The notes under the pieces are model-generated. The model was not told the DNA's origin and made no database searches. It saw only the letters and a program-made list of their open reading frames with translations. From Diplonema papillatum (lineage: Eukaryota > Euglenozoa > Diplonemea > Diplonemida > Diplonemidae): DNA of 64,000 nt. Shown here in pieces: positions 1-64,000 of the stretch. The stretch covers positions 1-64,000 of the forward strand of contig JAPJBO010000099.1 of assembly GCA_030068145.1 (NCBI GenBank), in the 5' to 3' direction. The position numbers and the translations under genes are program-made. Each line of letters begins with the position of its first letter. Position 1 is the first letter of the stretch.

Positions 1-327
1 CTCAGCCAATCTTGATAGGCCGGTTCAACGGGCCCACTAACGCACCTTCTTCCGGGGCTAAAAAGGTGCTGATGACAGGATATTGAAATTGGAATAAAAA
101 CAAGAATATTAGTCTGAAAAAATGACCGCGACAGGCAGTGTAGCTGGAGACCAGGAAGCTCGGGCTGACTCACGGAAGCAGGTTGTCGAGTGCGTACGGG
201 CTCGGGTACCACTATCTCGCATTAGCTCGTCTTCTTGTTGCGTTAGTATAGTCCTTTGACAGAGTGAGCCGGTGCCTCTCATCTCACCTTTAAAACACGG
301 CTGAGTCACGCATGCTCTTGACAGACG
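1..327. other. no recognisable gene
   Basis: Only short unconvincing frames occur here. On the minus strand a short stretch near 225-245 resembles one near 1005-1025 (shared ACGCAACAAGAAGACG), so both may derive from one decayed repeat. I see no RNA gene, promoter or defined element. Confidence 0.4.
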
Positions 328-996
328 CTAGCGTCCGACATTTCGCACGCGCGTCGCAGTCGTTGGGTGGTATTGACAAGGGGTTTCATCGGACACTCGG
401 ATGAGCTTCGTTACTTCACTGGAGGCCCGCTTGGCTGCCTTCGAGTTGCGTTTCCGCGTTGGTGTTGTTGCTTCGCTTTTGGACTCCTTCTTCGACTTCG
501 CACGGTCCCAACGTCCTGGTCTGCCCTTGGTGCACGTCTTGCGCTCAGTCTGCGCAGTTCGTCTCTCCTGCTTGACCTCGTGCTTCCATCGAGCCTGCTT
601 GCGCTCCCATCCCGACGGGTAATGCGTCTGCGGTCGAAAACTGCCATTCAGTGTTGCAGCTTTGCGGAGCCCAGCCTGCGGTACGGCTCGCACCTTGTCG
701 CCGGCCTACTTCGCCGTCTGCTCTCGTGCGGCGGCTTCGTAGGCGCGCATCACAGCTTCAAACGCCTGCTGGTTTGCTATTTGTGGTCTCTTGTTGAGTC
801 CGGCCATGTTCCCGCCTCCGAGAGACGTCAGGACGTTGACTTGCATCTCAAGCGCCGGGTGAATCGGCGTCTGCACGATACTCGTCAGCCGTCGCATCGC
901 GCTCTTCATCGCGTACGATTTCGCGGTCGCCGAGTCCCGATACTCGGCTTGTCGCTCGTCTCTGAACCTCATCCATCGCGTGATTCGATAGAGCAT
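328..996 (-). pseudogene. basic coding remnant with an internal stop
   Basis: Two minus-strand reading frames (996-706 and 705-328) lie in the same phase and are separated by one TAG at 708-706. Read through, they give about 220 residues: an Arg/Ala-rich helical first part containing MRRLTSIVQTPIHPALE, then a strongly basic Lys/Arg/Thr-rich tail. The composition resembles a nucleic-acid-binding structural protein of a retroelement, but I recognise no family. It has no partner domain such as a reverse transcriptase or protease nearby. Most likely a decayed mobile-element gene; a real gene with an unseen intron at the stop is possible. Confidence 0.35.
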
Positions 997-1132
997 CGGC
1001 GTCTTCTTGTTGCGTCAGTGGGGAGTCATTTGCATGCAAATGAGTACCACAATAGCTCGCATATATTAAATTTAGCGCAGTTAGTACTTGAGCCTTTAGC
1101 GCATTCCGTGCGGGCCAGTTCCAGGCGATAGG

Positions 1133-1510
1133 GTGTTCGCCGAGCGCTCGGTAGGCACCTTGTTCCTCGGTGACATGGAGTTTCTGCTCCGGCTTGGGGG
1201 TGGTGACTTCGTCATTGCCGGGGATGCAGGAGAGCTTCCGGGGAGCAAAGATATCCTCTGCCTGACGTTCTCGTACCTGGACACGATGGAGCAGAGATGG
1301 AGGATCGCGGCTTGTGTTTGCAGCACTTGTGTGGCAGAAGGATCCAGCAACGACAACCAAGTATCTCCAGTACGTGCTGGATTACTTTCAGAAGCTGCAA
1401 GAGTCGCTCCTTGCCTTGGGGTTCGATCTCCCTGGCGATGCACTGCTCCCAAGGATGAAAAAGATGGTTACAGACAGAGGCCTCTTCACGACGGCTAGTG
1501 AGTGTACGCC
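1133..1510 (+). pseudogene. coding debris in two overlapping frames
   Basis: From 1133 one frame reads a hydrophobic, protein-like stretch (FLLRLGGGDFVIAGDAGEL). From 1314 a second frame reads KYLQYVLDYFQKLQESLL, which looks like a genuine amphipathic helix. The change of frame falls close to a possible 3' splice site ending GTTTGCAG near 1322, and a possible donor (GTGAGTG) lies near 1499. This could therefore be two exons of an unknown gene or a frameshifted relic. No motif allows a family call. Confidence 0.28.
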
Positions 1511-1838
1511 TGTGGGGCCGTTGACGAGGTCATCATGGAGCCCGTGCATCGCCTGCACCTTGCTGACAAAAATGTCTGGCTACCGACCTTCCTTTCAAGG
1601 AAGGTCGGTCGCCAGACAAGGACCTTTGCGATCACTTAGCGCTTCTTCATCATTCATCATCCCGTCTTGCTAGGCTGCTCACAGTCGCTCGAAGATCTTT
1701 CTGTCCCTTTTCGCCACCAACCCGCCTGCAGTCCCCGTGCTTGCTGCCATGATTTAGAACATCTTCATCTCGAGAGCTTCCGGTCTCATATGCACATCGC
1801 CCACTTGCCTGCGGTTTCCGTCCCTCGTATGCTTATGC

Positions 1839-1918
1839 TTGGCACGTCTTGGGCCAGACAGTGGTCAACATGGTCGCCCATGGGCCAGTCAGGGGTCCAC
1901 CAGTGGTCGAACCCAAAA
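1839..1918 (+). repeat. dispersed repeat with GTCGCCCATGGGCCAG core
   Basis: The segment around GTCGCCCATGGGCCAG, with flanking CAGTGGTC and CCAC words, recurs near 46222-46260 and, modified, near 46806-46850. There it sits beside duplicated exon-6 fragments of the CHASE gene. Its presence here, 44 kb away, shows that this minisatellite-linked unit is dispersed. Confidence 0.5.
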
Positions 1919-1930
1919 TACTAGTGTCAA

Positions 1931-2028
1931 TCTCGATCACACTCTACAACGCTCTACTACACTCTACTACACTCTATTACGCTCGATTACGCTCGATTAC
2001 ACTCGATTACGCTCGATTACGCTAGATA
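1931..2028 (+). repeat. decamer tandem repeat
   Basis: About ten imperfect units of a 10-bp word (GCTCGATTAC / ACTCTACTAC). The same words resume at 3131-3157, immediately beyond the truncated LINE copy. The LINE fragment therefore lies inside an array of this decamer. Confidence 0.75.
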
Positions 2029-3130
2029 GGGTCGTTGAGAACGGTGGGAGCCCCGCCGTGCCTCACGGGGTACGAGATGAGGCCAATCTTCCGTGGTGGT
2101 ACGGAGACGATGGAAGTTCTCGAGACGCAGCTGACGACGGCTCGGCACGAGTTCAACGGCGAGGCGTGGGGGATGGACCTTTTCCCGACGTACGGAGGTG
2201 GAAGGGCGGAGCGCGCGGCGAGATGGGCGGTGTTCAACGACGCTACGGAGAAGAAGAAAGGAAAGAAGACGGCAGTCGTCGGAGGGGATCCGTGGTACGT
2301 GCCGGAAGGGGTTCCCCGACACGAAAAGTGGGGTGAGCGGGTGTGCCACGAGCACCAGAAGGTGAAATGCGACGGGTGCAAGCGCCAGGGCAAGTCGGTG
2401 GCGTGGTGCTGTAAGGCCCACCACAAGGAAGACGACGGCCTTGCGGTGAAGTTCTGCGCGCAACACCGCCTGACGCAATGCGCGACGTGCAAGACGATCG
2501 CGGAGTGCTGCCGCAACGGACACCACCGGTGCCTTGATCATGGCATGCCGACGTGTGCGCACTGCAGCCGGCTCGCGGACTTGCGGAGTCGAAGGCCGAA
2601 ACTGTGCTGTCGGAAGGGTCACCACCTGGCGGCCGTGGCGAGGAGTTATGAGGAGAAGAGAGGAGAAGAAGCAGCATCGAAGAAGAGGAAGGCGGAGCTG
2701 GAGGGCCCCGCGCCGGCGCCGAGACAGGCGAAGCGTGAGAACGTAGTGTTCATTCTGCGGGAAGCAGCGGAAGGCGAGCGAGAGCCCGCAACATCAACGC
2801 CGACATCAGCAACGAAGGTCGGGAAGACGGCATCAACGCCAGCGAAGAAGCGGCAATCGGACTCCGCGGCGGAGCCGGTACCGAAAAGACGCAAAGGACG
2901 CGTCGATGCGCCACGACCATCGCCCAGGCGCCGAGAAAAAGCAGAAATCGACGCGCAACCGATGAACCTCGACGAGCAATCGAAGAAGAAGCGAAGCACC
3001 AAACGCGCGCCTGAGCGCGACGATCAAGACGAGCTAAAGAGGCGAAAGCATGACACTTCACGTGCGAAGAGATAACCGCGCCGTCGGCGATGCAGATTAT
3101 CGCCACAGATTCTTTGCATTCTAACCCAAA
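2029..3130 (+). mobile_element. 5'-truncated LINE copy (3' end only)
   Basis: This is the 3' end of a non-LTR retrotransposon related to the intact element at 36099-44306. It keeps only the frame for the C-terminal Cys/His-rich domain and a short 3' tail ending CATTCTAACCCAAA. The tail recurs as a separate 62-bp insertion at 7062-7123, which defines the true 3' terminus of this subfamily. Decamer repeats flank both sides. Truncation at the 5' end is the usual outcome of incomplete target-primed reverse transcription. It cannot move by itself. Confidence 0.8.
2035..3075 (+). pseudogene. C-terminal fragment of LINE ORF2 (Cys/His-rich domain)
   Basis: The open frame has no proper AUG at its 5' end, as expected for a truncation. 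Residues ~100-200 carry an array of Cys and His pairs (CHEH...CDGC, CCKAHH, CAQH...CATC, CCRNGHH, CLDHG...CAHC, CCRKGHH), followed by a Lys/Arg/Pro-rich tail. The same order of motifs occurs at the end of the intact LINE ORF2 (43321-43620), including a shared RAARWA word just before it. The array probably binds zinc and nucleic acid; that role is inferred. The tail ends SRAKR and stops at 3075. The frame is uninterrupted, so the copy is not very old. Confidence 0.8.
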
Positions 3131-3250
3131 ACGATTACGCTCGATTACACTCGATCAGGGGGTAGGTGAATTGGCTCAATATTTCGCCTATATCTTTATT
3201 ATTCTTTGGGAAAACGCGAAAATAATCGAATATAAGCTAAATATATGGTA

Positions 3251-3661
3251 CGATGCCAAAAGGGGGGGGGGGGGGTTTGGGCGGAAAAATCCCCGCATAG
3301 TTCACCAGGGTCTGACGGGTACTGAGGCCCCATACCCTTCCTAAAACATCATTCTGCGTTCAAATACGCCCTCAGAAGCCTCCGGAGAGCCTTCTATGAC
3401 GTCCCAAATTCGATTTTGTGGGTTTTTAGGGGGTCCCCCCGCCTGTTGGCCGTAAACCGCCATAGTAGACACATATGCAACCTGAAGCTGGGTCGCTTTT
3501 CTGTGCAAGATCCCAGCCCAAACACACGTTTTCGGCGTTCTCTAGCACTCTCCAGGTGCATTCGACCCTCGGGCTTCGTGGTTTCTTTCACTCACAGGTG
3601 TTCCGGGACGTGCAAAGATAAGGAGAATGGCCCCCTGCATTGGGGACAGACCGAACTACGC
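3251..3661 (+). repeat. left terminal inverted repeat
   Basis: Inverted match to 5849-6237. Recognisable matched words include GCGGAAAAATCCCCGCATAG, GTACTGAGGCCCCATA and GGAGAGCCTTCTATGA. A run of about 14 G lies near the tip. The right end reaches past the word CCCCCTGCATTGGGG. The arm contains about 150 nt of open frame in phase with the transposase, which is probably fortuitous. Confidence 0.85.
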
Positions 3662-3808
3662 CCTGCCTGTCTATACAGGCTTTGGGGTCAAATTGCACCG
3701 GCTTTGGCGCCACATCCACCGTTTCGGGCTTCGTTTGTGCTGCTTTGGGGTCCATTAAACCTAAACCCTCATTGTTGGCATACAGGAACTAAAGAACATC
3801 AAGTAAAT

Positions 3809-5650
3809 ATGCCTCGTGACACGGGTATGCTCGCCCTCGAAACCTCTGTGGAAGAGATGAAAGCCCAGGACACCTACACCAACTGGAGTAGAACGTCTCA
3901 GAACATGAAGCGCCGGTTCAACGTAACAAAAGCGTTCTTGAACAAGATTGCAGGCGAAGACCACATTGGTTTCTTGCTGTCTATGTGGGGAGAAGACGAC
4001 CACGTCCGTATCTGGCAGAAACTATCTGGCACATTCCCGGATGCGTTCAACAGCATCTCTCATGAGCCGACACGTCGCAATATCGTACGTAGTCTGGGTT
4101 GGGCTCGGGCACGATATGAAAAGGTTGGAATGACTGTAGGGGAGAAACTGTGGTCCAACAGACACCAAGATGGCGACATTTCCCGTGGCGGGAGGCCGTT
4201 GATTGCCACACCAGAAGCCAGGCAGCAGGTTAATGAGGACCACGAACAATTGGCATCGCCCACATCTCGCGTGGTGAAGCGGCTTTCAACTGAAAGTACT
4301 GCGGTCGTGGCACAAAACATGCTTGTACCGTTCAAGCTTGTTTACGAACAGAGTGAGATGAAGGACGATGTGTCGTACACGACATATCGCCGGCTGCGTG
4401 GTGCCCAGTTTCAGCACATCTCACGACGGACAGATGTATGCGACACGTGTGCGGAAGGGGCCACCATCCAAAATCGCCTGAGGGAGTATATCTCCAAGAA
4501 CAGGGAGTCGCTGACCTCGCAGTACTGGCATGCAAACAGCAACCCGTTCTATCTCCTCAGCGTCCTGGACGAGCCTCGCATTCCCGCAAACGTGAAGAGT
4601 GCTGTTAGCATCATGCTGCATCAGCTCATGGAGGTACAACTGCATCAGGCGGCAGCCACACGACAAAGAGATGCGTATAACATTGCCATGAAAGCTCCTC
4701 CACCAGGCTGCGTCGTGGTAACCCTTGACTTCAAACAAAAAGGGAAGCTCCCAATGAAACCAGAGGAGCCCGGCCAGCTCTTTTATAATCAAGGTGCCTT
4801 CTCATTACTTGGCTTTGGCATGCATTGGCTGGTAGATGGAAACGTCTGCCGTCGTAACATTGATGTGCTCCTGCGAACGCACAACCAGTGCTCGTTTGCT
4901 GCTGTCCGTGCCTTTGAAGCTGCCAAGGAGCATTTCCCCCCGGACCTAAAAGTGATTTACTGGTCCGACTCGGGGAGACACTTTCGTTCGCTGCTTTTTA
5001 TCAGCCGCCTCCTACAAGAAGATTCCACGATTTCGATCAACTTCTTTGAAGGGGGCCACGGCAAGAACGACCGGGACCAGCACTTTGGCACGATTGGACG
5101 TGCTCTCGACACGGCTTCGAAAAAGACCGAGCTGAAGCATCTCAATGATGTAAAAGCCGTGCTAAACAAGGTGACCAACACAATCGCCATACAAGTCAGA
5201 ATCCGTGCTCAACGGGCCACTTTTCCGGTCCGAAACATCGCCAATATCATGGCTATTGGGTCCTACCAACGAGATGGTGACGGAGTCATCACAGTTCATG
5301 ACTTCAGTGGTGAACCCGGTTGCAAACTTCGGGGAAAGAGCCATGCCACAAGATTCGCGTTTGTACCCAAGGTATCAAGCAAGTTGCCACTTTGCGAATC
5401 AGATAGTGACTGTGCTGACGTTTCCAGCAGTGATCGGGATGGCGACTCCAGTGCTAGTAGTGAAGACTTCGCGTCAAAGCTGGAGAAGAAACGGCTCAAG
5501 AAGCAACACGTCTTTGAGGCACTTGCTGCCAAGGACGAGAAAGATGCCAAAAGGGGGAGGAAATCACAAGGAAAGGTGCGAAAGCCTGCCCCAAAACCAG
5601 CAAAACCGGCTGCAAAACAATGCACGGGCAGGAAGCGAACTCGGAGCTAA
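3809..5650 (+). CDS. DDE-type transposase (unclassified family)
   Basis: The frame is open from 3416, but the first AUG lies at 3809, just outside the left inverted repeat, giving 613 residues. Three acidic residues fit an RNase H-fold DDE/D catalytic triad: D307 in VVVTLDFKQK, D387 in VIYWSDSGRHF, and D421 (or D423) in EGGHGKNDRDQHFG, spaced about 80 and 34 residues apart. The SDSG...HGK...D pattern recalls a group of poorly named eukaryotic transposases in which SDG and HGK-D words mark the second and third positions. A CDTC knuckle (about residues 211-214) may bind zinc. The C-terminus is Ser/Asp then Lys/Arg-rich, likely a nuclear or DNA-binding tail. Predicted to cut and paste the surrounding element. 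Function is inferred from motifs and from the flanking repeats. Confidence 0.75.
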   Translation: MPRDTGMLALETSVEEMKAQDTYTNWSRTSQNMKRRFNVTKAFLNKIAGEDHIGFLLSMWGEDDHVRIWQKLSGTFPDAFNSISHEPTRRNIVRSLGWARARYEKVGMTVGEKLWSNRHQDGDISRGGRPLIATPEARQQVNEDHEQLASPTSRVVKRLSTESTAVVAQNMLVPFKLVYEQSEMKDDVSYTTYRRLRGAQFQHISRRTDVCDTCAEGATIQNRLREYISKNRESLTSQYWHANSNPFYLLSVLDEPRIPANVKSAVSIMLHQLMEVQLHQAAATRQRDAYNIAMKAPPPGCVVVTLDFKQKGKLPMKPEEPGQLFYNQGAFSLLGFGMHWLVDGNVCRRNIDVLLRTHNQCSFAAVRAFEAAKEHFPPDLKVIYWSDSGRHFRSLLFISRLLQEDSTISINFFEGGHGKNDRDQHFGTIGRALDTASKKTELKHLNDVKAVLNKVTNTIAIQVRIRAQRATFPVRNIANIMAIGSYQRDGDGVITVHDFSGEPGCKLRGKSHATRFAFVPKVSSKLPLCESDSDCADVSSSDRDGDSSASSEDFASKLEKKRLKKQHVFEALAAKDEKDAKRGRKSQGKVRKPAPKPAKPAAKQCTGRKRTRS

Positions 5651-5848
5651 CCGTCTTCTACTGACCACTGAGATCGGCTGTTGACACAGCCTTCGGTCAC
5701 CGTGTAACTCACTTCTTCAGTCACTCTTCGTGTCAACACTCGTCCTTCTCGTTAGCCAGATGCATATCATGCTGCTACCACCACGTGCTGCTGCTGTATC
5801 GTCATAGGTGCGCATAGCACGTAGCTCGTTGGTGACGTAGTACCATCA
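5651..5848. other. transposon 3' spacer
   Basis: Short non-coding stretch between the transposase stop and the right inverted repeat. It presumably holds the transcript end of the transposase; no clear signal is visible. Confidence 0.4.
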
Positions 5849-6237
5849 CGTAGTACGGTCTGACCCCAATGCAGGGGGCGCCCCGGAGCACCTGTAAGCG
5901 GAAGAAAACACGAAGCCCGAGGGTCTAATGCACCTGGAGAGTGCTAGAGAACGCCGAAAACATGTGTTCAGGCTGGGATCTTGCTCTGAGGAGCAACATA
6001 GCATCAGGTCGCATATGTGTCTACTATAGCGGTGTACGGCCAGCAGACAGGGGACCCCCCCAAAACCCACAAAAACGCATTTTGGACATCATAGAAGGCT
6101 CTCCGGAGGCTTCTGAGGGCGTATTTGAACGCAGAATCATGTTTTAGGAAGGCTATGGGGCCTCAGTACCCGTCAGACCCTGGTGAACTATGCGGGGATT
6201 TTTCCGCCCAAACCCCCCCCCCCCCCTTTTGGCATCG
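5849..6237 (-). repeat. right terminal inverted repeat
   Basis: Inverted partner of 3251-3661, ending in a C-run and TTTTGGCATCG. It lacks the short extra segment present in the left arm near 3620. Confidence 0.85.
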
Positions 6238-6788
6238 ACTCATATATAGGCGTACATGTATGAAGCAAGTTGACTAGTAAACTAATAAACCAAAACTACG
6301 CTTTCACAAAGCATGCCGCGTGGGCGGCGTTGTGAAAGCGGGACTCCTCCTGGCCCAAAAGAACCGTCAAGGATGCGGCGGCCGTGCAACTGAAGAGTGT
6401 GGGCACTTTCCAAGGACATGCTCTGTTGCCCACAAAAAGAACGTGGGGGCCAAGACTACATCCCTGGAATGCTCTAGAGAGCCCATTTGACAAGGGTCCC
6501 CGGTGACCCTATAATCCCGGAATCTCAAGCGAACTTTAACTCTAAAAAATATTCCACGTCACACAACACAGGTGGAGAACATGGAAGCATTCGGTGAGAG
6601 GGAGACCAACGGTGCCAACGAATCCGATCGCAGCGCCTAACCCCTTTTTCCTTTTGTTCCACCTCGGACACATTGCGGGAAAATGAAAGAAAATGAAAGA
6701 AACTGAACCAAATGCCTTTGAGGGACCGGCACACTAGCATTCGTGCCCGACCAGGGGGTTTCTGACAGCAGGTAAAGTCGGAGTGGGA
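6238..6788. other. intergenic, repeat debris
   Basis: No gene seen. Around 6515-6550 lies a copy of a dispersed motif (AATCTCAAGCGAACTTTAAC followed by TCTAAAAA), called repeat G here, that is also found at 29385-29410 just upstream of the CHASE exon duplications. Other weakly similar sites occur near 10394, 11925, 18160, 20030, 22390 and 61920. Confidence 0.4.
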
Positions 6789-7136
6789 ACGTGCCAGTTA
6801 GAGTTTGAGTTTGGCGGACACTTGCCGGCATAGCGGAGAACCCCCCCCTCTCCCCCACCTATGTTTTTTGACGGACAGATGACGGCGTGGCAAACCATGG
6901 CTTTGTCCTACAGGCTACTGTGGCCGACGCCCCTCGCCCCCCCCCCTCTTTTTTTTATCCCGGTGGCGGACATATGGCGGCACGGCAAACCATAAAAAAA
7001 GGCCCGAGACCACCCCCCCCCCTCCCCATGCCGGACATTGTCCGCTAAAGTCTAACTGACAGAGATAACCGCGCCATCGGCGATGCAGATTATCGCCACA
7101 GATTCTTTGCATTCTAACCCAAACTAACTGACACGT
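6789..7136 (+). mobile_element. MITE family E, interrupted copy
   Basis: A small non-coding element with inverted ends (ACGTGCCAGTTAGAG... / ...CTAACTGACACGT) and internal words TTTGGCGGACA and TGTCCGCTAAAG. The same structure occurs complete at 25229-25418. This copy is enlarged by C-runs and by a 62-bp LINE tail at 7062-7123. It has no coding capacity and presumably depended on a transposase encoded elsewhere. Confidence 0.7.
7062..7123 (+). mobile_element. 62-bp LINE tail insertion with target duplication
   Basis: The 62 bp are nearly identical to the 3' end of the truncated LINE at 3069-3130 (shared words GCAGATTATCGCCACAGA and TTCTTTGCATTCTAACCC). They are flanked by a perfect direct repeat, CTAACTGACA, at 7052-7061 and 7124-7133, which is part of the MITE end. 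This is an extreme 5' truncation of a retrotransposed LINE copy. Confidence 0.85.
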
Positions 7137-7419
7137 TCCCGTCAAATTTAGAAGTCAGCATCCGAAACAGCGTCAGACCGGCGCGGCAAAGCTTAACGAA
7201 GGGGAAGCAACCGTGGAGACAACATGTGCCCAAAGCAACACCCGCCTCCATGCAAAATATTGAACGAAGCCCCGTTTTTTTTCGAGTCACCTCAACACAA
7301 AACAAGTTGTCGACAACTAACAAGTAAAAAAAATAAAACCAAGCTACGCATTTTCTTTTCTTGGTCGCTGTCAGACTGTCCGACCGCAAGGTTTCTTCTA
7401 GGATTCTAAATTTAGATCG

Positions 7420-7715
7420 ATGGAGCCTATGAGCTATGATGACCAGCAAGCTAAGCTCTTGATATCCTCGGACCATCCAGCTTTCAACTTCTCTTGGATG
7501 CTCACGAGCAACCCAAGGGCCGCGTTGGCCTGGCAGAAGGGCAAAACCAAGCTCCTCAGGAGGTGCCGTGTTCACTTTTACGACCGAAAAACAAAAGAAA
7601 TCGTACCAGCAAATCACAGACGACTTTGCAGCACACAATGCTGATGTCGTGACGACTGTCTGCGAACGGGTCTGCTACCAAGAGCCCAGCGGAAAGGCAA
7701 CCGAGTGGACATCCT
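7420..7715 (+). pseudogene. frameshifted coding relic of unknown type
   Basis: An ATG-started frame at 7420 reads a protein-like sequence (LLISSDHPAFNFSWML) to about 7550. A second frame from about 7553 reads QKKSYQQITDDFAAHNADVV and stops at 7713-7715. Neither frame alone is complete and the codon usage looks protein-like in each part, so a single frameshift is the simplest explanation. I recognise no domain. Confidence 0.35.
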
Positions 7716-8303
7716 GACTCAGCCTCTAGCACGATAATAGTAAAGCTTTCCATTCGAGCGCCCCGTTTAGCACGTACAAAGCTGAACCTCAGAAGGTCAA
7801 AAGGCACCGATGTCCAAAGGGCGCCTCGCTGCTGTGGGACACAGATCCCTGCCCAGCATCACCTCAAACTCAGATGAGAGTCTCCGGATAACCAATGTAT
7901 TCTTTTATAGCAGCTCAGTTCTAGTACTTCTTGTAAGAACACACTTTCGGCACAACGGCTGCGAAACCAACCAAAACGTGCTTGCACAGATCTCCCGTCC
8001 CAGATGTCCGCATCAGCAAAAAAAGACAGATAAAATCCTCGCGACTTTTTTGGGGTGTCGTGTTTTCTGATCACCCCCCCCCCCCAAGAAACATTTCCCC
8101 CCCGCCCCCCCTTAGGCCAGTGTTCCAGGTAAACGGTAAACATTTACCGTTTATAAACGTTTTACGTTTACTCATATTGGAGTAAACGTTGAGTAAACAT
8201 TGTGCAAGCGTTTACTGTATCAAGGGCGACATCCACTGGAAGCACAATCTATCAAGGAAGAGGGGCAACTAAGTAAAATATCCAGACGGACCTTTCGTCA
8301 CAA

Positions 8304-8700
8304 ATGGCGAACAAGCGCAAAGGAGCCTGTGAGGGGGTGACATTCACGGAAGTACCCGGATCGAAGATGCGCAAGGTAACCTGCAAGTTCTGCGATAAGG
8401 CCTTCTCCACCGCCTCTGCTGAGCACCTGCTCGGCCAAGGCAGCGGTATTGGCGGCTGTGTCCCAAAAGATCCCATGGTGGTAGCACACACCCGCCTTCG
8501 TCGTCAAGCTGAAGGCAGCAGAAGAAAAACGAGAAAGCCAAGAGAATATGGTGCCATTCCTCACTCGAGCGACCACTGCAGTGGGCGCCCACGAAGCCAT
8601 CAGGGACTTCTTCTATGAAGAAGCCATCGGGTTTAACAAGGCTACTGGTCGTTCGTCCCTGACCATGGTTTCAGTCCTGTGCGCTATCAGCACACGATGA
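8304..8700 (+). pseudogene. hAT transposase N-terminal relic (BED zinc finger)
   Basis: The frame from ATG 8304 starts MANKRKGACEGVTF and contains CKFCDKAFSTASAEHLL, which resembles a BED-type zinc finger. After about 8530 homology continues in another frame with AHEAIRDFFYEEAIGFN, matching the usual start of the hAT transposase core, and then a stop at 8698. So there is at least one frameshift, and the catalytic domain is missing, replaced by the nested element and the right end. Non-functional. Confidence 0.55.
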
Positions 8701-8870
8701 GTACACCCCCCCAACGCCTGAAGAACTCGGTGGGGTGGTGCTTGACACCGCCATAAAGAGATGGACAGCCTGATGGAACGTGGGTTGCGCCAGGAGGCCA
8801 AGTATGGTCTAACCGTGCTCTGTAGGCGAGTAAACGTTTACCGCGAGTAAACGTAAACGTTTACCGTTCA

Positions 8871-9368
8871 TTACTGGGGGGGGTCGAATACAGGAGGTAC
8901 CTTGAATAGAAGAGGTACCTTGAATACAAGAGGCATTTTGGAAATCTGGAAAAAGGTTGGTTTTTTCCTTGGTCCGCATAACAGACCTTTTTCGACGGTT
9001 TTCTGATCGCGATGAGCTCCGATGAAGAGAACCGTGAAAAACCGGGGACCAAGATTTATGTGCGTGGTTCATGGGTCTTTGCCAGATGCGGGGCACCGGG
9101 CGTGGAACCCACAGGTTTTCAATAGAAAGGACGGGAATCGACCCACTGGTTGGTGACATTTCTTTGCTGGCCCGTGTAGCAGACCTTTTTCGGCGAATTT
9201 GTGCTCGCGTTCAGCTCCGATGAAGAGAACCGTGAAAAATAGACAAGAAGAAGGGAGCTCCCGCGGTTTCCGGGTTTGCGGTACTTTTTCCATTTCTTTT
9301 TCGGGAAAATTGCAGGATCGGCACGCCGAATAGAAGAGGTACCTCTTGTATTCGACCCCCCCCAGTAA
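8871..9368. mobile_element. nested inverted-repeat element in the hAT relic
   Basis: A 498-bp segment with perfect 21-bp inverted ends that begin TTACTGGGGGGGGTCGAATA. Inner sequence near both ends repeats GAATAGAAGAGGTACC. Two internal direct repeats share GCTCCGATGAAGAGAACCGT (near 9012 and 9210). It has no coding capacity. A related GGGGGGTCGAATA tip occurs near 58410. Confidence 0.7.
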
Positions 9369-9824
9369 CGTTTACGTTTACTCATTTTGGAGTAAACGCG
9401 TTTACTCAACGTTTACCAGCTTCACTGGCAGTCCCCCCCTCGTCAGAATTGCGCAAAAGTATTGTGGCCTCTAACGGCGCTAGCACCACGCGCTCTTGCC
9501 AAGTACCAAGCATCCTCCTCCCAGAGCCACACCGTTGGGCGCACGAGTTACTTGACAGGCCACGCGAGTAAAAGAGTGAAAGCGCAGAATAAATATACCC
9601 CACCAGCTGCAACGGTCAACCGAAGACTCGATAGCACCGGCTTCTTAAAGCACGAATCGATCCGAAGAACGAGCGAGGATAAAAAAAACGGACTTACCGC
9701 GAATTGCCCAACCAACGGAGATTGCCGCATTTCTTTTTTCCCGTACCCGGGACCCCTTTCCCTATTTCGTGTTCGCCAGATCGAATTCCAAAAACGACCC
9801 CCCAACTAAGATTTTCCCCCCATT

Positions 9825-9900
9825 GATCGGACCGAAACACGGTGCAGATGGGACCAGTGCGATGTTGAGCACGTATCCATTCCAAGCGCGTTCTTGCTCC
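9825..9900 (+). repeat. dispersed repeat D, partial
   Basis: Shares GGACCGAAACACGG, GGGACCAGTGCG and GTTGAGCAC words with copies at 16858-17051, 28050-28125, 34603-34745 and 51525-51655. The full unit is about 170-190 bp and ends in a C-run. No coding capacity or inverted ends are seen; it could be a SINE or MITE fragment. Confidence 0.6.
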
Positions 9901-10574
9901 CCCCCCATCGATGATGAAAACAGACAGCCAGCTTAATCCTCAAATCACCAAGATTTCTCAAGTAACCCAGTCTCATGTTCGGGGTGCAGGGGGATCCCGT
10001 GCATGAAGCGCCAACGGAAGGGTTTCGGACCCCGTGCCGGGCACACTGGTTACGTGACATGCTTCTTGCATTCAGCTGCTTCTTGCAGTCAGCTTGGCTG
10101 GTGCAATCTTTTGAGCGCCGAAGATGCGGACGTCTTCGTCTTCTTCAATACTGCGGCGGCTCGTGTGCTAGGCATCTGTAGCCCGTGCCGTAGCTCTGGT
10201 TCCCTTAAGAGAACTACCCAAGATCATTTCTGGGGTTAGGTTCTTGCACAAATAAAGGAATAACGGACGATTGGCAGCTGATCCATGATGCCGACCAGAT
10301 TCTGGTTCTTAGCGTGTACAGGGTATATCGGTGCCAGTAGTGCCGTTATGCACTCAAACCTACGATTTCTCGTAGGGAACCTTGAAAGAAAAACTATAAC
10401 TCTAAAAAAAGGGAAACATAATTGTAATCAAACACCGTCGGTACAGCCACTTGGGTGGGCTAGTCGGACGCTTGCTGCCGTTGGGGAAAAAATTGCCGGA
10501 AACCAGGGGATTAGCTTCTATATCCACATTTGGACTATCAGTCCAAATTTGGAATGCCGGTGGGGAAAAAGAAG

Positions 10575-10740
10575 GAAAAAATGGCACTACACCACCACCC
10601 AGGCCCCCGGCAGAGGTGGCCAATGTGCAATCCGAGTGCCAACATTGTCGTGAAGATACGTCGCGTCGCGCTGTGTTGAGCCCATTCCTGAGTGAGGACG
10701 CACAAAGCCGTTAGCGGTCCATATTGGGAAAATGTGCCGG
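10575..10740 (+). repeat. dispersed repeat A
   Basis: Inverted relative to the copy at 21843-21995. Shared words include CACCACCCAGGCCCCCGGCA, GATACGTCGCGTCGCGCTGT and ATATTGGGAAAATGTGCCGG. Roughly 150 bp, non-coding, with no visible target duplication. Confidence 0.6.
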
Positions 10741-11599
10741 AGACCGAGCTAATGCTCTGCGGAAAAACAAAAATAAAAACAGCGCAAAGCAATGTATATC
10801 ACCCATTCCACACAAATAGGGTCCCCCGGAGAGTGGAGACTGACCACTGAGCGAACTGGCGGCGCGCCCAGAATCGCGCATGACGGAACTACTCGAAACC
10901 ACGTTCTTTCCTCAAAAAACCCTCGAAAACCCTCAAAACGGCTGCTTTGTGGAATGGGTGATATATTAATAATTCCAAACCTCAAATAATCAGTACCGTT
11001 CGTGGCCAATTGCCCCACGAGTACGTTCGATCGGGCGGGGGGTGAATTGGCTGAACTCACCGTGAGCGCATCCAGAGGCTGAATAAGAAGACCTGTCCGC
11101 TGTGCCTCCGAAAAAATTCTAGAAGGGATTTCGGACAATAAGTAGGAGAGAAGAACACACTATCAAATGAGTTGTGGAAGGCTCTTTTCTTTGCATCTTT
11201 CGATCCATGTCATGATTAAATAAAATCCGTTGGCCGCGAAACGTACTGATGTATTATCACCGTCGGTAAAAAAGAACGTTTGCAAATTTAAAATCAACCA
11301 ACGCTTTCACGGACCCTTCCGCGGACGCCGCTGTCCGCTGGTGCCGCGATGCATAAGTCTCAAACAATGGCGCGGAAGCTGCAGAGCCCTCCAGATACAG
11401 GCAGTTACTTCGGGCTGTGCTGCAGGCGGCAGAATCTGAAACCAATAAGCCGCCGCTTTCTAGTAGGGCAAATCATTTCGCCAGAAGATGCCCCGAGGTA
11501 CTGTCAAAATCTGAAGGGGTCTGATCAGTGGAGGACGCCGATGATCATTTTTTAGAGTCAATTTTTTTCTTTTTCGGGAACGGCTTTTGTGGCACTCAG

Positions 11600-11850
11600 T
11601 ACTGATGCGAAGTGCATCGTCTGCATTGCATGAAGCTGCCGCAGAGTACATCACCTGCATGGCATGAGCTAATGCAGTGTACATGGCCTGCATGAATGAA
11701 GCTAGTTCTGGCAATCGCCTCGTGCTGCCATGAAGCTGATGCCGATTCCATCGGCAGCATGAGATGAGGTTGATGCAAGAACATCACCTGCATGGGATGA
11801 GGCTGATGCAGAATACATCGCCTTCTTTAGACGAGGCTGCTGCAGGTCCA
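11600..11850 (+). repeat. degenerate ~30-bp tandem repeat
   Basis: Seven or so imperfect units built on ACATCACCTGCATGGGATGA with GAGGCTGATGCAG words. All frames stay open across it because of the repeat, which explains several spurious frames. No gene inferred. Confidence 0.6.
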
Positions 11851-12348
11851 TCGCATTTTCGCGACATGGGCTTCGAGTCTTTTCTCTCGCTGTGCCACAC
11901 ACCGAACCTCCAATCTAGGCAAAAGCCAAACTACAATAAACGCCAAAAGAAAAAGGGAGCCAACGGACCTGGCACCGTCGTTTCCGACCAACGAGGAGAG
12001 CGGCAGCGGATCGACCGGACCACGCCGCGGGGTGGAAGGACGCAAGCAAGACTGCTGGCTCCATCTGATCGCGGCTGGCCCCAGCTCCTTCCCGAGCCCT
12101 TGCAACCGTCACGGGTAGCACACCGTGCCGAAAGCTTGCCAACAGATGCTCCTTCCGGTGCCGCACATGTCACGCATGACGCAACGAGGCGCTGCGCGGA
12201 AAAATATTAATTCTCGGCTCTCGAAGAAATAATTAGTACCTAGTATTCTATGATTTAGACCCCAAATCTTCAATGAATAAACACTGGCGGGAACCACCCC
12301 CACAACGGGACAGCTACAGGTTGACTTTTTTGTATGGAAGACTGGTAG

Positions 12349-12618
12349 ATTACTACTGTGATCGAGGAGATGATGGACAACGAGTTCGACCTTGGAAATC
12401 AGGACACGATGATGCAGTGCAGAGACGCGGCGGCAAAATCCGTGCTGGGCAACGCATTCTGGATTTTTGCGACGGCGGCGGCGATCTGACACAAGAGGTT
12501 GGGCCCAGGCTCGATGCTGGTCTGCACGGAAGACCTGATCGACTACATGTCGAACACTGCCGAGGCCCGCCGCCGGTGCATCATCTACGTTGTGTGGGTG
12601 CCCGAGGCGCAGCACCAC
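12349..12618 (+). pseudogene. 5' part of a host gene broken by transposon insertion
   Basis: A likely exon starting after a 3' splice-like TAG at 12346-12348 reads 90 codons in one phase (MMDNEFDLGNQDTMMQC, then EDLIDYMSNTAEARRRCIIY). One in-frame TGA at 12487-12489 probably replaces a Trp codon. The frame ends at CAGCACCAC (12610-12618), where foreign DNA starts. At 17052-17060 the near-identical CAACACCAC occurs and the same protein frame continues (17061-17365). The gene is therefore interrupted by about 4.4 kb and also carries a nonsense change. I do not recognise the protein family. Confidence 0.5.
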
Positions 12619-12739
12619 GTACTTGTCATACGTATGACAAGTACATATGACAAGTACATGTACTTGTCATAATATGACAAGTACTATGACAAGCATGTAC
12701 TTGTCATATGACAAGTACGTACTTGTCATATGACAAGTA
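12619..12739 (+). repeat. left palindromic array of the transposon
   Basis: Five or more copies of ACTTGTCATATGACAAGT-type palindromes, some shortened or fused, in 120 bp. Such clusters usually serve as transposase or accessory-factor binding sites; that role is inferred. Confidence 0.8.
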
Positions 12740-13031
12740 AAACACAGGAAATTCGTTCTGATCACGTACAATTGGCTGATAACTGTGGCTCCAATGACCT
12801 TCTTGCGGGAAACAGTACTCCAAAAGGCAGAAGAAGGGAAAGAAATAAGTAACCAGACCTTTGACGCTTAGTTCAGTGCAACAGGAAAGCTTTTATCGGG
12901 GCTAGTTCACCGAGGATCAAACCCACAAAGATAGCGACACCACGAAATCTACGATTTCACAAGTAGCGAAAAAAAACGAGGACCGCGTGGCTTCGTGTGT
13001 AACGAATAATGAAAGTGTCTGCCAATCTGCG

Positions 13032-14859
13032 TTAAATAGTGTGTTCGTCGCTCATGTGCTTGTCCCGTTCCCTTAGAGAACGAAAGGTTCGGAGGCACAG
13101 CGGACAAGTTTTCTTATTCAGCTTCTCTGGATGCATGTACAGTAAGTGGTGTTGACTAAGGCCGAGTGTCCCGACTCGCTTGTTGCAGAACGGGCAGTTC
13201 TGCCTGCACTCGCATGTAAAGGAGGGCCGATGGTAGGCATCATAATGTGCATACAAACCCCTGATGCTCGAAAAGCCTGTCTTTCGGCACATGCAACAAA
13301 ATACTTCTGCTTCCTCGGCTTCCTCGGTACTGTCCTCTGCTTCAGCCGCACCCTCTGCTTCACGCCACGGTGTTTCTCCACAAACACACACCTTCAGAAA
13401 TGCTCCTTCGTCTTGCGGGCTACCCAAATACTTCTGACCCCACCCTGTTTTTTTGCCGATGTGTTCGCTCAAGCCCAGGTTGCGAAGTCGAGTCTCCAAC
13501 TTCTGGGTGGCCTGTTTCCACAGGTCGTCAGCCCGAGCAATACACTTACACAAGTATATTGTGTCGTACGTCAGAATTTCCGGGACATACTCGGAAACTG
13601 GAAACTGGTGGAAGAGACGGCGGACGAAGCGGTTTCAGTTGAACATCAACATGTTTGGTCTGGAGTTCGAAGGATAACATGTCGCGTTCGAATGTTTGTT
13701 GGGAAGTGTGGGAAGCCCATCGCTTCCTTTCACCATTGCCTTGCTCAAAGCTTTCATCGGACACGCTCAACCTGTGAGCATCTTCACGGTCAAACCAGTG
13801 TTCCATGCTATGCGCATAAGCTGAGTGTGTCACGCCTGGGTTCGCCCATTCCAGCAGAAATACTAGCACGTGATAGCACACCACACTGAAAACAAACTCC
13901 TTTTTATGCGTTGCTCCGTAGAAAAACCTGACTGGCATGTCTTGGTACCTGAAATATATCAGGACATCCATTGCACAGCAAAGCAGGTGTTGATTGCCTG
14001 TTGTCTGTGCGAGAAGGGCTCTGAGTAAGTCGCGAGCTTGGCCACCAGTAAAGTTCGCATCACTGCCCAGCACCGAAGTTTGAAGGGTCTGAGCTCCAGG
14101 AATGGTCCTAATTATCAACTTCAAGACCCCTTTCACGTCATGCAGCACCGGCGTTACGGTGTAGCACGGGGAACTAAATCTAGCTGCAACAGGGCAATCG
14201 AAGCCAGATTCGTGCATTTCTTGCACACTCAACCGAGGGCAGCAATGCAAGTACCTGAGTCTGTCCTGTAAGGGGGTGCTACAAAATGCACTCCTATGGC
14301 CAGTGCCTCCGACGCCACGAAAGAAAGACCACAATTCAGCATGGTCGCCACCAAGCCGGAACGTATTCAAAGACAACCGTTTTTCACCCTGGTAGAACGT
14401 CCCGTTCTCGATGATAGTGAGAGATGGTAAAAAGCTGAAGATCCACCAGTCATAAAACTGTGCCTTACGTCGGTCGCAAACTGTGAAAAGCTTGCTTGCG
14501 TTCAGCCCGTCTGTGACACTCACTGCCAATCGCTGCCGACCTGCTTTGCCCCTGAAAGCGTTTCCAGGCTTGTAGCCGTCCATGATGAAGAGCACAGATG
14601 GCGGGCTACTATCCAGTTGGAGTGGAAAGCGCTGCATCGCAAACGACAAAGCCTCTACAGTGTTACCTATGAGTCCGCTTGACAAGTTATTGAATGGCTT
14701 CTCTTTGGCAGCAAGGGAGTTGTAGGATAGCCCTATGCTGCAGCCCGTTTTGTCCCGGACGATACGCCCAAGTTCAGTACAGTCGCTCAACGACATGTTG
14801 AGGCGCACTCTGTTCGCGGCGATGATACATCCGATTTCTTTCACGGTATATGCATCCAT
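13032..14859 (-). pseudogene. DDE-like transposase with C-terminal C2H2 fingers, one frameshift
   Basis: The long frame starts at ATG 14859 (an upstream open stretch has no AUG) and reads a transposase-like protein. Acidic motifs are SVLFIMDGYKPGN, TFRLGGDHAELW and a late SDESFEQGNGE, with LHDVKGVLKLI between; together they suggest an RNase H-fold DDE enzyme. The frame ends at 13546, but from about 13636 protein-like sequence continues in another phase (QFPVSEYVPEILTYD). It then reaches three C2H2 fingers (CCMCRKTGF...H, CPFCNKRVG...H, CPLCLRTFR...H) and a stop at 13032. One extra A in the AAA near 13636 would explain this. The fingers probably bind the palindromic ends. As it stands the gene is broken unless the shift is programmed. 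Confidence 0.6.
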
Positions 14860-15225
14860 TTTTGTTCCTCTACGCAACCCCCTGTAACCGAAGACTAAAT
14901 CAGTGGACGCGCCCAGATTCTTCAACACGGTACAAAAATTGTTTCAATTGGTGAGCCGTTCACGGAAATGCAGCATGACGAACTCAAGGTTTCAGCACGA
15001 AGGAAAGGGATGATCGAGCGCAAGGAAGACCTGCAGAACTAGCAATGCAAGTAGGTCGTGAAAGAAACAGAGAAGAGAGCCGCAGCAAATGTGCACAACC
15101 CACGCTGTGATGCAAAACCAAATTTAGAAAGAGCATGCAAGCAATCTCATGAAAACGTGTTACGTATTCTCGTGTGCCCGTTTTTTTCGCGTGTTGCGAC
15201 AGAGAAAGCGTAGGTTTGCTAGTGG

Positions 15226-16254
15226 TTAGGGGGAGAACGTCACAGGAGGAATGTCATCGGAGTTCCCTCTTTCGCCATGGTCAGTATCATCATCATTGTT
15301 TGCACTGTTGTTCTCTAAGTCGTCTTCATCCTCGTCTTCATCTTCGTCTTTGTCTCTGCTATCGACCTTCTTCCCAATAATATGCTCCTTCCAAGATGTC
15401 TTCGTCACCTTGCTTGTGATAACTGTACGTGTCGGCAACGGCATATAAACAGTGGTGCAGCCGCCATCTGAGTGCACTGTAATCTCTTTTGTGGTATCAA
15501 CAGTCACCTCAGCAGGAACTGTGTATGTACCGCTGTACGTCCCAGCTTCAAAGTTCTTCGATGGAGTTTCCCTCTTGAAGCTAAACTCCAACTTATTGCC
15601 GCACATGGACGGTGGGCGACTGTCGATCAGCTCTGTGCACCCGTTCTCAATCGTGACCACCCAGAAGTATTCTGAATCGAGAAGGATTCTGCCTGTCACT
15701 GGAATATCGGGCCATTCCATCATCCGTTTTCCTGCTGCATGCTTCGTTGTCTCCACCTTGGTCCCCTCAAGCTTTGCGTTGTACATTGCAAGCATGTCAA
15801 GGTTCGATAACGAAACGTCCTTCACGCAGGCCAGCTTTAGCCTCTCGTACGCCTCGCTACCCTTTGCAGTGTTCGTCGGGGCCTTTCTCACAGCAACACC
15901 GAAAAAGGTGGTCTCCGTGTTCTGTTTCGTGCGCACAGCGTACTGCTTCACCCCTTCCTGTTTTGCCTTACTCAGGCTTATCACGTCCATCCCATAGTGT
16001 TTTGACAGGTGCCTGCCTATGTAGGCATTCTTGGGCGACACCCGCACGCCGAACACGCTTTCGAAAACGCTTTGTATCGGCTTGTGGTCAACGCTTTTGT
16101 CGTCCTTCTTGGTTGTATACACTTCGATAAAGTCCTCTATGACTTGGGCTGTCTGTTTTTCTTCTTGTGTTCTTCCCAAGTCGCTTGACTTCTTGTTCCT
16201 TTTTTTGTCTTGTACAGGTGTGCTTGGCATGTCTCTCTCGCGTTTTGCGCTCAT
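15226..16254 (-). CDS. accessory protein of the palindromic-end transposon, unknown function
   Basis: A 342-residue frame with a genuine ATG at 16254-16252 and no disruption. The N-terminus is charged (SAKRERDMPSTPVQDKKRNK), consistent with nuclear localisation. The middle is mixed alpha/beta-like without recognised motifs. The C-terminus is a strongly acidic Asp/Glu run with Asn. It is transcribed in the same direction as the transposase, upstream of it, about 300 bp away. It may be a DNA-binding or regulatory partner of the transposase, as two-gene transposons often have; this is inferred from position only. No homologue is recognised. Confidence 0.6.
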   Translation of the reverse strand: MSAKRERDMPSTPVQDKKRNKKSSDLGRTQEEKQTAQVIEDFIEVYTTKKDDKSVDHKPIQSVFESVFGVRVSPKNAYIGRHLSKHYGMDVISLSKAKQEGVKQYAVRTKQNTETTFFGVAVRKAPTNTAKGSEAYERLKLACVKDVSLSNLDMLAMYNAKLEGTKVETTKHAAGKRMMEWPDIPVTGRILLDSEYFWVVTIENGCTELIDSRPPSMCGNKLEFSFKRETPSKNFEAGTYSGTYTVPAEVTVDTTKEITVHSDGGCTTVYMPLPTRTVITSKVTKTSWKEHIIGKKVDSRDKDEDEDEDEDDLENNSANNDDDTDHGERGNSDDIPPVTFSP

Positions 16255-16706
16255 GGTGGCGTGTGTTCGTTACTTATCCTGGCAGGGGGTGTGGTGACAG
16301 AAGAAATGCGTAGTTTGAGTTATCAACGAAGACGGAAAGCTTCCAGTCCCTGCGTCTGGTCCCAAGGAGTTGGTGCGAGATGACTATGTTCTGCTGAGCG
16401 AAATGGAAGAAAGGAATTGGACTCAGCGACAGACCAACAAACGCATCCGATGTGTCGGCCAACCACCCTGCTTGCAGACATCACCTCAACTCAGCAACAG
16501 AGCCTTGGTTAGTCTGTTTTATGGTGGCACCCACACGGTCTACCCGCAGCCGTTTGTAGAGACTTGGCTGGGGCAGTCAGTAGCTTGTCTTTCTGACTTG
16601 TTAGACGGTTTTCAGAGTGAGATTTCGCTTGCAATCAATAACTATTGTTGTATACCATGCTTTTCTCAGCCAATTGTATGTGAGACTAGAGTAATTCCCT
16701 CATATA

Positions 16707-16831
16707 ACTTGTCATATGACAAGTATGTACTTGTCATATGACAAGTAGGTATTTGTCATGGATTGTACTTGTCATTGTACTTGTCATATGACAAGTACAA
16801 CGTACTTGTAATACGTATGACAAGTACGTGG
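16707..16831 (-). repeat. right palindromic array of the transposon
   Basis: Inverted counterpart of 12619-12739, again several ACTTGTCATATGACAAGT palindromes with short spacers, ending CAAGTACGTGG at 16831. Confidence 0.8.
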
Positions 16832-16857
16832 TACGCTCGCAAGCGGCCCCCCCCCCC

Positions 16858-17051
16858 CCCCTCCACGAACAGCCGCCTGACAAACCAGACTCACACCGCA
16901 GTCCTGTCTGCAGACACTCAGGTTCCACGCTGATGATGGTCCGCCTTATGTGTCCGTGGCTTAAAGGACCGAAACACGGCGCAGACGGGACCAGTGCGGT
17001 GTTGAGCACATACCCATTCCAAGCACGTTCTCGCAATCCCCCCCCCTCCCA
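16858..17051 (+). repeat. dispersed repeat D, near-complete
   Basis: The longest copy of the family. It starts near GAACAGCCGCCTGACAAACC, includes CTGTCTGCAGACACTCAGGT and ACCGAAACACGGCGCAGACG, and ends at a C-run. It abuts the right end of the palindromic transposon and stops exactly where the host reading frame resumes. Confidence 0.6.
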
Positions 17052-17060
17052 CAACACCAC

Positions 17061-17365
17061 GAACTACTGGGGGTCCGAAAGGTTCTCGGAGCGGAGCAGG
17101 TCACCACCGACTTCGTGGTGCCCGTAACCATCGTGGACCATTGCTGGTCGTCGACCCTCTGCCTCCTGCCGCTCCTGCCCGAAGTCCTCGCGCTCCCGGG
17201 CCTGGGGCCGCTCATGGACGAGTTCGGCGCCGCGTGCGCGTTTGCGTTCGACACCATTTCATGCGAGGCCATCACTGTCCGCCCTTCTACGATTGTGGCA
17301 CCGCAGGGGGGTCAGGCTAGTTTGGTGCGAGATGGTCGGGTCTTTCTACCGAAAGAAGATGACTA
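17061..17365 (+). pseudogene. 3' part of the transposon-broken host gene
   Basis: The frame that stopped at 12618 continues here (ELLGVRKVLGAEQVTTDFVV, then DHCWSSTLCLLPLLPEVLAL) and ends at a TAA near 17363. The hydrophobic stretch near 17145-17215 could be a membrane segment. The last ~35 codons (from AFDTISCEAITVRP) are the start of a degenerate tandem repeat, so the natural end of the protein is uncertain. Function unknown. Confidence 0.5.
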
Positions 17366-17720
17366 AGCCACCGCAGGGCGTGGTTAGGTTGGCGAGAGAT
17401 GGCCGGTCTTTCTAGCAAAGCAAATGAATGGCCCACTCGCCCCTTTGCTTTCGATACCACGATGCGAAGTCATCAACATCCGCCCTACAGATACGGTTGT
17501 GACACCGCAGGACAGCAAGGTGGTCGGTCTTTCTAGCAAACGAAGGAGAATGACACACTCTTTTCGATACTATTTCATGTGAAGTCATCACAGGTGGGTA
17601 CACACTCGCAAGGATCGGCTGGCTTTGGTCACATCTTTTCCCGAAAGAAGAAGCTGCCTCTCACAATACCATTCCGCGTGAGGCGTGAGGTCCTAGCACC
17701 GAAAGTCTTTCAGTGTATGG
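17250..17720 (+). repeat. degenerate tandem copies of a gene 3' end
   Basis: At least three diverged units repeat the series CGATACCA/TTTCATGCGA, CATC...TCCGCCC, ACCGCAGG and GGTCTTTCTA. The first unit is the end of the broken gene. Later units carry stops. This is a tandem amplification of the end of a coding region, a pattern also seen at the CHASE and EF-hand genes. Confidence 0.55.
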
Positions 17721-17872
17721 TACTTGTTGCACAGCTAAAGTGATATGGTAGCATCCACCCGCTTCTCAGTGTAGGCATGAAGTTCTCACATTCCTGCTTC
17801 GGGCGCTACCGGCGCTTGTATGGCGGTGGCACATGTACCACGGAAACCTTTGAAAACCCAGGGGGAGGGGTT

Positions 17873-17895
17873 TTTGTGTGTGTGTGTGTGTGTGT
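17873..17895 (+). repeat. (TG)n microsatellite
   Basis: About ten TG units following a short T run. Confidence 0.9.
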
Positions 17896-18442
17896 TTTCA
17901 CAATGCATTGTTGGTACTAAATATTAGTAAATTTAGTTGGCAGCGTACACTATGAAACTTACAAGAGCAAAACAGATGAGTTCCGCTGGTGCGCACAAAA
18001 AAGAAAAGGAAGGATAACAAGAAACGTCGAAAGACAGCAGACTGTACATCAACCCCGGTTGATTGTCGGCAACACAAAACATGCAATGCCGGTGTCTTTC
18101 GAAAGGATCGAAAGCATCCTCACTTGGCAGGGGCGGATTGTATTCATCTCGCAAAACCTTCTAATCCACAAATAACGCTAAAATACCGACCCTCTTGTCC
18201 GCAAATATCGTTGTAAACCCCGCAGGGCATATTTGACTGAACCAATGTTGTCTTGCGACATGAAGCTGGTGAAGCCGCTGCCCGCCCTAATTATTTTTGC
18301 CGTGGAAGTTCAGCACTTCGCTTGCTTCGGCGGAAACGCAGCAGCCGCGGGGCTCCGCTCTCCGCTCCTCCGCCGTCCTCTCGCCACCGCCGCACGATGC
18401 TGCCCTTTCCGACAGCACTGTCCGGGCCTCCGAGATTGCGAT
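17896..18442. other. gene-free stretch
   Basis: No gene seen. A dispersed word CTTCTAATCCACAAATAACG lies at about 18158-18178 and recurs near 61919; related forms occur at other gaps. Confidence 0.4.
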
Positions 18443-18900
18443 AGTTGAGGTTAGAATGCAGAATATCTGTAGCGATGGCCTGCAGTAGCCACTGGATGAC
18501 CACCTCTTCGATCGTACCGTGTCGTGCTTCTGGCGTTTGCACTCATTCGAATCATCGTCTTCGCGCGGTCGCTTTGCGACTCTTCCCTTCCTTGCCGGTT
18601 TGCATGCTTCTGCGGCCTTTTTTTTTTGCCTTCGCTTTTACGGGCGGCGCGGGGCACTTCTTCTTCCGTGGGGGGGTCGTCACCGGCGCTGATGCCTTCC
18701 TTGCTGGTGACGGCGAAAGTGGCGGGGCAGGGGCGGCGTCCGCCCGTCCGCGTTCCGGGGTGGAGTTTGCTGCACAACTTTCGTGTGTTCTCCTCGAGGC
18801 GTGGTTGGGCCTTGCACTGTGGTCGCTGCCGGTATCGCTGCTTTGCTACTGCGATACAGCAGCAGGCAATTCGATGCATTTCCAGGAAATAGGGGTGGAC
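18443..18900 (-). mobile_element. LINE 3'-end remnant
   Basis: Reading the minus strand, the end CATCGCTACAGATATTCTGC then ATTCTAACC matches the LINE tail at 3096-3127. Upstream, a partly open frame reads the basic Lys/Arg/Ser tail typical of the family (KSEGKKKRPQKHANRQGREE). The 5' limit is not clear. It is a diverged truncated copy. Confidence 0.6.
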
Positions 18901-20761
18901 TGGCTCACTAATGATGAACACGATACCAGGGGTGGACCGGCTCACAATATTCCTCTAAAACCATATCCAACCACAACGACCTCCTCCTTCTCCTTACTCT
19001 TTGTGAGAAAAGCGAAAAATGCAAAAATGCAAAAAAGAAAGCACAGAACACCCTCGTTTTTCCTTTCTGTCAAGAGCTGCGACTCAGCTATTCTTGCGCT
19101 GCCTTTGCATCGTCGTGCATCCACCATTCAACCACCTCCACCATTCAACAAAAAAATGAAAAAAAAAGTCAGGCGGATGTTGAATTAATCAGCAGTGTCA
19201 TACAAAATCTTGCGACGTGTCAGCGTCCTCCAACGTCTCTGGACGCAGTCGCGGCAATCAAGAAAACGCCCCCTTTTCTTTCTCGAGAAATGGCAACATG
19301 TTCTTAACCCCTTACGGACGGAGAGAGAGGAAGGTTGCCCAGCGCGCAGAAAGCCTTCTGAGGAATCTACGGGCCAAACTCGAGAATGTTACGACTCCAA
19401 AATGGGAAACCTGGTGCCCCTTCAAAGGGGTTCGCAACACATCTCTTCACAGCAGCAAACATTGATCCTTTTTGATGACGGTCTTTACTGTGAAGGCCCT
19501 GTGACGAGCTCCAGCTCCGGGATTGGCTTTGTCTGTAAAGGGTTAACGTGCCAGCTGAGCAAGAGCGAACCAACATGCTGAACCGGGTCAGTTTCATGTC
19601 TGTGCTCCAATCTACCACGAGAACCAAACAGCCGGAAAACCGTACGTGAAGATAACTATGCCCTAACAGAAGGTGTGGATACGTTAGCTCCAGAGTCTTT
19701 GTATCGGAGCCCCACTATTCGATTGTGCATAATGGGAGTCGATTGTGCATAATGAACCCACCGATTGTGCATAGTGGGAGTCGATTGTGCATAGCTTTGC
19801 ACATAAACGCATTTTCCTGCAAGAAATACTTACAAAGCTCGCTGCCAAGACAGGGAGAGGGGAACCAATGACATCGACTGGGTGGGGGGGAGGAGCTGGT
19901 GGCAGAGAGTTGGGCGGGTGGGCTTTTTCATGGTGGACAGTCCGCCGTGCTGGAGTGACGAGGATGGCATTTTCTTGTGTTAACAATGCATTGTTGGTAA
20001 ACTATTTCGACTTGGTTTACTAAAAACACAAATAACGCTTAAAAAAACAGTAGTTACTCTCTCTCTAAACTTAACCGGGCAAAGTAGGTGAGTTCCGCTA
20101 GTGCGCACAAACAAACCTCAGCTTCCGACGTCTGACCGTCGTCCGCCCGCACCTCACAAACGTGCGTCGGGGGGTTCAGATACAGGTACAAGTACTGAGC
20201 CGCTACGTCCCTATCTCTTGAATCTGCCTGCCGTTGTTCATCACAGTGAATCACGGTCCACCACGGTCTATCAGGTCCATCCCTAGTCCCTGGACGGTGC
20301 TGTATTCTTCGGTCTATCACGGTCTATCAAGAGGGGATGGACCGGCTCAAGTACGGTGAACCTTAAGAGAAGTCCAGGATTCAAGCTTGACTGCAGCCGA
20401 GAAGGTGTACCATACCGTGCGCTGGTTCAGCCCCATTAGCCCTCGCAGAACAGGTGCGACAGGTGCGACGACCTTTATTCCAGGTTGTAACATACCGGGG
20501 TGGACGTGGGGCGATGAGGAGAAATACCTGCTAATCTGCGTGGTACATTCTCAGGCTCTCAAATACTACGAGCGAGAGCATCTGCGATGAGTTAGCTCAG
20601 AGGGTGCCGCCTGAGTTTGCATGCCCACATGTGTACGCTCCAATCACTGCCCGAGACCTCACTTTCTGTTGCCTGTCTGTTTCCTCTGTCAAGAGACACA
20701 CCTCTCTTGGTACAAAGCTGTGTGCAATTAAGGGTGGGGGGGCGAGGGGGGGGGACTCCGG
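18901..20761. other. gene-free repeat-rich stretch
   Basis: No convincing gene. Contains short repeat F words (CAGTTCCAGGAGAT-like, followed by GGGGTGGAC) near 18870 and 18930, which recur near 28630 and 28825 and, inverted, near 20270 and 54770. Also holds a 21-bp tandem array (19708-19795). A frame at 19217-19465 is open but featureless. Confidence 0.4.
19708..19795 (+). repeat. four-unit tandem repeat
   Basis: Four units of TCGATTGTGCATAATGGGAG with small changes. No binding factor can be suggested. Confidence 0.8.
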
Positions 20762-20933
20762 TACACGGTGGAGTCCAGCCTCAGAGCTGGAGTTACTGCT
20801 GCAGTTGAAAAGCGGGTGTCACACCCGCGTTTCGGGTGTGGGTTTGCACGCGTTTTGGTTGTAGCACACCCGCTTTTCGGGTGGCTCGGACACCTCTTTA
20901 GCTCCAGCTTATGAGACTGGACCTCACCGTGTA
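20762..20933. mobile_element. MITE family H
   Basis: 172 bp with ~33-bp imperfect inverted ends (TACACGGTGGAGTCCAG / CTGGACCTCACCGTGTA). The centre holds a second inverted pair (AAAAGCGGGTGT / ACACCCGCTTTT) and direct CACCCG words, so the whole can fold into a long hairpin. Decayed relatives are seen near 24990-25105 and 26815-26945. Non-coding. Confidence 0.7.
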
Positions 20934-21723
20934 TTTGCATTGATAAGTCGACCACAAAAATGTTGAACCCCAACACAGCAATGGACTTTCTGCAGGGGCA
21001 GAAGTCCTGTATAAATCCTGTATAAAGTCCACATTCAAAAAAGAAGAAAGAAATGCTAAAATATAAGGAAGCTGCACCACCTTTGTAGACCTAAAGTCTT
21101 TGTCAACCCTTGCCAGCATTGACCGACATTGGATGACCGGGGCGATCCATGTTTTCTCTTTCATCGTTTCAGGCCGCCGTGGGGAGCTTGAGGAGTAGGA
21201 ATTCTTCCTCGGTTGTGAGGATGGTGTGTCTGCCTCGTTTCTGCGGCTTGGAGAAGGGTTCCTTCGACAGCTTGAAGAATCTCACAGCAGTTGCATCAGT
21301 GACGGATCGCGGTTCCACTGTTTAATGACCGAGGACTGCCCGCCAAACGGGTTTGATGTTCTTTCTGGCGACTCTGTCAGACTTGGCCACTCCGTGTTTC
21401 ACGCACTCCGATTCTGCCTTCGCCAAAGGGCACTTGCTGCTTTCCAAAAAAGTGAAGCACTCACGCCTCACAACAAAATCTTCCATTACATGTATGTTTT
21501 GTGTGATCAAAAATCACTGGCTTAAGAAGTCTGCGTAGCGTTTCTGAGAAGATATCTGCCTTGTCAATGTTGTTTTCAGACATAACACTTGGTGCATTTT
21601 TCTGGGTGCCGACAACGCCACACTCCTGGATCAAAGTGGAGGAAAAACACGCCAAAAAAAAAGTCAGCTCCTGGAAAAGTATCTCTGATTCCCCATTTCT
21701 GCAAAGTGCTTTTGCACACAGCG

Positions 21724-21826
21724 TAAATATGATGGATAGTAAAAATGATGGATAATTCTGGCTATCCATCATTTTTGCCATCCATCATGTTTACTATCCA
21801 GCCTTTTTACCATCCATCATTTCCTT
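21724..21826. repeat. short inverted repeat of GATGGATAGTAAA words
   Basis: ATGATGGATAGTAAAAATGA on one side is mirrored by several ATCCATCAT / TTTACTATCC words on the other. It could form a cruciform. Purpose unknown. Confidence 0.7.
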
Positions 21827-21842
21827 TTAGGGTAACTAACTA

Positions 21843-21995
21843 ATGGACTCCGGCACATTTTCCAAATATGGACACAGCGCGACGCGACGTATCTTGACGA
21901 CGATGCTGGACCCTGTGTGCCTCGGATTGCACAATGACCACCCCTGCCGGGGGCCTGGGTGGTGGTGTAGTGCCATTTCTTTCCTTCTTTTTTTG
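21843..21995 (-). repeat. dispersed repeat A, inverted copy
   Basis: Reverse complement of the family at 10575-10740 (GACTCCGGCACATTTTCCAA, ACAGCGCGACGCGACGTATC, GGGGGCCTGGGTGGTGGTGT). Immediately followed by repeat B, so the two may be parts of one longer element. Confidence 0.65.
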
Positions 21996-22210
21996 TATAA
22001 GCACCTGCTTTGTAGGAAATGCTTGAGGAGACTGCCAGTTGCGATAGATCAAAGGAGGTAAATGTGCTGTAGCCACCCGAAACACAGGTATATCTGGGTT
22101 TAGTGGCGGGCGTAAGCGTTCAACAAAAAAGACCCACTTTGTAGTTGTATTGTTTTCTCCCCCTCTAGCCTCCTTCGAAATGAGCACAGTGCAGTCCCTC
22201 GAGTATTTCC
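21996..22210 (+). repeat. dispersed repeat B
   Basis: Starts near TTGTATAAGCACCTGCTTTG and GAAATGCTTGAGGAGACTGC, continues through TCTGGGTTTAGTGGCGGGCG and ends with CTCCTTCGAAATGAGCACA and CCCTCGAGTATTT. Other copies are at 24505-24660, 61250-61445 and, inverted and partial, at 63948-64000. Non-coding; possibly a SINE-like or MITE sequence. Confidence 0.7.
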
Positions 22211-22759
22211 CCGCCGGCTTTTACAAATTTGGACTGACAAGGCTAAATGAAGCTAATCCCCTGGTATATTGAGATGAGTGGGAGGAGCGCGGCGGGCGGG
22301 ACCGCCATGTAGAAAGAAGCAAACGTTTTCCAAACACAAACCCAGCTGAAACAAACACAGCCTCAATGGGCAACCGGAGACCCTAAAACACCGAACCTCT
22401 AAACCACAATAAACGCTTGAAAATATCACTCCCGCCCCCCCCCCCCCCCCCCCCCCCCCTAGGGCTCGGGTTAAAAGAAACGCCGGAAGGTCATGCTGAG
22501 GGGTCCTATAGGATACCACTTCGCGGGTCCTTCTGTGTGTCCGTCAGGTGTCCGTTTCCAGCCAAATTTTGGCTTTCCTTTCAGAGGGCGGGATCACCTT
22601 CTTCTTTTGATCTACTAGCGGGCACTTCTCTTCCTCCGTCTTCTGGCGGGCTCTCTGACTCTTCAGGGCCCTTCCTGGGCTGTTCTTCGACTTGGCTCGG
22701 CCCCTTCTTGTGTGTCGTCGTGGTCTCGTTTGTGCAGAGCAGTCGCTGATGCTCACCGC
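22211..22759. other. gene-free stretch with a long C-run
   Basis: A run of about 25 C at 22435-22459 and a word related to the repeat G motif near 22390. No gene seen. The Ser/Arg-rich frame at its right end (22544-22756, minus) probably belongs to the adjoining LINE tail. Confidence 0.4.
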
Positions 22760-23290
22760 TTTCTTTCATCGGCGATCTGACACGAGCAAATAGGTAACCA
22801 CAAGCTAATGATGCAGAATGTCGTCACATGCGGATGCTGAGGTTTTCTGACACCAGATTCCACTCTTCTGTGCCTACCACTTCGTCCTCTGCTGCTTCCA
22901 ACCCACGTTCTCATGTTTACTTGTATCGGCAGCCGTGCCGAGTGGGGCTTTTTGAATCTGCCGTCCTCTTCTGCATTGTCGGTGGGGTTCTTCCTGCCGT
23001 CGCTGTCTATGCTCCGACAACACCGCCCGATGGTGCCCCTTCCGGTGACGGTTGCCACCCGTCGTCGTATGCAAGGTGCACTGTGGCAAGCGATGTTTAG
23101 CGCACACGTTACTGCGTGGCCATCGCTTTTCTGGCGGGTTCAACATTGCCCCGGCATACGTGTGCCCTTCTCACCTCCTGATGCTGATTGCACTCCCTCT
23201 TTGTCTTACGCCGCCGAAAAACCCCGGTCTTGTAGCCTGTGGCGCGGCGGTGCTCCCGCTGTCCTGAACGACCGTATCTGTATAGCCTAT
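22760..23290 (-). mobile_element. LINE C-terminal remnant (Cys/His-rich domain)
   Basis: Read on the minus strand, one frame (23146-22874) contains NVCAKHRLPQCTLH...GHHRAVL, a clear decayed match to the array CAQHRLTQCATCK...CCRNGHH of the truncated LINE at 2035-3075. The upstream part aligns in other frames with the start of that copy (GGTCGTT... then TACAAGACC...). There are several frameshifts. An old, dead copy. Confidence 0.65.
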
Positions 23291-24504
23291 TATTGGAAGC
23301 GGATGTGCTTTCCCGATCGTCTTCAGCGCGTTGGCCAACGGCCTCGCATAACAGAGCATCGTCGCTACAACAGCCATTGGTACAAAGAGCTGCAGACCTC
23401 AAAGTCATCACAACCGGATGCGTGTGGTTGCGTCTGCTCCACGCGGTCGCAACTCTTATGCTTCTTTCCTCCCTCTTTTTCGGAGCCACCTTGTCCATGG
23501 TTTCCCACTGGATTGCGGGGTCCGCCGTTCGACACACATTTCCGGTCGGACCTTCAGCCAGTATACTGTGGCATACCAGCCGTTTCTTTTGAAAAGAAAC
23601 GGCGTTTCCATCCACCGCCAAATAGAAGGAAACGGAAACGGAAACTGAAACGTTTCCAACGTTTCCATCCTACATAGCCCTAGGGGGGGAAGATACTTTT
23701 CCCATTTTTTGGTTTTTTTCACCTCAAAGTACTGCATCCGAACGTGAAAATGGGGTATGCATGTGTTTCATGCGCCTCACTTTGACCAGAGAGGTAGAAA
23801 AATGGGGGTTTCACCGGAATTACGCCAGAACACCTTGGCCCCTCGCCGTGCATTCGACATCTTCTGTGTAAGACTTGATGCTAGCATCAAACATGCATGG
23901 AAGGCAATGTTCTGCCTGCAACAACAACTAATATTCTCCTCAATCCACGCAACGTTCTTGCATTCCCTCCTCGATTGCCAACAAAGAGACCTGGCAAACA
24001 CAAGTGGCTTTTTAGAGCAAGAAACAGTCCACAAACGGCTGGCTCAAGCAACTTCCGGCCGGCAGAAATCCCTGCCAAGAAAGGAATCAATCACCTCCGG
24101 GTGAGCTAGTCTGAGATTTGCAAGCAAGGTCGCAACAGACTACAACAAAGTCACCAAGCATCAGAATGATGCAAATCGTCAACCGACTACCAAACTACGC
24201 TGACCACCACAAACAAGTAAAGGGTCGAAGACACCAATGGGTACGCCCGCATGGATCGTCGTAAACACGGAAAAGAATTCCCGTCGAACTGCCAGAAGGC
24301 TGTGCAGCGCCACAACCCACCCGCTCGTGGCTGACCGTCTCTTATGTGTTCGTGCACAGCGCAGGCGTCAAGCCCGAAGGTACGCCACGCCTTCATGCTT
24401 TGGTTGGGCAAATCGGTAACCCCGTGTGCCGCCGAACGTGGAGCTTGGTCCCTGGGAGCGCTCCATCTCGCAGAATCGGACACCGGCTGCCAAATCTACG
24501 TTTC
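23291..24504. other. gene-free stretch
   Basis: No gene that I can support. At 23575-23672 lies an A/C-rich palindromic zone (GTTTCTTTTGAAAAGAAAC and several GGAAACG/CGTTTCC words). Between 24187 and 24483 a minus frame is open without recognisable features. Confidence 0.4.
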
Positions 24505-24660
24505 TTCTTGTATTTTCGTAGAAGCACCCGCTTTGTAGGAAATACTTGAGGAGACTGTCAGTTGCGAAATCTCAAAGTTAAAAATGTGCTGCAGCCCACA
24601 CACACACGAAACACAGGTAAATCTGGGTTTAGTGGCGGGCGTAAGCGCTCAACAAAACTC
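24505..24660 (+). repeat. dispersed repeat B, second copy
   Basis: Carries GAGGAGACTGTCAGTTGCGA, the CACACGAAACACAGGTAAAT word and GGGTTTAGTGGCGGGCGTAA. Truncated before the CTCCTTCGAAATGAG end. Confidence 0.65.
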
Positions 24661-25228
24661 ACAACAGTGCTACTACTATTGTTACGGTGCCGTCCGGCCT
24701 CAGAGTAAGAGTAAGAATTGGAGCTGGCGTCTTCTGGCCTCTCGCACTGGCTTGGCTACCTGGGGCTTGTGCTGACCCCTTCCTCCGGTCGGCTCGTGCA
24801 TCTCCATCTGAAAACAAAGGGTGAAACCAAAGCGGATACTTACAGACAAACGAAGGGGAAGAACACCAAGGTGTGACTGACATTCTTTGATCCTGTTGGT
24901 TCAGGCCATTTACCGGGATATTACTAGTCGTCGAAGCCAGCCCCACCCCGAATTCTTCTGGTATCGATTCGAGGTGGTCGTGCTCGTCTAGCCATGCGTC
25001 TTGCTCCAGTTCCGTCAGTAAACTGCAACCCGAAAAAGCTGGCGTGACACCCGCTTACACAACCCAGCTTTACTCCAGCTTCTGAGGCTGAACTCCGCCG
25101 TGTTTGCTGCACACAATACGGTCGAACGAACTCAATCAAACAGGGCTACCCCAAGAGAGGGTCATTCTCATCCGCGCGAGGAACAATGGCAACTTGAAGT
25201 TTGCTCCGTCAGACGACGTACGAAGGGT
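24661..25228. other. gene-free, decayed MITE H copy
   Basis: The part near 24990-25105 shares GACACCCGCTTACAC, CTCCAGCTTCTGAGGCTG and GCCGTGTTTG words with the MITE at 20762-20933. No gene seen. Confidence 0.4.
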
Positions 25229-25418
25229 ACGTGTCAGTTAGACTTTGGCGGACAATGTCCGGCATGGGGAGGGGGGCGAGGGGCATCGGCCACAGTAGCC
25301 TGTGGGACAAAGCAATGGTTTGCCATGTCGTCATCTGTCCGTCAAAAAATATAAAGGTGGGGGAGGGAGGGGGTTCTCCCCGTGCCGGCAAGTGTCCGCC
25401 AAAGTCTAACTGACACGT
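25229..25418. mobile_element. MITE family E, complete copy
   Basis: 190 bp with ~40-bp inverted ends (ACGTGTCAGTTAGACTTTGG / CCAAAGTCTAACTGACACGT) and internal GCGGACAATGTCCGG / CCGGCAAGTGTCCGC. It is non-coding, can fold almost end to end, and has the same centre words (GTTTGCCATGTCGTCATCTG) as the interrupted copy at 6789-7136 in the opposite sense. Confidence 0.8.
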
Positions 25419-27116
25419 TCCCGAAACAAATTAACTCTTTTCCTTTACGTGGCAATGCTGTCGAAGTTTGCCCGACTAACGGGGAGCACCAAGAACGCGC
25501 TATTAGCCTTACTTCTCTCTACGTGCGCACAAGTACATAACAAAACAGAAGCATAAGTGAACAGAATAATCACAGCCATTTGGTGCGTCAGGCTCTGCGG
25601 GGACTGTCCGGTAGAGAACCACCCTAAGAACACCTTCCTACAAGACGGTGCACTGGTTACTGGCAATCCTGCAGGATGTCTGACACACCGATGGTCTGGC
25701 GAACCGCGTCACATCCTTGGAAAAGGAGTCACCAGGGGCCGAAGTGAAACTCGCGTGCGGAAAAAGGAACCGTGGGATGCCGTGGCCGTCGCAGCATCTC
25801 GTAAACCGTCGCACCGCCCCCCTTTTCATCTTTTCGAGACATTCCAATGTGTTCCTAAAACGCAAGCCTGGGCAATGAGCGAACCAACATTATACTGAAG
25901 ATCATGCCACCGTCACAGGTTGCATGGGTTGCATGGCCGTGCTTCACATGGAGATACCTAACTCAAGACCTACCAGGTGAAAGAAAAAGAACCATCCCGG
26001 TGAGCACCGTTCACAACTGTCACACGCAGTGACTCTAAAAGCTGGTGCGTGTGCTCCAGTACTCATTGACACTGCACACTAAACTACTATTCCCCCCCCA
26101 CCTTTCTGTTTGCCATATTCTGAGTTGGACGAGATGTAACCCAGTGCGCGAGCGTCTGAGTATATCCTTGCTTCTGAAGTTTGAGAAGCCATCTCAGGCC
26201 GTGTTGAGTCACACTGAAGGAGACCGCTGCGGCGTTTGCTTCACGCTTGTCCACAAGGAATGAGAAAACAAAGAATCCAGAAGCCCCGAACAACATTCAT
26301 CACGACCAGTGTACATCCTCGGAACGAAAAGAACCCGCACTGTCGAAACTCACCCTACTTGCAAATCAAGCTCCGCTAGCCGAATGAACCAGGCAAATGC
26401 CGTCTGAACATTATTCGGCTGTGGGGGGGCCCAAGGCGTGCGACTAACCCGCGTGGGGGGAAATTAAGCGAGAAATCCGGGGCCACCACAGCTACCGGGT
26501 TACGGCGTTTGTGTCGTTTGTAGCACTAGCCATTTCTTCCCGGAGACTTCTTGTCCACGGGGCGGCGGGGGGGCGCGCACTGTACCGTCCAGCGCACGCA
26601 GAAACTGAGCGAGCCTCCTTCTTTGATGGCGTCGCCGTAGGTTGACCTCGGGTCATCTGACGGGGAAAACTCACATGCAACTGAAAACGTATAAAAAAGA
26701 GAAGTAGGCATGCACCAGTCTGACTGTCTCTCAGCAAGAAAACAAAACTATCCGTCTCTCCCACGGGCGCTTCCACATCGGTGCCTGTTTTGAGATTCCT
26801 CGACCCTTTGCCACCGACACGCGGTGAAGGCCAGCTTCAGAAGATGGAGTTAAAGAAGGTGTGCCCGAGTCACACCCGAACAGCGGGTTCACCCAAAGCA
26901 CCGCGTGTTAAGGCTCACTCGAAGACCGGGTGCCAGCTTTTTTTTGTGATAGCAATTGATTGTAAACACGAAAGAGAAGGCTGGCAGTGTAGAGGATTAG
27001 CCTACCGATCATATTCACACACTATCACTCACTAACGGGAGAATTCTCCTCTCTCATGCGCGACGCTGTGGAAGACTCACGGGAGAAACACCTACTACAA
27101 CGGGGCCGGCACGTAC
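25419..27116. other. gene-free stretch
   Basis: No convincing gene. 26815-26945 resembles a decayed MITE H (GAAGATGGAGTTAAAG, CACCCGAACAGCGGGT). A stretch near 25795-25905 resembles 19250-19580 in part (GCGAACCAACAT word). Confidence 0.4.
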
Positions 27117-27600
27117 AAACGATTCGCGCCTATTCTTTTTTACATAAGCGCCAGCTTGAAAGGAAATGCTCGACGATGCTGCCCGACAAAGAACAGAAGG
27201 GATCCCAAGGGCTGTAACTACCGAACCACGTGTTGAACGGACGTGAGGTCATGCGGGTCTACCCTGACACGACAAATCACACAAACACAACAGGTCAAAG
27301 TCCTGAGTGAGAAAACAACACACGGTGGTGTAAGCGAAGAACAAATTGGGATGAAGTGGAGCAGGGAGGCCGTGGTGGAGTGGGTGAAGCAGGCGACGGG
27401 GCTCCTGGTGTACGCGAAGAACAAATTGGGATGAAGTGGAGCAGGGAGGCCGTGGTGGAGTGGGTGAAGCAGGCGACGGGGCTCCTGGTGTACGCGAAGA
27501 ACAAATTGGGATGAAGTGGAGCAGGGAGGCCGTGGTGGAGTGGGTGAAGCAGGCGACGGGGCTCCAAACTTCCTCCCTTCCATTCGGAGTCGAAGCAGCT
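27117..27600 (+). repeat. dispersed repeat C with an internal 80-bp triplication
   Basis: The family begins near CATAAGCGCCAGCTTGAAAG and includes CGTGTTGAACGGACGTGAGG, CACAAACACAACAGGTCAAA, GAGTGAGAAAACAACACACG and CATTCGGAGTCGAAGCAGCT. Other copies are at 32985-33290 and, inverted, 51055-51480. In this copy only, an 80-bp unit starting GAACAAATTGGGATGAAGTG is present three times (27339-27563). Non-coding. Confidence 0.7.
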
Positions 27601-28049
27601 ACGTCGAGTATTTTTAGAGTGAATTTTTAAAAGCTCGAGCAGGGTTTACTCTAGGATCCTGGATTTTAGGTTTTGAGGGGTCCGGCTCTCTTCACTGGGC
27701 CGAAAATCTTTTTTTTCCCCATACATTGTAACAATGGCATACATTCAACATTGTTGGTCAAACTCACTTACTCATACATTCCTGCAGTTCAAAGCGAAGT
27801 CCAGCTCTTCTTCTTAGTGCAACCGCGTGACAGTGTAAGGCGTGAAGTTCCTCGTACATAGCAGACACATGATCATTGCAGCGGCGGGACACAGGCTTTC
27901 TGAGAGCTGCAATCTGGAAAGTTGTTGGACCCCTTGGACCCCCCTAGAATAAACCCTGCCGTCCCCAGTCGAGCTTTACCTCCCTAGCTTCTGTCTCTGG
28001 GCTCGACCGTTTCCGCCCATCGTTCCTCCATCCCCTCCTCCCCGGGAGT
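27601..28049. other. gene-free stretch
   Basis: Nothing recognisable; low-complexity T runs and a CCCCTTGGACCCCCCTAG word. Confidence 0.4.
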
Positions 28050-28125
28050 CCGTTATGTGTCCGTGGCTTAAAGGACCGAAACACGGCGCAGACGGGACCA
28101 GTGCGGTGCTGGGCACATGTCCATT
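28050..28125 (+). repeat. dispersed repeat D, partial
   Basis: Almost identical over GTGTCCGTGGCTTAAAGGAC and ACCGAAACACGGCGCAGACG to the copy at 16950-17010. It runs into a CACCACCACC microsatellite. Confidence 0.7.
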
Positions 28126-28499
28126 CACCACCACCACCACCCTCACCCTCCCACCCCCTAAATAAGATTTCCCCGCACGGCGCGCGATCAGCTGCCCACA
28201 CGGGTGTCATCTTGAAAGGGGCCCAAGAGCTTGGTACGCCTTGGGCCCGTACTCGAACAGTCCGCGATCCACGCGATCCAGCAGCCAACGCCGACAGGGT
28301 GGCGGGGTGCGGCAAGGCTAGGCGCCGAAGCTGCATCGCTCGCTCCCCGGAATTTGTCGCGTCTCTGTTGAGATCAAGTGACGGGTAGTCCGGACTGGGC
28401 AGAGTTCCCACAAAAGCGTTCGCCTGCCTGTTTTCTCTTGCCACTTCTAAACCAAAGGACCTTCCCTTCTTTCTGTCGCGCATTTCGTTGACGTAACGT

Positions 28500-28610
28500 G
28501 GCGCACCGTGATTGTTGAGCTTAGAATGCAGATTACTCTGTAGTGATGGCCTGCACTAGCCACTGGATGACTACCTCTTCGATCGTACCGTGTCGTGCTA
28601 GGACCGTAGA
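28500..28610 (-). mobile_element. LINE tail remnant
   Basis: Minus strand: GATCGAAGAGGTAGTCATCC, then GGCCATCACTACAGAG and CTGCATTCTAAGCTCAACAA. It matches the remnant at 18443-18540, including the extension beyond ATTCTAA. Short 3' truncated copy. Confidence 0.6.
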
Positions 28611-28670
28611 GAGCCGCAGGCAATGCGACGCAGTTCCAGAAGACAGGGTGGACTTGATGAACGTGATCCA

Positions 28671-28795
28671 CCATTAGACAGCCGCATGCAGGGTAATAGG
28701 GATGCACCTGACAGACACATGTTTGCGTTATACTGATAGACAGCCGCATGCAGGGTAATAGGGATGCACCTGACAGACATGTTTGCGTTATACTA
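28671..28795 (+). repeat. 62-bp tandem duplication
   Basis: Two nearly identical units beginning GATAGACAGCCGCATGCAGG and containing ATAGGGATGCACCTGACAGA. A third diverged start follows at about 28818. Related to repeat F. Confidence 0.8.
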
Positions 28796-29440
28796 GTTCT
28801 AACGTGGTGCAGCACGATAGACAGCCGCACGCAGTTCCAGGAGATGGGGATGGACCTAGGTGTCCTGAGCAGCCCACTTTTCCTTCCACCAGGTTCTTTT
28901 TATGTCTTGCTGGCCGCTTCGCCGGGCCTTGGGGGTGGGAGCTACCACGAGAGGAATCGTCGCATTACGATTGTTGCTTGAATTGAGCAGCGTGCGTGCA
29001 GTTGTGCCGATAGGGGGCGCGTGGCCGTAGCTTTCCGGCTGCACGACTCGGGACGCGGGGTGCATTAGGCGAAGCGGTGCGGTCTGCGCGTGACCATCGA
29101 ACTGGAGCAGCATCAGTATGCCGCCTTCTTTAGCTTTGCGCGCACGCGTTTTCTATTTTTACGATCTCACGGGGGGGGGGCCTTCACATGGCGACACTGT
29201 TGACCGCACCTTAATGGAGTCGCGGTCGCCGATCCCCCAACCGCCGGCACCCCCCAACAGCATCATGTACTTGATGCGACGCGGAACAAGTGCTGACAGC
29301 ACCGCCCGGCGAATAGAGGGCCACAAGCCCGCAAGCCCAAAGAGAACCCATTCATGAACGGTCACACGGAAACCCTAAACCCCCGGAATTTCAAGCGAAC
29401 TTTAACTCTAAAAACCACAATAAACGGTAAAAAAGTTGGG
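28796..29440. other. spacer upstream of the CHASE duplications
   Basis: No gene. Near 29385-29420 lies the repeat G motif (TCAAGCGAACTTTAACTCTA). The first CHASE-leader unit starts right after it, so this motif may mark the border of the duplicated leader. Confidence 0.4.
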
Positions 29441-30693
29441 GGGCACCAACCCGTGCGCCCGTCAGAAACACATACAACACAAACAGACCAGGGGCGAGAG
29501 AACGCGTAGAAGAAGCGCGGCCCCAGGCCGCAAGCAGCAATGGCCGGCGTCGCGGCGCGGCTGCGCAAAGACACGGCGGCGCTCGCGGCCGTGTTCAGCA
29601 CCTCTGGCGGCGGCGCCGCCGCCGTCAACAAAGCCGGCTTCCGAGCGCTCGCCGCGTACGACAACTCCGACGGCGCCGGACCAGCTCGCACTAAGCTGCA
29701 CTTACGAACACCCAAAAGGATCTCTAAGCGAACTTACACTCTAAAAGGGCACAAAAAGTCGAAGGACACCAACCCGTAACACAACCAACACAAACAGGCC
29801 AGCTGCGAGAGAACACGTGGCAGAAAGCGCAGCGCGCCGTAGGCCGCAAGCAGCAATGGGCGGCTCCGACGTGGGCGAGGCGAGCCCCGCGCCTCCGCCC
29901 GCGCCGCGACCGCGCCGACCGGCGCGGCTGCGCGTGCGTGCGTGCTGCTGCTGCTGCTGGCCCCCCTGCTGGGAGGGGCCGTGGGCTTCGGGTTCTACAC
30001 AGTCATGCTCGCGGCCGAGCGCCGGTGGGCCGACCGGGAGCACGAGCAGCTCGCAGCCGCGGCGGCCGGCGTCGCGGCGCGGCTGCGCGAAGACACGGCG
30101 GCGCTCGCGGTCGTGTTCGGCGCCGCCGCCGCTGTCACCGAAGCCAGCTTCCGCGCGCTCGCTGCGTACGACACCTGGCGCTCGCGGCCGTGTTCGGCGC
30201 CGCCGGCGGCGCCGCCGCCGCTGACACCGAAGCCAGCTTCCGCTCGCTCGCTGCGTACGACACCTCCGGCGCCGGACCAGCACGCACTGACTGAACTTCA
30301 CGAACACAAAGTATCTCTAAGCGAACTTACATTCTAAAAGGGCACGTAAAGTCGAAGGACACCAACCCGTAACACAACCAACACAAACAGGCCAGCTGCG
30401 AGAGAACACGTGGAAGAAGGCGCTCAGTCGCGCTCGCGGCCGAGCGCCGGTGGGCCGACCGGGAGCACGAGCAGCTCGCAGCCGCAGCGGCCGGCGTCGC
30501 GGCGCGGCTGCGCGAAGACACGGCGGCGCTCGCGGCCGTGTTAGGCGCCGCCGCCGCTGTCACCGAAGCCAGCTTCCGCGCGCTCGCTGCGTACGACACC
30601 TCCGGCGCCGGACCAGCACGCACTGACTGAACTTCACGAACACAAAGGATCTCTAAGCGAACTTACATTCTAAAAGGGCACGTAAAGTCGAAG
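29441..30693 (+). repeat. three decayed copies of the CHASE gene leader and first exon
   Basis: The leader (ACACCAACCCGTAACACAAC ... GAGAGAACACGTGGAAGAAG) occurs at 29441, 29767, 30357 and 30694. After each copy comes a partial exon 1. Copy 1 (29540-29685) keeps only the inner part. Copy 2 has the ATG (29856) but a shifted frame before the membrane helix. Copy 3 (30425-30610) lacks the start. All end near GACACCTCCG/GGCGCCGGACCAGC and then AAGCGAACTTACA. None can encode the sensor. The fourth unit is the real exon 1 at 30780. The copies could supply alternative transcription starts, but that is speculation. Confidence 0.75.
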
Positions 30694-30779
30694 GACACCA
30701 ACCCGTAGCACAACCAACACAAACAGGCTAGCGGCGAGAGAACACGTGGAAGAAGCGCGGCCCTAGACCGCAAGCAGCA

Positions 30780-31242
30780 ATGGGCGGCTCCGACGTGGGC
30801 GAGGCGAGCCCCGCGCCTCCGCCCGCGCCGCGACCGCGCCGGCCGGCGCGCTGCGCGTGCGTGCTGCTGCTGCTGGCCCCCCTGCTGGGAGGGGCCGTGG
30901 GCTTCGGGTTCTACACAGTCGTGCTCGCGGCCGAGCGCCGGTGGGCCGACCGGGAGCACGAGCAGCTCGCAGCCGCGGCGGCCGACGCGCTGGCCGGCGT
31001 CGCGGCGCGGCTGCGCGAAGACACGACGGCGCTCGCGGCCGTGTTCGGCGCCGCCGGCGGCACCGCCGCCGCCGTCACCGAAGCCAGCTTCCGCGCACTC
31101 GCCGCTTACGACACCTCCGACGGTGCGGAGCCCGCCGCCGTCCTCCGGGCGTGGCTACCGCGCGTGCCGCGCGGCGGGCGCCCCGTCTTCGAGGCGCGCG
31201 GCGCCCTCGAGCACCCGGGCTTTCGCTTCTCCGAATACAATG
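30780..31242 (+). CDS. CHASE sensor exon 1
   Basis: Starts at ATG 30780 and ends phase 1 before GTTTGC. Encodes the Pro/Arg-rich cytoplasmic start, the first membrane helix (CVLLLLAPLLGGAVGFGFY) and the first half of the CHASE domain up to GFRFSEYN. Confidence 0.75.
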
Positions 31243-34200
31243 GTTTGCAGTCTTTTTTTTTTTTTTGTTGTTGAAAGTATGCTAATACACGCGCAGGGAA
31301 TAGTTGACTTGACCTCTTGAGTTTGTGCTAACCACGAATTGGGAACCTACAAAGCCAGAAGCAGGACCGACCCCCCCGCTCGTGAGAAAAAGCGAAGAAT
31401 ACAATCTATCGTTGTCAAGAGCTGCAACTCAACTATTCTTTTGTACAAGCACCTGCAGGCTATTAGCTTCATTTTGCCTCAGTTTTCCAAATTCCGTCTC
31501 AATGGCCAACTTTATTTTTCCCCCGCTCTGAGACCGAGAAGCTTTTGTTTAGGTTGCATGCATCTCCCAAAGTGGGGGGTCCGGGGGGCTCCGCCCCCCG
31601 GCGAACGGTACGGTACATTCAGGTGAAGAAAGAGTTTGCACTTCTCAGTCCGTTTGTCGCGTTAAACATGTTGACTAACATACTAGTGACCCACCTTGTG
31701 ACCCTCGCCCCGCTCCTTCAAGGCAACAATCCATTCCCAATTCATCCACCCCCAGATGCTGCGTGGTGGATGGTCAACCACCTCATCACAATAGGCGCAA
31801 ACTTTCTCGACAGTGATTGGACAGTCGGGATGCCGGGGGCGGGCCTCCATGAAGAAGAGAAATGTAAAGCAAGACCTGCCCCCTGCGCCTGCTGTCTCCG
31901 GCTGCTTCGGCAGACGACACATACTACTAATAGTCGAGATCTCGGCCGCGGAAACAACCTGCGAGGGAGAAAATAAAGTGCGCCGAATCATTTGATTCCT
32001 CGTCATCAAACTGCACATCGGACGTGAAGCGCGCACCGGAGATAAACAGTACGCGGGGCAAGCAGCGACTGAAGCATGACACGACGCGTGCAAAGAGGTG
32101 GTCTGTTGCGGCTTGTGCAGTCTATGGTCACCGATTGTTGCTGCATAACAAGTTCAAACTACTACGACTACTGTATACTCCTACAGGAGTTTGCCAGTTG
32201 CGGAATCTCCAAGAAGGTGCATGCCCACTATCGCAACAATATTCCAGGTAAATGTGCTGACACGACGAAAAACTAGCTAGAAACACATTTCACCCTATAT
32301 CACGGAGAAGAATACTACTCGACGAAGGAGCACATCCAGAAGGAGGGCCCCAGCACCTTCCCGATGATGGAGTGCTCCCCCCTTTTCACGCACGCGGCGT
32401 GCTGAAGACTTGCCTCCCCCCTCGGTGCCAGACGGTTGCGGTAAGGGAGACACAATCGATACGACTATCCTCATTCTGCATGCATCGCTTTGCGGTTTTG
32501 CCCTGAGGCTCTGCTGCCCAACTCTACGAGCGTCTCCGCTTACAGGCACATCGTTCGTCCGAAGAAGGGATTCCGAAGTGTATTATCCTCTGTTCTTCGT
32601 CACCACGGAGACTGGGCAAAACGAAGAATTGATTCTTGGGTTCGACCTTGCGCTCACCGTGAACCTTACCCACGTGAACATCGTCGCCGTCGACCCCCTC
32701 CCTGCCGCACTCCAGCTCTCGTTTGGACTGGGCTCAGGTATGGCCTTCGCTTCCAGGTTCGGGTTTATTACAGTCTTCCACCAGCTGTATGTGTGGGGTG
32801 ACTGCGTGTCATCAATGAACCTAGTGATCTACGGGTATACAAGTGTCGACAAGGCATGTCTACGGCCTGCTGCCAGCCCCTGTTCCGTGTATTGTTGCGC
32901 ACGCACGCTTGTGTTTTCCAGAGAGCGGGCACTCGCGGCATGCGTTTGACCAGTTTCGACCACGGTGTTTGTATGAGCCGGCGTTTCTTTTGCATAAGCG
33001 CCAGCTTGAAAGGAAATGCTGCGACGCTGCTGCCCGACAGAGAACAGAAGAGATCCCAAGCGCTTAACTACCGAGCCACGTGTTGAACGGACGTGAGATC
33101 ATGCGGGTCTACCTCTACACGACAAATCGCACAAACACAACAGGCCAAAGTCCTGAGTGAGAAAACAACACACGGTGGTGTAAGCAAAGAACAAAGCAGA
33201 TTGTGTTTGTTTTGTATTTGCCCCTCAACCTCTATATTCCCTCCCTTCCATTCGGAGTCGAAGCAGCTACGTCAAGTATTTTCCGTAGACTTTACGCCAG
33301 TTGTGTCCCCAAGCAGCTTGCGCCACATTCCGGATATCCATAGAACACCGCGTAGAGCACCGGTTCAGGCTTGGGCTCTGCCCTGTTCACTCGCCGTTAC
33401 TAGGAGCATCGCTGCGAGTTGCGATTTCTGTACACGTCTTCTGTCTGCTGGTGAAAAGCTTTGCCTGTCGCGCATCAAGTCTCTGTCGAAGAAAAGGAGA
33501 AACGAGGAGGGATCAAGAACTTCGTAAACTGAATGAAAAAGAAGCTCTGGACGAACTTCTACCTGAAAAATCAGACACGGCGTGCGGGGCAGGAGGACCA
33601 CCGCTAGAGCGCTGCTGGTTTCGATGGGCACTGCACAGTGCGACGCGGGCGTCTCCTCGAAACAAGCATATTACTGGCAGGATCAACCAGGTTTCTCGTC
33701 ACCCAAACCAGACAGAACCGAGGAAAATCTGACGAATCAGAGATTCCCCGATACCAGAGATTGTATCGTGTCAAGCCTAGATTGATGCCTGATCATTCTA
33801 TTCATTCTTCAGCTTTCAAAGGGGCAGTCCTCGATCGTATCTCTACGACCGATATCTTTCCTCGATAGCCTTTTTTGTATTCCACCAACGTTCACTTCGG
33901 ACGCGGGTGGACGGTGCCAGGGATCAGGATCTCTCGAAAGCTCCTTCGCAAAACAGATCGTCTCGTCCTGTCCGCCGCGCCTATCGTCGCCCCAGGCACC
34001 GAGGCCGTCAGCGGCTTCGCGGTGAAGATGTACCGAGTCGAATCGCTCATCAGTGAGGTCGCCGGCTTGCACATGGACGACATCAACCTGTATGTCGTTG
34101 AGCGCGGCCTGCTGCTGTACTCGAGCGACCCGCGCGTCGACGAGGCGAGCAAGGTGTGCACCGATTACCCAATGCCGATGAACCCACAATCTTCCGAGTC

Positions 34201-37200
34201 TAGACTCTAGTAGAGGTTATGTTAAATTTGAATTTTCTCAAGCTTCGCTCTAGCGAGCCACCCCGCTTTCTATGCTGGCCGGAGGTCACGAACGTGTCGA
34301 TTTCTTCGGTGCGCAGTGCGAAGCACAGAGCAAATGAGCGTGCCCGACGAGTACTCGGGTCAAAGTCCACGAAGCTTGTTTCGAGTAGCTAGCGCCTTCG
34401 GTGCCCGGGTCGTTACCGTCGCGGCGACACTCGTTGCTGGTGGGCTAGTAACGAATTCGTAGTCACGCTCACTTCCTCGTTTCCCGCTGAGAAGCGGCTT
34501 ATCGCGTTTCTCGTTTGTCGCGACTGACGAGATGGATTGGCTTGTGCTCTCGTAGCGTGGTCCTGGCTGTCACGAGCTACGAACCGCCGTCAGGCAAACC
34601 AGATTTACACAGCTGTCCTGGCGGCAGTCACTCAAGCTCTGTGCTGATGGTGGTCCGCCATACGTGTCAGTGAAAGGGCTGAAACACGGTGCAGATAGGA
34701 CTGTTGCGCAACTATTCATCCGAGCACGTTCTTGCAGTTCCCCCGTTCCGTCTACACGGTCACATGGCTGTCACATCGACACGTGAAAAAACAAAGCATG
34801 CGATCGCACGTAGCTACAGTCAAAACACATGTGATCGCATGTTCTGTCCCGGTGGTATCACATGTTAACCGACATAACATGCGAAATACCTCATAAATTC
34901 CGGAACATATTCGTGTACACCCCGACGTCACACCCGCCAAACAGGTTCCCGAAAGCTCCATCTTGCGAAGCAGCAGCTTCTTCGCTGGAAGCGAGTGGCA
35001 CCTTTCGGTCGAGGCGCCGGATGCTTTCTACGCCGCCCGGACAACGCACGCGCCGGTGGCTTTCGCCGTGCTCTTTGCCGTCTTCGTGTCGGCGTCGTGC
35101 GTTCTGCTCGCGGCGGCCCACGCCGCGGGCCAGCGATCGAAGCGGAAGCTGCAGGCGACGATGGACGTCGCCGGGGCGGCGGCGGCCGCCATCGCGGACA
35201 TGGACCTCGAACAAGCCGCGTTTCTGAAGGAGCTCGGCGAGCGCGCCGACCCGATCCTCTTCTCCCTGCAGCAAATCGTCGAAATCGTCGTGGTGTACAA
35301 GCGCTTCCTCCCGGACATGGCGCTGCTCCGCGAGGAGCCGAGGCGGTCGGAGGCGCCGTCGGACCTTAACGGCGACAGCGAGGACAGCGGCAGCGAAACG
35401 TCGCGCAGGGGCCGGCTGGTCTCTCGGACCAGTTACAACAGCAGCCACAGCAGCGGCTTGCCGAGGGTCGAAGCCCACCTTTCGCTTGGGCTTTGGTCGA
35501 TGCGGGTGACGCTGCTGAACCTCGTCGTGCAGTGCGCGCTGCAAAGCAGCGTCATCAACGGCGTCGTCTGCGCGATAGCCGCGTGCTGCCGCCGGCACAA
35601 CTTTCGGATCGTGTGCTTCCAAGCCGCCGGCGCGTGGATCATGGCCACGGGCACGGCCTCCATCGAGGTCTGCAAGCTCTGGCGCGGCCTGACCGCTCAG
35701 ACACCCTCCGCGAGGCTGCACGGCGGGGCCACCTTCGGGAAGTCGATCACGGGCGTAGTCGGCGGTAAGCACCACAGGTGTGGACTTGCCGCAATTGTTC
35801 GTCAAACGAAGACACGAATTTCGCTAACAGTATCATGCAGAGTGGCATGCGGGGCTTCGAGGCAAAACCCCCGCTTTCACAGTTCTGCAAATACCTAGCC
35901 CAGTCCTATCTGGAGCGCTGGCCCGGCGAGCTACGAGGGCACAAACCTTTCCCCCCCCTTTTTTTCTTGCATTTCAGGCCTGCATGCCCCATCAAAAGCA
36001 ATCGAAAAGAAAATAAACGAGCGTTCTACCACCTCGCGCGGTGTCACGGGATGTTTGGCAGCCGCTGCTAAACAAACATAACGTGGGCGGCGCCGAAGAC
36101 CAACGATTTAAAAGCTACAGTTTCTGTACTTTATTGGCTGCTCACGCGGCCGGTAAAGTGCGCCCGGAATTCATCCAGGACAAACACCCTCCATAACACA
36201 ACAGCGGTACCCATCCGCGAAAAGAACGCGGGCTACCCGTACCTCCGTCAAAATGGACAGGATTAACGCCCTGATCCAGGAAGCGCGCGGGATGGCGGAA
36301 CGCGCCAACCGCGACCAGCTGGATGCCGTTTTCGGCATCCTCGACGTCGCCACGACGCTGCTCCGGCGTCAGATCGAGGCGAACAGCGGGGAGCCGGCGC
36401 AACAACGGCCGCCACTGCAGCAACAGCAGCAACCGAAGCAGCAGCAGCAGCAACCGAGGCAGCAGCGGCAGCAACCGAAGCAGCAGCAACCGCAGCAGCA
36501 ACCGCAACCGCAACAGCAGCAGCAACAGCAACGGCAAACGCAGCAGCGCCGCCCGCAGGGGCAGCAACAACCGCAACCGCAACAGCAACAGCAACAGCAA
36601 ACGCAGCAGCGCCGCCCGCAGGAGCAGCAACAACCGCAACCGCAACAGCAACAGCAACAGCAAACGCAGCAGCGCCGCCCGCAGGAGCAGCAACAACCAC
36701 AACAGCGGCCCCGGCAGGGGTACGCGCCCACCTGGGCAGAAGTGACCAGGCGGCCCCCGCCACCCGGTAAAATCGACGCCGCCGACTGGGACGCGCCGGT
36801 ACTCCCCTCCCCCGACTTCGAAGCTGTCGAAGCTGGCCTCTGGGTCGCCCCGAGCGCCGCCGCAGCCGAAGAAGCGAAGGGTCCCGCAGCAGATGCGGTG
36901 GACGTCGCAGAGCGCGACGGGAAGCGGGTGCGCCTCGGCGTGCTGTGCCGGGAGGCCTTCGACGACGCACGCCGGGGCCCAGTGCTGCTGGAAGGCGGGC
37001 GGGTACAGGATATGTACCTGTGGGCGGGCGGCGGGCCGGTATGCCAGCGGGGCCAGGTGAAGGTCCAGAAGATGCCCGTCAGCGCGGTGAAGCCGAACGC
37101 CGCGACGACGGTACTGGCCTTCGTCGTGGCCAGGAAGCACGCCTCGCCGGAGACCTGGGAGTGCGTCGAGAGGGACCCGCGCACGGCCCTGACTCGCCTG

Positions 37201-40200
37201 TGCCGGAGGGCTGTCAAGACGGCCCTGAAGACGGAGGTCCGCGTCCCCGACGACGCCATGTGGGGCGTGTCGTCGCAGCAGGGGAGGCGCGAGCTGGTCG
37301 TGCGGGTGCCCCGCGCGCAGGCCGAAGCGATCCTGGCCAGCTCCGGCCGGGACGGCGGATTCTGGCGGTCGACGGAGAAGGCCTGCCGGGACGCCATGCC
37401 GGTGGTCGCCCTGCAAAAGGGGGTCACGAGGGCGGTCGCGCTGGCGGTAGCTGAGCGGGCAGGCGCGGCGGCAGCCGGTCTCGTGCTCACGGGCAGCCGC
37501 CTCCTCGTGCGCGCACGCAGCGGCGCTGTGCTGGAGGAGGTGCGTGCGGCGGCCGCCGAACACGCTGCTGCCCCCCTCGAGTCGAAGCCGCGCTTCCTCG
37601 TGGTGGGTGCGACGCCGCGGGAGCACGAGGCGGACGTCGAGTACGTCCTGCGGGAGGCCGGCTGGCAGGTCGACGTCGCCACGTCGTTCCTGCGAAGTGG
37701 GGCCCGGGTTTGCGTGGTGACGTCGGCGGCCGACCCTCCCTTCAGGGTGCTGCAGCGGGAGGGGGCACCCGACCTCCGGGTAAACCCGTACGACGGAGGT
37801 GAGCTGCCGAGGGAGCGGCGCAGGCGGCTCGCTGCCGCCCCCAGCGGGAAGCGGCGGATGCGGCTGCCGGCGGCGGAGGTGGACGAGCTACCGCAGCCGG
37901 CGGCCCCGCCAGCGGACGCGGCCGGACAGAAGAAGAGGAAGACGCCGGAGCCGGCAGCGGACGGGCCGGAACCCGCTGGGGACGATGTCCCAATGGACGG
38001 TGCAGAGGCGGGCGGGCACGTCCACGCCTTCGGGAGCCCGGCGAAGGCCACCGCCGGTTTCTCCTGCGCCCTATGCGGGAAGAAGAAGGCGAAGGGCCAG
38101 ATCCGCACGACATGCGAGGGCTGCAACGTCGGCGCGTGCAAGGCGTGTGCGGGTTGACTGCCACCGCGACCCGTCCCCGGCGCCAGTTGTGGCCCCGCCA
38201 GGCCGGTGCAGGCCGCCCAGCGCGTGAGTCCCAGCACGCAGTTCGACGATGGAGCAGGCGAAGGTGGTGGCGATCCCTCTTCTTCTTCTTCTTCTTTTTG
38301 CCCCCCTCTCTCCCACAATGCGCCAGGCCTCATTAGCCCGGGAAATTTACCCGCAGCGCACAAACAATCCCCCCACAAAGGCCAGCGTGCCTGCGGGGGG
38401 GGCCCTGTCAGGGTGGAGGGAGCAATCCCCGGACTAAGCTTCCAGACGATCCCTCGGGATCTTCTGGACAGACTGAGCCGAGTACCCGAGCTTGGGCCGA
38501 AAGCCACTTGGAGGAGGCTGGGGGGAGAACAAAGCAGAGAGACCCAGCAGTGGGGACACGCCTACCGACAGGGCGGACCCCCGGTCAGACTGGAACGGGG
38601 TATCCCCGAGGGGCCCCTGAAAGAAGCGGCGGATCTCATACGTGACCGTCTCGGGTGGGAACCGGACCAGTTGCTGGCCAACTGGTACCGGAGGGGAGTG
38701 GGGATCAACCCCCACAAAGACCAGAGAGAACTGGGTCCGAGGGTAGCGACCGTATCGCTCTTGAGCGACACGGTCATGGAGTGGGAGAGGGGGAGCCGGA
38801 GAGTGAGAACCCCCCTGCCGGTCGGCACACTGTGCCACATGGAAGGCGAGGCCAGGAGCCTGTGGACACACGGGATTCGTCCCGATGATGTCGCACGCGA
38901 CCGGGTCTCGCTCACCTACAGGGCCGTGCGCGAGGCCGCCTCCCAACGTTTGCAAGGCCGGGACACCCCGCAAGAAACTCCCCCCATGCCCCCCCCGCCC
39001 CGCCCTCAGGCGTCCTCCCCACCCCCCCAGCAACAGTTCAGCCCCGCGCCACGTACTGACTTGTGTAATCGCCAAAGAACTCTTATATCTATTAAGGAAA
39101 CTACTAGACAGCAGCTGTTAAGCGCTGGAGACATCGAACAGAACCCGGGCCCCGGCCGCACGGAGATGAAGTTCGCGACGTTGAACGTAACTAGCTTACT
39201 TCAATATCTCCCAGCGGCCGACGCGGTGGAAGCGGATCTTCTCTGCTGCCAGGAGGTGACACTCCTTCCGTGCAAACGGGCGCAGGCGGAGGAATACCTG
39301 CGGAAATGGTGCTGCCACTGGGGCCTGCCGCCTCCCGGAAGACTCTGTAGAAACTCCGGTAGTCGCTCGACGGTGAACGCCGCGAACGGGGGGCTCTCCA
39401 CTCTAGTACTGAGACCGATACCTGCGTACGATACGATGACGGCGCTCTCGCACGCAGCAATACGGTCCCCGGACCGAGTGAGCCATACGGTAGTAGCAAC
39501 AGGGGCCGGCAACACGTTCGTGCACGTGTTCAATGTCTACTGCCCTTCCGGAAACGGGAGGGCGGAGAGCGAGGAGCGTGAGGACATGCTGGAGAAGATC
39601 CTCTTCGCAGCGGCAGATAGCCTCGGTGACGTCCCCATAATGGTGATGGGTGACCTGAACACGGAAGAAGACCGGTCCCCTGTGCTGCGGAAGGCACTAA
39701 GGAACGGATGGTCCGACGCAGCGGAACTGCACCATGCGCGTACCGGTGACACACCGCCACCACCGACCTTTACCAGCGCCCGGACGACAGGCACGAGGAT
39801 CGACCGCATACTCCTCAACCGAATAACGACGGGAGCTTTCCGTCAATGCGTCACCACCGCGGTGAACGTACCGGGACACCGGCTCGTGACAATGACCCTG
39901 GACATTGCGGCGCTGCGCCAAATCGTGTGGCGATTTAAAGTACCGCGGGAAATCCCTACCGAGGGGGGACCCAAGTGGGGCCTCTCGGACACAGAAGCTA
40001 ACAGGGAAGCCGTACAGAGACTGACCAACTCCGATTTCGCAGAACGGCTGGCAGCACAGCGAGTGGAAGAGGCCTGGCTCGAGTGGTCACGAGTCAGTGA
40101 GCAGTACTTGCAGGATGCCTTCGGAATCCCTGCGGAAGAAAGGGGAAGGAGTACCGGCCGGGGGATAAAGACGTCGCCTAAGAGAGTCTGTATCACGGCA

Positions 40201-43200
40201 AGCACTGCGAGCGACGGGTCGGGGGCGGCGAACAGCAGACAGCTACGGCTCCGGAAGGCCATCCACAGGATGGAACGCATCTGCAGCTACCTTGCGCAGC
40301 GACGCGGGCCGGAGGCAGTTCCGCATGAAGTATCCCGTTGCTGGCAGAACAGCAGACGGCTGGCACAGGCGTGCATGAAAGGTGGCCAAGGGACAGAAGG
40401 ATTCCCGGATCATGAGGAGGCGAAGCAGCTTCTCACGGCATTGCGGGAAGAGACGAGTAGGCTCGGAAGGGAAGGATCGGCGGCCAGGTTTACGAAGTAC
40501 CGAGACAAGCTGAACGAGAGGGCCGATGCGAGCAGACGATGTCTGACAACCATCTGCGCCGGACGCGCTGAGCCGTCGGGGGTGTTGCGAACGGGGGCGG
40601 GAGTGACTGCAAATGTTGACGAGATGGACGAGGCGCTGAACACTGCGTGGGACCCTATCCTGCGTAAGTACAAGGACGGGCCAGAGCCGGAGTACGAGCC
40701 GTTTCGGGATCGGTTCCAGGATCACATCGGCCCACACTTGATGGAAGCCGGAACAATCACGGGGGAGGAGCTGCGAATTCTGCTGAGGAAGAAGCCGAAG
40801 AAAAGCGCGTCAGGGGTGGATGGCTGGCGCATGGCTGAACTGCGGGAGTTGCCGCTCCCCCTGCTGAATGCACTTGCAGACGTCATGAACCTGGTCGAAG
40901 CGACTGGGGACTGGCCGGCAAGCATGACAACTGCGCTGGTGTCGATGGTGCCGAAAGATGAGAGCCAAGACCCGCTGCACACGAGGCCGATAACCGTCAC
41001 ATCCGCCGTGTACCGCTTGTGGGCCTGCCGCAGGCTTGCGGACATTGTCCTGTGGCAGGAGGGGTGGATCGAAGAAGGACAGAAAGGCTTTCGGCCGGGC
41101 CACCGGATCGAGGACGTCTTGATGGAGATAGGGCTCGAGGTGGAGGACGCCTTGCTGGACGGAGAGCCGCTCTACGGAGTGGCGCTGGACTTCCGGAAGT
41201 GTTTCGACATGGTCCCGCGAGAGGTAGTGCTACGCCTGGCTGAGGACTTAGGACTGCACGGTCGGGTTCTCAAGCCGCTGAGGGCGATTTACAGTCTGCT
41301 CGCAAGACGCTTCAAGTTGCCGCTAGGGGTGGGCAGGGAGTTTAGTGTGACCAACGGTATCCTTCAAGGGTGCCCTGTGTCCGTCATACTCATCAATGCC
41401 CTGCTGTCGGTAGTGATGAAAGCGGTCAAAAAAGAAGCTGAGGGTGTGAGTCCTAAGTCGTACGCGGATGATGCCACACTACTGTCCAGGCTGTCGGAGG
41501 CCGCACTGCAAAAGGGAGTCGACATTGTTGACGAGTTCTGCACACTCACCGGAATGCAGCTAAACCTCGAGAAGACCATCGCATTCTCGACGAGGCAGAG
41601 GCACCAGTCGACGCTCAGACTCCGAAGCGGAAATGCGCTGCTGCGATTTAGCAAGTCCGTCACGTGTCTGGGGGCCCTAGTCTCAACGGCGAAGAACAGA
41701 AAGGAGAGGTCCGACTCTAAGAGGGTAGAGAGGGCGGCGGCCCTAGCGGAGGGCCTCCGCCACGCGCCATTCCGGTACGAAAAGCGGGTCCGTATTGTGC
41801 AGTCGAATGTGTTGCCGGCAGCGCTATCGGGCTGCTCCTTCGCGCCGGTGTCAAAGGTGGCGATGAAGCGGTTGACGACGTCGGTGATGGGTCTGATCTG
41901 GGGTGGAGCAAACCCGAAGCGCGCGAGAGAAATGGTCCTGAACTTCCAGGAGAAGGGCCACCTGACGGACCCCGGTACGTGTTTAGCGTACCGGGTGACG
42001 ACGGCGTTCTACGCGGCGTGCGAGAGGCTGCCGCGACTGCTACCTCTGATGGAGAGTATCCGGGGGCGGTACGCCGAGGGGGACCAACCCCTCGGCCCAG
42101 TCGGGCTGGCGATGAGGAGCATGGAGGAGTGTGGACACATATGGGAGCCTGGGCCCCTATCTCGCACGCTACGACGGAATGGTGCAGTGTTCGACCCGCT
42201 GGCCTCGTCGCCCTCGAAGAGGGGGCACGAAGTGAGGGCGGACCTGAGAACGAGGACGTGGGCCCGACTGATGGCGAGAAGGCCAGGATATCAGGGGCTG
42301 GAAAGAGCCGACTTGGAGCGCACGAATGCGTTCTGGAAGACGAGGGAATGTTCCGCGCACACGGCGAAGCTAATTCGAGTTGCGATTGCGGGGGGTGTGA
42401 ACACGGCGGAGTTCACGTCGCGGATGAGGCAGGCTGGAGCTGAGCCGCAGGCGCCCAGCTGCAAGCACTGTGGGAGCGGCGTGATGGAGAACGAACAGCA
42501 TATCTACTGGGACTGCGACGCATACTCACACATTCGCCGGCGGGAAGCACACGCCGGGCTGATGGCGGCCAACCGAACCGAGTGGCCCCGATGCACGCTG
42601 GAACATGGTGTGGTTGTACCGGGGAACGCCCACTTATCGAGGCGGCTCCAGGAGATGATGGCTGAAATCCTTACGGAACGTGCAGGGCTCGAAGCACGTG
42701 GCTGGGTAGCCAGGAACCCCACGACCCCCTGGTCGAGAGCGGATGCGATGCCTGCCGAGAAATTTGACCACCCCTTTGCGCGGATTGCCCCGGCATGGAC
42801 GTGGGAGCGAAACAAGACCTGGGGACTACCGACGTTTTATGCGTTGGTAGCGTGGCTGTCTGACATGCAGTGGACCGAGAGCGGGCAGGCGTCAATGCTA
42901 GAGCTTGCGATCGACTTTGAACTCTTCTCGGGCCTCAGCATGCCGCTGCACGGGAATGCGCCGAAGGGGGTGAGAGAACGGGGAAACGTCCTGCGCTGCA
43001 TGATGAGCGCGTTGGACAAGCTGGCGGCACAGCAAGGGCTGGGAAGCTGCATGAGAGGGGAGAGGGTGTGCCCGACGACGTCGCTGTCGTTCATGGGCAT
43101 CTCGGGGATATCGGGTGTACGGCCCAGGCCACGCTTTCGCGAGGCACACACGGGGACGATACTTGAGGAACAAGTGAAAGGAAGCGATGTAGGGACGCAG

Positions 43201-45813
43201 TGCCCGGCGTACCCTGACTGGACGATCGGGAGAGCGGCGAGGTGGGCCCTGCCTGCCCCACCACAACTGCACCCAGACCCCGTGCATATGCCGGGTGTCG
43301 ATATAGAGAAGGCACTCGTCACGTGCGCGACCCATCACAAAGGGAAGTGTGAGGCGTGCAGAGCACTCGTCCGAAGGGACGTGCCCACGGTAGAGATGTG
43401 CTGCCGGCACCATCACCACGCGAACGATGGGCAGCCGATCGCGGTGTGCGCAGAGCACAGCACGACGAAGTGCGGCGAGTGCAAGACGGCGGCGGCGTGT
43501 TGCCGCAGCGGGCATCATGCCTGCCGCACGCATGGCAGAGGAACCTGCCAAGAGTGCAAGAGGCTCCCTACGCTGACGCAGAGGCGACCGGCGGCATGTT
43601 GCCGCCGCGGCCACCACCAGTCCAACGAACCGAACGTCCCGTCAACCCCCGGACGCAACAAGAAGAAGAGGCCCTCCTCACCCACCCAGGTGGGCGTACA
43701 ACGGGGAACGCCAGTTGGAAAGCGAGCGGCGCAAGCGCCGCCCGCGGCAACGAAAAAGGAGACGGCGACGACCGGACGGGCGACCAAAAGGCCGCCACCA
43801 ACGCCAGGAACCAGCGAACGACCAGCGCTGAAGAAAAGGGTGCTAGGCACCCCGAAGGAAGGCCCGATCGCCGGCCGCAAGCGGAAGAAGACGAAGGCGA
43901 CCACCCCCGACTCAGGGGTGCATCGAAGGAAGAAGAAGGTACCGAGGGCAGGCAGCTCTCAGAAACGACCGGGGACCACGGGCACACCAACGCCCTCGAA
44001 AGTGAAAAACGGACACACGTGCCCGCCCTCGTACTCGCCGACTCAGTCTCTGGAATCGCAAGAAAGCCAAACCCCGCTAGCTCCACAAATGCTCGACCTT
44101 GACGACGCAATGGCAGGTGACGACGTCATCCGATAACCTGACTTTCAAGGCAGTGCATGTTAATCCACGTGGTTCATGTACTTAAAAGAACTCAATGCTA
44201 AACAAACATAACCGCTTTGAGATCGTCCTCGGACGATGAATTCAAATAACCCTAGCCTATGACAAATGCAAGCTTACCCCTGTGGTACCTGCATTTCAAG
44301 TTCACACTGCTAAACAAACATAACGTGGGCGGCGCCGAAGCTTTACCAGCTTCGGCTGACACCATTTGCGCACTTAACCATGGTTAAGAAGACAACTGAA
44401 AGCATAGACACAAAGATAGCCCAAGCATCTGCAGAATAACACGAAAAGCCTCTAGGCAAAAACCCGTTTTCACAGTTCTTCCTTTCGTTTTATTGATCGC
44501 CCCCTCCCTGCTGTCTGGCGGATAGTCGCGCCTCCCCCCCACTAGGAAGTGCTCCACACCCAGTCTCGTATCTACAAAAAGTCAACGGTGCACAACCACG
44601 CGTCACACAGGCACCACATGGTTACAGGCGACATAGTTGGCAAGGTCGAGTTCCTCTCAAGCCTATCGCAGCAACTTGACCTTACACTTCTCGTCCACGA
44701 ATGCGTGAAGCAGAGCACGATGGGTGTTGAAGGCTTCTCGTTTGTCGACTTTGCGCAACCGAATGACAAGTGCTACGAGCTCAACCCACAGAGCGAAGTG
44801 GGAAACGACACAGAGGCGGAGTGGATGTACCAAATTGGAGGTATGCTTTCTCTCTCCCCAAAGAAGGGGATTAACGACGGGTGTACCAAGCCATTGCTCT
44901 GTCGGTAAGCCACACCAACGAGATACCTCAGAAAACACAATTACCAGCTGCCGAGAACGTGTTGAGTCCACGAAGCCTCAACACAAGGTGATGCGCGGTT
45001 TCGAGACGCAAACCTTCAGTCGACCTGCGTACAAAGGTGAAGCACGCACAGCGCACTGGGCAATTTATTGAACGTCCCCCGGAGACGGAATACATTCAGA
45101 GTTCCTGGCCAGCATTATCTCTCAAAAAACGTACAGATGGCCCAGCGCCCGATCCGGTCGAAGCTGCCTGCACCTTGATGCTGCGCAAGCAGTGGGACCT
45201 TGCCCGGGAGGCGTTCGAAAAGCTGCCGGACGACAGGAAGCGGTCGGAGCTCGTCGCGTACCAACTGAGAAAGCTCGCCCACAAGCCGGCGCGGTACGAG
45301 CACGTGGCCATCGAGATCCGCGGGCTGGCCGCTGCGATCCCGACCCCGCAGCAGCTGCACCCTCTGGGCCTCGAGTCTTGGGCGCTCCTTCGGTGCCTCA
45401 CACTTCGCGGCTCCGACGGGAAACCGCGGTCGCTGTACCCATCCAAGCCCCTCTCGTCCCGAGTGCAGGTCGTGAGCAACCCCTCGCTTCCGCCCGACAT
45501 CGACGGCGCCGGCCCGGCAGCAGGAGGTGGCAGCATCTTGCCGCCTCTGCCCCCACCCTTGCCCCACCCGCAGCCCCAGTTGGTGCAGGGCCAGGTTGCC
45601 GATGCGCTTCCGCCCGTGCCGAAAAGCGCGGGCGGGGGAGGTGGCGAGGCGTCGGGCGGCGTGGCGCTCGCCGGAGGGGGCCCGCTTGCCTCCAGCAACT
45701 ACGCCGTGTCGCGGGCGCCGACCAGCGACGCGGCGTGCCAGACGTTCCTCACCAGCGGCCTCGCGCACCAGTCGTCGCTGCAGGTGCCGTTCCGGTCGAC
45801 GGGGTTCACGTGA
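30780..45813 (+). CDS. CHASE-domain membrane sensor with degenerate cyclase-like domain (six exons)
   Basis: Model: exons 30780-31242, 32546-32737, 33957-34153, 34945-35764, 44628-44840 and 45137-45813. All introns are GT-AG, phases fit at every junction, total 2562 nt, 853 residues. Residues ~25-50 form a membrane helix. Residues ~80-310 look like a CHASE extracellular sensor (LRAWLPRVPRGGRPVFEAR, VYYPLFFVTTETGQNE, then APIVAPGTEAVSGFAVKMYR). A second helix spans ~320-344. A linker containing VVVYKRFLPDMALL precedes a class III cyclase-like fold (~463-620). The first metal-binding Asp position is Asn476 and the second region reads FQAAGAW (509-515) instead of GD, so catalysis is unlikely. 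CHASE domains sense small ligands outside the cell. The C-terminus is Pro/Gly-rich. Intron 4 contains a whole LINE. Experimental splice evidence is lacking. Confidence 0.75.
31243..32545. other. CHASE gene intron 1 contents
   Basis: 1303 bp. It contains a T-run at its start, a short LINE-tail-like stretch near 32040-32095 (GAAGCATGACACGACGCGTG compared with 3043-3070) and a repeat B-like word (GAGTTTGCCAGTTGCGGAAT) near 32190. The rest is unassigned. Confidence 0.45.
32546..32737 (+). CDS. CHASE sensor exon 2
   Basis: Acceptor CGCTTACAG, donor CAG|GTATGG, phase 1 at both ends. Encodes the central CHASE strand and the characteristic YYP...N...LGFDL pattern, then PAALQLSFGLGS. It joins exon 1 through a split Gly codon. 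Confidence 0.72.
32985..33290 (+). repeat. dispersed repeat C in CHASE intron 2
   Basis: Runs from CATAAGCGCCAGCTTGAAAG through CACGTGTTGAACGGACGTGA to CATTCGGAGTCGAAGCAGCT. It lacks the 80-bp triplication of the copy at 27117-27600. Confidence 0.7.
33655..33694 (-). pseudogene. 18S rRNA 5'-end fragment
   Basis: The minus strand reads ACCTGGTTGATCCTGCCAGT and, after a 3-nt loss, ATATGCTTGTTTC. This is the conserved first ~35 nt of eukaryotic small-subunit rRNA. Similarity ends there, so it is a fragment, not a gene. It lies in intron 2 of the CHASE gene in opposite sense. How it arrived is unknown (retroposition or rDNA breakage). Confidence 0.8.
33957..34153 (+). CDS. CHASE sensor exon 3
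   Basis: Acceptor GCAAAACAG, donor AAG|GTGTGC. Encodes the final CHASE part (LVLSAAPIVAPGTEAVSG, then VVERGLLLYSSDPRVDEASK). Ends in phase 0. Confidence 0.7.
34603..34745 (+). repeat. dispersed repeat D in CHASE intron 3
   Basis: A diverged copy with GGCAAACCAGATTTACACAG, GATGGTGGTCCGCCATACGT and GAAACACGGTGCAGATAGGA. Confidence 0.65.
34945..35764 (+). CDS. sensor exon 4: second membrane helix and cyclase-like fold
   Basis: Acceptor CGCCAAACAG in phase 0, donor GGCG|GTAAGC in phase 1. Encodes WHLSVEAPDAFY, the helix VAFAVLFAVFVSASCVLL, an acidic Ser-rich linker, and LGLWSMRVTLLNLVVQ to ATFGKSITGVVG. The Asn in place of the catalytic Asp is here. Confidence 0.75.
36065..36098 (+). repeat. 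LINE target-site duplication, left copy
   Basis: 34 bp (CTGCTAAACAAACATAACGT ... GGCGGCGCCGAAG), identical to 44307-44340. The direct repeat on either side of the LINE fixes its borders at 36099 and 44306. Confidence 0.9.
36253..38157 (+). CDS. LINE ORF1 protein, Gln-rich with C-terminal zinc-binding motif
   Basis: 634 residues from a clear ATG. Residues ~50-155 are dominated by Gln with Pro and Arg, including near-identical repeats around RPQEQQQPQPQQQQQQQTQQ. A folded middle part (from ~230) contains RRELVVRVPRAQAEAILASS and later RFLVVGATPREHEADVEYVL; the latter could be an RRM-like fold, but the signature residues are not clear. The extreme C-terminus has six Cys as CX2CX12CX2CX4CX2C (CALCGKKKAKG...CEGCNVGACKACAG), a likely zinc-binding module. 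ORF1 proteins of LINEs coat the RNA and aid reverse transcription; that role is assumed. It ends in TGA with ORF2 following in the same phase. Confidence 0.85.
   Translation: MDRINALIQEARGMAERANRDQLDAVFGILDVATTLLRRQIEANSGEPAQQRPPLQQQQQPKQQQQQPRQQRQQPKQQQPQQQPQPQQQQQQQRQTQQRRPQGQQQPQPQQQQQQQTQQRRPQEQQQPQPQQQQQQQTQQRRPQEQQQPQQRPRQGYAPTWAEVTRRPPPPGKIDAADWDAPVLPSPDFEAVEAGLWVAPSAAAAEEAKGPAADAVDVAERDGKRVRLGVLCREAFDDARRGPVLLEGGRVQDMYLWAGGGPVCQRGQVKVQKMPVSAVKPNAATTVLAFVVARKHASPETWECVERDPRTALTRLCRRAVKTALKTEVRVPDDAMWGVSSQQGRRELVVRVPRAQAEAILASSGRDGGFWRSTEKACRDAMPVVALQKGVTRAVALAVAERAGAAAAGLVLTGSRLLVRARSGAVLEEVRAAAAEHAAAPLESKPRFLVVGATPREHEADVEYVLREAGWQVDVATSFLRSGARVCVVTSAADPPFRVLQREGAPDLRVNPYDGGELPRERRRRLAAAPSGKRRMRLPAAEVDELPQPAAPPADAAGQKKRKTPEPAADGPEPAGDDVPMDGAEAGGHVHAFGSPAKATAGFSCALCGKKKAKGQIRTTCEGCNVGACKACAG
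38158..44136 (+). CDS. LINE ORF2: AlkB-like domain, 2A, endonuclease, reverse transcriptase, Cys/His domain
   Basis: Open in the ORF1 phase from directly after its TGA. There is no in-frame AUG before 38776, inside the AlkB domain. Numbering from 38206 as residue 1, an AlkB-like 2-oxoglutarate/Fe(II) dioxygenase spans ~76-245 (H170-x-D172, H222 in LWTHGI, R233...R239 in RVSLTYR). The 2A motif GDIEQNPGP ends at residue 316. The APE-type endonuclease (~317-565) shows Q349-E350, GDLN 482-485 and H558. The reverse transcriptase (~845-1130) shows D995 in ALDFRKCFDM, LQGCPVS and YADD 1086-1089. A CCHC finger is C1419/C1422/H1432/C1437. A Cys/His-rich domain (~1706-1800) precedes a basic Pro-rich tail. 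The protein nicks DNA and copies the LINE RNA. How the N-terminal part is translated is unclear. Confidence 0.9.
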   Translation: MPPRPVPGASCGPARPVQAAQRVSPSTQFDDGAGEGGGDPSSSSSSFCPPLSHNAPGLISPGNLPAAHKQSPHKGQRACGGGPVRVEGAIPGLSFQTIPRDLLDRLSRVPELGPKATWRRLGGEQSRETQQWGHAYRQGGPPVRLERGIPEGPLKEAADLIRDRLGWEPDQLLANWYRRGVGINPHKDQRELGPRVATVSLLSDTVMEWERGSRRVRTPLPVGTLCHMEGEARSLWTHGIRPDDVARDRVSLTYRAVREAASQRLQGRDTPQETPPMPPPPRPQASSPPPQQQFSPAPRTDLCNRQRTLISIKETTRQQLLSAGDIEQNPGPGRTEMKFATLNVTSLLQYLPAADAVEADLLCCQEVTLLPCKRAQAEEYLRKWCCHWGLPPPGRLCRNSGSRSTVNAANGGLSTLVLRPIPAYDTMTALSHAAIRSPDRVSHTVVATGAGNTFVHVFNVYCPSGNGRAESEEREDMLEKILFAAADSLGDVPIMVMGDLNTEEDRSPVLRKALRNGWSDAAELHHARTGDTPPPPTFTSARTTGTRIDRILLNRITTGAFRQCVTTAVNVPGHRLVTMTLDIAALRQIVWRFKVPREIPTEGGPKWGLSDTEANREAVQRLTNSDFAERLAAQRVEEAWLEWSRVSEQYLQDAFGIPAEERGRSTGRGIKTSPKRVCITASTASDGSGAANSRQLRLRKAIHRMERICSYLAQRRGPEAVPHEVSRCWQNSRRLAQACMKGGQGTEGFPDHEEAKQLLTALREETSRLGREGSAARFTKYRDKLNERADASRRCLTTICAGRAEPSGVLRTGAGVTANVDEMDEALNTAWDPILRKYKDGPEPEYEPFRDRFQDHIGPHLMEAGTITGEELRILLRKKPKKSASGVDGWRMAELRELPLPLLNALADVMNLVEATGDWPASMTTALVSMVPKDESQDPLHTRPITVTSAVYRLWACRRLADIVLWQEGWIEEGQKGFRPGHRIEDVLMEIGLEVEDALLDGEPLYGVALDFRKCFDMVPREVVLRLAEDLGLHGRVLKPLRAIYSLLARRFKLPLGVGREFSVTNGILQGCPVSVILINALLSVVMKAVKKEAEGVSPKSYADDATLLSRLSEAALQKGVDIVDEFCTLTGMQLNLEKTIAFSTRQRHQSTLRLRSGNALLRFSKSVTCLGALVSTAKNRKERSDSKRVERAAALAEGLRHAPFRYEKRVRIVQSNVLPAALSGCSFAPVSKVAMKRLTTSVMGLIWGGANPKRAREMVLNFQEKGHLTDPGTCLAYRVTTAFYAACERLPRLLPLMESIRGRYAEGDQPLGPVGLAMRSMEECGHIWEPGPLSRTLRRNGAVFDPLASSPSKRGHEVRADLRTRTWARLMARRPGYQGLERADLERTNAFWKTRECSAHTAKLIRVAIAGGVNTAEFTSRMRQAGAEPQAPSCKHCGSGVMENEQHIYWDCDAYSHIRRREAHAGLMAANRTEWPRCTLEHGVVVPGNAHLSRRLQEMMAEILTERAGLEARGWVARNPTTPWSRADAMPAEKFDHPFARIAPAWTWERNKTWGLPTFYALVAWLSDMQWTESGQASMLELAIDFELFSGLSMPLHGNAPKGVRERGNVLRCMMSALDKLAAQQGLGSCMRGERVCPTTSLSFMGISGISGVRPRPRFREAHTGTILEEQVKGSDVGTQCPAYPDWTIGRAARWALPAPPQLHPDPVHMPGVDIEKALVTCATHHKGKCEACRALVRRDVPTVEMCCRHHHHANDGQPIAVCAEHSTTKCGECKTAAACCRSGHHACRTHGRGTCQECKRLPTLTQRRPAACCRRGHHQSNEPNVPSTPGRNKKKRPSSPTQVGVQRGTPVGKRAAQAPPAATKKETATTGRATKRPPPTPGTSERPALKKRVLGTPKEGPIAGRKRKKTKATTPDSGVHRRKKKVPRAGSSQKRPGTTGTPTPSKVKNGHTCPPSYSPTQSLESQESQTPLAPQMLDLDDAMAGDDVIR
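39127..39153 (+). other. 2A ribosome-skipping peptide
   Basis: Encodes GDIEQNPGP, matching the D-x-E-x-N-P-G-P consensus at which ribosomes skip the Gly-Pro bond. It lies after a Pro-rich linker and 12 nt before the Met that opens the endonuclease domain. It should release the AlkB part from the endonuclease-reverse transcriptase. 2A peptides are known in some LINEs of trypanosomes and animals. Confidence 0.9.
44307..44340 (+). repeat. LINE target-site duplication, right copy
   Basis: Identical to 36065-36098. The host intron continues after it. Confidence 0.9.
44628..44840 (+). CDS. sensor exon 5: end of cyclase-like fold
   Basis: Acceptor GGTTACAG, donor GGAG|GTATGC, phase 1 on both sides. 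Reads DIVGKVEFLSSLSQQLDLTL and ends EAEWMYQIG. The DIVGKVEFL...LLVHECV pattern matches the helix that follows the G-VG word in cyclase folds. It lies 8.9 kb beyond exon 4, across the inserted LINE. Confidence 0.7.
45137..45813 (+). CDS. sensor exon 6: C-terminal tail
   Basis: Acceptor ACGTACAG. Begins GPAPDPVEAACTLMLRKQWD, a helical region with W and L spacing like that following cyclase folds in related protist proteins, then a Pro/Gly/Ala-rich tail ending RSTGFT and TGA at 45811. Parts of this exon are duplicated at 46263-46610 and 46857-46930. Confidence 0.7.
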
Positions 45814-45867
45814 CGGCCGCACTCGCCGACGTGGTGGTGTCTCAGGCAGTCGACCCACTCGTTTACA

Positions 45868-46222
45868 GTGGTCAGACAGTGGTCAGACAGTGGTCAGACA
45901 GTGGTCAGACAGTGGTCAGACAGTGGTCAACAGTGGTCAGACAGTGGTCAGACAGTGGTCAGACAGTGGTCAGACAGTGGTCAGACAGTGGTCAGACAGT
46001 GGTCAGACAGTGGTCAGACAGTGGTCAGACAGTGGTCAGACAGTGGTCAGACAGTGGTCAGACAGTGGTCAGACAGTGGTCAGACAGTGGTCAGACAGTG
46101 GTCAGACAGTGGTCAGACAGTGGTCAGACAGTGGTCAGACAGTGGTCAGACAGTGGTCAGACAGTGGTCAGACAGTGGTCAGACAGTGGTCAGACAGTGG
46201 TCAGACAGTGGTCAGACAGTGG
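45868..46222 (+). repeat. 11-bp minisatellite
   Basis: About 32 units of CAGTGGTCAGA with one shortened unit near 45925. It starts 55 bp after the CHASE gene stop. Because 11 is not a multiple of 3, all three frames stay open and read SDSGQTVVRQW, which explains long spurious frames. It ends in GTGGTCGCCCATGGGCCAG, the word shared with 1839-1918. Confidence 0.95.
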
Positions 46223-46262
46223 TCGCCCATGGGCCAGGCAGGCCGTCGACCACTTGTGTGGA

Positions 46263-46610
46263 ACCACGTGTTTGTAGGGGCTGGCCGCGGCGATTCCGAC
46301 CCTGCAGCAGCTGCACCCTCTGGGCCTCGAGTCGCGGGCGCTCCTTCGGTGCCTCACGCTCCGCGGTCGCTGTACCCGTCTAAGCCCCTCTCGTCCCGAG
46401 TGCAGGTCGTGAGCAACCCCTCGCTTCCGCCCGACATCGACTGCGCCGGCCCCCTTGTCCCACCCGCAGCCCCAGTTGGTGCAGGCCCGCGCTTTTCGGC
46501 ACGGGCGGAAGCGCATCCGCGGGGGAGGTGGCGAGGCGCCGGGCGGCGTGGCGCTCGCCGGAGCCCGCTCACCTCCAGCAACTACGCCGTGTCGCGCGTT
46601 CTGCGTGTGG
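46263..46610 (+). pseudogene. decayed duplicate of CHASE gene exon 6
   Basis: Matches 45320-45710 with deletions (TGCAGCAGCTGCACCCTCTG, CGAGTGCAGGTCGTGAGCAA, CCTCCAGCAACTACGCCGTG). A shorter third copy is at 46857-46930 (CCACAGCAGCTGCACCCTCT). Each copy follows the CCCATGGGCCAG word. The frame is disrupted, so it encodes nothing. Confidence 0.75.
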
Positions 46611-47189
46611 GGTTACCACCCCGCAACTGCCGCAGCAGCCGCAGATACGGCCTTCGCCCTTGGCTCACTTTCGGGAGGTGCCGCTGCTCACCTACCAGTG
46701 TGTTCCTGGCTGTTGCCCTAAAGTACTGTGTGTGGTGCTGTGTATACAGATACTGCTGCTGCTACGCCCACTAGCATGTAGTAGATACCACTGCACCGTG
46801 CAGTAGTTGCCCATGGGCCAGGCAGCGGTCGGCCACTTGTATGGGATCACCTGTTTGTGGGGCTGGTCGCTGCGATCCCTACCCCACAGCAGCTGCACCC
46901 TCTGGGCCTCGAGTCGTGGGGCGCTTTGTAGGAAATGCTCGAGGAGGCCGCCATGCATGCTGACTCCCAACTGAGTGCAACAAGAATACAAAGTTTGGTA
47001 CTCATCGGCATGCCGATGACTTCCCACTGTTGCAACACTCCAAGAATACAAAGGACGCCATGTGCTGTAGGCTTCGAGAACCACAGGTAATTTTCGGTAC
47101 AGTGCCGGGCGAATGGGCTCAACTCAAATGCCGACCTCAAAGGCCGACCTGTTCTCAAAATTCAGGATGCTACTTATCTCGTCCACTTC

Positions 47190-47722
47190 TGGACACAACT
47201 TGGTGGCTGCCCGGGCGGCTCAATACCCTGGATGTTCAAAACGTTGGACACAACTTGGTGGCTCCCCGGGCGGCTCAATATTCTGGATGTTCAACGTTGG
47301 ACACAACTTGGCGGCTCCCCGGGCGGCTCAATACCCTGGATGTTCAACGTTGTACACAACTTGGTGGCTCCCCGGGCGGCTCAATACCCTGGATGTTCAA
47401 CGTTGGACACAACTTGGTGGCTCCCCGGGCGGCTCAATACCCTGGATGTTCAACGTTGGACACAACTTGGTGGCTCCCCGGGCGGCTCAATACCCTGGAT
47501 GTTCAACGTTGGACACAACTTGATGGCTCCCCGGGCGGCTCAATACCCTGGATGTTCAACGTTGGACACAACTTGATGGCTCCCCGGGCGGCTCAATACC
47601 CTGGATGTTCAACGTAGGACACACCTTGGTGGCTCCCCGGGCGGCTCAATACCCTGGATGTTCAACGTAGGACACAACTTGGTGGCTCCCTGGGCGGCTC
47701 AGTACCCGCCCTGCGGATGCTC
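47190..47722 (+). repeat. 53-bp tandem repeat
   Basis: About ten units starting GGACACAACTTGGTGGCTCC and containing GGGCGGCTCAATACCCTGGA. Open in all frames because of the period. No gene. Confidence 0.95.
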
Positions 47723-48179
47723 AACGTATTCTTTCACTTTTCCAGCGCTCATCGCAAGAGTAAACCGCTTCGCCGGTGAACGCTGCTTTCCAGCAGCCGT
47801 CTCGCCCGGAGTGAGTGCAAGGAAAAAAGACAACAAACCCGCCGGGAAACTGAAGAAAAAGCACCGCCAGTGTGGCATAAAAAAGAAGACAACCCCGCGC
47901 CAACGCCTTGTTCCGCAACCTGCACTCTTTTCCATTTAGTCGAGGACAACGAGACAGGTGTAGTAGTGATACCTGTGTGTCGAAAGCCTGCTGCACAGAA
48001 GCTAGCTTCACGTGACTGCAAACCCACGGGATCCGGCCAGGTGGCTGCTGTTTTCTCCCAATCGAAATATCGAAGCGTGACGCACCTTGGTCTGCGCTCT
48101 GAGCAGGGGCGCGGAGACGGCCAACCGCACGGCTGGGCTAAGATCCGTTCACGCCGGAGCTACCCTTTCGATCCCCGCG
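47723..48179. other. gene-free stretch
   Basis: No recognised feature; several overlapping open frames on both strands without protein-like features. Confidence 0.35.
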
Positions 48180-48315
48180 AGGCGAGCTCACCCGCCGGCC
48201 AGCACCCCCCCGGCAGCGCCCACTCCGGCGCCGTCACCCACTGTAGCAGAGCCGCAACCTGCAGCGCGCCTTCGGAGTGACTTGCGCCCGCCGTAGCAGC
48301 ACGAAGAGAAGTACA
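48180..48315 (+). repeat. dispersed coding-like repeat ending in DLRPP
   Basis: One frame reads a Pro/Ala-rich stretch and ends RSDLRPP plus stop. A second version at 55785-55900 ends RRNDLRPP plus stop. The two also share GCCGTAGCAGCACG/GCCGTAGTAGTACG immediately after. Possibly the 3' end of a decayed mobile-element gene. Confidence 0.45.
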
Positions 48316-48348
48316 ACGCAACGTCCAAGTGCCAGCCTAGTGCAGTGA

Positions 48349-48790
48349 TGGTGCGCACGGCATGCGTACGCACGCCGTGCGTATATGTCGAACTTTGAGT
48401 GCGTGAGCCCCTCCGAAGAAAGGTCCACCACACTAGTTCCAGGCTACTTAGCCCGGAGTCTCTGGGTCGCGTCCCCCTCCTTCTCTTGGTCGCCTGGTCT
48501 TGGGTCTTGCTGGTCCGCCCGGGCTGGTCGCTTCGCGCTTCCCCTTCGTTTTGTATCACCTCGTTTCCACTCCCTGCTGCGCGGGCTTCTTCCGGTGCGC
48601 ACGCCGTGCGTATATGTCGAATTTTGAGCGCGTGAGCCTCTCCGAAGAAAGGTTCAGCACGCTAGTTCCAGGCTACTTGGCCCGGGTCTGGGTCACGTCC
48701 CTCTCCTTCTCTTGGTCGCCTGGTCTTGGGTCTTGCTGGTCCGTCCGGGCTGGTTGCTTCGGTCCACTCCCTGCCGCACGGGCTTCTTCG
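48349..48790 (+). repeat. tandem duplication upstream of the EF-hand gene
   Basis: Two units of about 245 and 195 bp share CGCACGCCGTGCGTATATGT, CTAGTTCCAGGCTACTT, TCTTGGTCGCCTGGTCTTGG and TCCCTGC...GGGCTTCTTC. This lies 390 bp before the EF-hand start, so it may include promoter or leader sequence. Confidence 0.75.
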
Positions 48791-49178
48791 GTTTGTGCCA
48801 CCTGCGACGCGGGCCGCTTTACTGCTCGTCTGCGCGTCGACTGCTCTGTACGTGTGTGTCGTTGCCTTATCCGCGATTGCCGCTTCTCGTACCGACCGCG
48901 CCTGCCTTTCCTGTTCTGCCTTTTCGCTTCTGTGGTCCGTCGGCCAGAATCTCCTCGAAAAACAGTACACACGCCGTGCGGCCGTGCGCACCGTTGATCT
49001 GTGCGCACGCGTGCGCACCCATCACTGGCCTAGTGGTATTGCTCGCACTTCTTCAAGCCATGGTTTTGAGCTCAGGGTACCGCGGTCAACGGAATACTCG
49101 AGTTCCCTTCATTCTCCTTCTTTAACACATTCGGCACCGGCAGAAATTTGGTGGGAGAGGAACTGCCCCCCTCCTCTT

Positions 49179-50135
49179 ATGAGCAACGACAATGCGTCGC
49201 CAGGGCGTATTCGTCCAGGCGACCTGCGGCTGACGACGCTGCCGACAACGCCGGTCGCGCGGCATAAGAAATCGTTCAAGTCGAGCAGCAAAACAGCTGT
49301 TGTGGGTGACCAGCTGATGCGGCTGACGCGGGAGGATATCGACATGGCGTTCAAGTTTCTCGACGGCGACGACAAGGGCACGCTGAACCAGAAGGACCTC
49401 AAGCAGAAGCTCGAGATTTTCTTCCCCAACTTCACCACCAAGGAGTACAAGCTGCTGATCTCCGAGCCGAATTTCACGGCCGACACCCTGTGGGGACTCA
49501 TCCAAGACAATCTAGGTATGCGTCACGTTTCTCTCTCGCGCGGGCTCTTGGGGCACAGTGGGGGGTCATTCGTACCATGCCAGTGCCTACTGCGCATCCA
49601 AGAAAAATCGGCTGGAAGGAGGCCTCGCGCCGTCTTTTCTTGCACACACACCGCGCTGCCAAAGTGGTGTCGTAAATCGTCTTCCGCCCGATACGCTCTG
49701 GCTGCGTGGTGAGTTTCTTCAACTTACTTCTTCTATCTTATTCTTACTTCTCTGTCTTCGGTTGTTGTACGCAGTTTGAAACCCGAACCTACAGGACTTG
49801 TGAAGGATCACGATCCTGCTGTGGAAGCGTTCAAGACGTTCGATCCAGAAAGCACAGGGTACCTTGACCCCGTGGTTCTGCGGAATATTATGCGACAGAT
49901 GGGCTACGGCGAGATGAGTGACGAGGACCTTGCCATCTTGATTCAGACAGCCGACGCAAACAAGGACGGGAAGATCGACATAACCGACTTCCGCGGCATG
50001 CTGGGGTTCTACCCGAACTACCAGAAGGGCGGCGGTGCCAACCAGGACGGAGATGAGAATGGGCACCCGTTGTCGCCGACGGCTTCCCACTCTCTTTCGC
50101 CGCGTTCGCCGCGCTCGCCTCAGGTTGCCGACTGA
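49179..50135 (+). CDS. EF-hand calcium-binding protein (two exons)
   Basis: Exon 1 starts at ATG 49179 (SNDNASPGRIRPGDLRLTTL) and ends 49515 before GTATGC. The best acceptor in phase is CTACAG at 49794, giving 225 residues. The stronger-looking ACGCAG at 49774 fits only with a weaker donor at 49490 (223 residues). EF-hand-like loops: DGDDKGTLNQKD (poor ligands), DPESTGYLDPVV (lacks the final Glu) and DANKDGKIDITD (good). The layout resembles calmodulin/centrin-like proteins of protists with one working site. The C-terminus is Ser/Pro-rich (SPTASHSLSPRSPRSPQ). It probably binds calcium as a regulatory subunit; the partner is unknown. Confidence 0.8.
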
Positions 50136-50500
50136 CAATCGACGACGGCAATTGCCTTCCGGCGCGTGATGCGTTTATCCCCGTACTCGAAGGCGAGCAA
50201 TCGGAAGGTGAGAATGGGCACCTGTTGTCGCCGACGGCTTCCCACTCTCTTTCGCCGCGTTGGCCGCGCTCGCCTCAGGTTGCCGACTGACAACCGACGA
50301 CGACATTGCCTGCCGGTGCGTGATGCGTTTTCCCCCGTACTCGAAGGCGGGCAATCCGAAGGTGACGGTTGTCGCCGACGGCTTCCCACTCTCTCTCGCC
50401 GCGTTCGCCGTGCTCGACTCCCGTTGTTAATCGGCAATCGACGACGACGTTGCCTTCTGGTCCGTGATGCGGTTGTCCCCGTACTCGACAGCATTACTTT
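50056..50500 (+). repeat. three tandem units built from the EF-hand gene 3' end
   Basis: The last coding part (TTGTCGCCGACGGCTTCCCA ... CTCGCCTCAGGTTGCCGACT) and ~75 bp downstream (TGATGCGTTT...CCCCGTACTCGAAGGCG) repeat with a period near 160 bp, shortening and diverging to about 50500. The stop codon is in the first unit. Confidence 0.8.
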
Positions 50501-51054
50501 CCGCGACGTGATGCGCTTACTACTGGCAGTCCGGAGGTGAGAAAGGTTCGCCTCACTCCCACCGGTCTCGGCGCATACTGAGATCACTCCAGGTGTAGCT
50601 GCACCACCCTCTCGGAAGCTGATTTGCGCCCCCCGCCCTTTCCGACCCGGAGTCTTTGTACCGACTACTATATTATTACTCGTGTCGCTTTGACGTTTCC
50701 ACCACACATTCTGCATAATCTTTCCGCAACGCGCGTGACTTCTTGTTCGACCACTGCAGTTGAACGCCGGCACGCCGCCATCCCGAAGTGCCGGGAGGCC
50801 GCTGAGGGCAGCACAACTATGGGTCAGGGTTGAGGGTCAGGACTTTTGTTATTCCTTGTCCGTCCGCCCGGCGCTAAAACACCAGAAAAACCAAAAGAAA
50901 ACCCCCCAAGCTGATCGTCCTTCGGGATCGACGGTAACACGAAAAGGCGCAGACAAAAACGAAGATAAGCGAGGCCCTCCTGGTGATTAACGGGGGTACC
51001 CACTACTCCTCAACCACCAAGAACACAACCGCTTCTCTTCCTGCCTGGTTGTGA
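50501..51054. other. gene-free stretch
   Basis: No recognised feature. Confidence 0.35.
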
Positions 51055-51480
51055 GGGATTGGAAAGATGTTTCAATCCACATACTCAAAATGCCACGCGG
51101 ATCTGGGCACACCGGAGCCAACTGGAGCGCACGAGCAGACCATCGGGTGCCAAAAAGCATGAGTCGCAAGAGCACACAAACACCAACAATACTCGACGTA
51201 GCTGCTTCGACTCCGAATGGAAGGGAGGAAATATAGAGGTTGAGGGGCAAATACAAAACAAACACAATCTGATTGGTTCTTCGCTGACGCCACCGTGTGT
51301 TGTTTTCTCACTCAGGACTTTGACCTGTTGTGTTTGTGTGATTGGTCGTGTAGGGGTAGACCCGCATGACCTCACGTCCGTTCAACTCGTGGTTCGGTAG
51401 TTACAGCACTTGGTATCCCTTCTGTTCTTTGTCGGGCAGCATCGTCGAGCATTTCCTTTCAAGCTGGCGCTTATGTAAAA
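51055..51480 (-). repeat. dispersed repeat C, inverted copy
   Basis: Reverse complement of the family at 32985-33290 (TTTCAAGCTGGCGCTTATGT, TCACTCAGGACTTTGACCTG, AGCTGCTTCGACTCCGAATG). Confidence 0.7.
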
Positions 51481-51524
51481 AACAAGAAAACCCACGTAAG
51501 GGGCCGACATTTAGGTGGAACCTC

Positions 51525-51655
51525 CGATCCAGACCCACATCGCTGTCCTGTCTGCAGGCACTCAGGTTCCGCGCTGACGATGGTTCGCCGGCTTCAAAGA
51601 CCGAAACATGGTGCAAATAGGGTGCGAGGCGGTGTTGGGCACATACCATTTCAAG
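51525..51655 (+). repeat. dispersed repeat D
   Basis: CTGTCCTGTCTGCAGGCACT, ACTCAGGTTCCGCGCTGACG and AGACCGAAACATGGTGCAAA. Truncated before the C-run. Confidence 0.65.
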
Positions 51656-52384
51656 TATTCTTATGGTTTGGCATCCCCGTCTGCCTGGGGACTTCTGCCA
51701 AGCCCAGCGGGGTTAGCACTTACGAAGTCTTTCTATCTCTTGCTAGCCCTGCTTCTGTGTGTCATAAATATGAGGGGGGGAGGGGATATTCAGTACCGCG
51801 TAGTCCTTTCGACCTCGTCTTCCCACAATTAGTAGCCAAGCAATCTTTGCGTTCCTCTCGACTCTTTCACATCGCTTCTCACCACCAGCGTCGACCAGCC
51901 ACATTGTGATGCTGGCAAAAGGCGGCCCTGCGAATCCGCTGTTGCTCGGCCTAGGGCGGATGCCGCACGCAACGAGGACTGTCAGACTACGAAGGCGGGC
52001 AGCTGAGTCGCATCTCTGTCAAGCACGCACACATAACTCACAAAGTCCTGTTCCACGAACTGGAGACGGAGATAGCGAAGCAGGGCGTAGGCTTGGGTTA
52101 CGGAACAAGTGTAACACGGTACAGAAGACAGCACTGGAAGCGGGTCAGGTAAAGCGCCAGCGTGCGAAGTGGTGGATCCGCCCCGGCCAGACCGTCTAGC
52201 CTGTGGGGGGCTTGCACTGCAATGTCTTTTGCTGTGCCTAACAAATGCAAGTAGACACAGCACGAAAAGAAAGCACGGGGTTCGTTTGTCGTCGTATACA
52301 GATCAAAGACCTTAAAAAGATATTGTGGCTATTCCGACGAGAACTAGTACGTGTGCAAGGTTCTTATCCCGTTGCCAACCCGTG
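51656..52384. other. gene-free stretch
   Basis: No convincing gene or repeat recognised. Confidence 0.35.
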
Positions 52385-52575
52385 TGTTCACCCCCTGGCT
52401 ACCTATCTTAAAGAGGATGGGAAATCTTTTGAACTTGCGTCGTGATGAGGATCGATGATTGCAATTTTTCTCCTTGAATGAGGAAATCCTAGTGGGCGCA
52501 AGTCATCAGCTTGCACTGTTTACGTCCTTGCCATTTGTACACACCGCCCGTCGTTGCTACCGATTGGCTGTGGGA
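52385..52575 (+). pseudogene. 18S rRNA 3'-domain fragment
   Basis: Matches the conserved 3' part of small-subunit rRNA: GCGTCGTGATGAGGAT, TTGAATGAGGAAATCCTAGT, GCGCAAGTCATCAGCTTGCA, TTTGTACACACCGCCCGTCG and CTACCGATTGG. Changes at positions that are nearly invariant, and loss of similarity after the ACCGATTG word, show a decayed fragment rather than a working gene. It lies about 130 bp upstream of the start of the next gene, on the same strand. Confidence 0.85.
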
Positions 52576-52708
52576 TAGAGCTTGTCGCTTGTTGCATTGC
52601 CTTGCGGGGCTTGCGGGCATCGGGTATATGAAGCTCCTCCTCTGGGTTCTTCAGCATGTTAATGCCCGAAGAATACAGGGAAGGGACCCACCTCCCCCTC
52701 TTCAGTTC

Positions 52709-54462
52709 ATGTTCAGCTCCGCGGCGCGCGTCGTCGGCGCCGCCGGCGGCGTGCTGGGCGCCAGCTACGTCGGCCGGAACTATCTGGGGTGGGCCGACCA
52801 GAAGGACGGTCCCGCACGCGACAACTCGACGGCGTCGATAAATGTCTTCCGGCGGCTGCCGAAGAAGATCCTCGTCGAGTACCGGGAGGCCGCGGACGGC
52901 AGCACGAAGGTCGGCATCGTCGACGAGCATTTGTACACGGACGTGGTCAAGAAGCACGTCCTCCGGTTCGAGGAGAGCCGGCCCGTCATCAAACAGAAGG
53001 TGGAGAACTGCTTGCGCGAAGAACTCGACGCAGCCTTCCAGCCGATTACCGCGCGGATACCCCGGTATGCATTGCTTTATAATAATGTCTTATCGTAGCC
53101 AGTTGTGGGCAGCATCGTACCACCTCCGTTTAATGCCAGCACAGGTGTACCGAGGAAAGCTGATGTACTGGAGCCCAAGCTTCGCGTGTTCGGCGGTAGT
53201 GCAGAGCCACGAGCTTGCGGGGCGCGTGATTACACGTCTTCAGCGCTTGCGCTGAAGACGGCCTGTGAAGACGGTCAACCACAGGGCAGAACGCACGGGT
53301 GGTGGGCACTGCGTGTGCTCTGGTCTCTCTGGGCTCAAGTTTTCATGCTACGTCCGCCGAAACTGAGGAATCCAGGTAGTACAGAGTTTCCCTGTGCGGT
53401 CGCCGGGGTTGATTGACTAATCGAAAATAAAGGACTGCTTACTATCGCCGTCAGAGGCACTCAGTCCGAACTGAAAACTTTCATCGTGCACGATGGCACT
53501 GGGTGCTTCCCCACCCCCCCGACAAAACCTTGTTCAACCTTTCTAATTCCCTTCAAGCTAGACCATTATACAAGGACCCCCCCCCCCCGACAAAACCTGC
53601 GGTGACACCCTCCTTTTGGCCCAATTTCTCCGGGATCTTTGACTCTACTCTCCCCCGTGTGGACACTTTGCACTGTGTACACAGGTTCGCGGACTGGTAT
53701 TTCAGCTATTCGACGACGTACACGTTCGTGTCGAAAATCGTCACGTCAACGACGGTGAACGCGCTGTCGCTGACGCGGACGACGCCCATCAGCGACGAGG
53801 TTACGAAGGACCTAGAGCGGCTGCTGCAGAACAAGTACCAAGACATCGTGCTGCGGCCCGACCTGTCGGACCCCGTGCTCCAGCGCTGCTTCGCCCGCAG
53901 CCTGCAGGTCGGGCACGAAGCGTTCATGGAGGAGCTGCACACCGCGGAGCAGGACATCCTGAAGCTCGTCGAAGCCACGATTCCGCACGCGCTGGCGCTG
54001 CCGTTTTCGAAGCTCAATCTCGACTGGCGCGCGCAGGCGGACAAGGCGGGGTACCTCCACAACACCTTCGAGAAAAGCCCGGAGAGCTCGGTCGGCCTCC
54101 TCGCCACGGGCACCGTCGTGGGCAAGACCATCGGCTCCGCCGCCGCCGCGAAGGCGGGCGGCGGCACGCTCGCATCGAAGCTCATCTCGCCGTTCCTGTC
54201 CCCGACGGTCCTGTCCACCATGGGCGCCCTCGGTGGGCCCGGTGGCGCCATGCTAGGCGCCGGCATCGGCCTGGGGGTCGACGTCTTGGTCAACAAAGGC
54301 ACGAGTCTCATGCAGAGGGGCCAGTTCGAGGCCGACGTGTCCGAAGCGGTGCAGTCTGCGAAGCAGCAGTGGTACCATACATCGAGGAACGAGCTCTTCA
54401 ACGCGGTCGATGTATGGATCGGTGATTCCGTGCAAAGCCTGTACTATGTGAAAACGGCATGA
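52709..54462 (+). CDS. two-exon gene of unknown function, possible membrane-associated protein
   Basis: Exon 1 is 52709-53064, exon 2 is 53685-54462; the intron is GT-AG (CCCG|GTATGC ... TACACAG|GTTC) and splits an Arg codon. Product 377 residues. The N-terminus (FSSAARVVGAAGGVLGASYV) is small-residue rich and could be a membrane anchor or organelle signal. The middle has charged helices and the word RFADWYFSYSTTYTF formed across the splice. A glycine-rich hydrophobic stretch near residues 290-330 (GALGGPGGAMLGAGIGLGVD) resembles a glycine zipper that inserts in membranes. I do not recognise a named family. Coding GC is much higher than in the intron, supporting the model. An upstream in-frame ATG exists, but 52709 is preferred because the 18S debris precedes it. 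Confidence 0.75.
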
Positions 54463-55950
54463 TTGCACACGGCCGCCAATACGACGGCCGGCGATGTCGT
54501 AGCGCGAGCACGAGACAACCCGACAGACCCATGCCTGCTAATGCGTCGTTCGACGACCTGATGAACCTCATGCTTAAGCAATTTCCGTTGACTACCGCGT
54601 CTGGCGCGGTCTTCAACGTTCCAGAGCCAAGGCATCCACCGATCTGCGCAAAGAGGGGATAACAAGGTGGGTTGCCTTTTATGCAGACTCTTGGGCCTCT
54701 TTATTCCTCTGTTGTCCAGTTCGCCCCCGGGCGTCAGCAGTTTCAGTTAAGCCGGTCTCCTCGTATCTCCTGGAACTGCACCGCATTCGCTGGGTATCAC
54801 GGTCACAGCTCCGTCTATCAGGTCTATCCCTACCCCCTGGAGCTGCAGAATTGCCTGCCATATGTGGCGTAGCAGGAGGTGATGAAACGACTTAGTTGTG
54901 TCGCTTGAAAGTTTAGCTCACTCAGACTGCGTGCGACTCTCGTATCGGCTATTCCGGTACCGTGCGCAATAGCAGCCCTGAAAAATACTGCTCGTTAGTT
55001 GTCAACATCCGTGTCCTGAGACTTTGCACGAGCTTGTTCTCGGCAACGAGCATCGTTCTGATTTTCTCGACGATTAGCATCAACTAAGTACCTATGCCAG
55101 TAGTCACAATGGCAATAAGTCAGGCGCCACACTTTCTTCTCTTCAAGCTGTCGGAAGGGTGGCCGCCTTGCCCTGCTAGCCCATCCCGACAAACACAGAA
55201 TACCGAACGCGAATTGACCCTCTCCGCAAGCTGCTGATCGCAGCCTCGCCCTAGCTTTGCTACCTCTCTTGACGTGATTGTTTGTTCCCGCTCTCGTTTT
55301 TGTTGACTACCTCGAGTTAGGCAGGAGTTGCCCCGTCCGACGAACACCCTGGACCACCAGTTGGCTCATCTGACACTATGTTCCACAGGTGCGCCACTAC
55401 TTCAGACATGCATCCGGGTTGCGGAATGTTCAAATCCTGCACGTCCGGGCAAGCACATCATTGGCCTATCTCGGAGCCTTACACTCCGTTTTTCATTTAT
55501 TTTCATTTCCATGTAGCATCTTCTTCGAAAAAGTCTTAACGCTAGCATCAGAGCATGCATGAAAGACAGTGGTTCGCTTGAACAGTAGACCACATTTAAC
55601 AATTTCCCGAACAAACGTGAGAGGCAGTGTTCTGTCTTCTTTAAACATCAATCTGTCTGTTCAGGGGGCGTCGAAATTCTCCGTCAAGATGCTAGCCGCC
55701 GCCATAGGGCGGGCTATTGCCAAAGGGAGGAGAGCCTGCGAAACAACGTGCCAACACACGCTTGCCAGGCGGTCTCGTCCGTCAGTCAGAACGCCGCCGG
55801 CTGCGCCACCATCGGTGCAACAATCATCCTTGACTGGGCCGCGGCTCGCACCGCGCCCACGACGGAACGACTTACGCCCGCCGTAGTAGTACGGGACAGT
55901 AGTGGGGTGACCGGATACTCCCCGGAGAGATGGTCCCTGCACTCTAGCTC

Positions 55951-55988
<38 letters not shown>

Positions 55989-56571
55989 GTTGTCAGCGCG
56001 GTAGCGATGACAGCGAGAACACATATAGGTGGGAGGGGAGAGGCCCTGGGACTGCTAAGGCGTGACAACCCCGCCCCGACCCTGAGTGGCGTCTTGCCAC
56101 CCCTTCCCCTTTACCACAGGCAGCCAAAGAAAAAAACAGCTGGAGGCCTGAACAAAGCCAAACAGACACCAAGCTGCAATCCAACAAAAGCCTCCCCGGC
56201 CCGACGGTGGGGGGGAAGCCCCGGTTTCCGACTGAAGGCGCGGGGGTGGAGAGTGAAGAGTAACTTAGCGAGGTTCTACGGAAGAAGAATTGTTTTAAGA
56301 CCACGCGGTGTGTGGGTCGAAGAGGTGCCGTCTACTGAAGAAGTTGATCGCAACGTGTCGTGGCATCGGCAGGGAGGAGTAAGTTCTACTGGTTCAAGCG
56401 TTTCGGAAAGCCACACGCGGTGTGTGACTGGACGAGGTGCTGTTTACGGGAGAAATTGCTTGTGCAAGGAAGTGTCGGGAGGGGGCGTGGACAGCTCAAC
56501 GAAGTGCTACTGACAACAGTTGAGCAGGAAAGTGCGGTGGCATCGTGCTCGCGTTACGGGTACGGAGTGCG
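54463..56571. other. gene-free stretch with microsatellite
   Basis: Repeat F words near 54765-54850, inverted. A second DLRPP-ending repeat at 55785-55900. A (CT)n run at 55949-55985. A frame at 54540-54662 is open but short. No gene I can support. Confidence 0.4.
55949..55985 (+). repeat. (CT)n microsatellite
   Basis: About 17 CT units. Confidence 0.9.
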
Positions 56572-57490
56572 ATGGGATGTGGGGCTGGGAAGGCGGGAGG
56601 CCCCAAGGAATGTGACGTTGAGAGAAGAGACAAGCGGCCGGAGGAGGAGGCTCGGCGGGCAGATGCGGAGGCCGCGTCGAAGAAGCCCGCCGACGCCGTC
56701 GGCGGGGCCGACGGCGTAGCGAACGACAACACGCGCGGCGAAGACCGCGAGGACGACGAACCCGAAGATGCCGAGGCCACCGTCACCGACAGCGGCTGCC
56801 CGGAATCACCCAGCCACCCCGACATCGCCCCTCCCGACCGAGCCAACCAGGTGCCGACGACCCGATCCGACGAAGAACCCCCGCCGTGTCCTTCACTCAC
56901 TGCCGGCGAAACCGCGAAGCTTGCAAAGTGGGTGCAGGAGGTCGAGTCTTGCAGGTCTGGGTTTCTTTCCAGTTCTCACGATCTTGCGGGCCCTGTGCCA
57001 GGTGAGTCCCGACCCCCCGAATCTGCAAATTGTAAGGAAAGAAGGAAGGCCACAAACATGGAGGCGTACGCCCAAGGGCCACCTGGAGGTTGTGTCAACA
57101 GACCTGCGCGTCCTCCGGGGAAGCTGGCGGCGGAGGGGCATGCCAAGTCCGTCCTGCGGTATCAGCACGTGCAGAAATTCTTTCACTTCGTTTGTGAAGT
57201 GATGACCACGAGAACACGTGCCCTGGGACTGCGAACGTGACCAACTCAGCCCCTGTCCGTCCAGGGGCCACCTCATGGTGGGGGCTCACCTGACACCCTT
57301 GACTTGTTTTGACATTGTTGTCTCTCTCTCTCTCCCCCACTCGGAACAGGTTGCGTTGGCAGAAACGATGAAGCTGGTGTTTGTCGGGAATAGAATAGTG
57401 GCACTGGACGTGGACCTGGAAGAGCAGCCATCCGGCTGCGAGAATTTGAAGCAAGCCCTGATTATTAGTTTCACGGTTAAACGAAGCTAG
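56572..57490 (+). CDS. probable three-exon gene with acylation-type N-terminus
   Basis: Exons 56572-56954, 57102-57198 and 57350-57490 give 621 nt, 206 residues, with matching phases (TTGCAG|GTCTGG ... CAACAG|ACC; GAA|GTGATG ... GAACAG|GTT). The protein starts MGCGAGKAGG: Gly2 and Cys3 fit N-myristoylation plus palmitoylation, which would tether it to membranes. A long charged disordered part follows (Glu/Asp/Arg/Pro-rich), then helices (LAAEGHAKSVLRYQHVQKFF) and a short beta-like end (KLVFVGNRIVALDVDLEE). No domain is recognised. Exon 2 is the least certain because its frame is also open through the surrounding intron. Confidence 0.5.
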
Positions 57491-58626
57491 CACACAAGGC
57501 TTGCCACTTCGCGCACCTACTTTCCGATACCAGGAAGTTGTTCTATTCGAGCTCTCTCTTTTCCGCAAGCGCGCATGCACCACCACACAGAGATCAGTGG
57601 GTAGCTCTTGATACCAGCATCGAGGCCGCTCACGACCCTAACGAAGTGAAAAAAGAAGAAGTTCCCCCACGTCCGACCGACATTGGCGTCGTTAGCAACA
57701 CAACCGCAGCGACTGGCACGGAGCAACAAGACGACTCTACGTCCCAATCAAGCAAGCAGAAGAGGGCAGAATGATTGTGCAGCCGCGAGGCCATCTTTGC
57801 CGACTTCTCCCCGCGCAAGCTTAAGCCACAGCTTGCGGTTCGCACGGAAAGCGTGCGAGTCGTCCGCGAGCGAACCAAAGCGACTTTGCGTCCCAATCAA
57901 GCAGGACCAAAACGCAGTCGCTGCAGGCTTCTTCCCCGCAAACTTAGGTTAAGCCTCCAAAAGGGTCGAGACCTTCCATCGTAGGCAACGAGAGCTTTGG
58001 AGTTTCTTGCCTTGGCCTATTCGGACCGGCGCGCTGCCCTCGCACTCCCCCGTCGAGTACTCCACTCCGAAGATGCAAACCCCGCTAGAAAATTGTGTGT
58101 CGCGCACAATGCAGGTACCTGTGAAGAATGCATCCGAATAGGTTTGCGAGGAGGGAGCTGCGTGTCCTTAGGCAGCTGAGCAGAACCAACAACCAATTTT
58201 TTGTGACCTCACAACCCCCGAAACCTATTCTCGATGGTTCCCCTATCATCATCAAACCTGGGGGTTTGAAACGTCTCCTTACCGTAGCTAAACGGTTCGA
58301 GGTCCCATCGTCAGCTCTGCAACTTCTTGCATGGGCGTATCCGGCGTTACCCTCGAACTTCGCTGCACTTGACCCACTTGTTATGAGGCTTCATTCACAT
58401 GCTAAAGGGGGGGGGGGTCGAATAATAACACCTGTATTATTATTCGATTTGTAGAATAATAAAAAATGTTCCGGGTAGCCGAACCGTCGCAGGATCAAAT
58501 AGTGGTAGTGTTTTTAGACAACCAGACGTGTGTCAAATAACTATTATTACTCGACCCATCCCTTTATCTAACACGTATACGAAAAGACACGACATGGACT
58601 TCCATAGCAAGTGGGTCTTTGTATTA
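57491..58626. other. gene-free stretch
   Basis: A frame at 57538-57774 could be another exon but has no support. Near 58260-58375 is a diverged single unit related to the 123-bp repeat at 60423. At 58407-58555 GGGGGGTCGAATAATA faces ATTATTACTCGACCC, a possible short inverted-repeat element. Confidence 0.4.
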
Positions 58627-58679
58627 CCGTAAACGGAAATAAGTTGGACCGGACAAAATGGTCCAACTCACCTATTTCG

Positions 58680-59140
58680 GGCTCTCGCGGTTCAACTTTT
58701 GTCCGGTCCAACTATTTTCGGGGGGTCCTGTGCACTTCGTGAAATTTCGCGGCTGACCACTGACCAACACTGGCTTCACTTCCTTAGTTTGCAAGTCGCG
58801 CATGAGCCCGCCGCCAGGAGTTCTAGAACACTGCGCGGCACAACCCGCAGTGTCCCATCCGTCTGCCCCTTTGCGGAGGTGGGTGTCGTCGTTTATCGTC
58901 AGGACGTGGTCTGATGTAGCTGTTTCGTCGTACTCTACATTTGACCTTCGTACCGTAGGACATGATGCCTCGGCGTACGATGGCCTGCAACAAGTCAGTT
59001 GTGCCATGTAACTTTCGTAGTTTTGTGAAAGTCTGTGCGCGCATACAGCTCGGTGGCGTTACTTCTGATAGACGTTTCCGCACCTCGTGGTTGCGTAAAC
59101 GCTCGGCACAGCGCCGAATGAAGCGCCCGGATTCTTCCAT
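58680..59140 (-). pseudogene. transposase-like coding relic
   Basis: Two overlapping minus frames read protein-like sequence: EESGRFIRRCAERLRNHEVR from 59138, then VLTINDDTHLRKGADGWDT in another frame, and CGLC at the end. Frameshifts prevent a single product. Its place inside an inverted-repeat element suggests a dead transposase. No catalytic triad can be assigned. Confidence 0.4.
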
Positions 59141-59394
59141 CTGTGCTTACCTGTCGTCCTCCGGACCGTTTGACATGGATTTTTTTTTTTCAACCCCGCC
59201 TAAGCAGGGAAGTAGCTTGGGCTCTGGGCCCCACGTAAAATCCTACCAAATGTTGTACAGAGCGCTTTTCAGGGTCCTCGGGGCACTTTGTGTGTGTGGA
59301 GCTCAGACTGACACTGTGTTGGGGGGTGTTCGGACAAAATGCGGCGCGTGCAGGTGGGTTTTGCTCATGGAAGGTAGCAACACAGCAAGAATTG

Positions 59395-59800
59395 CTAACC
59401 GCTTTGTAGCCCACAGAGACTGTGGCAACTTTGATGTGAGCTAACTTATAGTTGTCGCTACTGTCCACCACAGAGGCTGTCCTTCGGGAAGCAAAAGAAC
59501 CATGCGAAGAAGGCGAGTGCCGCTTAGCGGTTTTCTGCGACAGCAGGGCGGCTAACACTACACACGTCAAGACCAGCGCCGCAGGCGCGGAAAAATTGAT
59601 ATTGCCGCTTTGTAGTCCACAGGGACTGCGGCAAAGTTGATGCGAGTCAAGTGCGCACTTATGCACTCTGCAGGGTGCTCCTCTTTGTGGTTGTCACTAC
59701 TGCCCACCACAGAGAGCAGCAGTCTTCTTGGCAACACGACACGAAACATGTGTATTACACAAGCCAAAAATGCCAGCGCCGCAGGCGCGGAAAATTTGCC
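59395..59800 (+). repeat. ~200-bp tandem duplication
   Basis: Two diverged units share CGCTTTGTAG(C/T)CCACAG, GTTGTC(G/A)CTACTG, CACCACAGAG and CAGCGCCGCAGGCGCGGAAA. Confidence 0.7.
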
Positions 59801-60422
59801 AAGCTATTGGGCCAGTATTGCCCAAAATTGAGGGTGTACGTTGCTAGACCCATGATCCAGAGGTCGTACTGTAGCATCATCCCCACCCACTGCACTGCCT
59901 ACAACACACCCACCACCACCACTGCCCACCGCACCACCCACCCACTGCACTACCTCCACGACCTCCCACCACATGACCACCCACTACCGCCGCCCCCCCA
60001 CGACACCACCGGCCGCTGGCTATGACTATAGTTTTTTTTTTTTTTTTGGATGTTGTATGGGGTTAACATTGGGTATATGAAGCTACTTCTCTGCGCCTAA
60101 GTGAAAACGTGCCTGGGCGGAAATATGTTGGACCGGACAAAATGGTCCAACTGTTTTGGTCGTCGCGCGGTCCAACTTTTGTCCGGTCCAACATATATCC
60201 GGTCCAACATATTTCCGGTCCAACTTATTTCCGTTTACGGTATTAAACCCTTGCCCGGTTGACTACTTGGAAGATACAAACCCAGTCGTTGATTCGTGTG
60301 GCGAGAACATTGAGCCTGCAAAGAAAGCAGCCCGATCGCAGTATATCTTCGGGAAGGAACAACCAACGGTATCTTTTCAGAGTTTTGTCTTCTCGGAGTT
60401 ACACAATTGTCAGCAAAACTGC

Positions 60423-60785
60423 GTGCCCCGGCAGTTCGGTTCGAAACGTCCGATGCCAGCTCTGCAGCTCTTACCTCAGGTGTATTCGGAGGCGTTATCC
60501 TCGAACTTAGCTGCACTTGCGAAAGAAGCCCAGTAAAACTTGGAGCGTGCCCCGGCAATTCGGTTCGAAACGTCCGATGCCAGCTCTGCAGCTCTTACCT
60601 TGGGTGTATTCGGAAGCGTTATCCTCGAACTTTGCTGCACTTGCGAGAGAAGCCCAGTAAAACTTGGAGCGTGCGCCGGCAATTCGGTTCGAAACCTCCG
60701 AGGCCAGCTCTGCAGCTCTTACCTCGGGGTGTATTCGGAGGCGTTATCCTCGAACTTTGCTGCACTTGCGAGAGAAGCCCAGTAA
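60423..60785 (+). repeat. 123-bp tandem repeat, three units
   Basis: Units start near GTGCCCCGGCAATTCGGTTC and include CCAGCTCTGCAGCTCTTACC, GGTGTATTCGGAGGCGTTAT and CGAACTTTGCTGCACTTGCG. The period is a multiple of 3, so long frames persist in both strands without being genes. A diverged relative lies at 58260-58375. Confidence 0.9.
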
Positions 60786-61249
60786 AAAGCCCAGCAAAAT
60801 AAAACGACATGTTGGGACTTCGTCCGCTCTTCCTTGGCCAAAATAAAGCAACTTCTGGCTTTTGTCCAGCCCAGCATATTTCCGAATACGGGAGGGGTTT
60901 TCGAGGAGGTGCGTACCCTGAACCGAACCAACGACCACCTGTCTCCTGTCTTCTTCGAGACCTCACGACCCAAGCGAACCGTCCTCGACGTTCCCGATGT
61001 TCTCCAAGCATCGGCAAAACCGGGGATTTTCGACGTTTTTTACCCCTAGCCAACCCGGTTCGGAGACCTCCCAGCCTCGCCAACAGGCTGAGTCCTGAGA
61101 TCCCTCAGCCTCAGCTTGCCGAACCGCAGAAGCACTGCCCTTTGTACCAACAACAGCAAGCTGACGAAGACGTGCGAGGAACCTGCATAAGCCCGAAATG
61201 GGTCGAAGCTGCAGCTCCATCAGCATAGCAGCCAATCGCCTGTTTTTAT
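60786..61249. other. gene-free stretch
   Basis: No feature recognised beyond open frames running out of the tandem repeat. Confidence 0.35.
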
Positions 61250-61445
61250 TTTGTATAAGCACCTGCTTTGTAGGAAATGCTTGAGGAGACTGCCAGTTGC
61301 GATAGATCAAAGGAGGTAAATGTGCTGTAGCCCACACGAAACACAGGTAAATCTGGGTTTAGTGGCGGGCGTAAGCGTTCAACAATCTCCCCCTCTAGCC
61401 TCCTTCGAAATGAGCACAAGGCAGTCCCTCGAGTATTTTAGAGCC
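61250..61445 (+). repeat. dispersed repeat B, third copy
   Basis: Near-identical to 21996-22210 (GAGGAGACTGCCAGTTGCGA, TAGATCAAAGGAGGTAAATG, CCCTCTAGCCTCCTTCGAAA), with a 30-bp deletion before the CTCC end. Confidence 0.75.
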
Positions 61446-62979
61446 GGGCGCCACTGGAGGTACCAGCACCGCAGGCACGTCGTGCTCGGACGCTCGTCCG
61501 CCTAGACCAATGCATACTTCCGGACACCTGCATAGCAAGATCTTACCGAGAAAGAAAATGTGAAATAGGAAGCTCGGTTTGGGTGAGGAGAAATGATGGA
61601 ACCGCATCATGCAAATCTTGAGTCATATTCTGTTCAAAGCCCATGAAAAAAGCCAGGCACCGGGATCTTCCTGACGAGCACGCAACCCGGTGAACTTAAT
61701 CAAGAGTCGAAGATTAGCGTCGAAACTTCCTGGCTTTTCACGCCGCAGCAGAACGACCACACCCTACCCAAACCTAAGCACCCTCTAAACGCGTTAGGGG
61801 ACTTCACAAGGTTTCACAACGGAGTGACACAACACCCGAAACGAGTCGCACTCTTTTACTTTTCTCAACCCCCCGCCATACCCAAGCCTCTACGGTCAAC
61901 CGGAGACTTATACCGACCTTCTAATCCACAAATAACGCTAAAAATATCATACATATGGACCAACTGCTTGCCAGCTTCGGAAAGGGCACTGCACGTTGTA
62001 AACTCTGGAAGAGACTCTTGGGTGCGAGCGTTTTTTGAGTCGCCGCAACACCGAATACAGAAACTTTGACTTCCGACTTGTTGATGAGCAGAGTAGTCCC
62101 GGTGTGGCGATGAAGCCGAGCAGGGCCGAAAATAGTTTCCGGAGCAGAAATCGAACCTGTGAGATAGCTGGTTCAGTGGCTTGGCTGGCTCGCTGGCGTG
62201 GGCTTGGATTGTGGCTTGCCGACAGTACAGTTTATCTGTGTTCTGCAAGTTGACCAGCCCCGCTCTGCTTCGGTTTATTCCTTCTGCTTCCGGCCATATC
62301 GTACTCGGAGGTCCCGGGATTTTTCATCGCGAACCGGTCTTGAACCCGAAATTATGCAAATCCTGCAGGAAATAGTTGACCAGACCCGTTTGGTTTGTCG
62401 AAAATACTGTGAATCAGGGCTCCCCTTTCGTGAGAACAATCAAATGCACGAAACTTCACGCCGTCAACGGCGCACCGCGCAGATGCACAGCAAGCGAATC
62501 CTTAAGAGTTGCTAGGCAACCGCATGGACAAAGCAATGCAACCACGAATAGATCTGACAGGGAGTCTCCGGACATACCATCCCGTGCCATCCACCCCGTG
62601 TACAGGTCTGATAGCCTGTACGTTCAATTGTTGGAGCACACCTACATTGGGCCTGTACCAGCGGGAGTTAGTGATACGGCATTCCGAGCTACCCATCCCG
62701 TGGGTACAGGTTTTATGGAATGTACGTGCAATGTAGGGTACACATTTACACTTGCGCGCATGAGCACCGTATTAGCTCGGGGCTCTGCTTTGTTCCGTTG
62801 CAGGATTTCAAGGTTCGAGCCCAGTCAGATTCCGAGCACTCATCTGGCGCCCCTGACCCAGCGAGCTCCGAGGGTCAAGGAAAAGTCGTTTACCCCCATT
62901 CAACGGAACTTCGACGTCCTCGCCTCTATTTAGAAACCAACCTGAGTGCGCATTCAGGTTCTTCCTTTTTCGTTGTTTT
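61446..62979. other. gene-free stretch
   Basis: No gene. Near 61860-61955 the words GGTCAACCGGAGAC and CTTCTAATCCACAAATAACG belong to a dispersed family. At 62108-62172 is a stretch resembling a conserved large-subunit rRNA segment (see findings). Confidence 0.4.
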
Positions 62980-63215
62980 GCCCAGTCTTCCCTTCTCAGC
63001 TTGCTTTCTACAGGTGTCACGACGCGTCATTGCACTCAACAAGGGCACCTCATCTATTGGATCGCCTGAGCCCGCGTTATCCCCCTGCGCACTCGACCAC
63101 TATGACAGGTGATGACTTCATGAATCAACAAGACTAACGAGAAGCATTCTAGTCCACTTGGTTCATGCAGGGGATTAGTTTCTGCAAACCGGACTTGGCC
63201 GGGAAAAAAAAAAAA
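62980..63215 (+). mobile_element. diverged LINE 3' end
   Basis: A frame ends TTMTGDDFMNQQD and stop, aligning with MAGDDVIR and stop of the intact LINE. The following sequence keeps TCCACTTGGTTCATG against TCCACGTGGTTCATG at the same distance. It then runs to an A-run of about 16 at 63201-63216. An old truncated copy; unlike the intact LINE it has a poly-A-like tail. Confidence 0.5.
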
Positions 63216-63216
63216 A

Positions 63217-63947
63217 AAATGTTCAAAAAACGGTGTTCAAAGTAAATATAGGCGGGGGGTGTGGTGTTTAGCAGTGTGCTGAAAGTGCTGGAAGGCTCCT
63301 GAGCCTCCGCTGCTGAGACCCAGCCGCTGCCGTTCAATTGCGTTCAGCTGCGGGTCGGCAGCCACTGTGCTTCATTACCGGGCCAAGGTCCTGTTTGACA
63401 GTTGAGTATCACACACGAGCTAAGAGTTGCCCAGGGGGGCGGAGTTATTTTTGCCCAAATTTTCCGCCGCGCCTTCGGCGCGATGTTGCTAAAAATAACG
63501 CTAAAAATGTTGTTGTAAGCACGGCGGTGCACACCAAAACCGTGGACCTATTATCATAAGAATCATAGGAAAATAGGTCCCCAGGTCGCCCCCCTTCAGC
63601 TGCCTGACGAGACTGTCTGTTTACGATTTTGACTGTTTTTGGAGCGCGTCCCCCCACAGGGAACCCAGAAGCATTCGGAAACCCCCGAAAAGCTTGATCC
63701 AGGCTGGTGTACGTTGAAAAAAACGCCCGCAGAAATTACTGACGGGGTGACCATAATTGACCCATGAAGGACCCATGAAGACCCCTCTTTTGCCGAACGA
63801 AGTTGTGGAGATGTGTCGGCTCTGCCCCAAGACGCCGTACATCGGCGAAAACGGCACTGAAACACCGCCCAAAACCACCCCATAGCAACGGTTAAATCTG
63901 CAAATCCCGGAAGCCTTCAAACTAATACCCTGGTTCATGCGCTCAAA
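63217..63947. other. gene-free stretch
   Basis: No feature recognised. Confidence 0.35.
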
Positions 63948-64000
63948 ATACTCGAGGGACTGCCTTGTGCTCATTTCGAAGGAGGCTAGAGGGGGAGAAA
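63948..64000 (-). repeat. dispersed repeat B end, inverted
   Basis: ACTCGAGGGACTGCCTTGTG and TCATTTCGAAGGAGGCTAGA are the reverse of the family end at 22150-22205. It continues beyond the window. Confidence 0.75.

Follow-up and report, generated by a model that had tools for sequence, protein, structure and literature searches.

The window, the whole 64,000-nucleotide stretch of Diplonema papillatum DNA analysed here, contains on its forward strand a LINE bounded by an exact target-site duplication, in which what is almost certainly an AlkB-family dioxygenase domain lies between ORF1 and a predicted 2A-like peptide that is followed by an endonuclease and a reverse transcriptase.

36065..36098, no strand: left target-site duplication, 34 bp, an exact repeat of 44307-44340
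36099..36136, + strand: 38 of the 39 nt of a euglenozoan spliced leader, the 5' end of the LINE, matching a leader in an excerpt of PMC3795323
36253..38157, + strand: ORF1 from its first ATG (stop-to-stop 36157-38157), Gln-rich, with a weakly RRM-like part and a C-terminal Cys cluster
38155..38157, + strand: in-frame UGA stop that separates ORF1 from ORF2, with CUG next, a proposed readthrough site
38158..38424, + strand: open linker without an in-frame ATG, dN/dS 0.47-0.91
38275..38314, + strand: polypyrimidine tract within the linker, possibly a relic or a live trans-splice signal
38425..38922, + strand: AlkB-family 2OG/Fe(II) dioxygenase domain, assigned from profile, PDB sequence matches, fold, selection and residue conservation
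38713..38721, + strand: predicted iron ligands H186-x-D188 (stop-to-stop numbering), from conservation
38869..38871, + strand: predicted third iron ligand H238, from conservation
38902..38922, + strand: R249-x5-R255, predicted 2-oxoglutarate and active-site arginines, from conservation
39106..39153, + strand: predicted 2A-like ribosome-skipping peptide, ...SAGDIEQNPG/P, from its motif
39181..39822, + strand: APE-type endonuclease, Pfam Exo_endo_phos, 35.2 bits
40975..41589, + strand: reverse transcriptase, Pfam RVT_1, 68.1 bits, with YADD at 41458-41484
42460..42516, + strand: CCHC-type Cys/His cluster, read by eye
43318..43626, + strand: C-terminal Cys/His-rich region, from sequence reading
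44307..44340, no strand: right target-site duplication, an exact repeat of 36065-36098

The ORF2 stop-to-stop frame, 38158-44136, is 1992 aa long and contains the AlkB, endonuclease (EN) and reverse transcriptase (RT) domains, the latter two scored against curated Pfam cut-offs of 24.5 bits (Exo_endo_phos) and 29.6 bits (RVT_1); no RNase H was detected in ORF2 by Pfam. The nearest PDB relative of the RT is human L1 ORF2p, with an E value of 5.4e-20 compared with 4.2e-14 for R2. On the basis of the APE endonuclease, the L1-nearest non-LTR RT and the 34-bp duplication, the element is classed as an APE-type LINE. ORF1 yields no Pfam match over the cut-off and only a fair structural model (pLDDT 66), for which no Foldseek match was observed at E <= 0.001; the weak fold matches are tandem RRM chains (raver1, IMP3) and also EF-G and aspartate kinase.

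Insertions occur at or near TGCT(A/T)AAC (36066, 44196 and 44308 in the window, and the flanks of copies L050-L069) and often immediately past the 3' terminus of a further LINE copy, so that head-to-tail chains arise. A frame at 2026-3075 shares 37% identity with the LINE's Cys/His-rich C-terminus across 192 aa and appears to be a piece of another family, and a tandem repeat at about 45500-46280 reads SGQTVVRQWSD in one frame. The C-terminal region of copy L028 is 98% like that of the window and its RT 94%, suggestive of exchange between subfamilies. TAAAAGAAC is located upstream in three 5'-truncated copies with differing break points (L023, L031 and L046).

The AlkB domain and its occurrence in unlike transposons

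The sequence-only reading had proposed an AlkB-like domain from an H-x-D, a second His and a closing R-x5-R lying in one frame ahead of an endonuclease and reverse transcriptase, and had called for a profile search and a structure prediction. The motifs are present in one frame as claimed, with identical spacing, the earlier residue numbers being 16 lower than those given here. Pfam profile PF13532 (2OG-FeII_Oxy_2) matches the whole ORF2 frame at 46.5 bits and its first 337 aa at 49.5 bits, the curated cut-off being 31.2 bits; the bacterial AlkB equivalog TIGR00568 is matched at 14.5 bits, below its threshold of 231. In phmmer searches of PDB chains with the LINE AlkB, human ALKBH8 (E 3.8e-7, with a likeness spanning 77 residues) and ALKBH6 (E 1.2e-5) are detected, E. 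coli AlkB and ABH2 being found at E 0.45-1 only. The AlphaFold model, for which eight related sequences served as input, is confident (pLDDT 91, pTM 0.88), and AlkB proteins lead its Foldseek matches in the PDB, ALKBH6 (7vjs; E 1.4e-12, TM 0.78) ranking first and being followed by ABH2, ABH8, NMAD-1, ALKBH3 and ALKBH5. A fold search of a viral library places Pithovirus LCPAC103 first (E 1.3e-14, TM 0.84), followed by several RNA-virus polyproteins. The PF13532 score, the H-x-D...H and R-x5-R motifs and the jelly-roll fold are those of the AlkB family, and we consider it almost certain that the window LINE encodes a genuine AlkB dioxygenase domain.

AlkB domains are also found in transposons of other classes in this genome. 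AlkB and Helitron_like_N share one frame at L010 and L016, and at L018 AlkB (54.0 bits), Helitron_like_N (131.3 bits) and PIF1 (144.5 bits) are encoded in one 2310-aa frame; L018 thus combines a Rep domain with a PIF1-type helicase in one protein, as expected of a Helitron. AlkB-Helitron combinations occur at seven places (L010, L011 and L015-L019), the AlkB being 44% identical to that of the window, and at L013/L014 AlkB is accompanied by Helitron-like pieces nearby. Another element was assembled from L030 and L049, which lie on one contig and were joined at their overlap: a single frame of 2322 aa encodes AlkB, behind an ATG, followed by OTU and RT; the genome search also gives this frame length for the OTU-RT element, with no stops. 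R2 is the nearest match to its RT (E 2.2e-7, compared with 0.004 for L1), its OTU match of 21.0 bits is below the cut-off of 23.3, and no endonuclease profile match was found. The OTU-RT AlkB is 79% identical to the window AlkB over 172 residues, and by eye the stretches upstream of its ATG resemble the LINE linker.

Judged from these sequences, the AlkB module seems to have been passed between unlike elements. In a tree of 13 rows the transposon AlkBs group together with 57/72 support; in a tree of 15 rows they are not one clade and the very long host branch L002 lies among them. Recent capture from a host AlkB was rejected, the nearest host AlkB examined, L020, being 29% identical. L020, with a retroelement frame downstream, and L012 were considered as further AlkB transposons and are read as host genes. 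Pattern-based scans with alignment A1, which may miss distant relatives, revealed no viral or prokaryotic donor.

Seven AlkB residues, N95, Y97, H106, D108, H158, R169 and R175 in domain numbering, are invariant in 8/8 sequences of alignment A1, which comprises four LINE copies, one OTU-RT element, two Helitrons and one element of unsettled class. The same seven are kept in 39/39 aligned loci, a count that represents 38 distinct places (L008 and L010 being the same place), includes the host-like L020 and is biased to intact domains by selection of the loci on AlkB score. Over 166 codons of the domain, dN/dS between the window and LINE copies L024, L036 and L032 is 0.14, 0.23 and 0.28, respectively, and over a longer stretch of 182 residues it is 0.20-0.34 in unsaturated pairs; the EN-RT-C-terminus has a value of 0.12 between the window and L024. 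By these measures, the dN/dS values being taken between LINE subfamilies, the domain is intact and under purifying selection, with a constraint about as strong as that on EN-RT. A less biased sample than the AlkB-picked loci is provided by frame length: 31 of the best 94 of 3773 candidate RT matches in the genome search fall in frames 1971-2046 aa long, the size of a frame with AlkB, whose presence there is taken from length. Stops inside the match occur in 2 of 150 scored PF13532 places genome-wide, a set that includes host genes.

The 495-bp AlkB DNA gave 267 candidate matches, the best 40 of which were scored; all 40, on different contigs, are 97-100% identical, 12 at the top score, and the window LINE is therefore considered young. 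Profile, fold, residue conservation and selection thus agree on an AlkB domain upstream of EN and RT in a LINE, and a chance motif as the source of the AlkB signature is ruled out by the same four lines of evidence. The sequence-only reading had named absence of a profile match, absence of the fold and loss of the metal residues in most other copies as outcomes that would speak against it; the match and the fold are present and the metal residues are kept.

The ORF1-ORF2 junction and the spliced leader

Twenty-six LINE copies were compared (the window, L021, L023-L028 and L031-L048), the ORF1-ORF2 junction being visible in 18 and the remainder (L021, L023, L031, L039, L044, L045, L046 and L047) being truncated, rearranged or cut off. 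At all 18 junctions, which represent related copies and not independent events, TGA is followed by CT (CTG, CTA or CTC) and the ORF1 frame continues into ORF2. This junction is uniform despite strong divergence of the ORF1s, which are 27% identical between types. An in-frame ATG ahead of AlkB is absent from 16/18 copies, L038 and L048 having one, and in the window the first in-frame ATG of ORF2 is located at 38776, past the H-x-D. The 117 AlkB codons ahead of the first in-frame ATG have a dN/dS of 0.12-0.25 and are therefore expected to be translated. The linker ratio of 0.47-0.91 is not clearly below 1, and shuffled linkers of the same composition stay open in 4-15% of trials. In fungi, UGA followed by CU is described as a readthrough element and as sufficient for efficient readthrough in Ustilago, according to the excerpted text of PMC4207609; UGA-CU with an in-frame extension is observed at 18/18 junctions. 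Between AlkB and EN, NPGP stands behind (V/I)EQ in 26/26 LINE copies, all 26 fitting the 2A motif D(V/I)ExNPGP given in an excerpt of PMC4981915.

These patterns suggest that the element is probably expressed by readthrough combined with 2A. Most ribosomes would stop at the UGA and produce ORF1p, whereas a few would read through to give ORF1p-linker-AlkB ending in 2A; at the 2A these ribosomes would release ORF1p-linker-AlkB and continue to make EN-RT. AlkB is accordingly expected on ORF1p, as 2A separates it from EN and its frame runs from ORF1 through the UGA-CU. The earlier view of an AlkB built into the LINE polyprotein is thus correct in that AlkB shares the EN-RT frame, but is probably wrong as to the product, given 2A in 26/26 copies and a frame that arrives from ORF1 via UGA-CU. 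Alternatively, ORF2 could be translated from its own mRNA, produced by trans-splicing at the 38275-38314 tract and using a non-AUG start, with no readthrough. The polypyrimidine tract is present in 4/4 LINE subfamilies compared and a similar tract lies ahead of the AlkB-frame ATG in the OTU-RT element; however, in the window copy no in-frame ATG occurs from the tract to the catalytic H-x-D, and a separate mRNA leaves the TGACT and the common ORF1 frame at 18/18 junctions unexplained, making this route unlikely.

A spliced leader of 39 nt, AACCAACGATTTAAAAGCTACAGTTTCTGTACTTTATTG, which we take to be that of Diplonema, is associated with the 5' end of many LINE copies. AACCAACGATTTAAAAGCTACAGTTTCTGTACTTTATTG is included in a table of 54 euglenozoan leaders, in a passage of PMC3795323 that carries no species name. 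The last 32 nt of the leader have 571 exact matches in the genome, compared with 0 for the reversed control, and at least 21 of the first 100 matches have a LINE AlkB 2.2-3.0 kb downstream in the same orientation, a lower bound as they were judged against hand-picked AlkB places. Most of these first 100 are situated away from the listed LINE AlkBs, some recurring at about 5.96 kb (C192). In 23 leader-bearing LINE copies (the window at 36099-36136, L024, L027 and L050-L069), the leader length is 39 nt in 8, 38 nt in 9, 37 nt in 1, 36 nt in 2, 35 nt in 2 and 33 nt in 1. The leader part ends mostly at leader nucleotide 1 or 2 (17/23); cap modification may account for the accumulation at nucleotide 2, a reading confounded by target-site overlap. 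Where enough upstream DNA was available (the window and L024-L028), 3/6 copies have the leader.

In two of the 23 copies, L052 and L056, the leader is joined just past the position at which other copies have AG (CCAG/GACAAACACC and TTAG/GAAACAAACGG), which is what trans-splicing would do. Two observations count against trans-splicing: CCG, not AG, stands ahead of the counterpart of SL/TGGTCGCC, and no copy with an unspliced acceptor was found among the copies compared for SL/GCTGCTCACG, the commonest junction. As many LINE copies begin with the leader, a trans-spliced mRNA is indicated as the template, and on this evidence the copies are made from spliced-leader mRNA.

Possible substrates of the AlkB and comparison with known elements

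In other LINEs, ORF1p is the RNA-binding partner. Our leading reading, held tentatively, is that a young LINE of a spliced-leader host captured a predicted AlkB-type demethylase which, carried on ORF1p, removes N-methyl marks from the element RNA. ORF1p would hold AlkB on this RNA, and AlkB would remove N-methyl marks that limit RNA stability, translation or reverse transcription. Action on the element's own RNA is plausible from the gene arrangement, at a level of confidence that stops short of even. Against it, the nearest solved AlkBs, ALKBH8 and ALKBH6, are not m6A erasers, and mammalian L1 is promoted by METTL3 and suppressed by ALKBH5, as stated in an excerpt of PMC7873242, effects opposite to a gain from erasing m6A.

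Helitrons transpose without an RNA intermediate. As they also carry AlkB, including a single ORF of AlkB, Helitron_like_N and PIF1, the target may be DNA, which is for this reason the main rival: AlkB would erase a host DNA methyl mark (e.g. N6-methyladenine) or repair alkylated single-stranded transposition DNA. The DNA-acting ABH2 and NMAD-1 are among the fold matches; conversely, the LINE AlkB is joined to the ORF1 side and not to EN-RT and the top PDB sequence matches are ALKBH8 and ALKBH6, and we regard a DNA target as somewhat unlikely. Modification of host tRNA in the manner of the ALKBH8 AlkB domain, favouring element translation or UGA readthrough, is suggested by human ALKBH8 being the best PDB sequence match, but is improbable, as the similarity is limited to 77 residues and no ALKBH8-type RRM or methyltransferase domain adjoins the AlkB by Pfam. 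That the predicted dioxygenase is a functionless passenger or an assembly artefact is hardly credible, given a constraint about equal to that on EN-RT, near-identical scored copies on different contigs and the 34-bp target-site duplication.

We also offer a more speculative proposal, to which we give less credence than to the leading reading: that the AlkB eraser is a counter-defence cassette shared by at least three unlike transposon classes (L1-like LINE, R2-like OTU-RT element and Helitrons), transferred among them as a response to host methylation of transposon nucleic acid, a mark that every class would need to remove. The LINE would deliver its eraser on ORF1p at low dose via UGA readthrough and 2A.

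Among APE-type LINEs that carry a 2A peptide, L1Tc of Trypanosoma cruzi and its counterparts (excerpt of PMC4981915, which lists Heras 2006 and Odon 2013 as references) share with the Diplonema element the APE-type non-LTR organization, the 2A and probably the host phylum, but L1Tc has its own Pr77 promoter and transcripts without a spliced leader (excerpt of PMC4748587), and AlkB goes unmentioned in the excerpts of both sources. Candida Tca2 similarly has two ORFs separated by a UGA stop that has to be bypassed, but is an LTR element with gag and pol, the excerpt of PMC2194720 mentioning no AlkB or 2A. Plant RNA virus replicase polyproteins and giant viruses share an AlkB fold in parasites of genetic machinery; unlike the LINE they are not retroelements, and identity is 16-28% among the matches listed.

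A retrotransposon with a captured AlkB domain is described in orchids: Ty3/Gypsy elements of Phalaenopsis carry an AlkB (2-ODD) ORF, and m6A RNA was demethylated in vitro (excerpt of PMC9289625). These differ in being LTR elements with a separate extra ORF that is ALKBH5-like, whereas the Diplonema AlkB lies between ORF1 and 2A-EN-RT and has ALKBH8 and ALKBH6 as its nearest solved relatives. LINE, SLACS and Helitron genes are mentioned in the D. papillatum genome paper, which refers to AlkB a single time (excerpt of PMC10161547). A search of titles and abstract openings in the open-licence literature found no AlkB in a LINE or Helitron among the matches listed. Within that scope the earlier statement that no LINE with AlkB has been described stands, but the orchid elements represent another retrotransposon class in which AlkB has been published with activity, again from the excerpt of PMC9289625.

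If these readings are correct, they would point to methylation-based transposon control in a protist group that is abundant but has received little study, and to an eraser common to unlike transposons. RNA or DNA methylation as a barrier to transposition becomes testable here, the elements carrying the proposed antidote, and the layout, with readthrough and 2A together, would set both the dose and the partner of the enzyme. In its copies, this LINE also preserves a record of trans-splicing.
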